Assembly: GCA_030429345.1 (NCBI GenBank)
Contig: JAUIFJ010000008.1
Coordinates: forward strand, 62,001-126,000
DNA length: 64,000 nt
Direction of reading: 5' to 3'
From: a bacterium
Lineage (GTDB): Bacteria; CAIWAD01
In this document: positions 1 through 64,000 of the stretch, one piece after another
Position numbering within the stretch: position 1 is the first letter of the stretch
Layout: the number at the start of each line of letters is the position of its first letter
The notes under the pieces: model-generated
Database searches by the model: none
What the model saw: the letters and a program-made list of their open reading frames with translations, nothing else
Told to the model about the DNA's origin: nothing
Translations under genes and position numbers: made by a program

Positions 1-1
1 G

Positions 2-928
2 AAGGCGCGGCCGGAGGTCACCGTATACGGCGGCATCGGCTACAGCGCGCGCGAGCCGAGCCGCAGCGAGTACTGGCAGGCCTGGCAAGGGCCCGACGAC
101 CTGGGGGCGGTCCCGGCCTTCCGGACCGTGACCGTGCGCGCGGACGGCAGCCGGCACTGGGAGGATCCCCAGGCCGAACCGGAAACCGTCCTGGACCTGG
201 AGGCGGGGGTCCGCTGGGAAAGGGAGGACCTGGCGCTCTCGGCAAATCTGTATCACATGATGCTCAGGGACGAGATCATCCTCTTCGGCGGCTTCGACGA
301 GGAGAGCCCGATCCGCGGCAATGCCCCGCGCAGCCACCACAGCGGCCTGGAAATCGAGGCGGCCTGGCGTCCCCTGCGCCTGCTGCAGGTCGGGGGGAAC
401 GCGGCCTTCAGCCGCAACCGCATCGACGAGCTGACCGTCTACAGCACGCGCTACAATGCCGACTGGTCCAGCGAACTGGTGGCCCGCGACTTCGCCGGCA
501 ACCCCATCGCCCTGAGCCCCGAGCTCCTGCTCAACGGCTGGGTGCGTGTGACGCCGCTTCCCTCCCTGCGCATTCGGCCCCGCGTCCAGGTCGTCGGCGA
601 GCAGTACCTGGACAACAGCGGGAACGACGGCTTCTACGAGACCGCCGGATTGATCGACCCGGGCTTCGGCAGCGTGTCCTCGCTTCCCTATACCAAGAAG
701 CTCGACGGCTACACCCTGCTGGGACTGGACGCCGACTGGCGCCTGCCGCTGAAGGACGGCCTGCGGCTGGAACTGGGGCTGAAGATCGACAACCTGCTCG
801 ACGAGGACTACGAAACCAGCGGCTACTGGAACGACTGGGCAGAAGGCCCCGGCGGCTATCGTCCCCAGCCCGAACTGTATCCCGCGGCGGGGCGGAGCTG
901 GCTCACGACGCTCGCACTGCACTTCTGA
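2..928 (+). CDS. TonB-dependent outer-membrane receptor, C-terminal part (5' end outside window)
   Basis: The reading frame is open from base 2, so the gene starts before the window; about 308 residues of the barrel are visible. Repeated amphipathic strands alternate with charged loops, for example YSAREPSRSEYW near the start and LDLEAGVRWERED further on, the usual pattern of the last strands of a TonB-dependent receptor barrel. The protein ends in SWLTTLALHF; a terminal Phe is the usual BAM recognition signal of outer-membrane barrels. Such receptors take up siderophores, vitamin B12 or glycans using TonB-ExbBD energy. The plug domain that would hint at the substrate is missing. A strong terminator hairpin follows 24 bases after the stop. 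Confidence 0.85.
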   Translation, partial: KARPEVTVYGGIGYSAREPSRSEYWQAWQGPDDLGAVPAFRTVTVRADGSRHWEDPQAEPETVLDLEAGVRWEREDLALSANLYHMMLRDEIILFGGFDEESPIRGNAPRSHHSGLEIEAAWRPLRLLQVGGNAAFSRNRIDELTVYSTRYNADWSSELVARDFAGNPIALSPELLLNGWVRVTPLPSLRIRPRVQVVGEQYLDNSGNDGFYETAGLIDPGFGSVSSLPYTKKLDGYTLLGLDADWRLPLKDGLRLELGLKIDNLLDEDYETSGYWNDWAEGPGGYRPQPELYPAAGRSWLTTLALHF

Positions 929-952
929 AGAGCCGGCACACGCCCCAATGCA

Positions 953-982
953 AGCGCCCGGTTCCGCAAGGAACCGGGCGCT
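953..982 (+). terminator. Rho-independent terminator of the TonB receptor gene
   Basis: A perfect 13-bp stem (AGCGCCCGGTTCC at 953-965 paired with 970-982) closed by a GCAA tetraloop lies just downstream of the receptor stop. It is followed by the pyrimidine run GTCTTCCCCCCTT. It also sits beyond the 3' end of the convergent small gene at 1059-1364, so it may serve both strands. Confidence 0.8.
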
Positions 983-1058
983 GTCTTCCCCCCTTGGCCG
1001 GCGGATGCAAACCCCCTGGGATCGGCCGGCTTGGTCAACACACACACATTCTCGAGGA

Positions 1059-1364
1059 TCAGTTGATGCTGTAGGACAACACGCGGAAGCAGAGCCGCTG
1101 CTGTCCGTCCAGTTGCACAGAGGCATCGCTCTGGCAGCTCAGGGCCAGCTGTTCGCCGGGGTACAGTTCCGTCTCGCCGCGGAAGTTGACCAGCACCACG
1201 CAGTTGCCCATGTGGAGCTCGAAGAGACTCTGCCGCAGGCGACGGCCCAGCGTGCCACACAGCTGGCAGGGCGCCTTGAACGGGTTCAGCTGCTCGATGC
1301 TGCCTCCCGGCAGAAGCAGGCGGCGTTCCACGCGCGCCATCAGTGCTTTCAGCCTCTTGCCCAT
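1059..1364 (-). CDS. hypothetical protein, 101 aa, Cys-containing
   Basis: I do not recognise a family. The start is supported by a clean AGGAGG five bases before the ATG. The N-terminus is basic (MGKRLKALMARVERRLLLPGG). A CxxC pair (CQLC, about residues 33-36) is followed by alternating hydrophobic segments (CVVLVNFRG, QLALSCQ, LCFRVLSYSIN) that suggest a small beta-rich fold. It is convergent with the TonB receptor gene. The opposite strand is also open over this stretch but has no ribosome site and a low-complexity Gln/Ala-rich product, so the minus-strand reading is preferred. Function unknown. Confidence 0.55.
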   Translation of the reverse strand: MGKRLKALMARVERRLLLPGGSIEQLNPFKAPCQLCGTLGRRLRQSLFELHMGNCVVLVNFRGETELYPGEQLALSCQSDASVQLDGQQRLCFRVLSYSIN

Positions 1365-1528
1365 GATGTCCTCCTGACTCCACTTCTTCGGTCAGGGGAA
1401 TTGCCAAGTCCGTGCCAGTTCTTTCAGTGATTCCATCTGCTTGTTTTTTCAACATATGGATTGAAAGGGGGCAGGCGGGATGGTGGATCTGGACCAGGAG
1501 GGTCCGGGGGAAATCCCCCATTGCGGTG

Positions 1529-2365
1529 CTATAGATGGCGGTCCGTCGGGTTCACCGGCCCCAGCCGCTCCAGCGGCCAGTAGCGCAGCAGGGCCGGGCC
1601 GATGATTTGCTCGCCGCGGACAGGTCCATAGAAGCGGCTGTCGGCGGAGTTGGGGCGATTGTCGCCCAGCAGGTAGTATTCGTCCACTCCCAGGCGAAGA
1701 GCAGGTTGAGTGGCTAGCCCGGGAACGCTCCGGCTGTTTGGCGAGGCGGGTGCCAGCCCGTGCCATTGATCCAGTTCCCTGTCCCCGTCGATCAGCACCC
1801 GGTGGTCCCGCACCTCGACGATCTCTCCCGGCAGGCCGATCACGCGCTTGACGAAGTATACGCCGGGATCGTCGACTCCCCGATGTACGACAATCGCGCC
1901 GCGCTCCGGCCTCCAGTGGCTGGCCCGGCTTACGAGAATGTGGTCATCCACCTGCAGCGTGGGCTGCATGCTCCCGGAGGGAATGCGATAGGCCTGGGCG
2001 AAGCTGTGTCTCACGAAACCGGCCAGCAGGGATCCCTGCAGCCAGAAGGCGATCAGCACGATCAGCACCTGGCGCAGGTTCAGCGGATGGCGGATCTGCA
2101 ACACGGCCAGGCTGGCTCCCAGGTGGGAGAAGACCGCCAGCAGCAGCAGCGGGCTGAACTGCTGGCGATTGAGTCCCGTCAGGCCGACGGCCAGCCCGAC
2201 CAGCAGGTTGGCCAGGATCATCCAGAGCAGCGTCCTCAGCACGCGCAGGGGCTCGCTGCCGGAGGGCGCGAAGAAGTGCAGCAGCCGCTGCAGGAGCAGG
2301 CCCTGCAGGCCGAGCAAGACCAGGAGCAGCGCGGCAAGCATCGGGATGAATACGGAAAGGGACAT
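1529..2365 (-). CDS. lepB: signal peptidase I
   Basis: A membrane serine protease that removes signal peptides from exported proteins. The catalytic serine is S132 in RIPSGSMQPT and the general-base lysine is K173 in YFVKRVIGLPGE. The C-terminal signature GDNRPNSADSRFYGPV (about 234-249) is intact. The product is 278 aa. Its N-terminal part, about residues 5-117, contains roughly four hydrophobic segments before the catalytic domain, more than the one or two of typical LepB. No clear Shine-Dalgarno precedes the ATG, so the start is less certain than the identity. A 98-base gap separates it from the upstream GNAT gene on the same strand. The many secreted proteins in this window would be its substrates. 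Confidence 0.93.
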   Translation of the reverse strand: MSLSVFIPMLAALLLVLLGLQGLLLQRLLHFFAPSGSEPLRVLRTLLWMILANLLVGLAVGLTGLNRQQFSPLLLLAVFSHLGASLAVLQIRHPLNLRQVLIVLIAFWLQGSLLAGFVRHSFAQAYRIPSGSMQPTLQVDDHILVSRASHWRPERGAIVVHRGVDDPGVYFVKRVIGLPGEIVEVRDHRVLIDGDRELDQWHGLAPASPNSRSVPGLATQPALRLGVDEYYLLGDNRPNSADSRFYGPVRGEQIIGPALLRYWPLERLGPVNPTDRHL

Positions 2366-2463
2366 CGGCGAAGGAGGATCCGTGATTCGGGAACGGGGGT
2401 GGCTGTCGCATCTACGAGTTCAGGGTCGATGCAGGCTCCCGTAGTGTACCACTCCGGCGTGAT

Positions 2464-3051
2464 CTACAAGCGGTCCTGGAGGGGCAACGACCAGATGAGC
2501 TGGTCCTCGCCGGGGCACTCGGCATAGGCTTCCCGATTGACCCGTGAAAGGCGGCAGCCCATGGCGGCATAGAAGCGGCAGGCGGGCAGGTTGATCTGCT
2601 GGGTCTCGACCTGCAGCTCGACACAGCCCTTCTTCCCCGCCCAGGTGCAGGCCCGTTCGAACAGCCGGCATCCAAGCCCCGCGCCGCGCAGGGAAGGGTG
2701 GATGCGAATGTCCCACAAGACGGCCAGGTCCCGCCGGCCCTGCAGCATGTCCACGCCCGGAGTATCCTGCGCGACGATGCAGCCGCCCTGTGGACCGGAA
2801 GAATCCTCTGCCAGGAAGAGCGTCCAGTGGGCCAGGTCGAAGGTCCCGGGCAGCTCGGCAGGGGATTCCAGGGCATCGTAGTCCTTGATCCACGGTTCGT
2901 CGACCGCAACCTTCGCCAGGCGCCAGGATCCGTCCTGCTTCCGTGTCACGCTCGCGATCGCGTCGACACGGAAGGCCATCGGAATGCGGCAATAGGCATC
3001 CAGCGCCCCGAAGCCCGCCTCGACGATCCGGATCTGTGGCATATCGCTCAT
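2464..3051 (-). CDS. GNAT-family N-acetyltransferase
   Basis: A 195-aa protein with one GNAT domain. The acetyl-CoA pyrophosphate loop is in DIRIHPSLRGAGLGCRLFERA (about 114-134), giving the R-x-x-G-x-G/A pattern. The following strand-helix ETQQINLPACRFYAAMGC is the arrangement seen in streptothricin acetyltransferase-type (Sat) GNATs, which acetylate small amines. The substrate cannot be read from the sequence. The gene starts 4 bases after the stop of the DUF4149 gene, so the two are probably co-transcribed. A second ATG at codon 4 is an alternative start. Confidence 0.8.
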   Translation of the reverse strand: MSDMPQIRIVEAGFGALDAYCRIPMAFRVDAIASVTRKQDGSWRLAKVAVDEPWIKDYDALESPAELPGTFDLAHWTLFLAEDSSGPQGGCIVAQDTPGVDMLQGRRDLAVLWDIRIHPSLRGAGLGCRLFERACTWAGKKGCVELQVETQQINLPACRFYAAMGCRLSRVNREAYAECPGEDQLIWSLPLQDRL

Positions 3052-3055
3052 CGCT

Positions 3056-3535
3056 TCAGCGGAGCGCCAGCTGCAGCCGCCGGACCAGCAGCACCAGGAG
3101 GGCGAGCGTGTAGACCTTGACCGTGCCCTCCGAGGCCCGGTGCAGGCTCTCGAAGGCCGGGCTCTGTGTCACGGCCGCGCCCTGGGCCTGCAGGCTTTCG
3201 ATGCCGGGCACGAAATGGAAGGAAAAGGCGGCGCCGCAGGCGATGGCGAGCAGCGCGGAAGCCGCGGAGATCCAGTCCCGCTCTCCCCGCAGCAGGCGGC
3301 TCCCCTCGAAGAGCAGCATCGCCAGCCCCGCCGTACTCACGAGAACAGCCAGGCGGGCGAAGTTCTCGGTCATGATCAGCCCTTCCTGGAAGCGGCTGAG
3401 CAAGGGCTCGCCCAGCCAGTCGGCCGTGTGGAAGGTCACCGGGGCGACAACGGCTCCGGCGTATACGGTCGCGCCCAGGGTGGCGGCGAGGAGCAGGATG
3501 TAGGGGATGAAGAGGGCCTTGGCTGCACGAGACAT
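3056..3535 (-). CDS. DUF4149/TMEM205-like integral membrane protein
   Basis: A 159-aa membrane protein with four hydrophobic segments: the N-terminal IPYILLLAATLGATVYAGAV, then LAVLVSTAGLAMLL, ASALLAIACGAAFSF and a C-terminal VYTLALLVLLV. The layout, with a phenylalanine- and glycine-rich first helix and a FHFVPGIESL loop, matches the DUF4149 family, whose function is not established. The ATG at 3535 (MSRAAKALF) is chosen because the 43 codons upstream have no protein-like character and would run into the toxin remnant. The ribosome site is weak (AAGGCGG). It is followed after 4 bases by the GNAT gene. Confidence 0.65.
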   Translation of the reverse strand: MSRAAKALFIPYILLLAATLGATVYAGAVVAPVTFHTADWLGEPLLSRFQEGLIMTENFARLAVLVSTAGLAMLLFEGSRLLRGERDWISAASALLAIACGAAFSFHFVPGIESLQAQGAAVTQSPAFESLHRASEGTVKVYTLALLVLLVRRLQLALR

Positions 3536-3660
3536 GCGATTCCGCCTTGCTGATGGAGGTGCACCTTGGTCGAGGCTCGACTGAACATCCTGTGATGCAC
3601 GGATGATTCTTGCGATCTCGATAGGTGTTGCAATGGAAAGATAGACAACCAGGCAGGACT

Positions 3661-3735
3661 TCACGGGATAAAAAAGAATTCCAGAATCTGGTCCAGAGTC
3701 TCGATCGCCTGCAGGACGAGGCGGTATGCAGCCAT
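3661..3735 (-). pseudogene. 24-codon remnant, possibly the N-terminus of a ParE-type toxin
   Basis: Immediately after parD, an ATG overlaps the parD stop as TGATG, the coupling usual for antitoxin-toxin pairs. The frame reads MAAYRLVLQAIETLDQILEF and stops after 24 codons. The opening 'AYRL...A...L..I..F' resembles the first helix of ParE/RelE toxins, but the rest is missing and the sequence continues into the leader of the DUF4149 gene. I read it as the stub of a deleted toxin gene. A short spurious frame is possible, so confidence is low. Confidence 0.35.
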
Positions 3736-3992
3736 CAGGTCATTCGGGCGAGGAGCCTGGCCCGCAGTTCTGCAAGGACCTCTTCCCCGTCGCGGGACTG
3801 CCCCGCTTCGGCCTGGTCGATGCCCTTCTGGATCTCACCGTTCAATGAGCGGATGCGGGCTTCAAAAAGAGCTTCTTTCTCGCGCAGTATGCGCAGGCCG
3901 TCGCGCACCACTTCACTGGCGGAGGCATAGTCCCCGGAGGCGACCTTCTCCCTCACGAATTCTTCGAACTCACGACCAATGGAAACATTCAT
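3735..3992 (-). CDS. parD: ParD/CopG-type antitoxin
   Basis: An 85-aa protein beginning MNVSIGREFEEFVREKVASG, followed by YASASEVVRDGLRILREKE. This is the ribbon-helix-helix DNA-binding pattern of type II ParD antitoxins, which repress their own promoter and neutralise ParE. The C-terminal half is a charged helix that would bind the toxin. The start at 3992 is chosen over an upstream ATG at 4220 because residues match the family from here and a promoter/operator lies at 4024-4062, between the two starts. The expected toxin partner is not intact (see 3661-3735), so this is an orphan or a solitary regulator. Confidence 0.8.
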   Translation of the reverse strand: MNVSIGREFEEFVREKVASGDYASASEVVRDGLRILREKEALFEARIRSLNGEIQKGIDQAEAGQSRDGEEVLAELRARLLARMT

Positions 3993-4023
3993 GATTTCAA
4001 TCCTTCGACTCTGTACAGGAAGT

Positions 4024-4062
4024 AGGTTAAACGATTTCCAGATGAATGTCAATAATTGACAT
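4024..4062 (-). promoter_or_regulatory. parD promoter with overlapping palindromic operator
   Basis: On the minus strand TTGACA (complement of 4047-4052) and TAACCT (complement of 4024-4029) are separated by exactly 17 bases, a near-consensus sigma-70 promoter 32 bases upstream of the parD ATG. The -35 box lies inside a perfect palindrome, ATGTCAA-TAA-TTGACAT (4046-4062). This is the position expected for a ribbon-helix-helix antitoxin operator, which suggests autorepression. The binding role is inference; the boxes and symmetry are seen directly. Confidence 0.6.
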
Positions 4063-4138
4063 GTATAACCAAGAAAAGGCTGAAGCAGAACAACAGATGG
4101 ATTCGCCAAGAGCGCTGTCCACGCCTCAAAAAAAGAGC

Positions 4139-4185
4139 AACCCGCCGATTTGAGGATACTCCGTAGAGCATAGCCTTGGCGGGTT
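4139..4185. terminator. possible bidirectional terminator
   Basis: AACCCGCC (4139-4146) pairs with GGCGGGTT (4178-4185) around a 31-base loop. Plus-strand reading runs into TTTTGTT; minus-strand reading runs into a stretch with seven T's. The loop is long for a classic terminator. It lies between the parD promoter and the left island repeat and would insulate parD from transcription leaving the island. Confidence 0.4.
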
Positions 4186-4293
4186 TTGTTGAGGGCAAGA
4201 GTAAGGATCGGGTGGGACATCCCCTACATCAAAATGCACGCACTCGACTCGGACATCCGATGTGTCCAATCCATTAGACACAGGAAAAGCAAA

Positions 4294-4325
4294 CCGGGCC
4301 GCATTCCCCAAGGAACACGGCCCGG
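4294..4325 (-). terminator. Rho-independent terminator in the left repeat
   Basis: CCGGGCCG (4294-4301) pairs perfectly with CGGCCCGG (4318-4325), with some further pairing inside the loop. On the minus strand it is followed by TTTGCTTTTCC. It would end transcripts of the hsdR-S-prrC-hsdM operon. It is the diverged twin of the terminator after the homogentisate dioxygenase gene. Confidence 0.7.
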
Positions 4326-4355
4326 CAATTCAAGCGATGCTGTGTGACAATCCTG

Positions 4356-4418
4356 GAGCCAGGACTGCCCGTAGCTCGTGTCGTCGACCGCCAGGGCCTG
4401 CTTCGTGACCTGGAGCGG
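4356..4418 (-). pseudogene. 3' fragment of a homogentisate dioxygenase gene
   Basis: Read on the minus strand this gives KPLQVTKQALAVDDTSYGQS and then WL, against KPLQITKQALAVDDTSYAQS-WL at the end of the intact gene at 13988-15139. The stop codon TAG of the intact gene is CAG here (4353-4355). Upstream, the frame runs into stop codons within about 15 codons. It is a gene tail without a gene, left on the far side of the island. Confidence 0.75.
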
Positions 4419-4589
4419 TTTCCCCGCCTGAATGCTCTCGATACGCCATCAGGCTTTGTTCTAGAATACTCCGGAATGATCGTGAACTCCCGGTTCCACG
4501 TCGTGGCCGTCCGGGAGAAACTCCAGCGATCACCACAATGTCGCGGCGCTCGTAATCGTCCGATTCCGATCCCCGATCCCTCTTCGGCT

Positions 4590-6239
4590 TCACGGCAAGC
4601 GCTTCAGTCCCAGCTCCTCCAGGAACCCGTTGTGTTTCGTCTTCGCATCGCGGATTCTCTCCTCGATATCGATCATCTCTGCATGCACCTGCCCCAAATC
4701 GACCTCCACTTCCGGCTCGGCGGTGCTGACATAGCGGGAGATGTTCAGGTTGAAGTCGTTGGTCTCGATCTCTTTCATCTCAACGCGCCGAGCGTAGCGC
4801 TCAATCGGCTCCTCCGGACGGTCGCGGTAGGTTGCGATGATCCGCTGGATGTGAGCCTTGCTCAGGAAGTTCTGGCGCTTCCCCTTGTCGAACTCTTTCT
4901 CGGCATTGATGAACAGAACATCATCGCTTCGCTTGCACTTTTTGAGGACGAGAATGCACACCGGGATGCCGGTGGAGTAGAACAGGTTCGCCGGCAGGCC
5001 GATCACCGTGTCAATGTGTCCGTCTTCCAGCAGCTTCCGGCGAATCCTCGATTCGGCCGCGCCGCGGAACAGCACGCCATGCGGCAGAATGATTGCCATG
5101 ACGCCATCATCCTTGAGGTAGTGCAGCCCGTGCAGGAGGAACGCGAAGTCAGCGGCGGACTTGGGAGCAACACCGTGATCCTTGAACCTTGCGTCCTTGC
5201 TTGTCTCCTCCCTGGGTGTCCAGCGGTAGCTGAAGGGCGGGTTGGCTACGACCGCGTCGAACCTGGGGCGGTTCGCCGGATTGGGGTCCGTCAATTGCTC
5301 CCAGTCATTGATGAGCGTGTCGCCGTGGTGGATGTGGAACTCCGAGTCCTTGACGCCGTGCAGCAGCATGTTCATGCGGGCGAGGTTGTAGGTCGTAACA
5401 TTCTTTTCCTGCCCGTAGGTCATGCCGACCGTTCCGCCGCCCGCGATACCAAGCTCCTCATCACCGTGTACCACGAGGCGGCGCACATTCAGCAGCAGCG
5501 ATCCGGAGCCGCACGCGAAGTCGTAGACGGCCTCGAGCTTCTTGCGTGAACCGGTCTCGGGGGCCTGGCTGTCAAGCGACACGATCGCGGACAGGATCGA
5601 GCTGATCGGCTGGGGCGTGTAGAACTCGCCGGCCTTCTTCCCGGACCCGGCGGCGAACTGCCCGATAAGGTACTCGTAGGCGTCGCCGAGCGTGTCGGAG
5701 TCGGTGGAGAACTCCCTCAGCCCCTCAGCAATGCGGGTCACGACGGTGCAGAGCCTTTCGTTCCGCTGGGCGTAGGTCTTGCCGAGCTTCTCGGATGCAA
5801 GGTTGATCTCCGAGAACAGTCCCGCAAAGGTGCTTTGGAAGGACTCGTTCTCGATGTACTTGAAGCCGGCCTGCAGGGTGTTCAGCAGGTCATCGTGTTG
5901 CGTGCGTGCGAGATGGGCGATGTGCGTCCAGAGGTGCTGCGGTTCGATGACATAATGTGTCTTCTTGCGCATCTGCGCCTCGAAGGCCGGAATGTCTCCC
6001 TCGTTCTCGTCGTACCACACAGCCAGCGGCGTGCGCCCGCCGTTGCCGACCGCATCGGGGTCGGGGTAGTCGCGGCCCAACTCCTTTTTGGCCGCTTCCT
6101 CATAGTTGTCGGAGAGATAGCGAAGAAACAGCAAAGCGAGCATGTAGTCGCGAAAGTCGTCCGCGTTCATCGCACCGCGCAGGTCGTCGGCAATGGACCA
6201 GAGGACTTTGCCCAGTCGCTTTTGATCGTCGTTGGTCAT
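4590..6239 (-). CDS. hsdM: type I restriction-modification system, DNA methyltransferase subunit HsdM
   Basis: A 549-aa N6-adenine methyltransferase subunit. The S-adenosylmethionine motif is DFACGSGS (about 240-247) and the catalytic motif is NPPF (about 333-336). The N-terminal helical domain (LWSIADDLRGAMNADDFRDY) and the segment GEFYTPQPISS before motif I are typical of HsdM. It acts in an M2S complex to methylate the target chosen by HsdS, and in R2M2S to allow restriction. It is the last gene of the operon; its ATG overlaps the prrC stop as ATGA, indicating coupled translation. HsdM usually precedes HsdS, so its last position is unusual. Confidence 0.95.
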   Translation of the reverse strand: MTNDDQKRLGKVLWSIADDLRGAMNADDFRDYMLALLFLRYLSDNYEEAAKKELGRDYPDPDAVGNGGRTPLAVWYDENEGDIPAFEAQMRKKTHYVIEPQHLWTHIAHLARTQHDDLLNTLQAGFKYIENESFQSTFAGLFSEINLASEKLGKTYAQRNERLCTVVTRIAEGLREFSTDSDTLGDAYEYLIGQFAAGSGKKAGEFYTPQPISSILSAIVSLDSQAPETGSRKKLEAVYDFACGSGSLLLNVRRLVVHGDEELGIAGGGTVGMTYGQEKNVTTYNLARMNMLLHGVKDSEFHIHHGDTLINDWEQLTDPNPANRPRFDAVVANPPFSYRWTPREETSKDARFKDHGVAPKSAADFAFLLHGLHYLKDDGVMAIILPHGVLFRGAAESRIRRKLLEDGHIDTVIGLPANLFYSTGIPVCILVLKKCKRSDDVLFINAEKEFDKGKRQNFLSKAHIQRIIATYRDRPEEPIERYARRVEMKEIETNDFNLNISRYVSTAEPEVEVDLGQVHAEMIDIEERIRDAKTKHNGFLEELGLKRLP

Positions 6240-7477
6240 GTGGATTCTGCCTCTAGATTGTCATCCGACCCACTCGTTGGGAGTCCCGGGAAGTGTTGCC
6301 GACTGAACGCGTAGTCCCGGATAAATGCGTGAAGCATCGCACGAAAAACACCCTTATTGTCTTCAACCATCTCGGTGGGCTCGTAGAGGGAGTAGCCGCC
6401 ATGGCTGAGTAGATTCAGTAGGCGGGAGTGCAGCACGCCGTCGAAGTCATCCGCATTGCGCTTAATACAATCCGAGAAGCCGTTATACCCAAGGAAACTG
6501 GCCGTCTTCTCCGCAATAACCCGAAGTGAGTTGAAATGGTACGTGTCGAGGTTGCCACTTCGACCTCGTTCGTAGAGCTCTGTGAGGGAGGCGATATGGT
6601 GAAAGAACGGCGTCGCCGCGGTGTTGCGGATCAGGTAGTCGTCCGTCGACAGGTCGCGGCTGAGGAAATACCTGCAAGAATGCTTCTTGAGTTCATTCCA
6701 AAGCACATTGTGAAACAGCGGATGATGTGTCGAAATCACCACGCCAGGCGGAGCAATCGTTCTTTCCCCGCTGGTGTGGCTTTGATGCGCCTGCTTGAGA
6801 ATCATCGCGAGATGCGTCGCCACCTTTACGGCGTTCTGCTCGTCGAGCGAAGAGATAGGGTCGTCAATGTAGATGTGCTTCACCCAGTCGTACGCATCCA
6901 GATCGGGGTCGAGGGCCACTTCAACTATGGCCAGAAAGAAGCACCAGATGAAGATGTTCTCTTCGCCTCGCGAGACCTTGATGTGCTCAATCGTCTCCGA
7001 GCGCTCTGATCCATCATCCTCTTTTACCAGGATTTCGCGGCTGAACGACACACGCCCCTCGTCGAGCATTGGCTTCTCGTCGTCTTTGCCGGGGACTCGA
7101 TACTTCAGGTCTACGTCGATCGCGAAATCGGCGAAGTAGTTCAGGAGGGACTGAACCCGGTTCGCGATCTCGAACTCGCCCAGCCCCGCGAAGAATCTCG
7201 ACCTAGCATTCAGTTCCAGGAAACGGCGCTCATCATTGTCCAGGTCGTTGTCCCATGAGAACAAGTCTTCCGTGAATGCATTGAAGTAGAGCGTGTCACC
7301 CGAAACGACATCGCCTTCTTCGTTGAATTGCTTCCCGAGCCGGTTGAACTCTCGGGAAAGCCGGGTCTTGCCAGTGCCGTTGTACGCATACAGCAGGATG
7401 TAGCGGTGCTGCTGCAGCTCGGTCCTCAAGTGCTCCGCCAGGACAGTGAGATCCCCGAAAGACTGGACCTGCGCCAT
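6236..7477 (-). CDS. prrC: PrrC-type anticodon nuclease (tRNA-Lys cleaving, restriction-linked)
   Basis: A 413-aa protein with an N-terminal ABC-type ATPase domain: Walker A AYNGTGKTRLS (31-41), NAFTEDLFSWDNDL (66-79), signature-like VSRGEEN (168-174), Walker B IYIDDPISSLDE (202-213) and switch STHH (249-252). The C-terminal part contains YHFNSLRVIAEKTASFLGY (313-331) and LLNLLSHGG (353-361). R319, E323 and H359 correspond to the Arg-Glu-His catalytic triad of E. coli PrrC. PrrC is held silent by its type I restriction complex and cleaves tRNA-Lys when phage inhibits restriction. Location directly after hsdS inside an hsd locus is the diagnostic context. It overlaps hsdS by one base (TGATG) and hsdM by four. 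Confidence 0.9.
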   Translation of the reverse strand: MAQVQSFGDLTVLAEHLRTELQQHRYILLYAYNGTGKTRLSREFNRLGKQFNEEGDVVSGDTLYFNAFTEDLFSWDNDLDNDERRFLELNARSRFFAGLGEFEIANRVQSLLNYFADFAIDVDLKYRVPGKDDEKPMLDEGRVSFSREILVKEDDGSERSETIEHIKVSRGEENIFIWCFFLAIVEVALDPDLDAYDWVKHIYIDDPISSLDEQNAVKVATHLAMILKQAHQSHTSGERTIAPPGVVISTHHPLFHNVLWNELKKHSCRYFLSRDLSTDDYLIRNTAATPFFHHIASLTELYERGRSGNLDTYHFNSLRVIAEKTASFLGYNGFSDCIKRNADDFDGVLHSRLLNLLSHGGYSLYEPTEMVEDNKGVFRAMLHAFIRDYAFSRQHFPGLPTSGSDDNLEAEST

Positions 7478-8715
7478 CAGTCACCTCCCTCGGCCGCGTT
7501 TAGCGTTGGGAAGAGCTGCTGCATCAGGCCTCTCTTGTGGACTAGCAGGGCGGTGAGCTTCTCGGCTCTCCCTGCAATTAGGGCGTCAAGCGAAGTAAGA
7601 CAGTCGGCTATGCGGTGTTGCTCCGCTTCAGTCGGCGGAACGGGGACGGGGATCTTCTTAAGACTACCCAGTGTCAGTTTGGGTGGCGCGGCTCCAGTAA
7701 CAAAGCCTCCCACGTCTGTAAGCGTTAGGTACGCAACCAGAAGCTCGTCGACCACGCCGTGCGGATCGAGCACGTGAGCGTGATTGTTGACCCAGTACTG
7801 CCCCTCGGCGATAAATGCCGTTGGCTCAAACGCTTGCCACTTCGCACCATCTTCACCGACAAGGACAAGGCGCTCATTAAAGATGAAGTCGTTGACGTAA
7901 TCAACGATGCCGCTAGCGCCGAAATACGGAAACGGCCCCGGCACTCGGTCCGCGGTTGTAACCGGAACACGCCGGTTGTTGAGAACATGACACAGCTTAT
8001 CGATTGTTTTCGCAGTCCACTCCCCCGCATCCCGAAACTCCGGAAACCGCAACCGCGGCCGCGTTTCACCAGGACGAGGGAACAGCTGCTGCATCAAGCC
8101 AGTCTTGTGCCGGCGGAGTGCCGCCAGCGCTTCCGTCTCGGCCGTGATCCAATCGTCCAGCGAGCCGAGGCACTCCGCGATCTTGCGCTGCTCGGCAGGC
8201 TCGGCTGGCAGCGGAATTTTGATTCCGTAGAAGGTCGACGCATTGATGTTTAGGAGGCCATTACTACGTGCGCTGCTTGTAATGTCGCGGACCAGTTGCC
8301 GGCCATGGGCATTGCTTTCGAACAGGTTGAGGAAGTATCTCGGATCGTACTCGTCATCGAGCCTGAAGCAGAAGAATGCGTTGGACGCTGCTGCTTCGTC
8401 GAACTCGTGGAGTTGATACACGCACCCTTGAGGAAAACGCTTCGAATTGCCGCGGTTGTAGGCAAAGTCTCCTCGCCGTAGGTAAATGTACTTGGAGTAC
8501 TGGTCGCCGGAAATATCGCGGCCGAACTTCTTGTCCTGTGCGACGAAGCCCTTCCCGGCGGTGATGCTTACCGGTGTTAACTCGGCCTCCCCGACCTTTT
8601 CGGAAATGCGTTCGCAACACTCGTCGAGCGTCTTAGTGTGCCAATAACTCGTCTCCCGAAACTCCGGAAACCGCAGGCGCGGCGTGGGCGTTGTTGGCTT
8701 GTCGTCCTTGCTCAT
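7477..8715 (-). CDS. hsdS: type I restriction-modification system, specificity subunit HsdS
   Basis: A 412-aa protein with two target-recognition domains, each in the same frame of conserved repeats. PRLRFPEFR occurs near residues 12 and 220. Each domain ends in a helical spacer, QRKIAECLGSLDDWI...LMQQLFP and QHRIADCLTSLDALI...LMQQLFP. The internal twofold repeat is the hallmark of full-length HsdS, which recognises a bipartite DNA target and holds HsdM and HsdR. The recognition sequence cannot be deduced. The ATG lies 25 bases after the hsdR stop. Confidence 0.93.
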   Translation of the reverse strand: MSKDDKPTTPTPRLRFPEFRETSYWHTKTLDECCERISEKVGEAELTPVSITAGKGFVAQDKKFGRDISGDQYSKYIYLRRGDFAYNRGNSKRFPQGCVYQLHEFDEAAASNAFFCFRLDDEYDPRYFLNLFESNAHGRQLVRDITSSARSNGLLNINASTFYGIKIPLPAEPAEQRKIAECLGSLDDWITAETEALAALRRHKTGLMQQLFPRPGETRPRLRFPEFRDAGEWTAKTIDKLCHVLNNRRVPVTTADRVPGPFPYFGASGIVDYVNDFIFNERLVLVGEDGAKWQAFEPTAFIAEGQYWVNNHAHVLDPHGVVDELLVAYLTLTDVGGFVTGAAPPKLTLGSLKKIPVPVPPTEAEQHRIADCLTSLDALIAGRAEKLTALLVHKRGLMQQLFPTLNAAEGGD

Positions 8716-8740
8716 CGACTAATCTTCCTCGCCATCCCGT

Positions 8741-11700
8741 TCACTGCTCCCACGCTGCCAGTCCGTTGATCTGACGGCCAGCGGTGCGCTGCTTGAGCAG
8801 CGGGATCAGGCCCGTCATCAGCTCCTGCTCTTTGCGTTGGCGGTCCTTCCAACCCAGTCCGAGCGGCGCGAGGAGGTCGGTGAGTTTTTCGCCGTCGAAG
8901 ATCATGCGGTCTAGCACTTCGTCCGTGAAGGCGGCGAGGGCTTCGGTCGCCAACCCGTGCGCAGCGGCGAGATCGTGCAAGGCCTGCTGCTGCTTCTGGG
9001 CCTTGAAACGGGCGTAGCCGTCCTCGACTTCTTGCACGCTGAGGCCCTTGCCGGCTTCGAGGCTTCGGACATACGCCGCGATGTCGTCCTTCTCGTCGAG
9101 GAACTTGGCGTCGGACTGAATGAGGGCAATGAGCTCCTCGCGGGTCATCCTGGATGTGGTCGACTTGCCCGTTGCCGGTGTCGCCTGGCTCATCTCGCTG
9201 ATGAGCGTCATGATGTAGTCGTAGTCGATCGTGGCCGAGGCGAAGAGAACCAGCTCGAAGTCTAGGTCGTCCACAGTCGGATCGGGCTCGTCGCCGGCCA
9301 TTGACTGGTCACGGAGCTGCCTGGCCGTTTCGAGATAGGCTCCCCGGTATCCTCGGAGTTCGTTCTTGGGCAGCGTGGCCTCGATCTCCTGCTTCTGCTC
9401 ATCGGAGAGGTCCGTGTACTGGTCGAGCTGGACCTGCAGGCGCTGGACTTCCTTGAACTGCTGCACGAAGCCGGCGCGGGCGGCGTCACCCTTGAGGTTG
9501 GCAATGCTGCTGGGCGCGGAGGGGAGCCCCTGGCCTTCGAGAAAGGCGTCGAGGTCGGCCTTGGCTGCCTTGAGCTTCTCGATGACGACCGGTGCCGGAT
9601 CGACCAGCCAGATCCTGCGGGACTCCTCGGCGCCCTCGCCGGTGGCATCGAGGCCGGAGAACATCCGGACGGCTTCGTTCACATTGTCCTGCTGGCCCCG
9701 GAAGTCGAGGATCTGGCCGTGGGGCTTGGTGTCGTTGAGGACGCGGTTGGTGCGGCTGAAGGCCTGGATCAGACCGTGGTGCTTGAGCTTCTTGTCGACA
9801 TACAGGGTATTGAGGTACTTGCTGTCGAAGCCAGTGAGGAGCATCTCGACGACGATGACAAGATCAAGCTTCCCGCCGCCAGGCACTCCGTCCTTGCCGG
9901 GTATGTCGGCATCGGGAAACTTGTGGTTCTTGATGCGTTCCTGGACATCGCCGTAATAGGCGTCGAACTCGGCGACGGTGTGGTTCGTGCCGTACCGAGC
10001 ATTGTAGTCCGCCATGATGCGCGTGAGGGCGGCCATCTTCTCGTCAGGCTGCTGCTGGTTGTCGGCCAGCTCCTGGGGGAGGTCCTCCTGAAGCTGACGC
10101 ACATCGGCGTTGCCCTCTGCGGGCGGAGAGAAGACAGCTCCGATCTTGAGGGGCTTGAAGTCCGGATCTTCGGCTTGTCGTACGACCTGGACTTCTGCGA
10201 ATAGGTCGTAGTACGCGATCGCGTCGTTGATGCTTGCAGTGGCGAAGAGAGCGTTGAAGCGGCGGCTGTTCGTGGCGGCGTCGTGCTTGTCGAGGATGTT
10301 CTCGACAATCGCTCGCTTGACCGCATCGGGATCTGCCTTGCGGGCATCCTCGCCACCGAGTTGGAAGTAGTCGACATTGAACTTGAGCACATTCCGGTCT
10401 TCGATGGCGTCCGTGATGGTGTATTGGTGCAGGGGCTGTTGGAAAATGTCGGCGGTAGTCATCAAGGTCTGGATGTCGCCGTCAACCTTCTTGACCGTGG
10501 CGTTCTCATCAAAAATGGGCGTTCCGGTAAATCCGAAGAACTGGGCATTGGGGAAGAACTCCTTGATCGTCTTGTGTGTGTCCCCAAACTGAGACCGATG
10601 GCACTCGTCGAAAATGATGGCCATGCGCTTGTCGCGGAGTGGCGCGAGCAGGTTGGAATAGGTGTCCTGGCCGCGGTCGGCGCGCTGCTTGTTGCGCTTG
10701 CTCTGCTCGTCAAGGGCCAGGCCGAGCTTCTGAATCGTGGTGACGATGACCTTGTCCGCGTAGTTGTCGCTGAGCAGGCGGCGGACGAGCGCGGCGGTAT
10801 TCGTGTTCTCTTCAACGCAGCCTGCCTGGAACCGGTTGAACTCGTCGCGCGTCTGGCGGTCGAGGTCTTTGCGGTCGACGACGAAGAGGCATTTATGAAT
10901 GTCGTCGTTGGACTTGAGCAGAGTCGAGGCCTTGAAGCTCGTGAGGGTTTTGCCGCTGCCGGTCGTGTGCCAGATGTAGCCGTTCCCGGTGTTGTCCTTG
11001 ATGCAGTCGACAATCTGCTGGACGGCATAGATCTGGTACGGACGCATCATGAGCAGCTGCTTCTCGCCGGCGACGAGAACCGTGTAGCGGCTGATCATCC
11101 GGCCAAGCGTGCACTTGGCGAGGAAGGTTTCAGCAAAGTCGTCGAGATGGCTGATCTTCTTGTTCTTCGAGTCCGCGAACTCGTATACAGGTAGAAAGCG
11201 CTCGTCGGCGTTGAATGCAAAGTGCTTGTTGTTGTTGTTGGTGAAGTAATAGGTGCGGTCCCGGTTGCTGACCACGAAGAGCTGGACGAAGCAGAGCAGC
11301 GTGTTGGTGTAGCCGTTTCCGGGGTCGGACTTGTAGTCGACGATCTGCTGCATTGCCTTTCGGGGAGAGATGCCAAGAGTCTTCAACTCGACCTGCACCG
11401 TTGGTACACCGTTGATCAGAATGATGACATCGTAGCGGTGACAGCTATTGTCTGTATTGATGCGAAGCTGGTTGACGACTTCGAAGGAATTCTTGCACCA
11501 GTCCCTGGTGTTGACAAGTGTGTAGTTCAGAGGCGTACCGTCGTCACGAATCAGACTATTGCGTTCGCGAAGGCATCGTGAAGCAGTGAAGACATCTGGA
11601 GTCACAATCTCATCGAGCAAACGACTGAACTCGCCATCCGTTAACCGGACACGATTCAGGCTTTCGAATTTGGCGCGGAAGTTTTCTTCCAGGGTCTTGC

Positions 11701-11836
11701 GATCGCGAATGTCGTCGCGGTACTTGTATTTGAGACCTTGAAGCTTCCCGATAAAACCATACTCAATCTGGCTTTCCCGGAGCACCTTGGAATCGGTCTT
11801 CAGATCCGGAAAGCGCGTTTGTTTGGATTTGGTCAT
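8741..11836 (-). CDS. hsdR: type I restriction-modification system, endonuclease/translocase subunit HsdR
   Basis: A 1031-aa protein, the usual size for HsdR. The N-terminal nuclease domain has D136 and VPTVQVELK with E150 and K152, a PD-(D/E)xK site. The SF2 motor follows: Walker A TTGSGKT (291-297), DECH box in IIFDECHRSQ (410-413) and motif III GFTGTP (about 435-440). A long helical C-terminus would contact the methyltransferase core. HsdR translocates unmethylated DNA and cuts at a distance. It is the first gene of the operon; its leader (11837 onward) has only a weak ribosome site. Confidence 0.95.
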   Translation of the reverse strand: MTKSKQTRFPDLKTDSKVLRESQIEYGFIGKLQGLKYKYRDDIRDRKTLEENFRAKFESLNRVRLTDGEFSRLLDEIVTPDVFTASRCLRERNSLIRDDGTPLNYTLVNTRDWCKNSFEVVNQLRINTDNSCHRYDVIILINGVPTVQVELKTLGISPRKAMQQIVDYKSDPGNGYTNTLLCFVQLFVVSNRDRTYYFTNNNNKHFAFNADERFLPVYEFADSKNKKISHLDDFAETFLAKCTLGRMISRYTVLVAGEKQLLMMRPYQIYAVQQIVDCIKDNTGNGYIWHTTGSGKTLTSFKASTLLKSNDDIHKCLFVVDRKDLDRQTRDEFNRFQAGCVEENTNTAALVRRLLSDNYADKVIVTTIQKLGLALDEQSKRNKQRADRGQDTYSNLLAPLRDKRMAIIFDECHRSQFGDTHKTIKEFFPNAQFFGFTGTPIFDENATVKKVDGDIQTLMTTADIFQQPLHQYTITDAIEDRNVLKFNVDYFQLGGEDARKADPDAVKRAIVENILDKHDAATNSRRFNALFATASINDAIAYYDLFAEVQVVRQAEDPDFKPLKIGAVFSPPAEGNADVRQLQEDLPQELADNQQQPDEKMAALTRIMADYNARYGTNHTVAEFDAYYGDVQERIKNHKFPDADIPGKDGVPGGGKLDLVIVVEMLLTGFDSKYLNTLYVDKKLKHHGLIQAFSRTNRVLNDTKPHGQILDFRGQQDNVNEAVRMFSGLDATGEGAEESRRIWLVDPAPVVIEKLKAAKADLDAFLEGQGLPSAPSSIANLKGDAARAGFVQQFKEVQRLQVQLDQYTDLSDEQKQEIEATLPKNELRGYRGAYLETARQLRDQSMAGDEPDPTVDDLDFELVLFASATIDYDYIMTLISEMSQATPATGKSTTSRMTREELIALIQSDAKFLDEKDDIAAYVRSLEAGKGLSVQEVEDGYARFKAQKQQQALHDLAAAHGLATEALAAFTDEVLDRMIFDGEKLTDLLAPLGLGWKDRQRKEQELMTGLIPLLKQRTAGRQINGLAAWEQ

Positions 11837-12403
11837 ATGTTCATACGTGGTTTACCTTGGCGGCGAAGTACACCTTAGACCTGCCAATAGTGAAAGAAGT
11901 AGTCGATTCTTATAGACACTTTCTCAGTACCCGCTTGATGAGTAGATTCTTCACACAGGATGAGATTGTCTCTTGTTACACAAATCATCGATTCGCACTG
12001 ATCCATCGACCACTTCTTCAGCGAATTTCGAATCTAAGGACATAGGCTGCGTTCGGCAAGCGGAACTGAGCTAAAGCCGAAAAGTTGGGCCTGGTTGGCG
12101 CGCCAAAGGTCTGAATAGGTCCCTTTTGCACGGAGGGCCCCAAGAATCCCTTCAGACCCGTTGCATTTCTTCGCATATGATTGGATGTCATCTTCGGGTC
12201 CAGATCGTCTTCACATTAACCTCGTAAAACATAGTCCGGACCGCATCCCGGTGGAGCACGGCCAGCCGCTTACATGCAGTCCGGATAATCCAGACCTGTG
12301 CGGCAGCCGTGCTACGAATGTCCTGAGGCCAGACAGCGTGCGATTTGCCTGTGTCGACGGGGGAGGATTCGGAAAGGGTCGGATTCAGCGAGCCCGGCCA
12401 GAT
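11837..12403. other. intergenic region between hsdR and the AAA ATPase gene
   Basis: About 570 bases, visibly more AT-rich than the rest of the window, with no convincing coding frame. The hsdR promoter is expected here; a TATAAG box (complement of 11909-11914) lies about 73 bases upstream of the hsdR ATG, but I see no good -35 partner. A stretch at about 12237-12262 loosely resembles the terminator in the island repeats and could be a decayed copy that ends the ATPase transcript. Nothing else recognised. Confidence 0.5.
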
Positions 12404-13672
12404 TCAGGGTTCCCAGAGTCTGGAGATGGGTACGGCAAGAATGCCTGTCTCACGAACGAGGGGCAGCGTGGCTTCGCCGTCGTACAAGACGATGCCGGCC
12501 TGGAAGGCCTCACCGGCAATACCCGCCAGTTTCAGAAGTCCACGGGCATCGCCCCGGTTGACACTTGCGGCCGCTTTGATTTCGACCCCCCAGATCTTCT
12601 GCCCTGACTCGATGACGATGTCGACTTCTGTTTGATCACGATCCCGGTAATGGAAGAAGCGTGGCGGTCTGGGCAGGCAATCGGCCATCGAGATCAGTTG
12701 CTGGAGGACGAAGGACTCAAGCAAGTGCCCGAAGCGTGGCCTTTCCCGAAGCCAGCTCCCGGCCTCCAGTTCGCCAAGGGTGGCGGCCAGCCCGCTGTCG
12801 ACGAAGTGGAGTTTGGGGGTTTTGACTAGCCGTTTGCTGCGATTACTGTGCCATGCCGGAAGCTGGCGGACGAGAAAAAGACGCTCCAACAAGGCCAAAT
12901 AACGATCAATGGTCGCCCGTGAGTGACCGAGCGCCTTGGAGAGGGCGCTCAGGTTCAGGAGCTGGGCTGTACGAGTCTCGAGGAGCGCCAGCAGCCGGCT
13001 CAGGTCGCTGGCGTCCTTGATTTTCGCGATATCCCCGATGTCCCGCTCGACGACGGATCGCAGATAGTTTCGGCGCCAGCGATCTGCGCGCTCTGGATCA
13101 CGCTGGATGGATTCCGGATAACCGCCCGCCACAAGCAGCCCGGGCAACTCCGATGGCTTCGGTGTCCCGGAGGCCCTGATCTTCGGTCCAAGATCTCCCG
13201 CCAGGAGTTTCTCCAGAAACTTCCCCGGTGTGCGGCGGATTTCGGCTTCGGTGAAGGGATGCAACCAGAGGCATTCCATCCGGCCGGCCAGGGAATCCGC
13301 AAGCCGGGGAAGCTGCAGCAGATTGGCCGACCCGGTGAGCAGGAAACGCCCCGGCTTGCGCCTGGCATCCACACTGCGCTTGATCGCCAGTGTCAGTTCG
13401 GGCGCACGCTGCACCTCATCAATGGCCACCTGTTCCGGCAGTTCGTCGACAAAGCCCTGCGGGTCCGCGATGGCCAGATCCCGTAGTGCGCTGTCATCCA
13501 GGCTCAGGTAGTGCCGTTGGGGTTCGCACTGCCGGGCCAGGGTGGACTTGCCGCATTGTCGGGGTCCCAGCAGGCAGACCACGGGAGTATCGGCCAAAGC
13601 CGCCTTAAGGACTGCACCCAGATGGCGCGGCAGATAGCCCTGCTCGGGAAGAGTGGGTATAGACTTCGGCAA
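12404..13672 (-). CDS. AAA-family ATPase with DUF4143 domain
   Basis: A 422-aa protein. The N-terminal AAA domain has Walker A GPRQCGKST (36-44), Walker B VAIDEVQRAP (82-91) and a sensor segment FLLTGSANLL (about 109-118). A winged-helix-like middle (LSALSKALGHSRATIDRYL) is followed by the DUF4143 part with a PD-(D/E)xK-like core, TEVDIVIESGQKIWGVEIK, near residue 350. These proteins are common in genomic islands and their biochemical role is not established. It lies inside the island, on the same strand as the hsd genes but 567 bases upstream of them, so it is probably an independent unit. Confidence 0.85.
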   Translation of the reverse strand: MPKSIPTLPEQGYLPRHLGAVLKAALADTPVVCLLGPRQCGKSTLARQCEPQRHYLSLDDSALRDLAIADPQGFVDELPEQVAIDEVQRAPELTLAIKRSVDARRKPGRFLLTGSANLLQLPRLADSLAGRMECLWLHPFTEAEIRRTPGKFLEKLLAGDLGPKIRASGTPKPSELPGLLVAGGYPESIQRDPERADRWRRNYLRSVVERDIGDIAKIKDASDLSRLLALLETRTAQLLNLSALSKALGHSRATIDRYLALLERLFLVRQLPAWHSNRSKRLVKTPKLHFVDSGLAATLGELEAGSWLRERPRFGHLLESFVLQQLISMADCLPRPPRFFHYRDRDQTEVDIVIESGQKIWGVEIKAAASVNRGDARGLLKLAGIAGEAFQAGIVLYDGEATLPLVRETGILAVPISRLWEP

Positions 13673-13772
13673 TTTGCTACCTCATGGTCCGGCGAATAGC
13701 CACCTGGAAAGATGGCATTTTGCTACTTTGCAATGCGGCAGATTGACATCTGAACCACTGGCCAATTGTAAC

Positions 13773-13991
13773 ATGTCCTCATCAAAAGGTACAATCCCCA
13801 AAAGGGGCCGGACTACAGAAGCACTTCCCGAGTCTCCACCCGAAGCCAGACGGGAGCTGGTGATCAAGAGCATCGAATCAGAGCTTGCCGTGCTCAGACG
13901 AGATGCAGGATCGAACCCTAAAACAAACCGGGCCGCATTCCCCAAGGGAACCCGGCCCGGCCATTCAAGCGATGCTGTGAGACAATCCTAG
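13773..13991 (+). CDS. doubtful 72-aa open frame running into the right island repeat
   Basis: This frame begins MSSSKGTIPKRGRTTEALPE and continues with a helix-like, charged stretch (ARRELVIKSIESELAVLRRD). Its last third is encoded by the terminator hairpin and the 3' end of the convergent dioxygenase gene, which cannot be its original C-terminus. No ribosome site is apparent. Either it is spurious or it is the 5' part of a gene cut at the island edge. Otherwise the stretch 13673-13924 holds no recognised feature. Confidence 0.2.
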   Translation: MSSSKGTIPKRGRTTEALPESPPEARRELVIKSIESELAVLRRDAGSNPKTNRAAFPKGTRPGHSSDAVRQS

Positions 13992-14053
13992 AGCCAGGAC
14001 TGCGCGTAACTCGTGTCGTCGACAGCCAGGGCCTGCTTCGTGATCTGAAGCGG
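13925..14053. repeat. right direct repeat (about 129 bp) bounding the restriction island
   Basis: The partner of 4291-4418, in the same orientation. It contains the intact 3' end of the homogentisate dioxygenase gene (stop at 13988-13990) and its terminator. The two copies lie about 9.6 kb apart. No integrase or transposase gene lies between them. Confidence 0.85.
13928..13960 (-). terminator. Rho-independent terminator of the homogentisate dioxygenase operon
   Basis: CCGGGCCG (13928-13935) pairs with CGGCCCGG (13953-13960), and inner bases GGGTTCCC and GGGGAA extend the stem. Minus-strand reading continues into GGTTTGTTT. It lies 27 bases after the dioxygenase stop codon. Confidence 0.8.
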
Positions 14054-15139
14054 CTTGAAGGTGTCGATCATCACCGCCAGCTCCTCGGTCTCCGTCTTGC
14101 CGATGGACTCCTCCATCTTGCCGGGCTGGGGACCGTGGGTCAGGCCGTCGGGATGCAGGGTGATCGAGCCGTACTCGATGCCCTTGCGGCTCATGAACTT
14201 CTCCTTGGCGTAGTACAGCACCTCGTCGGTCATCACATTGGCGTGATTGTAGGGTGCGGGCACCGCGTCGGGATGGTAGTCGTAGAGACGGGGCACGAAA
14301 CTGCAGATCACGAAGCCGTCGCCTTCGAAGGTCTGGTGGACCGGGGGCGGCTGGTGGATGCGGCCGGTGATCGGCTCGAAGTCGTCGATGTTGAAGGCCC
14401 AGGGGAAGTAGTACCCGTCCCAGCCGACCACGTCGAAGGGATGGAAGGCCATCACCGCTTCCGTGTAGACGCCGCGGGCCTTGATCACGACGGGGAAGTC
14501 GCCCTCCTCGTTGCGTGTCTCCAGCTCCTGGGGCGGGCGGATGTCGCGCTCGCAGAAGGGGCTGTGCTCCAGCAGCTGGCCGTGCTCGTTGCGGTAGCGC
14601 TTCGGGGTGCGCACGTAGCCCGTGCTTTCCATGCAGAGCAGCCGCGTCTCGCCCGCGTCGAAGCGCCAGCGGTGCAGGATGCCCCGCGGAATGACCACGT
14701 AGTCGCCGCGGCGGAAGGGCACTCGGCCCAGGTTCGTCTCGAGCACGCCCGCGCCGTCGCTGACGTATACGACCTCGTCGGCCGTCGCGTTGCGGTAGAA
14801 GAACTCGTCGGCCTTGTCCGGCGTCGAGATGCTCATCGTGATGTCGCTGTTGAAGAGCACCGGCACGCGATCCAGCACCGCGCTGCCCGGAGCCTCGAGG
14901 CTGCCGGTGCGCAGGTGGCGCTGGCGCAGGGTCGGATCCTCCTCCGCCTGCAGCTCGATCCTCTTCAGCACCTTGCTCGAGCGGATCGCCGTCGGCAGGT
15001 TGTGGTGATACAGGATCGTCGAAGGGCCGGAAAAGCCCTTGTTGCCCATCACCTCTTCCTGCAGCAGCTTCCCCTCCGCGTCGCGGAAGGCCGTGTGACG
15101 CTTGGCCGGGAGGCGTCCCAGCCGATGATAGAACGGCAT
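13988..15139 (-). CDS. hmgA: homogentisate 1,2-dioxygenase
   Basis: A 383-aa non-heme iron dioxygenase that opens the ring of homogentisate to maleylacetoacetate in tyrosine catabolism. A double cupin layout is visible: DGAGVLETNLGRVPFRRGDYVVIPRG in the N-terminal half, and the metal region NHANVMTDEVLYY with the later histidine in LHPDGLTHGPQPG, matching the His/acid/His ligands of the family. It is shorter than the about 440-aa proteobacterial enzymes, as in other FCB-type homologues. Start: AGGAGG five bases before the ATG at 15139. It begins 8 bases after the hppD stop. Its 3' end is duplicated at 4291-4418. Confidence 0.88.
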   Translation of the reverse strand: MPFYHRLGRLPAKRHTAFRDAEGKLLQEEVMGNKGFSGPSTILYHHNLPTAIRSSKVLKRIELQAEEDPTLRQRHLRTGSLEAPGSAVLDRVPVLFNSDITMSISTPDKADEFFYRNATADEVVYVSDGAGVLETNLGRVPFRRGDYVVIPRGILHRWRFDAGETRLLCMESTGYVRTPKRYRNEHGQLLEHSPFCERDIRPPQELETRNEEGDFPVVIKARGVYTEAVMAFHPFDVVGWDGYYFPWAFNIDDFEPITGRIHQPPPVHQTFEGDGFVICSFVPRLYDYHPDAVPAPYNHANVMTDEVLYYAKEKFMSRKGIEYGSITLHPDGLTHGPQPGKMEESIGKTETEELAVMIDTFKPLQITKQALAVDDTSYAQSWL

Positions 15140-15147
15140 GGCGCCTC

Positions 15148-16236
15148 CTAGAGGTTGCCGCGCTCTTCCTGGGCGCGCTCGATGCTCTCGAAGAGGGCCT
15201 GGAAATTGCCCTTGCCGAAGGAGTCGCTGCCCTTGCGCTGGATAATCTCGAAGAACAGCGTCGGACGATCCTGCACCGGTTGCGTGAAGATCTGCAGCAG
15301 GTATCCCTTGTCGTCGCGGTCCACCAGGATCTTCAGCTCTCGCAGGACGTTCATGTCCTCGTCGATCTCGCCGACGCGATCGGGCAGGGCCTCGTAATAC
15401 GTATCCGGCACTTCGAGGAACTTGACTCCCGAGTCGCGCAGCTGCCGGATCGTCTTGATGATGTCCGTGGTCAGCATGGCCAGGTGCTGCACGCCGGCGC
15501 TGCGGTAGGACTCGATGTACTCCTGGATCTGGCTCTTCTTCTTGCCGGGGGCCGGCTCGTTGATCGGCATCTTGATCACGTTGTTCGGGGCGGCCATCAC
15601 GACGCTGCGCAGGCTGGTGAACTCGGTGGAGATGTCCTTGTCGTCGAAGCTCAGGAAGCGGGTGAAGCCGAAGACCTTGCTGTAGAACTCGGCCCAGACC
15701 TCCATCTGGTTCTCGCCCTGGTTGCCGACAATGTGATCCACGATCAGCAGGCCCGTCGGCGTGCCTTGCACATTCTCCTTGCGGAAGCCGGGCAGGAAGG
15801 GACCATCGTAGTCGCTGTTGTCGAGGAAGCTGTGGATCGTCTCGCCGTAGGTGGCGATGGAGGCGTGACGCACCTTGCCGTTGCCGTCGCTCAGGGTGCT
15901 GGGATCGGCCACGTTCTCGGCTCCGCGCTCGGTGGCCAGCTTGTGGCACAGGTCCGCGTCGCTGACCTCGAAGGCCACGTCCTTGACGCCGTCGCCGTGC
16001 AGCTTGACGTGCTCCGCGATCGGGCCCTCGCCCGTCAGGTCGCTGGTCAGCACCAGGCGGATCTTGTTTTGCTGCAGCACGTAGGAGGCGCGATCGCGGA
16101 CACCGGTCTCCGGTCCCGCGTAGGCCACACGGCTGAATCCATAGGCCTTGCGGTAGTAGTACTCGGCCTGTTTGGCGTTGCCCACCCACAGCTCAACGTG
16201 GTGGACCTTGCGCAGGGGCAATGCATTCTCGGACAT
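15148..16236 (-). CDS. hppD: 4-hydroxyphenylpyruvate dioxygenase
   Basis: A 362-aa Fe(II) enzyme that converts 4-hydroxyphenylpyruvate to homogentisate. The metal ligands are visible: H168 in IVDHIVGN, H251 in GVQHLAML and E330 in LFFEIIQRKG. Two vicinal-oxygen-chelate domains occupy about residues 10-150 and 160-350, and the C-terminal gating region FGKGNFQALFESIERAQ is intact. A GGAGGA ribosome site lies five bases before the ATG. It precedes hmgA by 8 bases and follows the phenylalanine hydroxylase gene after 68 bases, so the three enzymes form a route from phenylalanine to maleylacetoacetate (an aminotransferase is needed from elsewhere). Confidence 0.96.
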   Translation of the reverse strand: MSENALPLRKVHHVELWVGNAKQAEYYYRKAYGFSRVAYAGPETGVRDRASYVLQQNKIRLVLTSDLTGEGPIAEHVKLHGDGVKDVAFEVSDADLCHKLATERGAENVADPSTLSDGNGKVRHASIATYGETIHSFLDNSDYDGPFLPGFRKENVQGTPTGLLIVDHIVGNQGENQMEVWAEFYSKVFGFTRFLSFDDKDISTEFTSLRSVVMAAPNNVIKMPINEPAPGKKKSQIQEYIESYRSAGVQHLAMLTTDIIKTIRQLRDSGVKFLEVPDTYYEALPDRVGEIDEDMNVLRELKILVDRDDKGYLLQIFTQPVQDRPTLFFEIIQRKGSDSFGKGNFQALFESIERAQEERGNL

Positions 16237-16304
16237 TCTCGTCCTCCGCTTTTCTCGCCGCCGAAGACGGGCGGCGTCTATGATGTTGAAAGTGTGTACA
16301 AGCT

Positions 16305-18062
16305 TCAGTTGCCGGCGTCGTTCCCGAGCAGCGCCAGGCCGCGCTCGATGACCTCGCTGAACTCCTTCCTGCGGGCAAGCTCATCGAGTTCGACGCGCAG
16401 GCCGTCCAGGAAGTCCAGCTTGAGCTCCCGCAGGGAGCAGAGCTCCAGGATCTCCAGGCGCAGGAGCCAGTCCCCGGGCCAGCTGCCCTTGAGCACGCCG
16501 GCAATCCGGCCCAGCTCGCCCGCCAGGTGCTCGCGCGTGTCCTCGCCCTCGCGCATTTGTCGCACATCGGCGTAGAGTTGGTTCAGTTCCGCCTCGGCCT
16601 CTATGAAATTGCTCTTCTGACGAGGAAGGACGCGCGGCGGCCGCGTGATCGGGTAGCTCGTGCGATCGGCCGGGCCGCCGAAGACGGAGCTCACTTCCGA
16701 GCCGCAGGCCATGTCGAAGACTCCCCATTCGGGCCGGTAGAGCACCTCGGCTCCCTGTGTCACAAGGCAGTCCTCGAAACGCAGCAGCAGGATGCCCTTT
16801 CCGCCTCGCAGCACCTCGATCAGCCGGCCCTCGACGGTCAGGCCGGATTCGAACTCCAGCCGGCCCGCCCGGCCATCGCGGAAGCCCATGCGGGCGAGGT
16901 CCTGTTCGCCCAGCTGGCCCGCGGAGAGGCCCAGGTTCTTCACCGCGCCGATCGGGCTGGAAAAGCCCTCGGCGTGCGTCTTCATGCCGTGACCCGGCAG
17001 TTCGCGATCATCCTCCGCCAACTGCACCGCGCTGCTGTAGCGCAGGAAGAAGGGCCGGTCCTCGCGATCGACGCGGATCTCCTGCAGCACGCCGCTGATC
17101 TGCAGCCCGCTGTCGAGCACGGTCGTCGTCACCGTGCGCGCCTTCTGCGCCGTGCGCAGGGCCTGAATGCCCCCGACGCGGAAGGCCATGCCGTCGGCGA
17201 AGTCCTCCAGCACCCGGTTCAGCGCCGGGAAGTCCGGTGTGACAAAAAGCTGCGGCTGGGGCTTGGTGATGTCGAACTCCTGGTCCACGCAGGCCAGGCC
17301 CATGGCGATGTGCCCCACCTCGTCGCTCAGGCAGTGGTAGCTCTCGCCGATGGAGCTCAAGAGGCCCGCGCCGTAGATCAGCGGGTCCGAAAGTTCGCCC
17401 ACCAGGCCGTACTCCACGGTCCACCAGTACATGCGGCTGAGTCTGGTCGCCTCGCTGACATAGCTGATCGAGGCGGCCTTGGCCTCGAACTGCCGTTCCG
17501 CGTTCTGCACGTCCATTTCCGTTGCCTGCGGATTCTCCTTGGTCTCGGACAGGGTGCGGATGGCGTCGTAGAGCTCCATGTCCTCCCAGGAGAAGATCGC
17601 CTTGCGTGATACTTCGCCGTAGTTGCGCAGGTAGGCCCGGTAGTCGGGGTCCGCCACCATGGGCGCGTGCCCGGCGGCCTCGTGGACGATGTCCGGCGCC
17701 GGCGTATACGAAATGTTCGAATGCTTGCGCATGTCGCAGGCGATGGGCATGATGCCCAGCGACTGGAACTCCATGAAGACCTGCGGAGGAATGAAGCCGC
17801 TGACGGCGGCGGCCTGCCAGCCGAAGCGCCCCAGGCGCTCGTTCATCTCCTCCAGCCGCGGAATGCGCTCCCGTGACACGCCGGTCTCCTTCAGGCCGTC
17901 CAGGTACTTGGGGTGGGCCGTCTCGCGGAAGAAGGCCTCCGAGACGCGCATGATGTAGCGCCAGGAGGCGTGGTCGATGGGCGTATACTTCTCGTATTCC
18001 TGCTGCGCGATGAAGGGGTCGAGGTAGCTGGGAATGGCGCTGGGCGCCTTGGCTTGGGCCAT
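16305..18062 (-). CDS. phenylalanine 4-monooxygenase, long form with C-terminal extension
   Basis: An aromatic amino acid hydroxylase making tyrosine from phenylalanine with tetrahydrobiopterin and iron. The facial triad is intact: HEAAGH (two His) and the Glu in MYWWTVEYGLV. The catalytic part covers about the first 310 residues. About 270 further residues are present that the about 270-aa proteobacterial PhhA lacks. The start at 18062 (MAQAKAPS) is chosen because GGAGGA lies 10 bases upstream; an ATG-ATG pair seven codons earlier at 18083 directly abuts the ligase stop and is an alternative. The extension ends in a helical region (EAELNQLYADVRQMREGED) and has no recognised function. Confidence 0.88.
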   Translation of the reverse strand: MAQAKAPSAIPSYLDPFIAQQEYEKYTPIDHASWRYIMRVSEAFFRETAHPKYLDGLKETGVSRERIPRLEEMNERLGRFGWQAAAVSGFIPPQVFMEFQSLGIMPIACDMRKHSNISYTPAPDIVHEAAGHAPMVADPDYRAYLRNYGEVSRKAIFSWEDMELYDAIRTLSETKENPQATEMDVQNAERQFEAKAASISYVSEATRLSRMYWWTVEYGLVGELSDPLIYGAGLLSSIGESYHCLSDEVGHIAMGLACVDQEFDITKPQPQLFVTPDFPALNRVLEDFADGMAFRVGGIQALRTAQKARTVTTTVLDSGLQISGVLQEIRVDREDRPFFLRYSSAVQLAEDDRELPGHGMKTHAEGFSSPIGAVKNLGLSAGQLGEQDLARMGFRDGRAGRLEFESGLTVEGRLIEVLRGGKGILLLRFEDCLVTQGAEVLYRPEWGVFDMACGSEVSSVFGGPADRTSYPITRPPRVLPRQKSNFIEAEAELNQLYADVRQMREGEDTREHLAGELGRIAGVLKGSWPGDWLLRLEILELCSLRELKLDFLDGLRVELDELARRKEFSEVIERGLALLGNDAGN

Positions 18063-18083
18063 GGGATCGCGTTCCTCCATCAT

Positions 18084-19652
18084 CTATCCGGTCGACAGGC
18101 CGAGCAGGGCGCAGGCGCGTTCCTGCATCACGCGGCGCTGGATCTTTCCCGTATCGCCCTTCGGGACCTCGTCGACGAAGAGCACGTGGCGCGGCATCTC
18201 GTAGAAGGCGAAGCCCGCCTGCTCGGCAAAGCGTGTTACATCTTCTTCCCGGAGCTCCGGGGCGGCCCGGCGCACGCAGGCCGTCACCACCTGGCCGCGG
18301 ATCGGGTCCGGCACGCCGACGCAGCAGACCTCCTCCACTCCCGCCAGCTTCCAGAGCTTCTCGTCCAGGCTCAGGTAGTTGACGAACTCGCCGTCGACCT
18401 TGCCCGTGTCCACGCTGCCGCGGCCGACGAACCACAACATGCCCCCGGCATCGAAGCGCGCGTCGTCGCCTGTGTCGAACCAGCCCTCGCCGAAGCGGAA
18501 GGCCTTTTCCGTCGCTTCGGGAGCGTGGAAGTACTCGCGGAAGATGTTCCGGCCGCGGATCAGGAGACTACCCGTTTCCCCGGCGGGACGTTCCTCGCCG
18601 CTGTCCGCGTCGACGATCTTCATCTCGTTGATGGCGAGCGGCTTGCCCATGGCGCCCCAGACCAGGTGGGCGGGATCCATGTGACACCCCCAGCAGCCGG
18701 TTTCCGTCATGCCCCAGCCATTGGCCACCGGAATGCCGGAGCGGGTAACGAATTCCTCGTGCAGCTGGGCGCTGAGCGGCGCGGCGCCGCAGATGATCAG
18801 CTTCATCGAGGCCTTGTGCTCCTCGCAGCCCGGCAGGCCGGCGCTGAGCAGGCGCGTCAGCAGGCTCGGCACCACGCTGACATAGCTGACGCCATAGCGG
18901 CCGATGGTCGGAAAGAAACGGCTGGCGCTGAACTTCTCGAAGAGCACCAGCTGGCCGCCGCAGCCCAGCATGGGAAAAAAGCTGGTGTACTGGGCATTGA
19001 CATGGAAGAAGGGCAGCACGCACATGCAGACATCGCCCTCGCCCAGGCCGAAATGGTCCTCGACCAGGGCGAAGCCGTCGGCGACCATGGCGTGGTGCTG
19101 GACCACGGCCTTGGGCAGGCCGGTGGTGCCGCTGGTGAAGATCATCTGGAAGGGATCGTCGGGACCGCAGTCGACGACCGGGGCATCGGGAGAGGCTTCG
19201 GCGAGAGCCTTTTGCCAGTCCAGGTCCGAGAGGGAAGGATCGTCGATGCAGAGAATCGGCAGCGAAGGCAGCTCCCGGCGCAGTGCGGCGGCCAGATCCG
19301 CAAAGCAGGCTTCAAGGATCAGCAGGCGGCTTTCGCTCTTCTCGAGCATGTAGACCACCCGCTCCAGGTTGTGCTCCAGGCCCAGGTTGATCGGATTGCT
19401 GACCGCTCCCAGTCGAACGGTGCCCAGCCAGCAGTCGAAGAATTCCGGGGAGTTGCGCAGAAAGAGGCTCACCACCTGCCCCGGCTGAATGCCCTGCCCG
19501 CTCAGCACGTTGGCGGCACGACCGATGCCTTCGTCGAACTGGCGGAAGCTGTAGTGGCGATCCTTCTCCACATCGTGCAGGAAGGGGCGTTCTCCTCCCC
19601 GCCGGCAGCTTTCGCGCACGAGGGCGTCGACGGAGTGGATCTCACGGGGCAT
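18084..19652 (-). CDS. AMP-dependent acyl/aryl-CoA ligase
   Basis: A 522-aa member of the adenylate-forming superfamily, making an acyl-CoA from a carboxylic acid, ATP and CoA. Motifs seen: P-loop FTSGTTGLPK (172-181), NGWGMTETG (311-319), WFDTGDDARFD and the C-terminal catalytic lysine near K503 in VPKGDTGKIQ. The hinge reads GRGSVDTGKVDGEFV rather than the usual GR-KD-I. The substrate is unknown; being first in the same operon as aromatic catabolism genes suggests an aromatic or related acid. A GGGAGA ribosome site precedes the ATG. Its stop abuts the hydroxylase start region, implying coupling. Confidence 0.85.
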   Translation of the reverse strand: MPREIHSVDALVRESCRRGGERPFLHDVEKDRHYSFRQFDEGIGRAANVLSGQGIQPGQVVSLFLRNSPEFFDCWLGTVRLGAVSNPINLGLEHNLERVVYMLEKSESRLLILEACFADLAAALRRELPSLPILCIDDPSLSDLDWQKALAEASPDAPVVDCGPDDPFQMIFTSGTTGLPKAVVQHHAMVADGFALVEDHFGLGEGDVCMCVLPFFHVNAQYTSFFPMLGCGGQLVLFEKFSASRFFPTIGRYGVSYVSVVPSLLTRLLSAGLPGCEEHKASMKLIICGAAPLSAQLHEEFVTRSGIPVANGWGMTETGCWGCHMDPAHLVWGAMGKPLAINEMKIVDADSGEERPAGETGSLLIRGRNIFREYFHAPEATEKAFRFGEGWFDTGDDARFDAGGMLWFVGRGSVDTGKVDGEFVNYLSLDEKLWKLAGVEEVCCVGVPDPIRGQVVTACVRRAAPELREEDVTRFAEQAGFAFYEMPRHVLFVDEVPKGDTGKIQRRVMQERACALLGLSTG

Positions 19653-19989
19653 GGATTCTCCCTGAAATGGAATCAGCGATGCGGAGTCGTCGACGGGCCG
19701 TGTGCGGCCGCCGGGGACAAGGTCGGAGCCTGCGCCTCGACAGTGGACGAGAACGCCCGGCAGAGAAAGGAAGAAAGCAATTCAATAGTAGTGGGGCAAT
19801 TCAGGGGCACCCCCTTCGCAAGCTGCAGGACAAACAATCCTCCATACGGAATCGCTTGCGAATCCAGCCGGTCTTCGTTGTGTTGATCTGTCGCACAGCA
19901 ACGGATTCTCCATCCGTAACACAGTTCGCACCTCACTACAACGGAAGGGTGTCCCCGCACCCGACTGCTTCACTGACAGGATCGACACG
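19653..19989. other. divergent intergenic region between the ligase operon and the surface-protein operon
   Basis: About 340 bases, more AT-rich than the flanks, separating two divergent operons, so both promoters should lie here. A perfect hairpin ACGGAT-TCTCC-ATCCGT at 19901-19917 lies 73 bases before the ATG of the giant surface protein and could be an operator. A TACTAT box on the minus strand near 19785-19790 is a possible -10 of the ligase operon, without a convincing -35. No RNA gene recognised. Confidence 0.45.
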
Positions 19990-22900
19990 ATGAGCCTGCT
20001 TCGTCCCCTACGCCGTGCCTTCGCATGGGCTGCCCTTGGCATGTTCGGCCTGGCCGGCAGCGCGACAGCCTACACCATCACCATCAACAGCTCGAACGGC
20101 ACCATTACCGGGGACGGCGACGGCAACTCAAGCGCCCTTTACGGACAGCCCTTCACGACTTCCTTCAGCAACAACACGCGCTATTTCTATTTCTCCGACG
20201 ATGTCCACTTCCTGCCCAATGACACCGTCATCGGCACGGGCGGGTACCTGATCTCCCTGCGCGTCAACGGAAACGTGGACATCCCCTCGAATACCTATCT
20301 GACGGTCAACGCCAGCGGTCGGACTCCCGGACCGGGTGGCGGCTACGGCGGCTATCGCGGAAGCGGCGGAAGCGGCGGACTGGGCGGCCTGCCCGGCGGA
20401 GGAGGCAGCGGTGGCTGCTGCTGCGAGAACAGCGGCTACGAAGGGGGCGGATCCGGCAGCTCCGGCGGCAGCGGGACCAACGGCAACAGCGGCTACAGCG
20501 GCAACGCGGGCGGGGCCGGCTCCCCGGGCTTCAATTCGATCGGCTCGGCCGGCTCCGGCGGCTACGGCGGCGGCGGCGGATCCGGCGGATCCGGCGGATC
20601 CGGCGGGTCCGGCGGGTCCGGCGGCAGCTCCAGCAATGGCTGCGCTCCCGGCGACGGCGGCGATGGCGGAGACGGCGGGAACGGCGGAACCGGCCATTCG
20701 GGCTCTTCCGGCGGACCCGGCACGGGCGGCCAGAACAATGGCGGCAACAGCTTCGGCATGCTGACCGGCGGAAACGGCGGCGGTGCCGGCGGAGGCGGCG
20801 GCGGAGGCGGAGGAGGAGGCGGTCCCGGCGGCGGCGGCGGCGGCGGCGAAGGCGGCTGCTGGGAATGCTGGTGGGAGACCTCGTCCGGCCCCAACGGCAA
20901 TGGCGGCTACTACTGGGACGGCGGCCGCGCCTATGGCGGCTGGGGTGGACACAGCGGCTACAATGGCGGCGGCGGCGGCGGCGGGCTGGAAATCTATTGC
21001 CGGGGCCGCCTGGCTTTCAACGGCAGCATGCAGAGCCGCGGCGGAAACACCTCCGGACGAGGCGGCGAGACCGCCGACACTCCCGGCCACGAGCCCGGGC
21101 GCCTCTACGGCGAGGACGAGCGCCAGGGACAGGAAAGCCTGGACGAGGGTGGACAGCGCCACACCTGGTACGGCGGCCAGGGCGGCAGCCCCGGGAACTG
21201 GGGACAGGGCGGCAGCTCGGGCGCGGCCGGCTCCGGCGGCGGGGGATCCGGCGGCACGCTGAAGCTTGTTGCCAGCGTCATCGAAAGCTCCGGCGGCAGC
21301 ATCGATACGCGGGGCGGAACCGGGGGAGTCCATTCCGGCGGCAACGGACGCTTTTTCTACAGCAACGACCACATCGTCGGCTCGATCAGCCAGCAGAACA
21401 CGACCAGCGCCACGCTGGACGGCCTGCAGGGCGACAATCCCTTCACGCCTGGCGACACGCCCTACATACCGGAGATCACGGCCTCGCCGGCGCCCTACGG
21501 CTTCGTGGACCTGGAGCCGACGGACCTGGCGGACTCCTTTCCGGGAGTGATGCTGAAGCGCATCGCGCCGGGACACGGCGACTGGTTCACCTCGCCCTTC
21601 AACGGGTATCACATGATCCTGCTGGTGAACTTCCTGGATGTGACGCTCGAGCTGCCGCATCTCGGCGTGGGCGCCAATGCGGCCGAGTTGCGCGGGATGA
21701 ACGGCAACTGGCCGACCCAGGGAAGCAACACGGTCTCCCTCCCCCCCAACAGCGTCTACGCGACCCTGGTGCCCCAGGGCACCAACACCCAGTACCGCTT
21801 CGACTTCGACTACCAGGGACAGGGCTACGAGCGTTTCACCAACAACGCCCTGGCATCCGGTGACACACTGGAAATCCGCATCGACTGCAACGGCAACGGG
21901 ATCTTCGATCCGGCGGACATCCTCAGCGGCTTCAGCACGGATTGCGACGGCGACAACGCGCCCGACGACTGCGAGATCCTGGCCTCGCCCGAGCTGGATT
22001 GTGATGCGAACGGCGCGCTCGATGCCTGCGAGATTCTCGCCGACGGCGAGCTGGATTGCAACGGAAACAACGTCCTCGACAGCTGCGACCAGGCGGAAGG
22101 CCTGTTGCACGACGAGAACTCCAATGCCGTCTACGACGAATGCGAGGCCAGCCCGCAACTGCTGGTCAATACAGGCCTGACCGGCATCGAAGGCGGCGAG
22201 TCGCCGATCACGGAGAGCGAACTTCTCTGGCAGGACGGCGACGGCGACCTGATCGGGATGACCCTGACCCAGCTGCCGGCCTTCGGGCAGTTGCGCCTGG
22301 ACGGGCAAGCCCTCGCAATCGGCTCCGCCTTCGACATGAACGACCTGGCGGCGGGTTCCCTGAGCTACGCCCATTCCGGCGGCGAGGACCCTCTTCCCGG
22401 CACCAGCGACAGCTTCCTGTATACGGCAAGCGACGGCCTTCCCCGAGAGGGCGAGTTCGCCTTCTTCATCGATGTGACACCGGTAAACGAGGCTCCGCGC
22501 GCGGCCTTCGGCGGCAGCTTCCTGTTCAACGAGGGACCGGTGCTGGAAGCGGAGGGCGCCGTCTCCTCCGGCATCTCCGGAAGCCTGAGCCTGGAGCTGC
22601 GCGTGCGCCCCGAAGCGCCGCAAGGCGTCCAGGTATTCGCCGGCGCGCTCGTGGATCACGACCCGGGCGAGACCACGTCCCAGTTCGCCCTCCTGCGCGC
22701 CGCCGACGGCCGGGCGATGGCCCTGCTCTCGGCCAATGGAACCAGCACGCAGCTCTTCAGCGCGGCTCCGCTCCCCGACGGGGAATGGAGCCACCTGGCC
22801 CTGGTCTACGACCACCTCAACGGCCTGGGCGTACTGCTGGTCGACGGAGTACAGCAGCCGGGCCTGCTGGGAGATGTCGGCTCCCTGGACAATGTCTCAC

Positions 22901-25900
22901 ATGCCTTCCGTCTGGGCGGATACCGAGACGCCGGCGATCAGCCCATGGCCAGGTATACGGGCGCACTGGACGATGTGCGCCTCTGGGGCCAGGCCCTGGA
23001 AAGCAGCGTGATCGACGCGCAACGACGCGGGCCCCTGGCTCCGGATCACCCGGCCCTGGCCAGCCTGAAACACTACTGGCCCTGCGAGGAGGTCTCCGGC
23101 ACGCGCAGCGAGGATTTCGCTCCCGGCTACCTGGACGGGGCCCAGGACGCGGACCTTCTGCTTCCGGAAGGCGGCGCCCTCTTCGCCTCCTTCCCGGAAA
23201 GCGCGCACTACACCAGTGAAGAGGACGCGGATCTGCATCTCCGCCTGGCGGGCCTGGACCTGGAAGAGACCCTGGATGGAGCTGCCCTGGACGTGGAACT
23301 CATCCTGCCGCCCCAGTTCGGCAGCATGCAGGAAGAGGATGCCGGACTGAACCTGTTCCGGTATACACCGCAGGGCAATCTGTCGGACACGCAGGACAGC
23401 CTCGCCTACCGGCTGGTGGACAGCGAAGGCCTGGCCAGCGACACGGCGAGTGTGACAATCACGCTGGTCGCCGTCAATGACGCCCCCTTCCTGGCGAGCC
23501 TCGACACCCTGCGCCTGCTGCCGGCGGGCGAAGAAACGATTCTCGCCGAGCAGCTGAGCTACAGCGACCCGGACAACTCCGCCACGGACCTGAGCTACAC
23601 CCTGACCGCCGCTCCGGAAGGCGCGACCCTCTGGCTGGAGAACACGGCGCTGGGTGTCGACGACTCCTTCAGCCAGCTCGACATCGACGAGGGCCGCATG
23701 CGGCTGGAGCACGACAGCACGGCGGTCTTCGTCAACGACCTGCACTTCACGCTCGGCGACGGCGCCGGGGCCCTGCTCGAGGACCAGGTCTTTCCGGTGC
23801 GCACCTTCAGCGGGCCGCTGCCCGTGTTCAACAGCGGCGCAGTGCTCGCGGAAGGCGACACGACCGTGATCGCTAGCGGGCTCCTGCTTTGCGCCGACCT
23901 GGACACGCCGGCGGACCAGGTGCTGTATACGGTGGCCAGCGCTCCCCTGCACGGCACGCTCTGGCTGGAAGAGGCGGCTCGCCTGCAGACGCGCGGCAGG
24001 GGACTGCGCCTGGCACACGAAAGGCACGACCGGCGCCCGCTGAGAGAGCAGCGCGAGGCCATCGGCGAGGGCGGCCAGTTCAGCCAGGCGGACATCGACG
24101 CCGGGCTGCTGTGGTACATCCATGACGGCAGCGAGCAGCACTCCGACACCCTGGCGGTCTTTGCATACGACGAGGCCGACACCACGCAGACGCTCTCCTT
24201 CCCCTTCGTGATCACGGCCGTCAATGACGCGCCTCTGCTCAGCGTGGCGGACACAGCCTACGTCGACGAAGCGGAACTGCACGCCCTCTCGGCCGAGATC
24301 TCGGCCAGCGATCCGGACACGGACGAGGAGCAGCTGCTGTATACAGTGACGGCCCTGCCCCTCTGGGGCGAGCTGCAGCGTGGCGGCCAGCCGCTGTCCG
24401 CCGGCCAGAGCTTCAGCCAGACGGAACTGGGCGCCAACGAGGTCGTCTACGCCCACGGCGGAGAACGCTACAGCCGCCGCGACAGCCTGGCGCTCAGCCT
24501 GAGTGACGGCGAAGCCCCTCCCCAGGACCTCTTCCTGCCGATCGAGATCGCCCTGCTCAACGACCTGCCCTATCTGGTGCTCAACACGGGCCTGTCCCTC
24601 GACGAGGCGGGCAGCGTCCCCCTCACCGCCGCCGAGCTGGCGATCGCCGACAGCAACGAGAGCGCCGACGAGCTGCGCTTCCTGCTGCAGCAACCCCCGG
24701 CGAACGGTGAGCTGCGCGAAGACCAGACCCCGATCAATGCCTCCTTCAGCCAGCAGCAGCTTGATCTCGGGCAGTTGAGCTACAACCACGACGGCAGCGA
24801 GACTCTCGCCGACAGCCTGGTGCTGCGGTATACGGACGGCATCGACACGATGGCTGTCTTCACCTTGCCGATCCAGGTGGCCGCCGTCAACGACGCCCCG
24901 GTGCTGGAAGTGCTCGATTCGCTGATCGTCAGCGAGGGCGGCACACGCACGCTGAGCTCTCAGCAGCTGCGGTCAAGCGACGCGGACAACACGAGCGCGG
25001 AGCTGGCATACACGATCACTGCCTCCGTCTCACAGGGCGAGCTGCGTCTGGGCGGCGCTCCGCTCGGCCTGGGCGACTCCTTCAGCCAGGCCCAGGTCGA
25101 TGCGGCGCTCCTGGTCTACCAGCACAACGGCAGCGAGGTGCTCGAAGATGCCCTGGTGCTGGATCTGAGCGACGGCGAGCTGGGCCTGACGGGGCTGCAG
25201 CTGCCGATCAGCGCCACCGGCGTCAACGATCCGCCGGTCTTCCTGGCGACCCTTGCCGACACCACCATCGCCGAGCAGGACAGCCTGCTCTTCACCTTTG
25301 TCGCACAGGACAGCGAGACCGCCCTGCCGCAGTTCAGCCTGCTGGAGAGCGTCGAGAACGCCGGCATCGACGCCGGCAGCGGCCTTTTCCGTTTCGCGCC
25401 GGGCTGGTTCCAGGCGGGCAGCTACCCCTTCACCGTGCGTGTCTCCGACGAGGACGGCGCCTTTCTCGACGCCGCCTTCACCGTGACGGTGAGCAACAGC
25501 AACCGTGCCCCGGCTTTCGTGATCCAGCCCGCGGACACGGTGCTGGAGGCTTCCGCGACCCTCGAGCTGAGCCTGAGCGCCGAGGACGCCGACCTGGAGT
25601 CCCTGGGCTTCTCGCTGCTCGAAGGCCCGGTGGAAGTGCTGCTGGATGAAAACAGCGGTTTCCTGAGCTACACGCCCGGCTACGACGCCGCCGGCTGGCC
25701 ACAGACGATCCGCCTGGCGGTCAGCGACGGCGAGCTGGCGGACACGACGGCTTTCAGTGTATATCCTTACGTGGACGCTCCCGCCCAGTGGAACGTGATC
25801 CAGCCCTCGGCCGGCATGGCCGAGCACCTGCTCGAGCTTCCCGCCGACGCCGTGCTGCGCCTGGGACGGGAGCCCTTCCTCAACGGCCACCTGCTGGGCG

Positions 25901-27417
25901 CTTTCGCCGTCGACAGCCTGGGAAGCGCCGTATACGGCGGCCACGGCACCTGGCTGCAGGGCGAAGCCCTGATGATCAGCCTGCAGGGCGATGATCCGCA
26001 GACGCCGCAGCGCGACGGTTTCGCCGAGGGCGACAGCCTCGTCCTGCGCGTCTGGGATCCGCGGCGGCAGGACGAGGCCCGCGAGCTGATCGCGACGAGT
26101 CTCTCAGGCCCGATGCGCTTTACGGCCGGCGCGACCACGAGCCTGGGCTGGCTCGCCGCCCTCGAGCCGCGCAGCCGCGAGCTGCCCCTTCCCGGCGGCT
26201 GGAGCACGGTCTCGACCAACCTGCTGATTGAGGAAACGCGCATCGACAGCCTGCTTGCCGGCCTGGGAGACAACCTGACCGTGCTCAGCGACATCGAGGG
26301 CCACTACCACTGGCCGGCCCAGGGCGTGAGCCAGGTCGAATACTGGGATCCCCTGCAGGCCTACCAGCTCAAGGTGGAACAGGCGGCGCTGCTCGCCTTC
26401 TCCGGCCTGGAGATCGTTCCGGAGGCGGATCCGCGTCCGGTGGCCGCGGGGTGGAACCTGCTGGCCTATCCCCGTGTCACAGAACTGCCCGTCGCGGGCG
26501 TGCTCGAGACGATCCTGCCGACCATGGTGCTGGCCCAGGCGGCGGACGGCACACAGTACTGGCCCGCCGAGGGAGTCAACACGCTGGGCGTGCTGCTGCC
26601 CGGCGAGGGCTACCGCTTCTTCCTCAGCGAGGCCGACACCATCGTCTGGCCCGCCGACGAGCCTGCCGGCAGCCTGGCCGCCCAGGCGACGGCCGTCGTC
26701 AAGCCGCGTGTCGCTTCCAAGGGCGAGCTGCAGCAACAGGGCGGACACGCCCTGCGGCGCGTGGACAGCGGCACGAGCTTCTACTCCGTGGATCACAAGC
26801 GCACCGGCGCTTCGGCCCTGCTCCTGCTGCAGGGGCTGGACGGACACGAAAGCGCCGAAGTCGCCCTCAAGACCCCCGACGGCCGCGTGATCTCGGCGGC
26901 TCCCGTCGAGAGCGGCCAGGCGGTGCTCACCGCCTGGGGCGACGACTTCACCACGCCGCAGCACACCGAAGGCGCGCGCGCCGGCGAGGAGCTGCTGGCC
27001 TTCCTCTACGATCCCGCCACGGGCCTGGAAGAGGAGCTGCGGCTGGACGCGTTGCAGGACGCGCTCAGCGGCCGCGCGCTGGCGGAGAACCGCCTGTTCT
27101 ACGCCAACCGCCGCGTCTGGAAGGCCCGGGGCAGCGCCGCGGGCGGCCTGCCGTCGCGCTTCGCGCTGCGCGCCAACTACCCCAATCCCTTCAATCCCGA
27201 AACGACGATCCAGTTCGACCTGCCGGTCGAGGCGGCGGTGCGCCTTTCGGTCTACAACCTGGTCGGCCAGCGTGTGACGACCCTGGTCAGCGGCGAATTG
27301 CCGGCGGGCCGCCACAGCGTGCCCTTCCGCGCCGGGACCCTGGCCAGCGGCCTGTACCTCTACCGGATCGAGTGCGAAGGCTTCCGTGAAACACGCAAGA
27401 TGATGCTGCTTAAATAG
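19990..27417 (+). CDS. giant secreted surface protein: Gly-rich region, CSPG/cadherin-like repeats, LamG domain, type IX sorting domain
   Basis: A 2475-aa protein with a Sec signal peptide (hydrophobic to about residue 27, GSATA-Y). In order: a beta region; a glycine-rich tract (about 115-430); three Asp/Asn-rich calcium-loop-like repeats with paired Cys (DCNGNGIFDPADI, DCDANGALDACEI, DCNGNNVLDSCDQ; about 630-715); a CSPG-type repeat (about 730-830); a LamG/concanavalin-like domain (about 845-1045); several more CSPG-type repeats, each with a HDGSE-like loop; two cadherin/Ig-like domains (about 1750-1925); beta modules with GDDPQTP and GDDFTTP; and a C-terminal FlgD-Ig/type IX sorting domain starting NYPNPFNPETT. 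The architecture suggests a calcium-binding adhesin or sheath protein. First gene of a four-gene operon. Confidence 0.85.
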   Translation: MSLLRPLRRAFAWAALGMFGLAGSATAYTITINSSNGTITGDGDGNSSALYGQPFTTSFSNNTRYFYFSDDVHFLPNDTVIGTGGYLISLRVNGNVDIPSNTYLTVNASGRTPGPGGGYGGYRGSGGSGGLGGLPGGGGSGGCCCENSGYEGGGSGSSGGSGTNGNSGYSGNAGGAGSPGFNSIGSAGSGGYGGGGGSGGSGGSGGSGGSGGSSSNGCAPGDGGDGGDGGNGGTGHSGSSGGPGTGGQNNGGNSFGMLTGGNGGGAGGGGGGGGGGGGPGGGGGGGEGGCWECWWETSSGPNGNGGYYWDGGRAYGGWGGHSGYNGGGGGGGLEIYCRGRLAFNGSMQSRGGNTSGRGGETADTPGHEPGRLYGEDERQGQESLDEGGQRHTWYGGQGGSPGNWGQGGSSGAAGSGGGGSGGTLKLVASVIESSGGSIDTRGGTGGVHSGGNGRFFYSNDHIVGSISQQNTTSATLDGLQGDNPFTPGDTPYIPEITASPAPYGFVDLEPTDLADSFPGVMLKRIAPGHGDWFTSPFNGYHMILLVNFLDVTLELPHLGVGANAAELRGMNGNWPTQGSNTVSLPPNSVYATLVPQGTNTQYRFDFDYQGQGYERFTNNALASGDTLEIRIDCNGNGIFDPADILSGFSTDCDGDNAPDDCEILASPELDCDANGALDACEILADGELDCNGNNVLDSCDQAEGLLHDENSNAVYDECEASPQLLVNTGLTGIEGGESPITESELLWQDGDGDLIGMTLTQLPAFGQLRLDGQALAIGSAFDMNDLAAGSLSYAHSGGEDPLPGTSDSFLYTASDGLPREGEFAFFIDVTPVNEAPRAAFGGSFLFNEGPVLEAEGAVSSGISGSLSLELRVRPEAPQGVQVFAGALVDHDPGETTSQFALLRAADGRAMALLSANGTSTQLFSAAPLPDGEWSHLALVYDHLNGLGVLLVDGVQQPGLLGDVGSLDNVSHAFRLGGYRDAGDQPMARYTGALDDVRLWGQALESSVIDAQRRGPLAPDHPALASLKHYWPCEEVSGTRSEDFAPGYLDGAQDADLLLPEGGALFASFPESAHYTSEEDADLHLRLAGLDLEETLDGAALDVELILPPQFGSMQEEDAGLNLFRYTPQGNLSDTQDSLAYRLVDSEGLASDTASVTITLVAVNDAPFLASLDTLRLLPAGEETILAEQLSYSDPDNSATDLSYTLTAAPEGATLWLENTALGVDDSFSQLDIDEGRMRLEHDSTAVFVNDLHFTLGDGAGALLEDQVFPVRTFSGPLPVFNSGAVLAEGDTTVIASGLLLCADLDTPADQVLYTVASAPLHGTLWLEEAARLQTRGRGLRLAHERHDRRPLREQREAIGEGGQFSQADIDAGLLWYIHDGSEQHSDTLAVFAYDEADTTQTLSFPFVITAVNDAPLLSVADTAYVDEAELHALSAEISASDPDTDEEQLLYTVTALPLWGELQRGGQPLSAGQSFSQTELGANEVVYAHGGERYSRRDSLALSLSDGEAPPQDLFLPIEIALLNDLPYLVLNTGLSLDEAGSVPLTAAELAIADSNESADELRFLLQQPPANGELREDQTPINASFSQQQLDLGQLSYNHDGSETLADSLVLRYTDGIDTMAVFTLPIQVAAVNDAPVLEVLDSLIVSEGGTRTLSSQQLRSSDADNTSAELAYTITASVSQGELRLGGAPLGLGDSFSQAQVDAALLVYQHNGSEVLEDALVLDLSDGELGLTGLQLPISATGVNDPPVFLATLADTTIAEQDSLLFTFVAQDSETALPQFSLLESVENAGIDAGSGLFRFAPGWFQAGSYPFTVRVSDEDGAFLDAAFTVTVSNSNRAPAFVIQPADTVLEASATLELSLSAEDADLESLGFSLLEGPVEVLLDENSGFLSYTPGYDAAGWPQTIRLAVSDGELADTTAFSVYPYVDAPAQWNVIQPSAGMAEHLLELPADAVLRLGREPFLNGHLLGAFAVDSLGSAVYGGHGTWLQGEALMISLQGDDPQTPQRDGFAEGDSLVLRVWDPRRQDEARELIATSLSGPMRFTAGATTSLGWLAALEPRSRELPLPGGWSTVSTNLLIEETRIDSLLAGLGDNLTVLSDIEGHYHWPAQGVSQVEYWDPLQAYQLKVEQAALLAFSGLEIVPEADPRPVAAGWNLLAYPRVTELPVAGVLETILPTMVLAQAADGTQYWPAEGVNTLGVLLPGEGYRFFLSEADTIVWPADEPAGSLAAQATAVVKPRVASKGELQQQGGHALRRVDSGTSFYSVDHKRTGASALLLLQGLDGHESAEVALKTPDGRVISAAPVESGQAVLTAWGDDFTTPQHTEGARAGEELLAFLYDPATGLEEELRLDALQDALSGRALAENRLFYANRRVWKARGSAAGGLPSRFALRANYPNPFNPETTIQFDLPVEAAVRLSVYNLVGQRVTTLVSGELPAGRHSVPFRAGTLASGLYLYRIECEGFRETRKMMLLK
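20328..21280 (+). repeat. glycine-codon low-complexity tract inside the giant surface gene
   Basis: About 950 bases dominated by GGC/GGA/GGT codons, including near-perfect tandem copies of a 9-base unit GGCGGATCC around 20575-20625 and long GGCGGCGGA runs around 20780-20850. The protein reads as poly-Gly broken by Ser, Asn, Tyr and a few Cys and Trp (CCCENSGYEGG, GGCWECWWETSSG). Such DNA is prone to slippage and assembly error, so repeat number may vary. Confidence 0.8.
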
Positions 27418-27427
27418 GACACACCGG

Positions 27428-30400
27428 ATGATCAGCACCCTGCGCGGCTTTGCCCGCGGAACGGGACTCGCAGTATTCCTGGCCCTTGCGGCGCAGGCTC
27501 AGCAGACCCCTTTCCACTTCGACTGTGCCACTGCCACCGGCCGCCACGCGGGCCTGGCGGTGCCGGCGGGCATCAACCCGACGATTTCCGGCGTTCCGCT
27601 CGCGCCGGGCGACGAGATCGGCGTCTTCGGCGCGAGCAGCGGCGTCTGCGGCGGCGCCGGCGTCTGGACCGGCTTCAACCTGGTGATCACGCTCTGGGGC
27701 GACGATCCCCTGACACCGGAGCTCGACGGTCTCGAGGACGCCGAGGGCCTCTCCTATCGCGTCTGGCGCGAGGGCACGGACACGGAGTACAGCGATGTCA
27801 GCGTGAGCTACACGCAGGGCAACGGCTTCTATGAAGAGAACGGCCTCTATGTGCTCGGCGAGCTCTATGTGGAAGCGACGCTGGCCACCGCGCCCGAGCT
27901 GATCTTTCCCGCCGAGGACGACACGGTCTACACCGGCACGCCGCTGCTGCAGTGGACAGCCATCGGCGGCAGCTTCCAGCCGGCCTACGAAGTCCGCGTC
28001 AGCGAAATCCTCGAGAGCCAGGCGCCCGAAGAGGCCCTCGACGGCAACACGCCCCTGCTCGAGCTGGAGGATCTCTTCGCCACTTCCCTGCTCTACCCGG
28101 AGGATGCGCTGGAGCTCGAGAGCGGTTCGTCCTACGCCTGGCAGGTGCGGGCGGTGGACGACAACGGCAATGCCGCCGCCGAGAACGAAGGTTACAGCGC
28201 CGTCGGCCGCTTCCACTACCTGGACGCCGGTTCGGGAGGCGAAGTGCTCAACGAGGCCGCCCTGGGGGGCGTCATCCGTGATTTCCACGACGACCAGCTC
28301 CTCGACGGGGCGCAGATCCTGTATACGCGGCTGGAGATGGCGAACGGGCAGCTCCAGGAGGTGCCGGGCAGCGAACAGCTCCGCGTCAGCGGCGGCGACG
28401 GTTCCTTCCTCTTCGAGAGCGTAGAGGACCAGAGCTGGTTCCGCCTGGCGGTGAGCCATCCCGGCCACGAGGAGCAGCTGCTGCAGGGACCCCAGTACTA
28501 CCTCGAAGGGGACCGGGAAGGCCTGCTGGTCCTGCTGCAGCCTCTCGGCGGAAGCCTGCAGGGGCGCATCGAGCGCCCTTCGGGAGGCGCGCCGGTCCAG
28601 GGGGCGCGGGTCGAGCTCAGCCGCGAGGGCCAGGTGCTGCGTCTCCAGGAGACCGGGCCCAACGGCGTCTTCGCCTTCGAGAACCTGCCGCCTTCCGACG
28701 CCTACAGCCTCCAGGTATCACGCAGCGGCTGGACGAGCGCCTCGCGAGAGGAGATCACGCTGGCGGGCGGACAGGGGCGCGATCTCGGCGTCTTCTCCAT
28801 CCGGCCCCTGCGCGCCCGCATCCGCGCCACCCTGCTGGGACCGGGGAACGCCCCGGTCGTCGGCGCCGAGGTGCGCGTCTACGCGGGCCAGGGCCTGGTG
28901 CTGGACCCGGGCGCTATCGGCTCGGGCAGCCTGCCGGAGGGCACCCTGCTGGCCGGGCCGCTTCCGACCGGCAGCGAGGGCAGCTGCCTGGTGCCCGACC
29001 TGCCGCTCAATGCTCTCGACGATCCCGAGGACAGCCACGTGGTCTTCGTCAGCGCCCAGGGCCTGTACGACAGCTGGAGTCCCGCGCGCCTGGTCAACGA
29101 CGGCGAAACCTACGAGATCGAGCTGCAGAGCGAGGCCGCGTCGGCCCTGCTCTACGGCACCTTGAGTTCCAGCGCCGGCACGGCCGTCAACGGCGCGCAG
29201 GTCGTGCTCTGGCAGGGGGACACGCCCCTAGCGACGGCGACGACCAGCCCGGACGGCAGCTGGTCCCTGCCGAACCTGGAAGGCGGTGCCGGTCTGCGCC
29301 TGGACGCGGTACGCATCGGCCTGCAACGGCTCGTGCTCGCCGAAGAGCTGGACCTGGGCCCGGGCGACCAGCTCGAATTCGACGGCGTGATGCAGGCCGC
29401 CCTGGCGGAACTGGGCGGCAGCGTGAGCGGTCCACTGGGCGAAGCCCTGGAAGGCGTGCAGATCCAGCAGGTGGGCGGCGACGGCGCGCAGACGCAGAGC
29501 GACGGCAACGGCTCCTTCAGCCTGCTGCTTCCCGCGGGTCCGGCGCAGCTGCTGCTGACGAAGGCGGGCCATGTGGATCTTCCCGTTTCCCTCGACCTGC
29601 CTGTCGGGCCGACGGAGCGCGAGTTCACGCTGCCCCTGCTGGGCGGGGAACTCCAGCTGACAGTCGTGCGCGCCGGCAGTGGCGAGGCCCTGTCCGGTGC
29701 GCGGGTATCCCTGGACGGCGGCGCCTTCCAGGCCTGCAATGCGCAGGGCGTATACGCCCGGCCCGCGCTTTCCGCCGGCCTGCACGAACTGCGCGTCCGC
29801 GGACCGCAGGGCGCGGACTTCCTGGAAGTGCAGACGACCCTCCAGCTGGAAGCCGGCAGCTCTCTTTTCACTACGGTCCAGCTGCAGGCGGCGGCCCGCC
29901 TCTCGGGCATCGCCCTCTCGCCGGGCGCTTCCGGCGCGCAGCCTCTGCGCGAGGTCCGTGTCACAGTCGAGGGCTACCCGGCCTTCGAGGCGCAGACGGG
30001 CAACAATGGCGCCTGGGAACTGCGAAACCTGCCGACCGGCGTGCCGCTGCTCGTCACCGGCAGCCGGGGAGGCTACCAGAGCGCTTTCGCCGAGAACATC
30101 GTGCTCCAGCCGGGCGAGAACCGCGGAGGCGTCGAGCTGCTCCTGGCGCAGCAGACCCTCGAAAGCCTGCACGGCTTCAATGTCGCCATCGAGAGCAGCC
30201 TGACCCTGGCCAGCGGCGTGACACGCTACACGGGGCACCTGGTCGACGTGCCGGAGAACGATGTGATCCGCCTGGCCAATCCGGAGGTGGAGCTCGGTTT
30301 CGCCGTCGAGGTCGGACCCGACGGCAACGTGCTCGACGAAGCGGTTGCCCTGATGCCGGTGAATGCGCAGGTACGCGTCTACAATTTCCGCTGCCGGATG

Positions 30401-32329
30401 GACGGCATCACCTTGCGGCTCGACGGGGAGAGCGGCGTCGGGAAGCTGGACGGGGAGATCCTGGTCGAGAACATCGTCGCCCAGCAGATCCCCAACAGCG
30501 AATGGATCCAGGAACGCATCAGCGCCGATACGGCGCCGGCGATCTGGGCCGACGGCGAGCACCGCGGCGAAGAGGATCTTGTCACACAGCGCGGACCGGG
30601 CGAGGTCCGCATCTGGGGCATGGCCTTCGCCAACGGGGACGAATTCGGCACGCTCAACGGGGACGGCCTGACCTATCCCTCTTTCGAGGTCAGCTTCTCC
30701 GAGGTCACGGTCGGCGTCGACAGCCTGACCTTCGGCGCCGACGAGGACGGCAGCCTGCACATCGCCGCCCTGACGATCTCCAGCGATCCGCCCCTGACCG
30801 TCAACCTGGGATCCTTCGCCCTGACCGTCAGTTCCGGGGGCATCGACGAGGAGGGCTTCTTCGCCGACGGCAACGTGCTGCTGACCTCCCTGGAGAACCG
30901 CCAGTACGATTTCGAGGGATTGCGCTTCAGCACCAGCGGTGAGTTCCTGGGCGTCACGATCACGCCGGGCAACGAGGAGGCGGAAGAGATCGAGATCCAC
31001 TCGGCCACCGTGACCCTGGCCGAGATCTCGCTGATCCAGGAGAACGGCCTCTTCACCTTCTCATTCGCCGGCGAACTGGAAATGGAAGCCTTCGACGATC
31101 CCATCGAGATCGAGGAACTGAAGTACACGGAGAACGGCGACTTCTCGCTCGTGCTCTGCATGAACATGGACGCCAGCTTCAAGGGCGTGCTGACCATCAC
31201 CCTGACCGGGATCGAGCTCTCGAGAACGCAGGAAGAGGGTGTATACTGGGCGATCGAAGGCAACCTGCACTTCGAGATTCCCAACCTGGCGATCCAGACC
31301 GGCGACATCAGCATCGACTCCGACGGCAGCGTGACCATGGACGAGATCTCGATCCACTTCGAGGCCGGGGCGGTCACGGTGGACCTGCATTTCGCCTGGA
31401 GCGACGAGGAGTTCAGCGGCGAAGGGATGCTGCGCGTGCTGCCGACCTTCGAGGTTGCCGCCGAGTTCCGTTATGCCAGTTCGACGAGCTGGTACATTCG
31501 GATCACGGCCGGCGTGCACATCCCGCTGGGGCCGGTGACCATCGTCAGCGTCTCCGGCTCGCTGGGCCGCGAGGGCGAAAGCTGGATCTTCGGCTTCGGC
31601 GGAGGGGTCACAGTCGCCAATGCCGACCGCGCGATCCGCCTGGATGTCTTCGTCGAGGTCACCACGACCAACGAGGGCCCGCTGATCCACGGCACGGCGG
31701 ATGTCACGGTGGCCAACTCGATCAACGCCGGACACGCGGACATCCTCTGGGACAGCCCCAACAGCACCTTCACCGGCACCCTGGACATGGTCTTCGAGAA
31801 GGGGCCGGTCCTGGTCGAGGCCCAGGTCGTGATCGCCGTCGGGCCGGGCTTCTGGTTCTTCGGCGGCACGGTGGAAGTCAACATCGCCGACTTCATCGAG
31901 GGCCAGGGCGAGGCCTGGATCGCGCACAACTACCAGGGCAGGAACGGCATCCACGCCTCCGGCGGCATGGGCTATGAGGCCAGCGGCGATCTCTGGTCCC
32001 TCGACATGGGCTTCCAGGCGCAACTCGACGTGGACTGGTCGGGCAACTTCTCCGGCAGCATGGACATTTGGGCCAACGGCTCCTTTGATCTGGAAGTGGC
32101 CGGCGCCGCGGCGGAATTCGCCATGGGCGGCACGGTCAGCGGCAACGACAGCTACTTCGCCTGCAGCGCCTATGCATCGGTTTCCCTGCGAGGCTACTGG
32201 TGGAGCTGCGACCGGGACAACGACTGCTGGACCTACTGCTTCCCGACGGGCGGCGTGGTCTGCATCTCGGCCGGAGTTAACGGCAGCTACGACAGCCGCA
32301 GCGGCTGGGACTTCAGCGTCGACCTGTAA
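27428..32329 (+). CDS. large secreted multi-domain protein with carboxypeptidase-regulatory-like repeats
   Basis: A 1633-aa protein with a signal peptide (LAVFLALAAQAQQ, cleavage near residue 25). Residues about 30-140 form a module also present in the preceding protein (GDEIGVFGASSGVCGGAGVW ... WGDDPLTPELDGL). A FnIII-like domain (about 155-265) is followed by about seven carboxypeptidase-regulatory-like repeats (about 270-910), recognisable by patterns like 'GARVELS...G.F.F.NLP'. The remaining about 720 residues are beta-rich, acidic and repetitive, with a Cys/Trp-rich end (YWWSCDRDNDCWTYC). No sorting domain is seen at the C-terminus. It starts 10 bases after the giant protein, so co-expression is likely. 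Role unknown; probably extracellular or outer-surface. Confidence 0.75.
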   Translation: MISTLRGFARGTGLAVFLALAAQAQQTPFHFDCATATGRHAGLAVPAGINPTISGVPLAPGDEIGVFGASSGVCGGAGVWTGFNLVITLWGDDPLTPELDGLEDAEGLSYRVWREGTDTEYSDVSVSYTQGNGFYEENGLYVLGELYVEATLATAPELIFPAEDDTVYTGTPLLQWTAIGGSFQPAYEVRVSEILESQAPEEALDGNTPLLELEDLFATSLLYPEDALELESGSSYAWQVRAVDDNGNAAAENEGYSAVGRFHYLDAGSGGEVLNEAALGGVIRDFHDDQLLDGAQILYTRLEMANGQLQEVPGSEQLRVSGGDGSFLFESVEDQSWFRLAVSHPGHEEQLLQGPQYYLEGDREGLLVLLQPLGGSLQGRIERPSGGAPVQGARVELSREGQVLRLQETGPNGVFAFENLPPSDAYSLQVSRSGWTSASREEITLAGGQGRDLGVFSIRPLRARIRATLLGPGNAPVVGAEVRVYAGQGLVLDPGAIGSGSLPEGTLLAGPLPTGSEGSCLVPDLPLNALDDPEDSHVVFVSAQGLYDSWSPARLVNDGETYEIELQSEAASALLYGTLSSSAGTAVNGAQVVLWQGDTPLATATTSPDGSWSLPNLEGGAGLRLDAVRIGLQRLVLAEELDLGPGDQLEFDGVMQAALAELGGSVSGPLGEALEGVQIQQVGGDGAQTQSDGNGSFSLLLPAGPAQLLLTKAGHVDLPVSLDLPVGPTEREFTLPLLGGELQLTVVRAGSGEALSGARVSLDGGAFQACNAQGVYARPALSAGLHELRVRGPQGADFLEVQTTLQLEAGSSLFTTVQLQAAARLSGIALSPGASGAQPLREVRVTVEGYPAFEAQTGNNGAWELRNLPTGVPLLVTGSRGGYQSAFAENIVLQPGENRGGVELLLAQQTLESLHGFNVAIESSLTLASGVTRYTGHLVDVPENDVIRLANPEVELGFAVEVGPDGNVLDEAVALMPVNAQVRVYNFRCRMDGITLRLDGESGVGKLDGEILVENIVAQQIPNSEWIQERISADTAPAIWADGEHRGEEDLVTQRGPGEVRIWGMAFANGDEFGTLNGDGLTYPSFEVSFSEVTVGVDSLTFGADEDGSLHIAALTISSDPPLTVNLGSFALTVSSGGIDEEGFFADGNVLLTSLENRQYDFEGLRFSTSGEFLGVTITPGNEEAEEIEIHSATVTLAEISLIQENGLFTFSFAGELEMEAFDDPIEIEELKYTENGDFSLVLCMNMDASFKGVLTITLTGIELSRTQEEGVYWAIEGNLHFEIPNLAIQTGDISIDSDGSVTMDEISIHFEAGAVTVDLHFAWSDEEFSGEGMLRVLPTFEVAAEFRYASSTSWYIRITAGVHIPLGPVTIVSVSGSLGREGESWIFGFGGGVTVANADRAIRLDVFVEVTTTNEGPLIHGTADVTVANSINAGHADILWDSPNSTFTGTLDMVFEKGPVLVEAQVVIAVGPGFWFFGGTVEVNIADFIEGQGEAWIAHNYQGRNGIHASGGMGYEASGDLWSLDMGFQAQLDVDWSGNFSGSMDIWANGSFDLEVAGAAAEFAMGGTVSGNDSYFACSAYASVSLRGYWWSCDRDNDCWTYCFPTGGVVCISAGVNGSYDSRSGWDFSVDL

Positions 32330-32350
32330 TACAAGGATGATGGAACAGGC

Positions 32351-34450
32351 ATGATTCACAGAACACGGATGGCCGCCCTGCTGGCCACAATGCTGCTGGC
32401 CCTGGCCTGGAGCGGGCCGGCGGCCGCCCAGTCGCTCGACGGAGGACTACCGCTGGACGAGGAGCTGCGCGCGACGCCGATCTGGGGGCCGCGGGGCGTG
32501 ATCGTCGTGCTCAGCGGATTCAGCATGTCGGGCCTCGATCCGGCCGCGGGCTTCCATGTCTACCGCGACGAGGGCCGCGGCTTCCGGCGCATCACCGATC
32601 GCGGCGGCCTGCGCGCCCTGGGCGACGAGCAGGAGATGATCCGCGTGATCGGCCGGAGACGCATCGAGCGCCTCGTGAGACAACTGGACCTGGACCCGGC
32701 CCGAGGCCAGGAGGAACTCTTCCGCGCCTTCCGGCAGAGGGAGGAGCAGCTCTTCGTCTGGGCCACCCTGGATCCCGCCCTGATGGAGGCCCTCGGCGTG
32801 CTCTACCGGGACGAAGAGGCACGGGACGCGGGCGCCACGGTCCGCTACCTGGCCACGGTGATCGGGGCCGACGGCCGCGAAGAGCGCCGCGGCATTGCCG
32901 GCGAGGTGCAGGTCGGCGTACCGGCCATGCCGCTGCGCAGCCCGCGCATAACGGACATCGAGCTGCGGCAGAACTCCGCCCGCATCCGCTGGGAGGCCGA
33001 CCCCGAAGACCGCGCCTCGCTGGGCTTCAATGTATACCGAGGCCCCGACGCCGAAGGGCCCTGGCAGAAGCTGAACGGCAGCCTCCTGCTGCTGATGAGC
33101 GTGGGCGGCGGCCTGCCGACCGCGGGAAGCTTCACGGACTCCACCTTGAGCATGGACCGCGCCTGGCACTACCGTGTGACCGGGCAGGACTTCGCCGGCA
33201 ACGAGAGCGCCCCCGCCGAGGCGCCGCCGGTTCTCCCCGTGGACACGCAGGCGCCGGCGCAGCCCGTCGGCGTGCGGGTGGACACGGCGGCCGAAGGCAT
33301 CCTGCTGGTCTGGCCCAGCGAGGCCCTGGCCGACCTGGCGGGCTACCGCGTCGAACGGCGCACGAAGGACTCCCTCGTAGAGGACTTCTCCTCCCTGACC
33401 GAGAGCCTGCTGGCGCCCGCGGGGCAGGACAGCAACCGCTTCGTGGACCGCTCGGCGCAGCCCGGCCGCACCTACGAGTACCGGCTGCAGGCCTTCGACG
33501 CGGCGGGCAATGCCAGTCCGTATACGGTGGCCTTCGACGGTCTCTTCCGCAGCACGGCCCCGCTGCTCCCGCCGGGCAACCTTCGCGCCGGAGCCGCCGG
33601 GCGCGCCATCCGGCTGGACTGGGAGCCGGGCCCCTCCGGCAGCGCCACGGACCTGGCGGGGTATCACATCTTCCGCAGCCTGTCCATCGGCGGCGACAAG
33701 GCGCAGGTCTCCCACCTGATTGACCCGGACACCCTGTTCTTCGTTGACGAAGACGCCGCGCTCTCCCCCGAGGGCAGCTACTGGTATACCGTGCGCAGCG
33801 TCAATTTCGAAGGCGTGATGAGCGCCGACTCGCGCCCGGTGGCCGCCTCGCCGGAAGGCGTGATCCTGCCCGATCCGCCGACGCAGGTGCGGATCACGCA
33901 GGCCGAGCACGCTCTGCGCCTCTTCTGGGGCGGTCTCGGCGACCGGCGCATCGCCGGCTTCCATGTTGAACGCATGGTCCGCGACGGCGCGGGCCCCGGA
34001 CCATGGCAACGCCTGACGACGGAAGCGCTGTCCCGCGAGCAGACCAACTACCGCGACGCCGGCGCCGCGCCCGGAGTCGACTACAGCTACCGCATTCTCA
34101 GCGTAGACCGCGAGGGAAATCCCGGTCCGCCGAGCGCGGTGATGGACGGACGCGTTTTCGTGCCGGCGCCGCCCGCTCCAGGCAATCTGCGGATCCATGC
34201 CGAGGCCGGGGCGCTGGTCCTGCAGTGGGATCCGCTGATCGGCGTGGAAGGCACGCTGACCCGCGTATACCGCCGCCGCGAGGACCAGGCCGAAAGCCGG
34301 CTGCTGGACAGCGTGCCCTTCGGGGAGAGCCGCTTTCGTGATACGGACGTGCAGGGCGGCGTGCGCTATCTCTACAGCCTGCGCAGCCTCTCGGCCGGCG
34401 GCAAGGAAGGCGAAGGCTCGGCCGAAGTGGATTACCGCCTGCGGAACTGA
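32351..34450 (+). CDS. secreted fibronectin type III repeat protein
   Basis: A 699-aa protein with a signal peptide (MAALLATMLLALAWSGPAAAQ). After a 200-residue N-terminal part containing two VYRDE motifs and a helical Arg/Glu-rich stretch, about five FnIII domains follow. They are recognisable by repeated 'I.L.W.P......GY.V.R' and 'Y.Y.V...D..GN.S' patterns (FNVYRGPDAEGPWQKL, GYRVERRTKDS, GYHIFRSLS, FHVERMVRDG, TRVYRRRED). There is no sorting domain or membrane anchor, so it is likely periplasmic or part of a surface complex. It begins 21 bases after the 1633-aa gene and ends 13 bases before the lipoprotein gene. Confidence 0.78.
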   Translation: MIHRTRMAALLATMLLALAWSGPAAAQSLDGGLPLDEELRATPIWGPRGVIVVLSGFSMSGLDPAAGFHVYRDEGRGFRRITDRGGLRALGDEQEMIRVIGRRRIERLVRQLDLDPARGQEELFRAFRQREEQLFVWATLDPALMEALGVLYRDEEARDAGATVRYLATVIGADGREERRGIAGEVQVGVPAMPLRSPRITDIELRQNSARIRWEADPEDRASLGFNVYRGPDAEGPWQKLNGSLLLLMSVGGGLPTAGSFTDSTLSMDRAWHYRVTGQDFAGNESAPAEAPPVLPVDTQAPAQPVGVRVDTAAEGILLVWPSEALADLAGYRVERRTKDSLVEDFSSLTESLLAPAGQDSNRFVDRSAQPGRTYEYRLQAFDAAGNASPYTVAFDGLFRSTAPLLPPGNLRAGAAGRAIRLDWEPGPSGSATDLAGYHIFRSLSIGGDKAQVSHLIDPDTLFFVDEDAALSPEGSYWYTVRSVNFEGVMSADSRPVAASPEGVILPDPPTQVRITQAEHALRLFWGGLGDRRIAGFHVERMVRDGAGPGPWQRLTTEALSREQTNYRDAGAAPGVDYSYRILSVDREGNPGPPSAVMDGRVFVPAPPAPGNLRIHAEAGALVLQWDPLIGVEGTLTRVYRRREDQAESRLLDSVPFGESRFRDTDVQGGVRYLYSLRSLSAGGKEGEGSAEVDYRLRN

Positions 34451-34463
34451 TCTGGAGAGTTTC

Positions 34464-37280
34464 ATGAACAGCACACAGCGCCTTGGCGCGAAGTGGAAGA
34501 CCGGCGGCCCGCTGCTGCTCGGACTGATCCTGGCCGGCTGCGGCGTCGAAGCGCCTTCGCCGGGCGAGGTCCTGCTGCTGGCACCGGGCGTCGGCGAGGT
34601 CCTGCCCTCGGAGTCGGTCACCCTGAGCTGGCAGCCGGAAGGCGCCGCGATGCCCCTGCTCTACCAGGTCCGCTGGAGCAATGGGGAGACGGGCGCCGTC
34701 CTCGGCGAGGAGACCCTGGAGGACACGACGCTGCTGCTGGCGAAGCTGCCGCAGGATGTAGACATCGAGTGGAGCGTGCGCGCCCTGCTGCGCGGCCAGG
34801 ATGACGTCCGGGGCGAGCTGCGCCAGGGCCTCTTCCGCTGCGAGGTGCCCGAGGCCCCGCGACCCGGCGCGCTGCTGGCTCCGCCGGAAGGCCTCTTGCC
34901 CGAACGCATGCCCGCCTTCCGCTGGGAAGAGGCGCGGGATCCGGACCCCGGCGCGCGCCTGAGCTACCGCCTGCTGCTCGGCCGCAGCGAGGACCTGGCC
35001 GATGCCCGCACGCTCCCCGCGGGGCCGACAGGCCTGGAGATGCCCGCCGGCCTGGACGACGGCACCTGGTACTGGGCCCTGGAAGTCAACGACGAAACCG
35101 GCCTCGCCGCTCGCAGCCCGCAGCGCTCCTTCACCGTGACCGCGCCGGAAGCGCAACTGCGTGTCACACCGGATCCCCCGGCGTCGAGCGCGCCTTCCCC
35201 GCCCCCGCCCTCCCCGCTGGCCGGGGCGGAAGTCCCCGAAGCGAGCGAAAGCCCGGAGCGGCAGGCCGAGCCGGTGCGGGCCGCATCCGAAGCGACGGGA
35301 GAGGCTGTCGAAGCGCCGCAGCTCGTCAGTCCGATGGGCGGCGCGGCGATCACGAAGGACGAGGTCTGGCTCTTCTGGAATCCCGCTCCCGCCGACAGTC
35401 TCGTCTACGAAGTCGAGCTGGCGAACTCCCCGACCTTCGAGGACGCCCGCGTGATCCGCACCGAAGAGCTGGCGCACCGTCTCACGAAAGGCGATGCCCC
35501 GGCCGACGCGGTCTGGTGGCGCGTGCGCAGCGTGACGCGGGAAGGGGCCGCCGGCGAGCCCGGTCCCGGCCGCAGCCTGAGCTTCACCGCGCCCGCTCCT
35601 CCACTCGTGATCCAGCCCCGGGCCGGGGCGACCGGGCCGCTCGCGGTCGGGTCGCCTTCCCGCGGCACCTTCTTCGGGCTGAAGACGCGCTGGACCGGCG
35701 AGGCGGGCATGCTCTCGGAAGCCTACCGCGTCGACGGCCGGGATGCCGCCAAGCCCGGCGGGTATACGCGCTGGTTCCTCAGGCCGACCCTTGTCGTCAA
35801 CGATCGCCTGCGGATCTCCACCGACCTGATGTATACCACGGAAGAGAGACGCGGGCGCCTGGACCGCAACCGCTACCGGGTCGATTTCGACTGGATCACG
35901 GGCGGCGCCCAGCTCGGCGACTTCCACCGCGACTGGGGCGCGAACATCCTCAGCGGCCTGGCCATGCGCGGGCTCAACGTGGATCACCGGATCACGGAGC
36001 GGATCGAGGCGGGCCTGCTCTACGGCATGCGCCAGGGCAGCGAGCGCGTGCGCACGACGACCCAGGCCGAGTACGACCGCCAGTTCCTCGGCGCGAGGCT
36101 GGCCCTGGGCGGCGTCGAGGCGAGCCAGCTGGAGCTGATGGGGCTGCACGCAAAGGATCTGCTCGGCACCCTGAGCGCCATCGACATCGAGCTGGATTCC
36201 ACGGAGACGGACACGCTGCTCTTCCCCTTCGACAGCCTGGCCTTTCCGGACGACGAGGAACGCGTCGCCACGGCTCGGGAAAACCTGGTCGCCCTGGGGC
36301 GCGCCCGCCTGCAGCTCTTCGAGAAGGCGCTCAAGTTGCATATGGAACTGGGCCAGAGCTGGATCACGGACGACCGCCTTTCCCCCGAAAGCGGGGAGAG
36401 CACTCCGGCGGATTTCCTGATGAGCCATCGCCTGAGTTCGCGGGAGGCGCAGGCGGCGGAAGTCGGCGCCAGCTGGCAGGCCACGTCCTCCCTGCGCCTG
36501 GAAGGCGGCTTCCGGCGGGTCGATCCGGGCTACGAGAGCCTGGGCCAGGTCAGCAGCCAGGGCGATCGCCAGGAAAGCCGCGCCGGATTCGACGCCCACC
36601 TGGGCGCATTCCGGCTGCGGAGCAGCCTGAGCCTGCAGGAGGACAACCTGGAGGGCGACAAGGAGCTGACGACCGAGCGCCTGACCAGCCGCAGCCAGAT
36701 GCGGCACACTCCGGGCGGGAACTGGAACTCGAGCTACAGTCTTTCGCTGGTCCAGCTGGGCAACGACGGCAGCGGGGCCGAGTCCATCGACAGCCGCCTG
36801 CTCAGCCTGGGCACTCGGCAGAACTGGCTCCTGTCGGAAAGCGGCCTGTGGCGCAGCTTCGGCCTGGACTACACCTTCCAGCAGTCCTCGGAAGGCACCG
36901 AGGCCCGCAAGGGGAACGAGGGCGACTCGCACAATGCAGGCCTCAGCCTGGGCATGGAACCGGCCTCCAACCTGGTGATGGGCCCGACGCTGAACTACAT
37001 CACCACCGACCTGGGAGGCCAGAGCCGCGAAAGTTGGATCCCCGGCTTCGGCCTGCGCCACAGCCTGTGGGAGCGGCGCCTGGTCAGCCGTTTCAACAGC
37101 AGCTGGGCCTTCACGGAAGGCAACGACCGGCTCAAATTGCGCCTCTCGAGCCGCTACAAGCTCAGCACGAAGGACAATCTGCAGCTGCAGCTGAAGACCG
37201 GGCAGTTCCGCGATGGCGACGATGCGCAGCGCGACTACACGGATTTCACGATTCAGTTCGGCTGGACTCGACGCTTCTGA
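34464..37280 (+). CDS. lipoprotein with FnIII-like domains and a C-terminal outer-membrane beta-barrel-like region
   Basis: A 938-aa product with a lipobox LAGC (Cys26) after a hydrophobic segment. The start at 34464 is supported by GGAGAG upstream; an in-frame ATG 42 codons earlier lies inside the previous gene and gives non-protein-like sequence. Three FnIII-like domains (about 30-360, interrupted by a Pro/Ala/Glu-rich linker around 235-275) are followed by about 580 residues of alternating amphipathic strands (RISTDLMYTTEERRGRLDRN, KLSTKDNLQLQLKTGQF) ending DFTIQFGWTRRF with a terminal Phe. That suggests an outer-membrane barrel carried by a lipoprotein. It may anchor or export the other products of the operon; this is inference. 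Confidence 0.7.
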   Translation: MNSTQRLGAKWKTGGPLLLGLILAGCGVEAPSPGEVLLLAPGVGEVLPSESVTLSWQPEGAAMPLLYQVRWSNGETGAVLGEETLEDTTLLLAKLPQDVDIEWSVRALLRGQDDVRGELRQGLFRCEVPEAPRPGALLAPPEGLLPERMPAFRWEEARDPDPGARLSYRLLLGRSEDLADARTLPAGPTGLEMPAGLDDGTWYWALEVNDETGLAARSPQRSFTVTAPEAQLRVTPDPPASSAPSPPPPSPLAGAEVPEASESPERQAEPVRAASEATGEAVEAPQLVSPMGGAAITKDEVWLFWNPAPADSLVYEVELANSPTFEDARVIRTEELAHRLTKGDAPADAVWWRVRSVTREGAAGEPGPGRSLSFTAPAPPLVIQPRAGATGPLAVGSPSRGTFFGLKTRWTGEAGMLSEAYRVDGRDAAKPGGYTRWFLRPTLVVNDRLRISTDLMYTTEERRGRLDRNRYRVDFDWITGGAQLGDFHRDWGANILSGLAMRGLNVDHRITERIEAGLLYGMRQGSERVRTTTQAEYDRQFLGARLALGGVEASQLELMGLHAKDLLGTLSAIDIELDSTETDTLLFPFDSLAFPDDEERVATARENLVALGRARLQLFEKALKLHMELGQSWITDDRLSPESGESTPADFLMSHRLSSREAQAAEVGASWQATSSLRLEGGFRRVDPGYESLGQVSSQGDRQESRAGFDAHLGAFRLRSSLSLQEDNLEGDKELTTERLTSRSQMRHTPGGNWNSSYSLSLVQLGNDGSGAESIDSRLLSLGTRQNWLLSESGLWRSFGLDYTFQQSSEGTEARKGNEGDSHNAGLSLGMEPASNLVMGPTLNYITTDLGGQSRESWIPGFGLRHSLWERRLVSRFNSSWAFTEGNDRLKLRLSSRYKLSTKDNLQLQLKTGQFRDGDDAQRDYTDFTIQFGWTRRF

Positions 37281-37319
37281 GCGGGGGGCTGAATCCTGCG
37301 CAGGCAGGCCGACAAAGCT

Positions 37320-37355
37320 ATGATCATTGACAAGGATCATGTTCATTGTTAGTCG
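37320..37355 (+). promoter_or_regulatory. candidate promoter with inverted repeat upstream of the DtxR-family gene
   Basis: TTGACA at 37327-37332 lies inside the spacer of an inverted repeat ATGATC (37320-37325) / GATCAT (37335-37340). No good -10 box follows; TAGTCG is 17 bases downstream. DtxR/MntR repressors bind such inverted repeats at their own or target promoters, so this could be an operator about 150 bases upstream of the regulator's ATG. Assignment is tentative. Confidence 0.3.
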
Positions 37356-37490
37356 ACTTGTTAGATTCGGCTGGGAGTCTGTCGCCGAGGAAGAGAGTTC
37401 GGCGCGCCCGCCTTCGATGCATGGATCTCACAGACCCCCCATCCTTCATTTCCCTGGAGGATGCACGCAGGATAACCTCGGGGAAGCCCA

Positions 37491-37952
37491 ATGACTCAAC
37501 ACAACCAGCACAAGCAGAACGGGGACGACGCGCTGACCGCCAGCCAGGAGATGTATCTCAAGACCATCTTCCTGATCTGCGAAGAGCACAAGGTGGCCCG
37601 TGTCAAGGACATTGCGGCCAGTCTGGATGTGAGCATGTCCAGCGTCAACGGAGGCATCAAGGGACTGGTCGCCCGCGGACTCTGCGAGCACAATCGCTAC
37701 GGCTACGTGGACCTGAGCGAGGAAGGCCGCCGGATCGCCGAGGACGTGGTCGAGCGACACCGGGTGTTGACCATCTTCCTGAGGGATGTCCTGGGCGTGT
37801 CCGAGCAGGTGGCCCTGGACGACGCCTGCGAAATGGAACACGTGGTTTCGCACGAAACCGTGCAGCGCGTCATCCGCTTCACGCGCTTCCTGACGCAGCA
37901 CAGCGGGGATGGCCGGCGCATTCTCGAAGCCTATCAGACCTCCGCTTCCTGA
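37491..37952 (+). CDS. DtxR/MntR-family metal-dependent transcriptional regulator
   Basis: A 153-aa protein. The N-terminal winged helix reads SQEMYLKTIFLICEEHKVARVKDIAASLDVSMSSVNGGIKGL (about 17-58), the conserved DtxR/MntR DNA-binding unit. The dimerisation/metal domain contains ERHRVLTIFLRDVLGV and CEMEHVVSHETVQRV, with the Cys, Glu and His residues that bind Fe(II) or Mn(II) in this family. There is no C-terminal SH3-like domain, so it is the short, MntR-like type. Its targets are not evident; it stands alone between two operons. Which metal it senses cannot be decided from sequence alone. Confidence 0.88.
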   Translation: MTQHNQHKQNGDDALTASQEMYLKTIFLICEEHKVARVKDIAASLDVSMSSVNGGIKGLVARGLCEHNRYGYVDLSEEGRRIAEDVVERHRVLTIFLRDVLGVSEQVALDDACEMEHVVSHETVQRVIRFTRFLTQHSGDGRRILEAYQTSAS

Positions 37953-38038
37953 GCAGCCATCGGACCTGTAGCCGAAAGAAAAGCAAACACGTCCCTCGCA
38001 GGGCTCACATGCTCCGCTTCCCATCTTGTGTTTTGATG

Positions 38039-38056
38039 GATCGGTACGCGCCGATC
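38039..38056 (+). terminator. weak hairpin after the DtxR-family gene
   Basis: GATCGG (38039-38044) pairs with CCGATC (38051-38056), followed by GCCTTTCCTCCC. The stem is only 6 bp and the pyrimidine tract is mixed, so it may be a terminator of the regulator gene or an operator before olsB. Confidence 0.3.
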
Positions 38057-38089
38057 GCCTTTCCTCCCTTCGGCTAAGGTCTGCCCCTG

Positions 38090-38878
38090 ATGAGTGCTAC
38101 GAGTTCATCCCTACTGGACCTGGAGATGAGAGCCGGCCGTTACCGTCTGACTCTTGCCCGCACGCCCCGCGACCTGGAAGCGGCCCAGCGCCTGCGCTTC
38201 AAGGTCTTCAACCTGGAACTCAAAGAAGGACTGGCAGCAGCCTGGCGCAACGGCCTGGACCAGGACGAGTACGACTCCCAGTGCCATCACCTGCTGATCA
38301 CCGACGAACGCGAGGAAGAGGTGGTCGGAACCTACCGGTTGCAGACCCGGGCGATGGCCGACAAGGGAGCCGGCTTCTATTCGGACCAGGAATTCGACTT
38401 GAGCGCCTTGCCCGCGGATCTGCTGGACCAGGCCGTCGAAGTCGGCAGGGCCTGCATCCACCGCGATCACCGCAGCACGCGTGTGCTGTTTTTTCTATGG
38501 AAAGGCCTGGCCTGCTATCTGCAACACACCGGACTGCGTCACCTTTTCGGCTGCTGCAGCCTGAGCTCGCAGGATCCCGAGGAAGGCTGGCGCGCCTGGC
38601 GCTGGATGCGGACCCGGGGACTGCTGGATTCACGCCAGGCACCGGCGCGACCGGCCTATCTCTCGGCTCCGGCCAAGGATCCTTCGGCACCGGTCGTGCC
38701 CTATGAGCTGCCTCCCCTCTTCCGCATGTACGCCAGCCACGGCGCCACGGTGCTCAGCGAGCCTGCGATCGACCGCTCTTTCGGCACCATCGACTTCCTT
38801 GTGCAGCTGGATACCGGGACCCTGAAGGGACGGGACCGGCAGACCTATTTCGGCAGCGGACAGGAGGAAGCGAGCTGA
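38090..38878 (+). CDS. olsB: OlsB-like ornithine/amino acid N-acyltransferase (GNAT/hemolysin family)
   Basis: A 262-aa protein of the acyl-ACP-dependent N-acyltransferase family (OlsB, autoinducer-synthase fold). Conserved segments: YRLTLARTPRDLEAAQRLRF then KVFNLEL near the N-terminus, DEYDSQCHHLLI with EVVGTYRL (about 60-85), AVEVGRACIHRDHR (about 120-135) and the core GCCSLSSQDPEE. OlsB transfers a 3-hydroxyacyl group to ornithine, the first step of ornithine-lipid synthesis; ornithine rather than another amino acid is inferred from the adjoining olsA-like gene. Its TGA stop overlaps the start of that gene. The ribosome site is weak (AAGG, about 10 bases). Confidence 0.8.
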   Translation: MSATSSSLLDLEMRAGRYRLTLARTPRDLEAAQRLRFKVFNLELKEGLAAAWRNGLDQDEYDSQCHHLLITDEREEEVVGTYRLQTRAMADKGAGFYSDQEFDLSALPADLLDQAVEVGRACIHRDHRSTRVLFFLWKGLACYLQHTGLRHLFGCCSLSSQDPEEGWRAWRWMRTRGLLDSRQAPARPAYLSAPAKDPSAPVVPYELPPLFRMYASHGATVLSEPAIDRSFGTIDFLVQLDTGTLKGRDRQTYFGSGQEEAS

Positions 38879-39660
38879 AAGGTATCACGCGGACCCCCCT
38901 GCGGCTCGGGCGACTGCTGTGGCTTGGCGCCCGCTTTCGCCGCGCCCTTCGGCGAGCGAGGCGGGCGCAAGACCCGGAACGGTCGCAGCGCCTGATCCAG
39001 GACTGGTGCCGCAGCTTCTGCCGCATCCTGGGCATGGAGGTCTCCTGCAGCGGCAAAGCGCCGGCTCCGCCCTTCCTGCTGGTGGGAAACCACCTGAGCT
39101 ATTTGGACATTGTCGGACTGCTGAGCGTCCTGCCGGCGGTCTTCGTCGCCAAGAGCGAGGTCCGAGGCTGGCCCCTGCTGGGCGGGATCGCCGCCGACTT
39201 CGGAACGATCTTCATCAAGCGCGATTCCCTGCGCGACGCGGACCGCGTGAGACGCGAACTGGATCAACGGCTCGCGTCCGGCGAAGGACTGGTCGTCTTT
39301 CCCGAAGGGACGAGCAGCCCCGGCGAGGAGGTTCTGCCCTTCCGCGCGGCGCTGCTCGAGGCCGCGCGCGCGCAACAGCGCCCCGTCCACTGGATGGCGC
39401 TTCTGTACGACAATCCCGCCAGCCGCAGGACGCCCGCGGAAGCTCTCTGCTGGTGGGGCGGCATGGGATTCGCCAGCCACCTGCTTGGCGTGCTGCGCGA
39501 GCCGCCCTTCCGGCTGCGCATCCACTTCGGCGGGAGCTGCGCCCCGGACGCGGACCGCGGCAGGCTGGCGAAGGAACTGCATGCCGGTGTCTCACAAGGA
39601 CTGGCGCAACTGAAGGACGAGACGCATGAACAGCATCGAGCGCCTGGCCGCCGAAAATAG
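38875..39660 (+). CDS. olsA: OlsA/PlsC-like lyso-lipid O-acyltransferase with CTG start
   Basis: A 261-aa 1-acyl-glycerol-phosphate/lyso-ornithine-lipid acyltransferase. The HX4D motif NHLSYLD and the FPEGTSS motif are intact, with KSEVRGWPLLGGI between them. The first ATG in frame (39034) would remove the N-terminal helix LRLGRLLWLGARFRRALRR and leave only about 20 residues before HX4D. The frame upstream is open, protein-like and contains no ATG, GTG or TTG back to a stop at 38704. A CTG at 38875 has AGGAGGA six bases upstream and overlaps the olsB stop as CTGA, so it is the likely start. It would add the second acyl chain of ornithine lipid. Confidence 0.8.
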   Translation: MKGITRTPLRLGRLLWLGARFRRALRRARRAQDPERSQRLIQDWCRSFCRILGMEVSCSGKAPAPPFLLVGNHLSYLDIVGLLSVLPAVFVAKSEVRGWPLLGGIAADFGTIFIKRDSLRDADRVRRELDQRLASGEGLVVFPEGTSSPGEEVLPFRAALLEAARAQQRPVHWMALLYDNPASRRTPAEALCWWGGMGFASHLLGVLREPPFRLRIHFGGSCAPDADRGRLAKELHAGVSQGLAQLKDETHEQHRAPGRRK

Positions 39661-40147
39661 CCGCCTGCTGCTGCAGGGCCGAAGGCTGGTGGAAGGACTG
39701 GAGGAGCCGGCCTACCGCGGGGAAACGGGCAGCCTGCGCCCCGCTCGCCACTTGAGGCATGTTCTCGACCACTACCGCAGCCTGCTCTCGGGAAGCGACG
39801 TGATCGACTACGACGCGCGCCAGCGTGATACGAACGAGGAAGAGCGGCGGGCAGCGGCCCTGCGCGGAATCGACGAGATTCTGGAGGGCCTGGGGAAGCT
39901 GAGGGAGGACCGTCCCCTGCGCGTTCGCAACAACGACGATCCCGCCGCGCCCTCGCCCCTGCTCGCAGCCTCAAGCCTGCTGAGGGAACTGCAGTTCGTG
40001 CTCTCCCATACCGTGCATCACTTCGCCCTGCTCGCGCGGCCCCTGCGCGAGCAGGGCCTGGATCTGCCCGCGGGTTTCGGTGTCGCACCATCGACCCTGT
40101 ACTACGAAGCCGAACTGCCGACGCCCGACGACGGGACCCGCGGATGA
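39626..40147 (+). CDS. DinB-like four-helix protein
   Basis: A 173-aa, mostly helical protein that overlaps olsA by 35 bases. It has HLRHVLDHYRSLL near residue 40-52 and ELQFVLSHTVHHFALLARPL (about 118-137). The spaced histidines on amphipathic helices resemble the metal-binding triad of the DinB/YfiT superfamily, which includes thiol-dependent S-transferases. Membership is a pattern judgement and the reaction is unknown. The overlap with both neighbours (4 bases with the next gene, ATGA) ties it to the lipid cluster. Confidence 0.5.
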   Translation: MNSIERLAAENSRLLLQGRRLVEGLEEPAYRGETGSLRPARHLRHVLDHYRSLLSGSDVIDYDARQRDTNEEERRAAALRGIDEILEGLGKLREDRPLRVRNNDDPAAPSPLLAASSLLRELQFVLSHTVHHFALLARPLREQGLDLPAGFGVAPSTLYYEAELPTPDDGTRG

Positions 40148-42678
40148 AGCGCCTGGGCCTGCGCCTGCTCTTCCTGGTCCTGCTGCTGCTGGCCGCTTCC
40201 AACGCCTGGCGCCTGCTGGGACCTGCGCCCCCCCTGCCCGCCGACCGCCTGCAGATCACCGTTTCCGGCGCGGAGACCGGCGCGCAGTTCTTCGCCTGGC
40301 GCGAGAAGGGTCCGACAAGCCGGCTGCAGCCGCCCGTCGTCCTGCTGAACGGGTCCCCGCCCATCGACAGGCTGCTGGAGCCGCTGGCGCGCGTGATTGG
40401 CCAGCGCGGCCGGCAGGTGCTGCTGCCCGACCTGCCGGGCTTCGGCCACAGCACGACGCCTTCCGGAGGCTATGCCTTCGGCACACAAGCCGAGCTGCTC
40501 GGCGCCTGGATGGACAGCCTCTCCCTGCCTCCGGTGCACCTGGTTGCCTACAGCCAGAGCGGCGGCGCGGCCCTGCACCTCGCCGATGCCCGCCCGGAAC
40601 TCCTCGCCTCGCTGACCCTGCTGAGCAGCATCGGCGTGATCGAGCACGAACTGCTGGGGGACTACACGCTGAATCACAGCCTGCACGGGCTGCAGCTGAT
40701 CGGCATCCGCCTCTTCGGCTGGCTCCTGCCGCACTTCGGCCTGCTGGACGACTTCCCCTTCAACCTGGCCTATGCGCGCAGCTTCCACCAGGGCGACCAG
40801 CGGCCCCTGCGCGGCATGCTCGAACGCTGGGACGGACCGGCCCTTGTGATTCACGGCGCACGGGACCGCCTGGTGCCGGTCAGCGCCGCGCTGGAACACG
40901 CGCGCCTGCTGCCGCAGGCGGATCTGGTGACCTGGTCCGGCGGGCACAGCATCGCCTATACCCTGGCTCCCGAAGTCGCCGAGACCCTGGAAGGCTTCAT
41001 GGAAGCCGTGGATCACGGTCAGGGCGTGACACGCACCAGCGCGGACACGGAACGCCGCCTGCGCTCCGGCGAACCGGCGCGCCCCATGCCGCGCAGCCAC
41101 GGCATCGCGCTCTGGCTGACCCTGATCGGCATCGCCCTGGCGACCCTGCTCTCGGAGGACCTGAGCTGCATCGCCGCCGGGCTGCTGGCGGCCCGCGGCT
41201 GGATCGGCTACCCGGAAGCGGTGGCGGCCGCCTTCGCCGGCATCGTGATCGGCGACCTGCTGCTCTTCCTGCTGGGCAGGCTGATGGGCTACCGCGTGAC
41301 ACAACACAGGCTGACCCGGCGCCTGGCTCCAGCCGCCGCCCTGGAACGCGCCCGCCGCTGGTTCGACCGGCGCGGCGCGGCAGCGGTCCTTGTCTCGCGC
41401 TTCATTCCCGGAACCCGGCTGCCGACCTATGTCGCCGCGGGCATCAGCGGGGCTTCGGCGCCGCTCTTCCTCTTCTGGTTCCTGCTGGCGGCTGCCCTGT
41501 GGACGCCCCTGCTGGTGGGCGCCGCGATGCTGGCCGGGGAGCAGCTGCTGGCCGCCTACGAGACCTGGTCCTGGGCCGCCCTGCCTTCGCTGTTGCTGCT
41601 GCTGGCGCTCCTGCATCTGCTTTTCCGCACCCTGCCGCAGCTTGTCACACAGAAGGGCCGCCGCCTGCTGGCAGTCCGCCTGCTGCGGCTGAAGCGCTGG
41701 GAGCACTGGCCCGCCTGGCTCTTCTACGCGCCGGTCGTGCTTCACGTGATCGGCCTGGGGCTCAGGCACCGCAGTCCGACCCTCTTCTGCGCGGCGAATC
41801 CCGGCATTCCGCTGGGCGGCTTCCGGGGGGAATCCAAGGCCGGAATCCTGCAGCCCCTGCTGGCAAGCGGGGACTGCGCCCCGTTCCGCGTCCTGTCACA
41901 CAGCAGGCGCGAGGACTGGCAGCGGATCGCCCGGCAGGCCGTCGAAGAGTTCGGATTCCCCCTGGTGCTCAAGCCGGACAAGGGCGAACGCGGCCGGGGA
42001 GTGCGGATCTGCCGCAACGAGGCCGCCCTGCGGGAAGCGCTGGACCAGGCGGAAAGCTCCCGGGACTGGCTGCTGCAGGCCTTCGCGAAGGGAGAGGAGT
42101 ACGGCGTGTTCTACGCCCGACACCCGGACGAGAAGCAGGGGCGCGTGCTCTCGATCACGCGCAAGGAGAAGACCCGTGTCAGGGGAGATGGCCGTCGCAC
42201 ACTGGAAGAACTCATCCTGTCCGATCCCGCCACGCGCGCCATGGCGGATCATTTCCTGAGCGCACACTCCGAGTCCCTCGACCGCGTCCTGTCGCTCAAC
42301 GAGACCTTCATCGTGGCCGAGCTGGGCACGCACGCCCTGGGCGCCACCTTCCGCGACGCGCGCACAATGAACACGCCGGAGCTGGAAGCCGCCATCGAAG
42401 GCATCAGCCGCCGGCTGCCGGGATTCTTCTTCGGCCGCTACGACCTGGTGGTCCCCGACACGCAGGCCCTGCAGGAAGGCCGGGAGCTGCAGGTGCTCGA
42501 GCTCAACGGCGTCACCGGGGAGATGGCGCACATCTACGACCCCGGCAACAGCGTCCGGCAGGCCTGGAAGACCCTTCGGCAGCAGTGGCGGCTGGCCTTC
42601 GAAATCGGCCGGGCCAACCGGGCACGCGGGGCGCAGGTGGCCACGCTGGGGGATGTGCTGCTGGCGGTGTTTCACTGA
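40144..42678 (+). CDS. tripartite fusion: alpha/beta-hydrolase, DedA (VTT) membrane domain, ATP-grasp ligase
   Basis: An 844-aa protein with an N-terminal membrane segment (LLFLVLLLLAA). Residues about 62-290 are an alpha/beta-hydrolase: oxyanion loop LLNGSPP, nucleophile S137 in AYSQSGG, D241 in HGARDRLVP and H268 in SGGHS. Residues about 320-500 are a DedA/VTT domain: SEDLSCIAAGLLA and SRFIPGTRLPTYVAAG, with hydrophobic helices. Residues about 545-844 are ATP-grasp: LVLKPDKGERGRGVRI (608-621 core), FGRYDLVV and VLELNGVTGEMAHIYDP (784-800, Mg-binding). It starts 4 bases inside the DinB-like gene, at the end of the olsB-olsA run. DedA proteins move lipids across the inner membrane. A role in modifying or flipping an aminolipid is inference. 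Confidence 0.88.
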   Translation: MKRLGLRLLFLVLLLLAASNAWRLLGPAPPLPADRLQITVSGAETGAQFFAWREKGPTSRLQPPVVLLNGSPPIDRLLEPLARVIGQRGRQVLLPDLPGFGHSTTPSGGYAFGTQAELLGAWMDSLSLPPVHLVAYSQSGGAALHLADARPELLASLTLLSSIGVIEHELLGDYTLNHSLHGLQLIGIRLFGWLLPHFGLLDDFPFNLAYARSFHQGDQRPLRGMLERWDGPALVIHGARDRLVPVSAALEHARLLPQADLVTWSGGHSIAYTLAPEVAETLEGFMEAVDHGQGVTRTSADTERRLRSGEPARPMPRSHGIALWLTLIGIALATLLSEDLSCIAAGLLAARGWIGYPEAVAAAFAGIVIGDLLLFLLGRLMGYRVTQHRLTRRLAPAAALERARRWFDRRGAAAVLVSRFIPGTRLPTYVAAGISGASAPLFLFWFLLAAALWTPLLVGAAMLAGEQLLAAYETWSWAALPSLLLLLALLHLLFRTLPQLVTQKGRRLLAVRLLRLKRWEHWPAWLFYAPVVLHVIGLGLRHRSPTLFCAANPGIPLGGFRGESKAGILQPLLASGDCAPFRVLSHSRREDWQRIARQAVEEFGFPLVLKPDKGERGRGVRICRNEAALREALDQAESSRDWLLQAFAKGEEYGVFYARHPDEKQGRVLSITRKEKTRVRGDGRRTLEELILSDPATRAMADHFLSAHSESLDRVLSLNETFIVAELGTHALGATFRDARTMNTPELEAAIEGISRRLPGFFFGRYDLVVPDTQALQEGRELQVLELNGVTGEMAHIYDPGNSVRQAWKTLRQQWRLAFEIGRANRARGAQVATLGDVLLAVFH

Positions 42679-42779
42679 AGGAATTCCTGCAGGGTCTGAA
42701 TCCTTTCTTCCTTTCCCCGGTCAAACCCTCATTCCAGTGCCACCGGCACGCACACGGTTCCCCGAAAAGGAAGAGTCCC

Positions 42780-43913
42780 ATGTCCCTTCGATCCTGCCTG
42801 CTGGCCCTGCTGGCGGCCTCCTCTGTTTCCGCCCAGACCGTCGAAACCGTGCTCAGCGGTCCCGAGGCCTTCGATGACGCTCTCAGCCTGGACGCCCAGG
42901 GCCGCCTCTACGGCTCCTACTACTACGGTCAGCGCATCACGCGCATCTTGCCGGACGGCTCGACGGAGCTGTTTCTGGACGGCCTCGGCAATCCCAACGG
43001 CACCGCCTTCGATCCGGAGGGCCGTCTGCTGGTCGCCGAGGCGGGAGGGGATCGGGTGTTGCGCGTGACGCAGGAGGGTGTCAGCGAAACGCTGATCGAG
43101 GGCCTCAACAACCCGGCCGGCGTGCTCCCTCTCGCCGATGGCAGCCTGCTCATCGCGCGCTATTCAAACAACAGAGTGGACATTCTCTACGCAGAGGAGG
43201 AAGAAACCGAACTCTGGCTCAGCCACCCGAGCATGAGCGGGCCTGTCGGCCTGAAGGCGGACACGGAAGGGAATGTATACATCGGCTGTTTCAACAACGG
43301 CAAGGTGCTCAAGCGCGACAGCGAGGGCGAGGTCACGGAGATCGGCGATGTGCCGGGCTACCTGGGCTTCCTGGAGATCGTCGGGGACTTCGTCTACGCG
43401 ACGGCTTTCCAGGAGCACCAGATCTACCGGATGGCCCTCGACGGCAGCGGACAGGAAGTCTGGGCGGGAAGCGGGAGTTCCGGGCAGATCGACGGCCCGC
43501 TGGCGGAGGCGCGCTTCGACGGGCCCAACGGCATCCTGGCCAGCGCGAGCGGGGACACGCTCTGGATCACGGACCACAACAGCCGGGCGCTGAGGCGCAT
43601 TGTCGGCGTGCTCGAGGGCACCGGCTTGTCGCAGGGCCCGGAACGTCCCTCGTTCTTCGAACTGGGTGCCCCCTATCCCAATCCCTTCAACCCGCGGGCG
43701 CTGCTGCCGCTCCAGCTGCACCGCGAGGCGACGGTGCGCCTGGCTCTCTTTGATCTGCGTGGTGCGCGAGTGGGGTCCGAGGCGGTCTTCCGCCTGGGAG
43801 CCGGGGAACACCTGTTGCCGCTCGAGGCGCAGGACCTGGCCAGCGGGGCCTATTTCCTGCGCCTGCAGGCCGGCGATGACCAGGCCAGTCGCCGTATCAC
43901 ACTGCTTCGCTAG
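42780..43913 (+). CDS. secreted NHL/SMP-30-like beta-propeller protein with type IX sorting domain
   Basis: A 377-aa protein with a signal peptide (MSLRSCLLALLAASSVSAQ). Six or so propeller blades are visible as repeated 'G.LL.A..G.......G' units (GRLYGSYYYGQRI, GRLLVAEAGGDRV, GSLLIARYSNNRV, GNVYIGCFNNGKV), ending with the NHL-type FDGPNGILA. The last about 80 residues are a type IX secretion sorting domain starting PYPNPFNPRALLPL. An AAGGAAG ribosome site precedes the ATG. A 101-base gap separates it from the fusion gene. It converges on the GH38 gene with a 17-base overlap of coding ends. Confidence 0.82.
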   Translation: MSLRSCLLALLAASSVSAQTVETVLSGPEAFDDALSLDAQGRLYGSYYYGQRITRILPDGSTELFLDGLGNPNGTAFDPEGRLLVAEAGGDRVLRVTQEGVSETLIEGLNNPAGVLPLADGSLLIARYSNNRVDILYAEEEETELWLSHPSMSGPVGLKADTEGNVYIGCFNNGKVLKRDSEGEVTEIGDVPGYLGFLEIVGDFVYATAFQEHQIYRMALDGSGQEVWAGSGSSGQIDGPLAEARFDGPNGILASASGDTLWITDHNSRALRRIVGVLEGTGLSQGPERPSFFELGAPYPNPFNPRALLPLQLHREATVRLALFDLRGARVGSEAVFRLGAGEHLLPLEAQDLASGAYFLRLQAGDDQASRRITLLR

Positions 43914-46680
43914 AAGCGAAGACCACTTCCAGTCCCAGCACCTTGTGGCTGCCAAAACGGAGCTCGATGCTGTCCTTCGCCGTGAGTGACAGCTCCTCCT
44001 GCCGCTCCTCGATCAGGTTCGTGATCCAGGCCTTGGCCAGCGGGCGGCCGAAACGAAGGCGGACCGGGGCTACCGCCGAGCCCGTGTTCCACAGGCGGAT
44101 CACCAGGCTGTCCCGTTCCTCGTGGACCTTCAGCGCCGAAGGCAACACGCCCGCCCCTTCCAGTTCCAGCAGGCCGGCACCCGCCGCCGCTCCGGCGCAG
44201 ACCCCCTGGCGCAGCTGCAGGGGGGCGCGATAGGCCATAGAACACCTGGCGGCTTCCACGACCGGCGAGTCCCCCTGCAGGCACTGCAGGGCATAGCGGA
44301 AAGTGTGCTCGCCCGCGCACTGGGCCTCCGGGGTCGGCAGCGTGGGGCCCGCGTTGCAGTTGCGGCGCGTCGGGAAATCGTCGCGGCTCAGCCAGCCGAC
44401 GGCTCGCAGGAGAGTCAGCGCCATCCCCGCTCCCTGGCCCTCGTCCAGCGGCGCGATCTCCGGCAGGCCGCGGTTGTATACCGCCAGGCCACGGCCTTCC
44501 TGATGGAGGAAACTATAGCCCTGCTGCGGCAAGGTGCCGGGGTGGGGCTGCTCCCAGTGCTCGCTGGCCGGTGTGCGCAAGGGCCGTGCGTGCACCATGA
44601 ACTGCCCCTCGCTGTGGATCGTCGTGCAGGGAAGGTCGGTGCGGAAGAGGGCGCGATAGCGGATGTCCTCGGCGCGGTTGTCCAGCGTGGTCTCGACACG
44701 CAGCAGTGGATCGCCGTCGCGCAGACTCAGGCGCACACGCACCGGAAGCTCGACGAGCTCCTCGCTGCGGGTCTTGCGGTCCTTGCCGATCCTCTTCGGG
44801 ACCGGCCAGTGGAAGCGGGCTTCCAGGCGCGCTTCCAGGCCCCCGGCATCCAGCACCTCCACCTGGCCCTCGAGGCCGTCGCTCGTGCCGCAGAAACCTT
44901 CGGCGGCGGGGCTGTAGTCGTACTCGTCGCCGACATCCTCCTGCTGCTCGAGCAGGTGGAGATCCTGGTATTCCTTGCCGCCCTGCTTGTCCAGCAGGTC
45001 GAAACTGCCGTTGCCGTGCAGTGTCACACGCAGGTACCCGTTCTCGAGGACCCGGCCTTCCGCCCGGGCCGTACCGATCCGCTCCCTGCAGCTGGAATCG
45101 CCCTCCCCGGCCGGCAGCAGGCGATAGCCCTTGTGCCCCAGTCCGGGAAGATCCGTGGCCCTGAAGCGGATCAGGCAGAACTGGTCCGCCTTGTCCTCCG
45201 GGTCCCCGCTGCGGCGGATGCGTTCGCCCATCGCATGGAGATAGGTGTCACGCAGCTTCAGCTGTTCTTCGGTATGCAGTTCGGCGCGGTAGTCGATGCC
45301 CCAGAAACGCTCCTGCCAATGACGCTCGACCAGCTCGAAGGGCACGGCCTTCCCGGCCTCGTCCTCCAGGCGCATCCGGTCAATATGAGGCTGGCCCGGC
45401 AGCAGGATCACCATTCGTGTGACAACCTCGTCGCGCCGCCAGGGCAGGCTGTTGGTCACCGCCAGGCGTGTGTGCGTGTCGTCCGCGTGTGCGGGCGCGA
45501 AGAAGGGCTGCAGGTCGCGCAGGATGCGATGCAGCTGCTGCTCGCAGGCCTCCTGGACCTCCGAGAAGCGGGCCATCATCTCGCGGTGCACGCGGTCAGT
45601 CGAGCACCCGCAGATGCTGTCGTGGGGGTGGTTCTCCATCAGCCTGCGCCAGGCCCAGCGCAGCACGCCGCGCGGGGCGGGCAGGCCATGCAGGAAATGC
45701 GCCATGGCGCTGAGCGGTTCCAGGCGCTGTTCGAGCAGGGTCTGCAGTTCCTCGTTGGCCTGCTTGATGTACATTCTCGCCGACCAGACGCCGCTGAGGA
45801 TGTGATGTGTCACGCCACCCAGCAGTTCTCCCCGGTGCAGGGGCAGCTCCGCCCCCTGGGCCTGCAGGTCCGCGAGGAACTGCCGATGGCTGCCGGAGCG
45901 GAACTCGACCTGCGGAAAGGCCTCGCGCAGGGCGGCGAGCACGCGTCCGAAGTCGCGCTGGGGCGGGAAATGGTCGCAACCGTTGTTGAGCAGCCAGACG
46001 CCGGCCCTGCCCCGCTCGGACAGTTTCCCGAGCAGAGCACCGATCTTCTCCACCGCCAGCTCCGTGTCGACGCGTCGCGGCGTGTGCGCTTCCCAGATTT
46101 CCGGCACGCCCAGGCCGGCGGCGTTGCAGTAGCCTTCTTCCTGGCAGATGGCGAGCACCTCGCTGCCGTCCGGAGCCTGCCAGCGGTACTCGCTTCCCAT
46201 GGCCCGGCTGGCGTCGTCGTTTCCGCGCGTGTAGACGAAACTGTCCAGTCCGGCACCACGCAGCAGCTGCGGCACCTGGGCCAGGTGCCCGAAGGAGTCG
46301 GGCATGTAGCCCACATCGGCCCTGCCGCCCAGGGAGTCGCAGATCTGGCGGCCGGCCAGCAGGTTGCGCAGGGTGGCTTCCCCGCTGACCAGGAACTCGT
46401 CGGGCAGGATGTACCACGGTCCAATGGAAAGCCTTCCTCCGCGAACGTGATCCAAAACGCGGCGGCGGTCCTCCGGCCGGAACTCCAGGTGGTCCCGCAG
46501 GGCGATGGCCTGGCCGTCGAGCACGAAATGCTCCATTTCCCCCTTGTCGAGCGCGTCCAGCACCTCCCCGACGACGCGCGCCAGGTCGACACGGAAACGC
46601 CCCACGCTCAGGTACCACTCGCGGTCCCAGTGGGTGTGGCTGACCAGCCAGGCACGGCCCTTCGGCTTGCCGGTACTCAT
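43897..46680 (-). CDS. glycoside hydrolase family 38 alpha-mannosidase
   Basis: A 927-aa GH38 enzyme, full family length. The zinc-binding HTHWDREWY (15-23), catalytic aspartate D128 in YMPDSFGH and NNGCDHFP segment (about 250) are all present. The long beta-rich C-terminal domains follow. No signal peptide is visible, so it is probably cytoplasmic and acts on imported alpha-mannosides; MngB-like mannosylglycerate hydrolase is an alternative. Its ATG overlaps the stop of the symporter gene as ATGA, coupling uptake and hydrolysis. Confidence 0.92.
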   Translation of the reverse strand: MSTGKPKGRAWLVSHTHWDREWYLSVGRFRVDLARVVGEVLDALDKGEMEHFVLDGQAIALRDHLEFRPEDRRRVLDHVRGGRLSIGPWYILPDEFLVSGEATLRNLLAGRQICDSLGGRADVGYMPDSFGHLAQVPQLLRGAGLDSFVYTRGNDDASRAMGSEYRWQAPDGSEVLAICQEEGYCNAAGLGVPEIWEAHTPRRVDTELAVEKIGALLGKLSERGRAGVWLLNNGCDHFPPQRDFGRVLAALREAFPQVEFRSGSHRQFLADLQAQGAELPLHRGELLGGVTHHILSGVWSARMYIKQANEELQTLLEQRLEPLSAMAHFLHGLPAPRGVLRWAWRRLMENHPHDSICGCSTDRVHREMMARFSEVQEACEQQLHRILRDLQPFFAPAHADDTHTRLAVTNSLPWRRDEVVTRMVILLPGQPHIDRMRLEDEAGKAVPFELVERHWQERFWGIDYRAELHTEEQLKLRDTYLHAMGERIRRSGDPEDKADQFCLIRFRATDLPGLGHKGYRLLPAGEGDSSCRERIGTARAEGRVLENGYLRVTLHGNGSFDLLDKQGGKEYQDLHLLEQQEDVGDEYDYSPAAEGFCGTSDGLEGQVEVLDAGGLEARLEARFHWPVPKRIGKDRKTRSEELVELPVRVRLSLRDGDPLLRVETTLDNRAEDIRYRALFRTDLPCTTIHSEGQFMVHARPLRTPASEHWEQPHPGTLPQQGYSFLHQEGRGLAVYNRGLPEIAPLDEGQGAGMALTLLRAVGWLSRDDFPTRRNCNAGPTLPTPEAQCAGEHTFRYALQCLQGDSPVVEAARCSMAYRAPLQLRQGVCAGAAAGAGLLELEGAGVLPSALKVHEERDSLVIRLWNTGSAVAPVRLRFGRPLAKAWITNLIEERQEELSLTAKDSIELRFGSHKVLGLEVVFASSEAV

Positions 46681-48617
46681 TGCCTGTCCTCCTGTCTCAC
46701 AATGCCGTCGTCAAGCACGTCGCGCCGGCTGGCGCCGAGCCGGGCGAACATGCGCTTCAGGTCCCCCAGCCCGCCGACGGTGAACCAGACCAGCACGCTG
46801 GCCGAGACCACGGCGTAGAGCCCGATGTAGACTTTCCAGAACGCCATCCATTCGGCGTCGCTCACGTCGCGGCTCAGGTTGATGATCGTGCCCACCCCGA
46901 AGATCGCTCCCCAGAGCAGGGTCCAGGCGTAGGTCAGCAGGTAGAGCGCGCGATCCCGTCGACTGAATTCACGGCCCATGCCGAAGACGCGCCAGCCACG
47001 CGAGGGGTTTGCGCGCTCGATTTTCGTCTCGTCGGGCAGGGCCCATTTGCCGCGGTGCAGCAGCCGGTCCAGGTCGAAGACCTTGCGCGGCCCGAGCAGC
47101 GAGACGAGCACATAGAGGATGCTGCTGCCGAACATGGAGAGCATCCAGAACTGCTGGCCGTTGACCGGGAAATCGGGATTGAACTGGCGGATCACGATCC
47201 CGCCGACCGCCACGCTGCTGCCGGTAATCATCGCTGTCCAGGCAGCTGCCGTCGTGCCGCGCTTCCAATAGAGTCCGCCAATGATCACGGCCCCCGATCC
47301 GCCGGCGAAAATCGCCCCCGTGATGGCGAAGAACATGGCGATGTACTCGCTGGGCCGGAACCAGAGGCTGAAGAAATAGATGAACACGGCTACCGCGAAG
47401 ATCGACAGGCGCAGCAGCAGCAAGTGGGTCTTCGGCTTGAGCGGCTCCTTCTTCCTGCGGAAGGGAAGGATCACGTCCTGGACCAGGATGCTGCCCCAGG
47501 AATGCAGGTAGGTGTCGTGCGTGCTGACGAAGGCGGCCAGCATCACGGCGGCGAAAGCGCCCAGCAGGCCGGCAGGCAGCAGTTCGACCAGGACCAGCGG
47601 CACGCGTAGCTGGCTTTCGATGGCGCCGGGTTCCAGCGCCGCCAGCTTGCCGTCGACCACAGACCGGATGCCCTCGTAGGCTCCGTGATGCATCACCATG
47701 AAGGCGACGATCGGCACCAGCAGCAGGGCCGTCGACTGGCCCAGGCCGCGCCAGGTGCCGAGCACGCCGCCCATCTTGGCCTCGTGGGCACTGGTCGCGC
47801 TGGCATTGTAGCCCTGTGTGCCCTGCCAGGACATGGCTCCGTAGATCACGCCGAAGACACCGATCAGGAAATAGCCCAGGTTGAAGTCCTCCATGTGGGA
47901 GGTCTTGAAGGGGTTGATCTTGGAAGCCTGCTCGGGAGCCATCGCCATCGCTTCCGCCATGTGCTGCCAGTCCAGGCCGACAAGCACATAAAGCAGCAGC
48001 AGCACGAAGACCAGGTTGACGAAGACGCCCTGGATGAAGTCGCTGATGATGATCGCCACCTGGCCGCCGCTGTAGACGAAATAAAGCGCGATGCCCAGCA
48101 GGCAGGCCATCAGAGCGGGATAGGTGCCGATCGTGATCCCGAGTACATCGAAAGAGAGCGGCAGGCCGCAGAAGTGGATGAAGAAGCGCGCGCCGACGCT
48201 GGGAAAGATGCCGAAGTTGACCAGGCCGGCGGCGAAGGCGATCAGACCGGCGAAGACGCGGAAGCCGCGGCTGTAGCGCGCTTCCAGGAACTGGCTCAGG
48301 GTCAGTGCCCGCGTCTGGCGGAAGCGGTAGTTGACCCAGCCGCTCACGGTGAGCACGAGCATCACCAGGCCCATGGTGAAACCCCACCAGGTCTGGGTGA
48401 AGCCGGCCTCGTAGTTCATCTCCAGTTGGCTGACGATCGTGATCGCGCCCAGCGCCGCCACACCGCTGCTCAGGCTGAGGATATATCGTCCCGCGCTGCG
48501 CCCCGCGGCGAGGAAGTCGGCCACACCCTGCATGTGGCGCTTGCTGATCTGTACTCCGCCGAACATCAAGAGGGCGATGAAGGCCACGATGGTCCAGTCG
48601 ATCAGGCCCAGGTTCAT
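46677..48617 (-). CDS. sodium/solute symporter (SSS family)
   Basis: A 646-aa integral membrane protein with about 14 hydrophobic segments. It starts MNLGLIDWTIVAFIALLMF and has the SSS hallmarks DFLAAGRSAGRY, FAAGLVNFGIFPS and the core ALYFVYSGGQVAIIISDFIQG. ATG at 48617 is used because it overlaps the CBM9-protein stop (ATGA); 27 further upstream codons in the same frame look non-coding. It lies between a sugar-binding-domain protein and an alpha-mannosidase, so a sugar or mannoside is the likely substrate, imported with Na+. Substrate choice is inference. Confidence 0.88.
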   Translation of the reverse strand: MNLGLIDWTIVAFIALLMFGGVQISKRHMQGVADFLAAGRSAGRYILSLSSGVAALGAITIVSQLEMNYEAGFTQTWWGFTMGLVMLVLTVSGWVNYRFRQTRALTLSQFLEARYSRGFRVFAGLIAFAAGLVNFGIFPSVGARFFIHFCGLPLSFDVLGITIGTYPALMACLLGIALYFVYSGGQVAIIISDFIQGVFVNLVFVLLLLYVLVGLDWQHMAEAMAMAPEQASKINPFKTSHMEDFNLGYFLIGVFGVIYGAMSWQGTQGYNASATSAHEAKMGGVLGTWRGLGQSTALLLVPIVAFMVMHHGAYEGIRSVVDGKLAALEPGAIESQLRVPLVLVELLPAGLLGAFAAVMLAAFVSTHDTYLHSWGSILVQDVILPFRRKKEPLKPKTHLLLLRLSIFAVAVFIYFFSLWFRPSEYIAMFFAITGAIFAGGSGAVIIGGLYWKRGTTAAAWTAMITGSSVAVGGIVIRQFNPDFPVNGQQFWMLSMFGSSILYVLVSLLGPRKVFDLDRLLHRGKWALPDETKIERANPSRGWRVFGMGREFSRRDRALYLLTYAWTLLWGAIFGVGTIINLSRDVSDAEWMAFWKVYIGLYAVVSASVLVWFTVGGLGDLKRMFARLGASRRDVLDDGIVRQEDRQ

Positions 48618-49693
48618 CGCTGCACCCGGTAGAGAAAGCGGCCTTCGTGATCGATGCTGGATACCAGGCCGTGGCCGTAGTCCAGCGTCAGGCGCCAACC
48701 GGCAGGATCGATCCGGAATACAGGTTCCGCGATGAACCCGGTCTGCTCCGGCAGGAAATCGGCTGGATCACGAATCCAGTCCCCTTTCTCATGAGCCTTC
48801 TTCTGGAGATAGTAGAAGTACCACAGTCTCTGGCGCTCCCCGGGATGGGCTGACCCGTACTGCGATCGCGGCAGCTGCTCGGGATCGAGGATGAAGTACA
48901 CATAGCCCCAGCGTTCGGGGTAGTGCATGGCCACCAGGCCCTGGGGAGTCCAGACCCAGTTGTCCTCGGGCAGCTCCTCGCCGGACTGCGCATCGCGACG
49001 CTTGTGATACTCGCCGTCGATCTCATCCAGGTGATACTGCACGCGCGAGAAGTTCATGCGCCAGAACTCGTGGACTTCAGGAGGACCCGGGTGTGCGGCA
49101 CACTCCTCGAGGACGCTCCAGGGCACGGCCAGCTCGACACTCCAGCCCTTGTCTACATCCGAGGGGTCGTTGAGCGTGCCATCCAGGTAGACCGCCGACT
49201 GCAGTCCGGGAATCCCCCAGGAATCGATGGCCTGGCCGCCGTCGCGGTAGGGTTTCGTCAGCAGCAGGTCCCAGATGGTGCCGAGGGCGTTGATCTCCAG
49301 CTCGTAGTAGTTGTGCGTGTCCCCGTCGGGGTCGATGAAGAACTCGAAGTCGTTCTCGTGGTAGATCACCATGTCGTGTTCGTCGTAGGTCGCCCAGAGA
49401 TGCGGTTCGTCCATCCAGGCGCCGATGTAGAGGCATTCTTCGTCCCAGAGCATCTTCATCCGCGTGTCTTGTCTCGGCATGGGGTGGCTGCTGCCGCGAA
49501 TGTCTACAAAGTGATCGCTCCACTCGGCAGCCTGCCATGCCGGATCATCAAGGCGGCCGTCAACCAGGGGACCCTGGTCGACGAAGACACAGTGATACTC
49601 GCGCACGGAATCGTCCCCTTCCGGAACGGGGAAGGCCTGCACACGACAAGCACTCCCGATGATGCACCAGGCTACAATCCCTTCGCGCAGCAT
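48614..49693 (-). CDS. secreted carbohydrate-binding family 9-like protein
   Basis: A 359-aa protein. The ATG at 49693 follows AAGGAGG and begins a signal peptide (MLREGIVAWCIIGSACRVQA). The CBM9-like fold shows as VDGRLDDPAWQAAEWSDHFVDI, then MKMLWDEECLYIGAWMDEPH, NDFEFFIDPDGDTHNYYELEINA and VELAVPWSVL. Such domains bind sugars or act as probable lyase/oxidoreductase accessory domains. The C-terminal about 120 residues (LWYFYYLQKKAHEKGDWIRD and beyond) are typical of CBM9-like proteins next to transporters. Function is probably binding or processing of an extracellular glycan. Confidence 0.78.
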   Translation of the reverse strand: MLREGIVAWCIIGSACRVQAFPVPEGDDSVREYHCVFVDQGPLVDGRLDDPAWQAAEWSDHFVDIRGSSHPMPRQDTRMKMLWDEECLYIGAWMDEPHLWATYDEHDMVIYHENDFEFFIDPDGDTHNYYELEINALGTIWDLLLTKPYRDGGQAIDSWGIPGLQSAVYLDGTLNDPSDVDKGWSVELAVPWSVLEECAAHPGPPEVHEFWRMNFSRVQYHLDEIDGEYHKRRDAQSGEELPEDNWVWTPQGLVAMHYPERWGYVYFILDPEQLPRSQYGSAHPGERQRLWYFYYLQKKAHEKGDWIRDPADFLPEQTGFIAEPVFRIDPAGWRLTLDYGHGLVSSIDHEGRFLYRVQR

Positions 49694-49782
49694 CCAGCCT
49701 CCTTGATCGATCCAATCCCCGGGCAACCAACCGCGGCTATTCGCTAGAACCCTGGTCCGGGACGGGAACCCATCTTCTTCAC

Positions 49783-49824
49783 ACTTCATACTTCATACTT
49801 CGTACTTCAGCCTTCATCCTTCAT
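49783..49824. repeat. six contiguous degenerate heptamers (ACTTCAT type)
   Basis: The plus strand reads ACTTCAT, ACTTCAT, ACTTCGT, ACTTCAG, CCTTCAT, CCTTCAT with no gaps. On the minus strand this is a (ATGAAGT/ATGAAGG)n array that includes the last codons and the stop of the ROK kinase gene and runs into the following intergenic gap. The rest of the 113-base gap (to 49693) holds nothing recognised apart from the ribosome site of the CBM9 gene. Confidence 0.75.
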
Positions 49825-50727
49825 CGCCAGCTCCGCCAGGCCCAGGAAGGCTGCGTGGCTGCCCGGCAGCGCCGAGGTCCGCAGCTCGATCCGCCCGCGC
49901 ATCACGGGCAGCAGGTGCGCTTCCAGACTGGCGCGGGCCGGCTCCAGCAGCAGATCCCCGGCGTGCGACAGCCCCCCGCTGATCACGAAGGCCTGCGGAT
50001 TCAGCACAAGCGCCACCTGGGCCAGGCCGCGCCCGAGGCGCGCGCCCGTGATACTCCAGCACTCCAGGGCTCCGCGGTCCCCGGCGCGCGCCCGTGTTTC
50101 CAGCTCCCTGCCGCCGGGCTCGCCGGGCAGTCCCAGTTCGCGCGCCGTGATCCGGATGCCTGTGGCGCTGACATAGCGTTCCAGGCAGCCTTTCGCCCCG
50201 CAGCCGCAGGGGCGTCCTCCCGCCTCCAGTTCCAGGTGGCCCAGTTCTCCGGCGAAGCCCTGCGCCCCCTGCTGCAACACGCCGCCGGCAATGATGCCGC
50301 CGCCGACACCCGTGCCCAGGGTCAGCTGCACGAAATCGCACAGGCCCTTGCCCGCTCCATGGGTCGCTTCGCCCCAGGCCGCGGCGCTGGCATCGTTGCA
50401 GACCGTGAGACAGGGAGCGGGATCCGCCAGGGACAGGAGCAGCTGCTCCAGGTCGACCGTTCCCCAGGGCAGGTTCGGCGGTTCGACAATGCGGCGTGTC
50501 AGGGGATCGCCATTGGGGGCGCCGATGGCCAGGCGAGCGGGAAGGGGGCCCTGCCCACGCGCCCAGTCCAGGCAGCGGGCAAGCAGGGCCGCCGGCCCTT
50601 CCCCCGATCGGGTCTCGAGACTGTGTTCCGAAAGGACGCTGCGCCCGGCGTCGAGCAGGGCGAGGGCCGTGTTCGTGCCGCCCAGGTCCAGGGCCAGCAG
50701 CGCGGCCTCGCGGGAGGAGTCCGGCAC
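49807..50727 (-). CDS. ROK-family sugar kinase
   Basis: A 306-aa protein with the ATP-binding DLGGTNTALALLD (14-26), ROK segment GTGVGGGIIAGGVLQQGAQG plus FAGELGHLELE, and the zinc motif CGCGAKGCLERY. No N-terminal helix-turn-helix is present, so it is a kinase rather than a repressor. The GTG start at 50727 overlaps the GH130 stop by one base (TAGTG). With a mannoside phosphorylase next to it, a hexose such as mannose or glucose is the likely substrate. Its 3' end lies in the heptamer array. Confidence 0.88.
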   Translation of the reverse strand: MPDSSREAALLALDLGGTNTALALLDAGRSVLSEHSLETRSGEGPAALLARCLDWARGQGPLPARLAIGAPNGDPLTRRIVEPPNLPWGTVDLEQLLLSLADPAPCLTVCNDASAAAWGEATHGAGKGLCDFVQLTLGTGVGGGIIAGGVLQQGAQGFAGELGHLELEAGGRPCGCGAKGCLERYVSATGIRITARELGLPGEPGGRELETRARAGDRGALECWSITGARLGRGLAQVALVLNPQAFVISGGLSHAGDLLLEPARASLEAHLLPVMRGRIELRTSALPGSHAAFLGLAELAMKDEG

Positions 50728-51698
50728 TAGACGGCCCTGCAGGCGTCGAGCAGTTCGCGGACCGTGGCCTCGGCCATGCAGACCCGCGTGTCGGCGGCGC
50801 CGTAATACACCCGGACGATGGCCGTGTCCGGGGCCGGCTCGCCCTCTACCTGGTCCGACACGGTCCAGGCGGTGGGAAAGACGACATTGGGCACCTGTCC
50901 CGTCTGCTCGTAGGAGAAACGCGGCTCGAGAATGTTCTGCCTCGAGCGGAAAAGAAGGCGGGAAGGGTCCTGCGCGTCCAGCAGGGCCAGGCCGGCCTGG
51001 TAAACGCCGGCAGCGCCGAAGTGGGTCGCGACACCGTGATACAGCAACAGCCAGCCTTCGGAGGTCAGCAGGGGCGGGGGACCGGCGCCGATGCGCTCGT
51101 CCCAGAAATGGGGCCGCCCGCGCAGCAGCTCGCCTTCCCTGCGCCAGTCCTGCAGATCCTCCGAGCTGCGGGCCACGATGCGGTCCCCGCTGGCAGGCTC
51201 GCCCGGCGCGCGGGTCGTATTGGGCCGATCCAGCATCCAGTAGCGCCCTCCCGGCCGCCCGGGGAAGAGCACCGAATTGCGCGCGGGCTCCTCGTCGAAG
51301 AGACGCAGCAGCTGCAGGGAATCCCGGGTCGTCCATTCGAAGAGGCCCGTGTGACAGGCCTGCTCCATGTCCAGGGCCAGGAAGACGAAGAGGCGTCCCT
51401 CGAGGGCCGTGATCCGCGGATCATAACCATGGAAGACCTTGCGCCCTTCCAGGCCCAGCAGGCGCACCGGTTCCGGGTCCACGTGGAACTGGGAGCGGCT
51501 GCCCTGGGTCGCGTGCAGGAGCCAGGTGCGGCGGCCCCGGTCCTGGACGCGCAGCAGCAGGTGCAGCGTGTCGTCCACCAGCACCGCGCCGGGATTGAAG
51601 ACCGCGCTGGGATCGAAGAGCGGGGAGTCGGAAGGCAGCTGCAGGTCGTCGGGACGCAGCAGCGGGTTGTCGGGAAAGCGGCGCAGCTGGGAAAGCAT
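50727..51698 (-). CDS. glycoside hydrolase family 130 (mannoside phosphorylase/mannosidase)
   Basis: A 323-aa five-bladed propeller enzyme. Family features: NPLLRPDDL at the N-terminus, FNPGAVLVDDTLHLLLRVQDR, KVFHGYDPRITAL, then LDRPNTTR, GAGPPPLLTSEGWLLLYHG and a C-terminal VYYGAADTRVCMAE. GH130 enzymes phosphorolyse or hydrolyse beta-linked mannosides. A GGAGG ribosome site precedes the ATG. The phosphorylase product mannose-1-phosphate and a free sugar for the adjoining ROK kinase would make a coherent route. Whether it is a phosphorylase or a hydrolase cannot be fixed here. Confidence 0.85.
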   Translation of the reverse strand: MLSQLRRFPDNPLLRPDDLQLPSDSPLFDPSAVFNPGAVLVDDTLHLLLRVQDRGRRTWLLHATQGSRSQFHVDPEPVRLLGLEGRKVFHGYDPRITALEGRLFVFLALDMEQACHTGLFEWTTRDSLQLLRLFDEEPARNSVLFPGRPGGRYWMLDRPNTTRAPGEPASGDRIVARSSEDLQDWRREGELLRGRPHFWDERIGAGPPPLLTSEGWLLLYHGVATHFGAAGVYQAGLALLDAQDPSRLLFRSRQNILEPRFSYEQTGQVPNVVFPTAWTVSDQVEGEPAPDTAIVRVYYGAADTRVCMAEATVRELLDACRAV

Positions 51699-51716
51699 CG
51701 CACCTCCAGTATTGGA

Positions 51717-52196
51717 TCACAGGGGGCGGCGCAGCCTTTCCACCGCCGGGGCGTAGAGTCGGCAGAGTTCCTCGGCCAGGTCGCGCTCGGCCTCGCCGAA
51801 GCGGGCCACACGATGGCTGTCCACGTCGAGCTGTCCGATGACGGCTCCTTCGTGGAACACGGGAACGACGAGTTCGGAACGGACGGCGTCGCCGCAGGAG
51901 AGATAGTTCTCTTCCTGTCGCACATCGAGCACGACGATGCTCTCCTCCCGTTCGGCGGCCAGTCCGCAGATGCCGCGGCCGAAGGGGATCCGGCGGTGGT
52001 CGGTAGCGGCGCCGGCGAAGGGGCCGAGCACGAGTTCCCGGGGCGAGGCGGGATCGACCAGGTACCAGCCGACCCAGTCCCAGCCCTCCAGGCGCTCGCG
52101 CAACAGGGACACGATACGCTCCGCCGCCCTCTCCGGATCCGCGGCCAGCAGCTCGCGGGCCGAACGGCGAAGGGCCTCGAATTCAGGGCCTGCCAT
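51717..52196 (-). CDS. GAF-domain protein, free-methionine-R-sulfoxide-reductase-like
   Basis: A 159-aa single GAF domain. WDWVGWYLVD, GPFAGAATDHRRIPFGRGICG, SELVVPVFHEGAVIGQLDVDS and FGEAERDLAEEL follow the fRMsr (MsrC) family in order. Two cysteines are seen (ICG and YLSCGDA) where the classic enzyme uses three, so catalytic activity is uncertain. Its start immediately follows the OsmC stop, and the two redox-type proteins are likely expressed together. Confidence 0.75.
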   Translation of the reverse strand: MAGPEFEALRRSARELLAADPERAAERIVSLLRERLEGWDWVGWYLVDPASPRELVLGPFAGAATDHRRIPFGRGICGLAAEREESIVVLDVRQEENYLSCGDAVRSELVVPVFHEGAVIGQLDVDSHRVARFGEAERDLAEELCRLYAPAVERLRRPL

Positions 52197-52616
52197 TCAG
52201 GCCTCGAGCGCGGCGTCCATCGTGATCTCGGGGCCGGCGAGGGCCTTCGAGACCGGGCAGTTGGCCTTGGCGGCCGCGGCGGCTTCCTGGAACTCGGCGT
52301 CGGAAATGCCGGGCACGGTCGCCTTGCAGTCCAGGTGGATCTTCGTGATCGTCGGGCCGTCGCCCAGTGTCACACGGGCCACGGTGCGGATCGAAGCGAT
52401 CTCGTGTCCGCCCTTGCCCAGCACGGCGCTGAGGAACATCGAGAAGCAGCCCGCGTGAGCCGCGCCCAGCAGCTCCTCCGGATTCGCTCCGGTCTGGTCG
52501 CCGAAACGGCTGGCCCAGGTATAGGGGCCGCTCCAGGCTCCGCTTTCCAGTTCCAGCTTGCCGGCTCCGTCCTTGAGGGACCCTTTCCAGACGGCGGTGG
52601 CGCTCTTGATCGACAT
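52197..52616 (-). CDS. OsmC-family peroxiredoxin
   Basis: A 139-aa OsmC-type thiol peroxidase that reduces organic hydroperoxides. The two catalytic cysteines are C57 in LLGAAHAGCFSM and C120 in KANCPVSKAL, and the supporting Glu in NPEELLGAAHA is present. Length and layout match the OsmC rather than the Ohr subgroup. It lies 18 bases after dcd and abuts the GAF gene. Confidence 0.9.
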   Translation of the reverse strand: MSIKSATAVWKGSLKDGAGKLELESGAWSGPYTWASRFGDQTGANPEELLGAAHAGCFSMFLSAVLGKGGHEIASIRTVARVTLGDGPTITKIHLDCKATVPGISDAEFQEAAAAAKANCPVSKALAGPEITMDAALEA

Positions 52617-52634
52617 GGGGACTCCTTATGAAGG

Positions 52635-53198
52635 TTATGCGGACGGGGCCTTGTCGGGACCTTCCGCGCTGTCGGCGTCGAGGAACACCCGGCTGCCCAC
52701 GCTCTTGCGTTGGCCCTGGTACTTGCCGCGGTAGGGATTGGGCGTGCTGCGGTCCATGCGGCAGAAGACCAGCTGGCAGATGCGGCGCCCGGCCTCCAGC
52801 CGGATCGGCAGGCTGTTGGCGTTGTACAGTTCGAGCGTGATACGCCCTTCGAATCCGGGATCGACCCAGCCGGCGTTCTGGATGAACAGGCCCATGCGGC
52901 CGATGCTGCTGCGGCCCTCGACGAAGGCCGTCAGGTTGTCCGGCAGCCGGACATACTCCAGGGTCGTCGCCAGCAGGAAGCTGTGCGGAGGCAGGGTGAT
53001 GCTGTCGCCTTCGAACTCGCGGTACTCGATCTCCTCGTCCAGGCTGAGCACGTGCATGGTGTTGGCCTCGATGACGAGAAAGTGCCGCCCCAGGCGGCAG
53101 TCGACGGAGGCCGGCTGGATGCTGTGTTCGGCCAGCGGCTCGATGCCCAGCGTGTCCGCGGCGAGCATCTCCTTCAGGGTGCTGTCGGAAAGGATCAC
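52635..53198 (-). CDS. dcd: dCTP deaminase
   Basis: A 187-aa trimeric enzyme deaminating dCTP to dUTP for thymidylate synthesis. Conserved: ILSDSTLKEML at the N-terminus, IQPASVDCRLG, EGRSSIGRMGLFIQNAGWVDPG, then FEGRITLELYN with the catalytic Glu, and ICQLVFCRMD. The start is GTG at 53198, with AAGGAGG four bases upstream. It overlaps the transketolase stop (GTGA). Earlier in-frame ATGs would lie inside transketolase and give non-protein-like sequence. Confidence 0.93.
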   Translation of the reverse strand: MILSDSTLKEMLAADTLGIEPLAEHSIQPASVDCRLGRHFLVIEANTMHVLSLDEEIEYREFEGDSITLPPHSFLLATTLEYVRLPDNLTAFVEGRSSIGRMGLFIQNAGWVDPGFEGRITLELYNANSLPIRLEAGRRICQLVFCRMDRSTPNPYRGKYQGQRKSVGSRVFLDADSAEGPDKAPSA

Positions 53199-55180
53199 GC
53201 CTCCTCCTTCAGCAGCTCGCGCGCTTCCTTTTCCAGGGCGTCCACGTGGATGCCCAGTTCCCGCATGGCCACATCGCCGGGGGCGCTCAGGCCGAAGCGC
53301 TCGATGCCCAGGACGCGCCCCCGCTCGCCGACCCATTCGCGCCACAGGGCTCCGACCCCCGCCTCAATGGCGATGCGCCGCCAGCAGCCTGTGGGAAGCA
53401 CATCCTTGCGATACCCTCCGCCCTCGCGGCGGAAGCGTTCCATGGAGGGCATGCTGACCACGCGGACAGCCGGCCCCAGGCGTTCCGCGGCGGCAAGCGC
53501 CAACTGGACCTCGGAGCCGCTCGCCAGCAGGATCAGTTCCAGTTCGGCGGATTCGGGACGGATCACATAGGCGCCGTGTGTCGGCCCCCGCCTGCGCAGC
53601 GAGGCCGGGGCCGGTTCCAGGTCGGGCAGGTTCTGCCGGCTGAGCGACAGCACCGTCGGCCCTTCCCGCCTCATGAAGGCCGCGGCGACGGCGCCGGCGC
53701 TCTCCTCGGCATCGGCGGGGCGTATCACGTCCAGGCCCGGTATCAGCCGCAGGCCGCTGACCGTCTCCACCGGCTGGTGGGTCGGTCCGTCCTCGCCGAC
53801 CCCGACGCTGTCGTGCGTCAGGAAGTAGACCACCGGCAGGCCGGCCAGGGCCGCCAGGCGGATCGACGGCCGCAGGTAGTCGGCGAAGACCATGAAGGTC
53901 GCGCCGCTGGCGAGCAGGTGCCCGTCGTAGGCCATGCCGTTGAGAATCGCCCCCATGGCATGTTCGCGGATGCCGAAGCGGATGTTGCGCCCGGATGGCG
54001 TCTCACGTTCCAGGAAGCCGCCGTCCTCGATCAGGTTCTTCGTGCTGCCGTGCAGGTCGGCGCTGCCGCTGAGCAGGTGCGGCAGGCGGGTAGCCAGGGC
54101 GCTCAGCGCCTTGCCCGCCGCCGCCCGCGTGGCCTGGGGTTTGCCCGTGGCGAGGGTGCTAATGGACGCAAGCAGGTCCTCGTCGCCGGGAGCCGGATCC
54201 CGCAACAGCTCCGCCGCCGCGGCGTGTTCGTCGGCGAAAGCCTCCCAGCGGGCGTTCCAGATCTCGCGGTCCGTGCCCCGCTTCTCCTTCAGGTTGGCGA
54301 AGGCGCGGGCCACCTGGGGGTCCACGTGGAAGGTCTCTGCGGGAAGGCCCAGCCCGGCGCGCGCTTCGGCGGCGAAGGCCGTGCCGCCCTCGCCGTGCCC
54401 CTTGGCCGTTCCGGCCACCTGCGGAATGCCGCGGGCGATCTCCGTGTCGACGAGGACGAGCCAGGGCCTGCCGGTGCGGGCCTGTCTCACGCGCGCCAAT
54501 GTGTCACGAAGGGCGGCGACGTCGTGTCCGTCCACGCGGCAGACATCGAAGCCGATGGCGCGGAAGCGCGCTTCCGTGTCCTCGCTCTGGGTGGCCGAGG
54601 CAGGCGCGTCGAGCGTCACACGGTTGCTGTCGAAGAGCAGGACCAGGTCGTCCAGGCCCTGGTGGGCCGCGAAGGCGCAGGCCTCCATGGCGACGCCCTC
54701 CTGCATGCAGCCGTCACCGGCCAGGCAGAAGACCTTGTAGTCCAGCGGGGCTTCCGCATGGCGGGCCTTGAGCCAGCGCGCCGCCAGCGCCATGCCGACG
54801 GCGTTGCCGATGCCCTGCCCGAGAGGTCCCGTGGTACATTCCACGCCCGCCGTCTCGCCGAATTCCGGGTGACCGGGAGTGCGGCTGCCCAGGCGGCGAA
54901 AGGCCTTCAGGTCGTCCAGGGAAAGGTCGAAACCGGCCAGGTGCAGCCAGGCGTAGAGAAACATGCTGCCGTGTCCGGCGCTCAGCACGAAGCGGTCCCG
55001 GTTGATCCAGCGGGGGTCCGCCGGGTCCAGCCGCAAGGTGTCGCCGAAGAGAACCGCGCCCAGTTCGGCAGCGCCCAGCGGCAGTCCTAGATGTCCGGAG
55101 TTGCAGGCGCTGATGGCGTCGATCGCCAGTCCGCGCGCCGTGTCGGCCGCGCGGGCCAGCAGGGAGTCAGGCAGGAGCAT
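53195..55180 (-). CDS. tkt: transketolase
   Basis: A 661-aa thiamine-diphosphate enzyme moving two-carbon units between sugar phosphates in the pentose phosphate pathway. Seen: SGHLGLPLGAAELGAVLF, then the ThDP motif GDGCMQEGVAMEACAFAAHQG...DSN, HGEGG, the pyrimidine-domain FGIREHAMGAILNGMAYDG and THDSVGVGEDGPTHQPVE. It is full length. The ribosome site is weak (GGAAA). It is the first gene of a closely spaced minus-strand run down to the mannosidase genes. Confidence 0.95.
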   Translation of the reverse strand: MLLPDSLLARAADTARGLAIDAISACNSGHLGLPLGAAELGAVLFGDTLRLDPADPRWINRDRFVLSAGHGSMFLYAWLHLAGFDLSLDDLKAFRRLGSRTPGHPEFGETAGVECTTGPLGQGIGNAVGMALAARWLKARHAEAPLDYKVFCLAGDGCMQEGVAMEACAFAAHQGLDDLVLLFDSNRVTLDAPASATQSEDTEARFRAIGFDVCRVDGHDVAALRDTLARVRQARTGRPWLVLVDTEIARGIPQVAGTAKGHGEGGTAFAAEARAGLGLPAETFHVDPQVARAFANLKEKRGTDREIWNARWEAFADEHAAAAELLRDPAPGDEDLLASISTLATGKPQATRAAAGKALSALATRLPHLLSGSADLHGSTKNLIEDGGFLERETPSGRNIRFGIREHAMGAILNGMAYDGHLLASGATFMVFADYLRPSIRLAALAGLPVVYFLTHDSVGVGEDGPTHQPVETVSGLRLIPGLDVIRPADAEESAGAVAAAFMRREGPTVLSLSRQNLPDLEPAPASLRRRGPTHGAYVIRPESAELELILLASGSEVQLALAAAERLGPAVRVVSMPSMERFRREGGGYRKDVLPTGCWRRIAIEAGVGALWREWVGERGRVLGIERFGLSAPGDVAMRELGIHVDALEKEARELLKEEA

Positions 55181-55385
55181 GCAGGGATTTCCAAGCTAGA
55201 GGAGTTGCCGACAAGCCGCGCCAATGCGCAGGCGCGCCCGCGAGGAACGGAACGCGCGCAAGGTGGCAAAACCCTGTCTGCCATGAAATGAACAGGGCCC
55301 CCGTTCCGTCCGCGGGCGGTGGGTTCAGGCAGGGGCTGGCTGGGAAAGGAATGCGGAAGGGAGGCCCTGGCGGACCTCCGCGCGG

Positions 55386-55805
55386 TCATGCGGAGGCGGG
55401 CGGGGAGTCGCTGTTCCGTGAGCCGTCCGGAATGTAGCGCTGGACAGCATCGATCAGGTCGGGCAGCGAGTACGGCTTGACGAGGATTCCCTCGACCGCT
55501 TGCCCGTCCAGGTTCTCGCGAATCTCCTCTTCCTCCTGACCGCTGGCCACGATGACCGGCTGGGTGAAGGCCTCGCCGCGCAGACGGCGCAGCAGCTCGG
55601 AGCCGCTCATGCGGGGCAGGGTCATGTCCAGAAGGATCAGGCAGGGAGAAGGTTGTCGCACACGCAGGCAGTCCAGGGCCGAGTCTCCGCAGTCGGCCAG
55701 GTAGACCGTGTGCCCCAGCCTCTCCAGCAGGCTCTGGAGAATGCTGCGGACATCCGGATCGTCCTCGACGACCAGGATCGGCGCTGCTTTTGCATCACAG
55801 CTCAC
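55386..55805 (-). CDS. single-domain response regulator (receiver)
   Basis: A 139-aa CheY-like receiver. Acidic pocket PILVVEDDPDVR, phospho-acceptor Asp in CLILLDMTLPRMSG, Thr/Ser-equivalent in VIVASGQ and Lys in ILVKPYSLPDL. There is no output domain. GTG at 55805 is used, with a GAGG six bases upstream; another GTG two codons earlier is possible. It lies 61 bases after the Hpt gene and probably forms a phosphorelay branch with it and the hybrid kinase. It is the last gene of the minus-strand signalling cluster. Confidence 0.85.
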   Translation of the reverse strand: MSCDAKAAPILVVEDDPDVRSILQSLLERLGHTVYLADCGDSALDCLRVRQPSPCLILLDMTLPRMSGSELLRRLRGEAFTQPVIVASGQEEEEIRENLDGQAVEGILVKPYSLPDLIDAVQRYIPDGSRNSDSPPASA

Positions 55806-55866
55806 GGCCACCTCGCTCCGTCCCGTGAATCCGCCCGCATGGCGCCAGGTCCGCCGGCTCCATCCA

Positions 55867-56223
55867 TCAATCGGCAAGATAGGATGAAAAGAACTGCTCG
55901 GCACGATCGAATTCCTGGCGCAGGCGATCCAGCAGCTCGATGCCCCGGCTGAGGTCGCCCTGGCGGGCCAGGGCCTCAAGTTCGAAGGCCACTTCCCGCA
56001 CCAGGTTGGTGCCCACGTTGCTGCTCGCGCCCTTGATGGTATGGGCCTCGCGCTCGACGCGGTCCAGGTCGGAACCGTTGAGCGCCTCATCGAGCGTGTC
56101 CAAACGCTGGCGAGTATCCACGCGGTACATTTCGATCAGTTCGGCCGCGAACTCCTTGTCGCCGTCGGTCATCACTTCCAGATGATCGACGTCCACGGGG
56201 GTGGCCGCATCAAAGTCGCCCAT
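55867..56223 (-). CDS. histidine phosphotransfer (Hpt) protein
   Basis: A 118-aa four-helix protein with the phospho-histidine H61 in REAHTIKGASSNVGT. The start at 56223 follows AAGGAGG. It relays phosphate between receivers. The adjacent hybrid kinase already carries its own Hpt domain with a similar HTVKGICAGIG site, so the two Hpts may serve different receivers. The gap to the kinase stop is 29 bases. Confidence 0.87.
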   Translation of the reverse strand: MGDFDAATPVDVDHLEVMTDGDKEFAAELIEMYRVDTRQRLDTLDEALNGSDLDRVEREAHTIKGASSNVGTNLVREVAFELEALARQGDLSRGIELLDRLRQEFDRAEQFFSSYLAD

Positions 56224-56252
56224 GTTTCCTCCTTGTTCACTTGCGCCCGACT

Positions 56253-59111
56253 TCAGGCCGAAGGCTGGCGGCACTGGTCCAGGTACTGCTCCAGCTCCTG
56301 GCGCACTTCCTCGTATTCCCTGCGCAGCGAACCCAGCAGGCCGGGCGCCTCACCAAGCTGCCCCTGGCTGCCCTGCTGTTCCAGTTCGAAGGCGATTTCC
56401 CTCATGATCTGGGCGCCGATCCCGGCGCAGATCCCCTTCACCGTATGCGCTTCCAGGTGGACCACTTCCGACTCGCTCTTGCCGATGGCCTCTTCCAGGG
56501 TGTTCAGGCGGCGCTCGGCGTCGCGCAGGAAGAGCCGGATCAGTTCCTGTTCGAAGGCGACATCTCCTTCACTATCGTCGCGCAGAAGACTGAGGTCCAG
56601 TCTCACGGCGGATTCTTCGCTCTCCTCGGCTGCCGGGACCTTGGAAGAAACCGCCTCGGCCTCTCCGGAAAGGGCTTCCTGGACATCCCCGTTTTCCTGT
56701 CGGGGCAGATAGCGGTCCAACAGGGCAAAGAGAGCCCGTCGCCGGACGGGTTTTTCCAGGTAGTCGTCCATGCCGGCGGAAATGCAGCGCTCCCGATCGC
56801 CGCCGACCGCGTTGGCCGTCAAGGCGACAATGCGGGTCCACTTGCCGGCTTCTTCCTGGCGAAAGCGCCGCGTGGCGCTCAGGCCGTCGAGGCGCGGCAT
56901 CATGCAGTCCATCAGCACCAGGTCGAAGTCCTCCGCGACCATGCGCTCCAGGGCCTCCAGGCCGTCCACCGCCGTGTCCACCCGGTAGTCGCGGCGGCGC
57001 AACAGGTTCTGGATCAGGCTCAGGTTGACCGGATTGTCGTCGACAGCCAGGATCCTGTATCCCGCGTAGCCCGTCTCGACGCCCGAAGCGGGGCCGGCCG
57101 GGGGCTTCTCTTCCTTCTTCGCTTGCTGTTCTTTCGGCGGGAGAACCCGGCGCAGTCCTTCACAGGAGTGCACTCCCTCTTCCTGGAACAGGCTGGCAAG
57201 GGCCAGGCTGCGCACCGGCCGCGTGAGAATCGCCGAGAACTGCTGCAGGTCCAGCTGATCGTTCTCCGCCAGGCTGGAAGGCGCCAGCAGCACGCGCAGG
57301 GTCTCGGCAGGCAGCTCGCGCTGCAGGCGCTGGAGCTGGTCCGGACGGCAGTTGCTGAAGACTTCCCAGGAAATCAGGATCACGCGGGGCCGCCATTCGC
57401 TCCACTGGGGGTCGCGCAGCAGATGCAGGGCCGTTTCCAGATCGTCCACATCCGTCGAGTCCACTCCCAGGGCCTGCAGCCGGCAATGCACGGCCTCGCA
57501 GATCAACGGATTGTGCTCGACCAGCAGCAGCCGCTGCCCTCCCGCGACCTGGGGCAGTCCGGCCTGCAGCAGGTCGAACTGGATCTTGAAAGTGAAGATG
57601 CTTCCCGCGCCGGGCTTGCTGCGCGCCGTGATCCGTCCGCCCATCATCTCCACCAGGCGGCGGCTGATGCTCAGGCCCAGGCCCAGGCCCTCGTGACGCC
57701 GCGACAAGGAACCATCGGCCTGGACGAAGGGCTCGAAGAGCGTCGCCATCTGGTCCGGCTCCATGCCGATGCCCGTATCACGAATCTCGAAGCAGACCGT
57801 CACCTTGCCTTCGGCCTGGTGCATGCGGCTGACGCGCAGGGCCACTTCCCCCGCATCGGTGAACTTGACCGCGTTGCCGGTCAGGTTGTGCAGGATCTGC
57901 CGCAGCCGGGCCGCGTCGCCCTGCAGGCGGAAGGGCACGTCCTGCTCGATCAGGCAGACCAGTTCCAGCTTCTTGTCGTGCGCCGTCCGCATGTGCGCGT
58001 CGCAGACCGACTCCAGCAGGCTGTGCAGGTCGAAGTCGACCTGGCTCAGTTCGAAGGACTCGTTCTCCAGCCGGCTGAAGGCCAGCAGGTCGTTGATGAC
58101 TTCCAGCAGCTGGTCCACCGCGTCCTGTATACGGCCGATCAGGGTCCGCTCGCTGCCGCGCCCCGGCGACGCGTCGAGCAGTTCCAGGTTGCCGACCAGG
58201 TTGTTCAGCGGCGTGCGGATCTCGTGGCTGATCGCGGCCAGGAAGTCGTTGCGCAGGCGCCCTGCCTCCTCGACCTTCGCCTTCAGCGCGTCGAGATCGC
58301 GCCGCGAGCGCTCTCTCAGCCGCTGCCGGCTGCGGTGCAGGCGCAGCAGGGTGTGTCCCAGGTGGCGCAGTTCCGGAATGGGGTGCTCCTCCCAGCGCCG
58401 GATCTCGTCGGTCGACAGGCGGGCCACCCCCCGACCGGCCATCTCCTCCAGGGGACGGATCGCCGTTTGTCGCACAACCAGGTAGAATCCGGCGCAGAGG
58501 ACGAGCAGCAGCATGCTGCCCAGCAGGATCCACATGCGCTGGCTGCGCTCGAACTGGGCGATGCTCCTTTCGATGGAGTGCAGCTCGCGGTTCCCCGCCA
58601 GGATCAGCTTGCGGAAGCCGAAGGTATTCGCGTATACGGCGGCGATCACGGCCTCGACCAGCGCGCCGCGCAGTTCCGCGTCCTCCGTCTCCAGGGCCTG
58701 CGCCAGCGCCATGCGGATGCCGCCGTACTGCTCGTCGATGCTGCTCAGGCGGTGGCTGCGGTCGTCGGGAAGGGGCAGAAGGCCGACATCCGTGATACGC
58801 TTCCGGATCTCTCCCGCCTGGCCGGCGGCCAGGCGCAGCAGCGAGGCGTCCGGAGAGCGCCGCAGCTCCTCGACGGTCCTGTAGAGGTCCGCGATGCCGT
58901 GGTCGAGCACGGCCAGGCTACTGACCTTCTGCTGCTGCAGCAGGGCCGCATGACGCAGCTCGCCCAGGCGCCCTCCGCTCGCATGCAGGGCGAAGAAGAG
59001 GGCCAGGAAGCACAAGGCGAGAATCCCCAGCCAGAGGCGCAGGCGGAGATCGATCCTCATGCCGGTAGCCGCGGTCGAATGCCGCGCGGGATCCGCTCCC
59101 TCCAGGCTCAT
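56253..59111 (-). CDS. hybrid sensor histidine kinase with receiver and Hpt domains
   Basis: A 952-aa kinase. Two membrane helices (LRLWLGILALCFLALFFAL, about 22-40, and MWILLGSMLLLVLCAGFYLV, about 180-200) bracket a helical periplasmic sensor. The HisKA H-box is SHEIRTPLNN with H296. HATPase motifs (NAVKFTDAG, DTGIGM, GLGLSI) follow. A degenerate receiver-like domain (RLLLVEHNPLI...VILISWE) lacks the phospho-Asp. A true receiver has D735 in VLMDCMMPRLDG. A terminal Hpt domain has H889 in EAHTVKG. The layout is BarA/ArcB-like. ATG at 59111 overlaps the PilZ stop (ATGA). Confidence 0.9.
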   Translation of the reverse strand: MSLEGADPARHSTAATGMRIDLRLRLWLGILALCFLALFFALHASGGRLGELRHAALLQQQKVSSLAVLDHGIADLYRTVEELRRSPDASLLRLAAGQAGEIRKRITDVGLLPLPDDRSHRLSSIDEQYGGIRMALAQALETEDAELRGALVEAVIAAVYANTFGFRKLILAGNRELHSIERSIAQFERSQRMWILLGSMLLLVLCAGFYLVVRQTAIRPLEEMAGRGVARLSTDEIRRWEEHPIPELRHLGHTLLRLHRSRQRLRERSRRDLDALKAKVEEAGRLRNDFLAAISHEIRTPLNNLVGNLELLDASPGRGSERTLIGRIQDAVDQLLEVINDLLAFSRLENESFELSQVDFDLHSLLESVCDAHMRTAHDKKLELVCLIEQDVPFRLQGDAARLRQILHNLTGNAVKFTDAGEVALRVSRMHQAEGKVTVCFEIRDTGIGMEPDQMATLFEPFVQADGSLSRRHEGLGLGLSISRRLVEMMGGRITARSKPGAGSIFTFKIQFDLLQAGLPQVAGGQRLLLVEHNPLICEAVHCRLQALGVDSTDVDDLETALHLLRDPQWSEWRPRVILISWEVFSNCRPDQLQRLQRELPAETLRVLLAPSSLAENDQLDLQQFSAILTRPVRSLALASLFQEEGVHSCEGLRRVLPPKEQQAKKEEKPPAGPASGVETGYAGYRILAVDDNPVNLSLIQNLLRRRDYRVDTAVDGLEALERMVAEDFDLVLMDCMMPRLDGLSATRRFRQEEAGKWTRIVALTANAVGGDRERCISAGMDDYLEKPVRRRALFALLDRYLPRQENGDVQEALSGEAEAVSSKVPAAEESEESAVRLDLSLLRDDSEGDVAFEQELIRLFLRDAERRLNTLEEAIGKSESEVVHLEAHTVKGICAGIGAQIMREIAFELEQQGSQGQLGEAPGLLGSLRREYEEVRQELEQYLDQCRQPSA

Positions 59112-59479
59112 TCCCGGACCTTCAGTCCTGTGTGACGGCGGAACTCGCCCTCGACCTCCGGAAGCGAGCTCGCATTGTAGCGCACCAGGTTCTGCAGGTG
59201 CAGCAGGCTTTCCGGCCCTTCCAGGTGCTCGAAGCTCAGGGCCATGCCTTCCGCGTCGCTGCGCACGACTTTCGCGGCGGCGCGGATCGCGGCGCCGCTC
59301 TCGAGGCCCAGGTCGAAGGAGACGCGGCATTCGGTCCCTTCGGGAAGCGGCGTATCACAGCAGAGGAAGACGCCATTGAGGCTCAGGTCTCGCGTGCGGC
59401 TGCTTTCCACGCTGTTGCCGCCGTCCAGGTCGACTTCCACGTGTACGACGACACGGGTGAATTCGCGGGTGTCGGACAT
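59108..59479 (-). CDS. PilZ-domain protein (probable c-di-GMP receptor)
   Basis: A 123-aa protein. It has the RxxxR of the c-di-GMP switch (REFTR, residues 5-9) and RDLSLNGVFL, the D/N-x-S-x-x-G PilZ motif. The remaining barrel strands (ECRVSFDLGL, RAAAKVVRSDAEGMALSFEHL) fit PilZ. The C-terminal about 30 residues are an extra helix. It is coupled to the hybrid kinase by a 4-base overlap, linking cyclic di-GMP to the phosphorelay or chemosensory output. Confidence 0.88.
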   Translation of the reverse strand: MSDTREFTRVVVHVEVDLDGGNSVESSRTRDLSLNGVFLCCDTPLPEGTECRVSFDLGLESGAAIRAAAKVVRSDAEGMALSFEHLEGPESLLHLQNLVRYNASSLPEVEGEFRRHTGLKVRE

Positions 59480-59489
59480 TTTCTCCTCC

Positions 59490-60335
59490 TCAGAGTCCCG
59501 CGGGCGCGGGCACCGCTTCGCGGACGCGGTAATACATGAAGCGGCCCATGCTTTCCTGGCCGAAGCCGCGGTCCACGTTCAACACGCTTTCGCTGCTGCC
59601 CAGGACCAGCACGCCCTCGGGCCCCAGCAGGCTCTTGACGCGTCCCAGGATGCGGCGCTTGGTTTCCAGGTCGAAATAGATCAGCACGTTGCGCATCATC
59701 ACGATGTCCCAGCTTCCGTGCAGCGACCAGTTGCCGATCAGGTTCATCAGGCGGAAATCGACCATGCGGCGCAGATCGTCCTTGAGCACCCAGTGGTCGC
59801 CGACCTTGTTGAAGTGCTTGACCAGCATCATCGCCGGCAGGCCGCGGTTGACCTCCAGCTGGCTGAAGCGGCCCTCCTTGCAGCGTTCGATCATCTCGTG
59901 CGAGATGTCGGTGGCGACAAAATCGATCTGCCAGCCGGCGAGCTGCGGAAAGTGCTCCTTCAATAGCAGGGCCACGCTGAAGGGTTCCTGGCCGCTGCTC
60001 GCCGCCGCGCACCAGATGCGCAGGCGCCGGGTGGCGGCGCGCTTCTCGATCAGCTCGGGAAGGATCGCAGTCTTGAGCGCTTCGAAGGGGAACACATCTC
60101 GGAAGAAATAGGTCTCGTTGGTGGTCATCAGGTCGACCACCCGCTGCTGCATCAGTTCCACAGGCTGCGCCCGCAAGTGGGCAATGAAGTCGGACAGGGA
60201 GCCGAAGCCTTCCTGCTGGACGATCGTCGCCAGGCGCAGTTCGACCAGGTATTCCTTGTCGTCATCCAGCACGATGGCCGAGCGCTCGCGCACCAGGTCA
60301 CGGATATACTCGAAGTCCATGCGGTTCAGTGCCAT
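59490..60335 (-). CDS. cheR: chemoreceptor methyltransferase CheR
   Basis: A 281-aa S-adenosylmethionine-dependent enzyme that methylates receptor glutamates. N-terminal helical CheR_N (FEYIRDLVRERSAIVLDDDKEY) is followed by TTNETYFFRD, the SAM site IWCAAASSGQEPFSVA, ATDISHEMIERC and RNVLIYFD. All are CheR hallmarks. No TPR extension is present. It lies 13 bases after the cheB stop and 10 before the PilZ gene. Confidence 0.93.
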   Translation of the reverse strand: MALNRMDFEYIRDLVRERSAIVLDDDKEYLVELRLATIVQQEGFGSLSDFIAHLRAQPVELMQQRVVDLMTTNETYFFRDVFPFEALKTAILPELIEKRAATRRLRIWCAAASSGQEPFSVALLLKEHFPQLAGWQIDFVATDISHEMIERCKEGRFSQLEVNRGLPAMMLVKHFNKVGDHWVLKDDLRRMVDFRLMNLIGNWSLHGSWDIVMMRNVLIYFDLETKRRILGRVKSLLGPEGVLVLGSSESVLNVDRGFGQESMGRFMYYRVREAVPAPAGL

Positions 60336-60348
60336 GGGTTCATCCCGT

Positions 60349-61422
60349 TCAGATTGACAGCGACAAGCGGGTGCTCACCAGGTCGGTGACGCGCGCCGCA
60401 ATGGCGTCCAGCGGCAGGACTTCGCTGGCCAGGCCTGCCTGCACCACGGCTCCCGGCATGCCCCAGACCACGCTGCTTTCCTCGTCCTGGGCCAGCAGCC
60501 GCCCTCCCTCGCGGACCAGGGTTTCCGCCCCGCGCGCCCCGTCCTGGCCCATGCCGGTCAGCATCAGGGCCAGACAGCCCCCGCCGACCGTGCGGGCCGC
60601 CGAGCGGAAGAGCACGTCGACGGCCGGCCGGCAGGAATTCTCCGGCGGATCGTCGGTCAGGCGGATCTGCAGCCGGCCCTTGGCCTCCTGCAGTTCCATG
60701 TGGCGGTTGCCCGGCGCGATCAGCGCCTCGCCCGGCAGAAGGACCTCGCCCTCCTTCGCCTCGCGCACGGTCATGGCCACCTTGCTGTTCAGCCTCTCGG
60801 CCAGGATGCCGGTGAACATGGGCGGCATGTGCTGCACGATGGCCACAGGGACCGGCAGGTCTCCCGGCAGCGCCGAAAAGAGGCGCATCAGGGCTTCCGG
60901 GCCGCCGGTGCTGACGCCGATCACCAGCAGGCGCACGGGCGCGTTGCTCCGGGTGGCCACTCGGCGCGGCACGGGAGCGGGAGGGGCGCTTGCCGGGTTT
61001 CGCGAACTCCGGCGGGAAGCACAGAGCTGCTTGATGCGGGGCAGCAGTTCGCCGCGCACCACTCGCACAGCTTCCTGCGGATCCGCCACCTTCTCGGGCT
61101 TGGTCACGTAGTCGTTGGCCCCGTGCGACAGCGCCTCGATGGTGGCCGTCCCGCCGCGCAGGGTCAGGGTGCTGAACATGATCACCGGCAGGCGGGGCCA
61201 TTCGCGGCGCAGTTCCTTGAGCGCGGTCAGGCCGTCCATCACCGGCATTTCCACATCCAGGGTCAGCAGATCGGGCTGCAGGCTTCGCGCCAGCTCGAGG
61301 GCCTCCTGCCCGTTGCGCGCGCGTCCGCAGACTTCCACTTCCGGATCCGCTGAAAGAGCCTGCTCGATCAGGCGCCGCACGACACTGCTGTCGTCGACGA
61401 TGAGCACGCGAATTGCCTTCAT
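60349..61422 (-). CDS. cheB: chemotaxis methylesterase/deamidase CheB
   Basis: A 357-aa protein with an N-terminal receiver (phospho-acceptor D56 in LLTLDVEMPVMDG) and a C-terminal methylesterase with S171 in GVSTGGPEA, H198 in VQHMPPMFT and D294 in LTGMGQDGA. A Pro/Arg/Ser-rich linker lies at about 138-160. The start at 61422 overlaps the cheY stop (ATGA); upstream codons in frame belong to the other frame of cheY. It removes methyl groups added by CheR. Confidence 0.94.
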   Translation of the reverse strand: MKAIRVLIVDDSSVVRRLIEQALSADPEVEVCGRARNGQEALELARSLQPDLLTLDVEMPVMDGLTALKELRREWPRLPVIMFSTLTLRGGTATIEALSHGANDYVTKPEKVADPQEAVRVVRGELLPRIKQLCASRRSSRNPASAPPAPVPRRVATRSNAPVRLLVIGVSTGGPEALMRLFSALPGDLPVPVAIVQHMPPMFTGILAERLNSKVAMTVREAKEGEVLLPGEALIAPGNRHMELQEAKGRLQIRLTDDPPENSCRPAVDVLFRSAARTVGGGCLALMLTGMGQDGARGAETLVREGGRLLAQDEESSVVWGMPGAVVQAGLASEVLPLDAIAARVTDLVSTRLSLSI

Positions 61423-61799
61423 TGCTTGCCTTCCAGGCTGAAGCCGATGAGGGCCAGTTTCTCGACCAGGGCCTGCTGGGTGCAGGGCTTCATGATGTAC
61501 TCGTTGGCGCCGGCCTCCAGGGCCTCGATGACGCGCTCCAGTTCGTTGAGCGAGGTCACCATCATGATCGGCACCTCGTTGAAGCGCTCCTCGGCGCGGA
61601 CTGCGCGAACGAACTCGATGCCGTTCATGCGCGGCATTTCCCAGTCCACCAGGAGCACATCGGTTTCTCCGCGCTCCTGCAGTTTCTCGAAGGCCTGCTG
61701 ACCGTCCTCGGCTTCCGTGCACTCGAAGTCCAGAGCCTGCAGGTACTGGCTCAAAATCTTGCGGATAGCGCTGGAGTCATCAATGACAAATGCGTGCAT
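61419..61799 (-). CDS. cheY: CheY-like response regulator
   Basis: A 126-aa stand-alone receiver: FVIDDSSAIRK, phospho-acceptor D52 in VLLVDWEMPRMNG, then MMVTSLN and YIMKPCTQQAL. Its position before cheB and after cheW supports a chemotaxis role; whether the target is a flagellar motor, a pilus or another output is not shown here. It lies beyond the REP-like block and terminator, so it probably has its own promoter. Confidence 0.9.
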   Translation of the reverse strand: MHAFVIDDSSAIRKILSQYLQALDFECTEAEDGQQAFEKLQERGETDVLLVDWEMPRMNGIEFVRAVRAEERFNEVPIMMVTSLNELERVIEALEAGANEYIMKPCTQQALVEKLALIGFSLEGKQ

Positions 61800-61916
61800 G
61801 TCCAGGATCCTCTTGCATTGGCGTTACGATCCATTGCGGCAACCCGGCGGGACCTACTGCCGCAGTTCCCCTATCGGCAAAAGGCACCAGGTGATCCACG
61901 ACCCCCAAAGCCCAAT

Positions 61917-62030
61917 TCCACCGCAAAAGCCCCGAAGGGGCGACAGAACAGTAGCTGCGGGTGCCAACCGGCAGAATGCGGGCGATAGCCCGCAGATGGG
62001 TACCCACCCGCAGATGGGAACCAGAGAGAA
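61917..62030. repeat. REP-like palindromic block between cheW and cheY
   Basis: Two perfect hairpins lie close together: GCCCC-GAA-GGGGC (61929-61941) and TGCGGGC-GATA-GCCCGCA (61977-61994). They are followed by a near-repeat of CGCAGATGGG (61991-62000 and 62010-62018). The 'GCCCCGAAGGGGC' hairpin with a trailing GACAGAA is a form I know from dispersed intergenic palindromes in several phyla. No coding frame fits. The remaining intergenic bases (61800-61916) hold nothing recognised. Confidence 0.6.
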
Positions 62031-62031
62031 A

Positions 62032-62056
62032 ACGACCCGGCAAGGTACCGGGTCGT
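62032..62056 (-). terminator. Rho-independent terminator after cheW
   Basis: ACGACCCGG (62032-62040) pairs perfectly with CCGGGTCGT (62048-62056) around a 7-base loop, followed on the minus strand by TTTTCTCTC. It lies 31 bases after the cheW stop and should end the cheA-cheX-cheW transcript. Confidence 0.75.
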
Positions 62057-62087
62057 GCAGCAGTCGGTGAAGTGAGCCAGTCCCGGC

Positions 62088-62528
62088 TCAGGCGTCCTGG
62101 GCTTCGAACTGCAGGGTGCGGTCCACGTCGAGGATCAGCAGCAGGCTGCCGTCCAGCTTGTAGGCGCCTTCCAGCAGCTCGCGGGCCACTCCGCTGACCG
62201 TCTCGGGCACGCGCTCGAAACGCTCCTCGTCCATTTCGTGGACATCGCGGATCTCGTCGACCAGCAGGCTGATCATGCCGTCGCCGGTCTTGATCACCAC
62301 GTTCATCGGAGTCGCGTCCGGGGCGAAGGGCTCCATGTCCATGCGGCTGCGCAGGTCGACGGCGGTGACGATCTGGCCGCGCAGGTTGATCAGGCCGGGA
62401 AGGGTCTCCGCGGCCAGGGGGATCCGGGTCATTTCCTGGTAGCGCAGGACCTCCTGCACGCGAGTGACTTCCACACCGAAGAAGTGCTCGCCGAGCATGA
62501 AGGTGCAGAACTGCCGACGCTCAGCCAT
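62088..62528 (-). CDS. cheW: chemotaxis coupling protein CheW
   Basis: A 146-aa single CheW domain: FCTFMLGEHFFGVEVTRVQE, then LPGLINLRGQIVTAVDLRSR with the conserved NLRG, and VDEIRDVHEMDEERFE. It couples receptors to CheA. Its ATG lies 1 base after the cheX stop. A terminator follows. Confidence 0.94.
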   Translation of the reverse strand: MAERRQFCTFMLGEHFFGVEVTRVQEVLRYQEMTRIPLAAETLPGLINLRGQIVTAVDLRSRMDMEPFAPDATPMNVVIKTGDGMISLLVDEIRDVHEMDEERFERVPETVSGVARELLEGAYKLDGSLLLILDVDRTLQFEAQDA

Positions 62529-62529
62529 A

Positions 62530-63012
62530 TCAGCCTCCGACGTTGTGTGACAGCTTCATCGTGACTTCCATCATCAGCCGGCTCTTCCCGACGCCGAAGG
62601 GGATCACCATGACCGGCGCGTCGATCTTCTGCACCAGGTTGTGTCCCTGGCCGACGACCACCGTGGGGATCGAGATGTGGAAACTGAGCCCCATCTCGGC
62701 GAACTCGGTCTTGGCGCCGCCGGCCACCATGTTGGCCAGTTCGCCGACGCAGTCCTCCACGTCCTGCGTGATGCGGAAGACCGATTCGCCCATCATCATC
62801 TTGTATACCTTGAGCGCCAGGGGCTGGGGAAAACTCATCGCCACGGCGCCGGAGACATCGTTGCCGGCGAAACCGATGATGCCGCTGATGTCGCCCTGCG
62901 TCTTGTTCTCCTGCTTGAGGTAGGGCGTCTTGCGCTCCAGCTCGATCCCGACCATGGTCTCCAGGGCATTGATCGCGCCATTGATGAAGGGGTTGATGTA
63001 TTTCGCGTCCAT
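62530..63012 (-). CDS. cheX: CheX-type CheY-P phosphatase
   Basis: A 160-aa protein. DAKYINPFINGAINALETMV at the N-terminus, VSGAVAMSFP and the catalytic helix VEDCVGELANMVAGGAKTEF with the E-x-x-N pair are the CheX/CheC/FliY signature. CheX removes phosphate from CheY. In this cluster it replaces CheZ. It starts 27 bases after the cheA stop. Confidence 0.9.
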   Translation of the reverse strand: MDAKYINPFINGAINALETMVGIELERKTPYLKQENKTQGDISGIIGFAGNDVSGAVAMSFPQPLALKVYKMMMGESVFRITQDVEDCVGELANMVAGGAKTEFAEMGLSFHISIPTVVVGQGHNLVQKIDAPVMVIPFGVGKSRLMMEVTMKLSHNVGG

Positions 63013-63039
63013 GAGACTCTCCGGCTTGCGACGACCGCC

Positions 63040-64000
63040 CTAGGCCATCGTTGTTTCGACAAAGCGCACCTGTCCCATCTCGAGCAGGTGATCCACATCC
63101 AGCATTTCCGTGACACGCTCCTTGATCACGATCACGCCGCCGACTCCCTCGCGGGTCGCCTGGCGCGTCTCTTCCAGGTTGGTTTCCACGATGTCGACGA
63201 TCTCGTCGACGACCAGGCCGACGTCGTGCCCGCAGGATGTCGTATACACGACCACGTGAAGCAGGCCCTCCCTGGCCGATCCGGCCCCCTCGACCTCGCG
63301 CGGCTCGCGGCGGCGCTCGGAGAGGATCTCGTCGGGCCGCACCAGGGTCATGATGTCGCCCCGGTACTGGACCACCTCCACTCCGCCCACCTTCTCCACG
63401 CTGGCGAGCTCGATCTCCTCCAGGCGCTTGACCTGGGAGAGCTTCATGCTCATACGGCCGCTGCCCAGCCGGAAGACGAGCACGCTTTCCAGGTCCAGGT
63501 CCTCTTCGGCGGCGGCGCGGGCCATGTCGATCAGCGCCTGGTCGCGCAGCTTGGAGATCACATTGGCCTTCTGGGCCATGCCCATCACGTCGAGGATCAG
63601 CGCCACGCGGCCGTCCCCCATGATGGTGGCTCCGGCGTACTGGGCGATGGCCTTCAGCTGCCGGCTCAGCGGCTTGACGACGATCTCCTCCGAGTCGTTG
63701 ATCTGGTCGACGACCAGCCCGAAATGCTGGCTGTCGGCCTGTAACACGACGATGTTGATCTTCTCGTCCTCGCGGGGCTCGCCGGCCTTGCGCAGGCCCA
63801 GCTCCTCGTCCAGGTATACAATCGGCAGCAGCTTGCCGCGCAGGCGGAAGACCGGCGCGTCGGAAATCCTCTCGATTCCCTTGCGCGCGTCCTCGCCCTG
63901 CAGGCGCACCAGCTCGAGCAGGCTGACCTGCGGCACGGCGAAGCGCTCGCCGGCGCAGCTGACGATCAGCGCCGGGATGATGGCCAGGGTCAGCGGAATC
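63040..64000 (-). CDS. cheA: chemotaxis histidine kinase CheA, C-terminal part (5' end outside window)
   Basis: The frame is open to the window edge. The visible start reads IPLTLAIIPALIVSCAGERF then AVPQVSLLELVRL, the classic opening of the CheA P5 regulatory domain. P5 (about the first 160 residues) is followed by a second CheW-like domain (about 170 to the end: ESVLVFRLGSGRMSMKLSQV, VGGVEVVQYRGDIMTLVRPD, GHDVGLVVDEIVDIVE). An extra CheW-like domain is found in some CheA proteins of non-motility or variant systems. The kinase and Hpt parts lie outside. Confidence 0.92.
   Translation of the reverse strand, partial: IPLTLAIIPALIVSCAGERFAVPQVSLLELVRLQGEDARKGIERISDAPVFRLRGKLLPIVYLDEELGLRKAGEPREDEKINIVVLQADSQHFGLVVDQINDSEEIVVKPLSRQLKAIAQYAGATIMGDGRVALILDVMGMAQKANVISKLRDQALIDMARAAAEEDLDLESVLVFRLGSGRMSMKLSQVKRLEEIELASVEKVGGVEVVQYRGDIMTLVRPDEILSERRREPREVEGAGSAREGLLHVVVYTTSCGHDVGLVVDEIVDIVETNLEETRQATREGVGGVIVIKERVTEMLDVDHLLEMGQVRFVETTMA

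What the first reader, a model, noticed from the sequence alone, without database searches (positions are those of the whole stretch)
6236..7477. PrrC anticodon nuclease inside a type I restriction locus
The ATPase motifs and the R319-E323-H359 triad with KTASFLGY match PrrC, which cleaves tRNA-Lys when phage disables restriction. Start and stop codons overlap hsdS and hsdM, so dosage is tied to the complex that silences it. It is a two-layer phage defence in a lineage where such systems are little studied.
Basis: partly seen in the sequence, partly recalled or inferred. Interest (0 to 1): 0.7.

Follow-up and report, generated by a model that had tools for sequence, protein, structure and literature searches.

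The report
PrrC anticodon nuclease in restriction operon
This is an intact type I restriction operon carrying a PrrC-type toxin gene that probably cuts lysine tRNA when a phage disables restriction; it is a further member of a known defence family, and a Klebsiella system with the same gene order has already been shown to do this.

Summary
Window 6236-7477 (-) encodes a 413-aa protein that matches the PADLOC PrrC profile nearly end to end (E=2e-118) and aligns with E. coli PrrC at 33% identity. Walker A, signature, Walker B and H-loop motifs are present. The catalytic triad R319-E323-H359 is invariant in the 88 homologues aligned, and KTASFLGY is identical to E. coli PrrC 325-332. The gene sits between hsdS and hsdM, overlapping them by 1 and 4 bases.

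Gene order is hsdR-hsdS-prrC-hsdM, not the classical hsdM-hsdS-prrC-hsdR. The protein belongs to a large separate PrrC clade with this order, found under 14 phylum labels. That arrangement has been tested: PrrC170 of Klebsiella quasipneumoniae (HsdR, HsdS, PrrC, HsdM; PMC11555353) targets tRNA-Lys and restricts phages T1 and T7. Klebsiella plasmid proteins of this clade are 51-53% identical to the window protein.

Family membership is secure. tRNA-Lys specificity and Hsd silencing are inferred. One caution: Asp287, which contacts the wobble base in E. coli PrrC, is Ala288 here. The cassette looks horizontally acquired (GC 55-61% against mostly 64-72%; no PrrC in the four nearest genomes held). 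New member of a known kind; low interest.

The parts
6236..7477 (-). prrC: Rad50-like ABC ATPase domain (about residues 1-265) plus C-terminal anticodon-nuclease domain (about 290-390), triad R319-E323-H359
   Evidence: PADLOC PrrC E=2e-118; alignment to E. coli PrrC and 80+ homologues; AlphaFold model, pLDDT 85
6398..6529 (-). codons from triad residue R319 to just past H359 (HEPN-type R352-x6-H359 pair included)
   Evidence: invariant columns
6593..6625 (-). codons 285-295, equivalent of the E. coli tRNA-Lys recognition peptide 284-294 (KYGDSNKSFSY); here NTAATPFFHHI, with Asp287 replaced by Ala288
   Evidence: role of the E. coli peptide and Asp287 from PMC3014915
7477..8715 (-). hsdS, specificity subunit; stop codon shares one base with the prrC start
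   Evidence: Methylase_S E=4e-27
4590..6239 (-). hsdM, methyltransferase subunit; ATG overlaps the prrC stop (ATGA)
   Evidence: N6_Mtase E=1e-103, HsdM_N; NPPF motif
8741..11836 (-). hsdR, restriction/translocase subunit with EcoR124-type C-terminal domain
   Evidence: HSDR_N, EcoR124_C E=2e-62; PADLOC REase_I 1066 bits

Best explanation
An intact hsdR-hsdS-prrC-hsdM operon. The Hsd proteins form a type I (IC-like) restriction-modification enzyme that cuts unmodified phage DNA. PrrC is made in coupled translation with HsdS and HsdM and is held latent in that complex. When a phage protein or DNA damage disables the restriction enzyme, the ABC domain hydrolyses NTP and releases the C-terminal nuclease. 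The nuclease cuts tRNA in the anticodon loop, most likely tRNA-Lys(UUU), and stops translation so that the phage cannot multiply. Shown here: the gene, its family, the catalytic residues, the operon layout and the intact Hsd motifs. Inferred from E. coli PrrC and PrrC170: nuclease activity, tRNA-Lys as target, and silencing and release by the Hsd complex.
For: PrrC profile match 394 bits over residues 6-395. 33% identity to E. coli PrrC over 387 residues; the reference protein L002 carries KYGDSNKSFSY at 284-294 and R320/E324/H356, so it is the classical protein. The triad, Walker and signature residues are invariant or almost so in 88 homologues. Same operon order in 78 of 90 rows, with conserved short overlaps. 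[quoted passage not shown] coli PrrC, arrests growth, targets tRNA-Lys and restricts T1 and T7 (PMC11555353); Klebsiella plasmid members of the window clade fit that description (51-53% identity to the window, 32-34% to E. coli PrrC). The host has tRNA-Lys(UUU) with loop CTTTTAA and the s2U34 and mnm5 enzymes MnmA and MnmE.
Against: Ala288 stands where E. coli PrrC has Asp287, the wobble-base contact; in this clade only 42 of 84 keep Asp, so the substrate or its required modification may differ. The C-domain is only 25% identical to E. coli PrrC and 46% to the Klebsiella protein. Gene order differs from prrABCD. The structure search gave no significant match for the C-domain alone. The sequence of PrrC170 itself could not be fetched, so its place in this clade is inferred from gene order, host and identity.
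Confidence: 0.85

Rival explanations
1. A PrrC-family nuclease with a different tRNA target (or a differently modified tRNA-Lys): same regulation, changed recognition peptide.
For: The recognition peptide region is NTAATPFFHHI instead of KYGDSNKSFSY; Asp287 is replaced by Ala, and the position is variable across the clade. In E. coli PrrC, Asp287 substitutions change the response to wobble-base modification (PMC3014915).
Against: A system with this gene order and similar identity to E. coli PrrC targets tRNA-Lys (PMC11555353). The invariant F/H of the peptide and the helix around the triad (14 of 21 residues 312-332 identical to E. coli PrrC) are kept.
Confidence: 0.12
2. A RloC-type anticodon nuclease that senses DNA damage on its own.
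For: Shared ABC motifs and R-x3-E...H triad (PMC2610378).
Against: 413 aa, with no CxxC zinc hook or long coiled-coil insert; strong PrrC profile match; sits in an hsd operon, which is rare for RloC.
Confidence: 0.01
3. An ABC ATPase without nuclease activity that serves the restriction complex.
For: Pfam recognises only AAA_13, and annotators call homologues 'AAA family ATPase'.
Against: The triad is invariant in 88 proteins, and a system of the same layout (PrrC170) has a toxic, tRNA-targeting PrrC.
Confidence: 0.02

Closest known systems
PrrC170 system, Klebsiella quasipneumoniae (PMC11555353)
   Same: Same four genes in the order HsdR, HsdS, PrrC, HsdM; identity to E. coli PrrC about 35%, against 33% for the window protein; Klebsiella homologues are 51-53% identical to the window PrrC, HsdM 70%.
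   Different: The Klebsiella loci fetched here carry two extra genes between hsdR and hsdS. The window protein has insertions (413 against 371 aa) and Ala in place of Asp at the Asp287 position.
E. coli EcoprrI-PrrC (prrABCD; locus L002)
   Same: ABC-ATPase plus ACNase domains, triad in the same columns, KTASFLGY identical, embedded in a type I hsd operon.
   Different: Order hsdM-hsdS-prrC-hsdR; 33% identity; recognition peptide KYGDSNKSFSY with Asp287; the two lie on opposite sides of a fully supported deep branch.
RloC
   Same: Shared triad pattern and ABC motifs.
   Different: RloC has a zinc-hook/coiled-coil insert and is seldom linked to hsd genes; neither holds here.

Membership tests
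PrrC anticodon nuclease | full-length match to the PrrC profile | tested here: met
   PDLC02360, 394 bits, residues 6-395; the classical E. coli protein scores 490 bits against the same profile
PrrC anticodon nuclease | ABC-ATPase motifs (Walker A, signature, Walker B/D-loop, H-loop) | tested here: met
   NGTGKT, SRGEE, YIDDPISSLD, STHH; columns conserved; model matches Rad50 heads, E=2e-5
PrrC anticodon nuclease | catalytic triad R-x3-E...H in the C-domain | tested here: met
   R319-E323-H359, same columns as E. coli R320-E324-H356
PrrC anticodon nuclease | linkage to a type I (IC) hsd operon | tested here: met
   hsdR, hsdS and hsdM adjacent on the same strand; EcoR124_C domain in HsdR
PrrC anticodon nuclease | no zinc-hook insert (separates it from RloC) | tested here: met
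   413 aa, no CxxC in the translation
PrrC anticodon nuclease | tRNA-Lys anticodon cleavage | not testable with these tools
   needs an assay; the host tRNA-Lys(UUU) loop CTTTTAA is present
PrrC anticodon nuclease | silencing by the linked Hsd complex | not testable with these tools
   only operon coupling seen
EcoprrI-type locus (prrABCD) | gene order hsdM-hsdS-prrC-hsdR | tested here: not met
   order is hsdR-hsdS-prrC-hsdM
EcoprrI-type locus (prrABCD) | tRNA-Lys recognition peptide with Asp287 | tested here: not met
   NTAATPFFHHI, Ala288; the peptide is conserved in only a subset of PrrC proteins (PMC3014915)
HEPN superfamily | Rx4-6H motif in a helical domain | tested here: met
   R352-x6-H359; modelled domain all-helical
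HEPN superfamily | structural similarity to solved HEPN folds | tested here: inconclusive
   no significant match for the C-domain model
RloC | zinc-hook/coiled-coil insert in the ATPase domain | tested here: not met
   413 aa, no CxxC

The most novel reading that the evidence does not exclude
The R-S-C-M clade of PrrC, or at least the members that have lost the wobble-contact Asp such as this one, recognises a differently modified tRNA-Lys or another tRNA, as an escape from phage tRNA repair or from phage-encoded decoy tRNAs.
Probability: 0.12. Interest if true: 0.45.

Novelty: new member of a known kind. Interest (0 to 1): 0.2.

Why it matters
It adds one more distant host to a widely spread class of two-layer defence operons (restriction plus tRNA cleavage on failure). 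The comparison shows that the R-S-C-M arrangement, not the textbook E. coli prrABCD, is common, and that its tRNA-recognition peptide is not the E. coli one. That makes the specificity of this clade a clear, testable question.

Tried and rejected
RloC and non-nuclease ATPase readings were rejected (see rivals). PDB sequence searches gave no relevant relative. Whole-chain fold search gave only Rad50-like ABC heads and weak ATPase hits in the viral library. The C-domain alone gave nothing significant in PDB; a weak AbiV hit at E=3.2 is not evidence. Pfam has no model for the C-domain. Naming the host by 16S against plasmid records failed. Several papers on PrrC biochemistry are not held. The sequence of PrrC170 could not be obtained; gene order, host and identity were used instead.

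Full report
Observation. The ORF at 6236-7477 (-) is real, starts with ATG and encodes 413 aa. The four genes hsdR (8741-11836), hsdS (7477-8715), prrC (6236-7477) and hsdM (4590-6239) lie on one strand. hsdS and prrC share one base, and prrC and hsdM share four. HsdM, HsdS and HsdR match their families strongly and keep their motifs (HsdM FACGSG and NPPF; HsdR VELK, GSGKT, DECH), so the restriction enzyme looks intact.

Family. PADLOC's PrrC profile matches residues 6-395 with E=2e-118, far above any other model; Pfam sees only AAA_13. To have a secure reference I fetched an E. coli plasmid locus annotated 'anticodon nuclease' in the order M-S-C-R (L002). Its 396-aa product has KYGDSNKSFSY at 284-294, Asp287, R320, E324 and H356, which fits the numbering published for E. 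coli PrrC (PMC3014915). The window protein is 33% identical to it over 387 residues, with R319/E323/H359 in the triad columns and KTASFLGY identical. All three triad residues, the HEPN-type R352, and D205/D206/E172/H251 of the ATPase domain are invariant in 88 sequences, and the Walker lysine in 87.

Clade and gene order. A scan of genomes returned 572 relatives, of which the best 80 were kept. In 78 of 90 rows checked, the neighbours of prrC are hsdS upstream and hsdM downstream; hsdR lies further upstream where the contig allows. Most S-C and C-M junctions are 4-base overlaps or a few bases apart. All four classical-type loci read M-S-C-R. In the tree the two sets are separated by a fully supported long branch. 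Because the 80 loci were chosen by similarity to the window, the counts describe this clade, not PrrC as a whole. Rows of the clade carry 14 phylum labels, many from metagenome bins. The nearest row is an Acidobacteriota bin at 63% identity, and the window row has a long branch.

Known relative. PrrC170 from K. quasipneumoniae was cloned as HsdR, HsdS, PrrC and HsdM. It has 35% identity to E. coli PrrC, arrests growth, targets tRNA-Lys by tRNA sequencing, restricts T1 and T7, and is overcome by phage tRNA-Lys (PMC11555353). Klebsiella plasmid loci of the window clade have this order and are 51-53% identical to the window PrrC and 32-34% identical to E. coli PrrC; HsdM is 70% identical and HsdR of the same clade (Pseudomonas plasmid) 64%. 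That PrrC170 is in this clade is inferred, since its sequence was not at hand.

Structure. The AlphaFold model (51 sequences, mean pLDDT 85) shows an ABC head and a C-terminal helical domain, with R319 and E323 on one helix (313-329) and R352 and H359 on another (348-359). The head matches Rad50. The C-domain alone is all-helical but has no significant match in PDB, so the HEPN assignment rests on the sequence motif and on the literature (PMC3710099).

Specificity. In the segment that aligns with the E. coli recognition peptide the window reads NTAATPFFHHI; Asp287, which is thought to contact the modified wobble base, is Ala288. Only 42 of 84 clade members have Asp there. So tRNA-Lys is the likeliest substrate by analogy with PrrC170, but it is not demonstrated by the sequence. 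The host has tRNA-Lys(UUU) with loop CTTTTAA and tRNA-Lys(CUU), plus MnmA and MnmE, so a target of the E. coli kind exists.

Origin. GC over 4-14 kb is 55-61%, against mostly 64-72% in the rest of the window. Of 98 genomes searched only the window's own has a full-length PrrC; the four nearest (three of the family, one of the class) have none. Horizontal gain is likely. The genome has two other distinct HsdR loci.

Verdict. The system is an ordinary, well-formed member of a known defence family in a known arrangement.

Noticed in passing
window 3735-4220 (-): ParD-type antitoxin (PF03693) with no ParE-like ORF noticed beside it; may be an orphan.
   Followed up: partly
window 12404-13672 (-): AAA_14/DUF4143 ATPase just upstream of hsdR, inside the low-GC stretch.
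   Followed up: partly
window 4001-14000: GC dip to 55-61% against mostly 64-72% elsewhere: probable acquired island.
   Followed up: partly
L014, L016, L017, L041, L044, L062, L070, L076, L088: RhuM-like gene inserted between hsdS and prrC or between prrC and hsdM in many related operons (Pfam RhuM confirmed for L014).
   Followed up: partly
L003, L032, L033, L048, L053, L139: Pair of genes between hsdR and hsdS: TrlF-type PHP/AAA ATPase and Schlafen AlbA_2 protein.
   Followed up: partly
L088 5199-6272 and 7911-9098: Two PrrC genes in one locus, the first a divergent 357-aa paralogue that matches the PrrC profile.
   Followed up: partly
L020, L022, L058, L085: About 1080-aa DEAD-type helicase gene between hsdS and prrC (Pfam confirmed for L020).
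   Followed up: no
L002 10462-10968: A gene annotated 3'-phosphatase lies just beyond hsdR of the E. coli plasmid prr locus; could relate to tRNA end healing.
   Followed up: no
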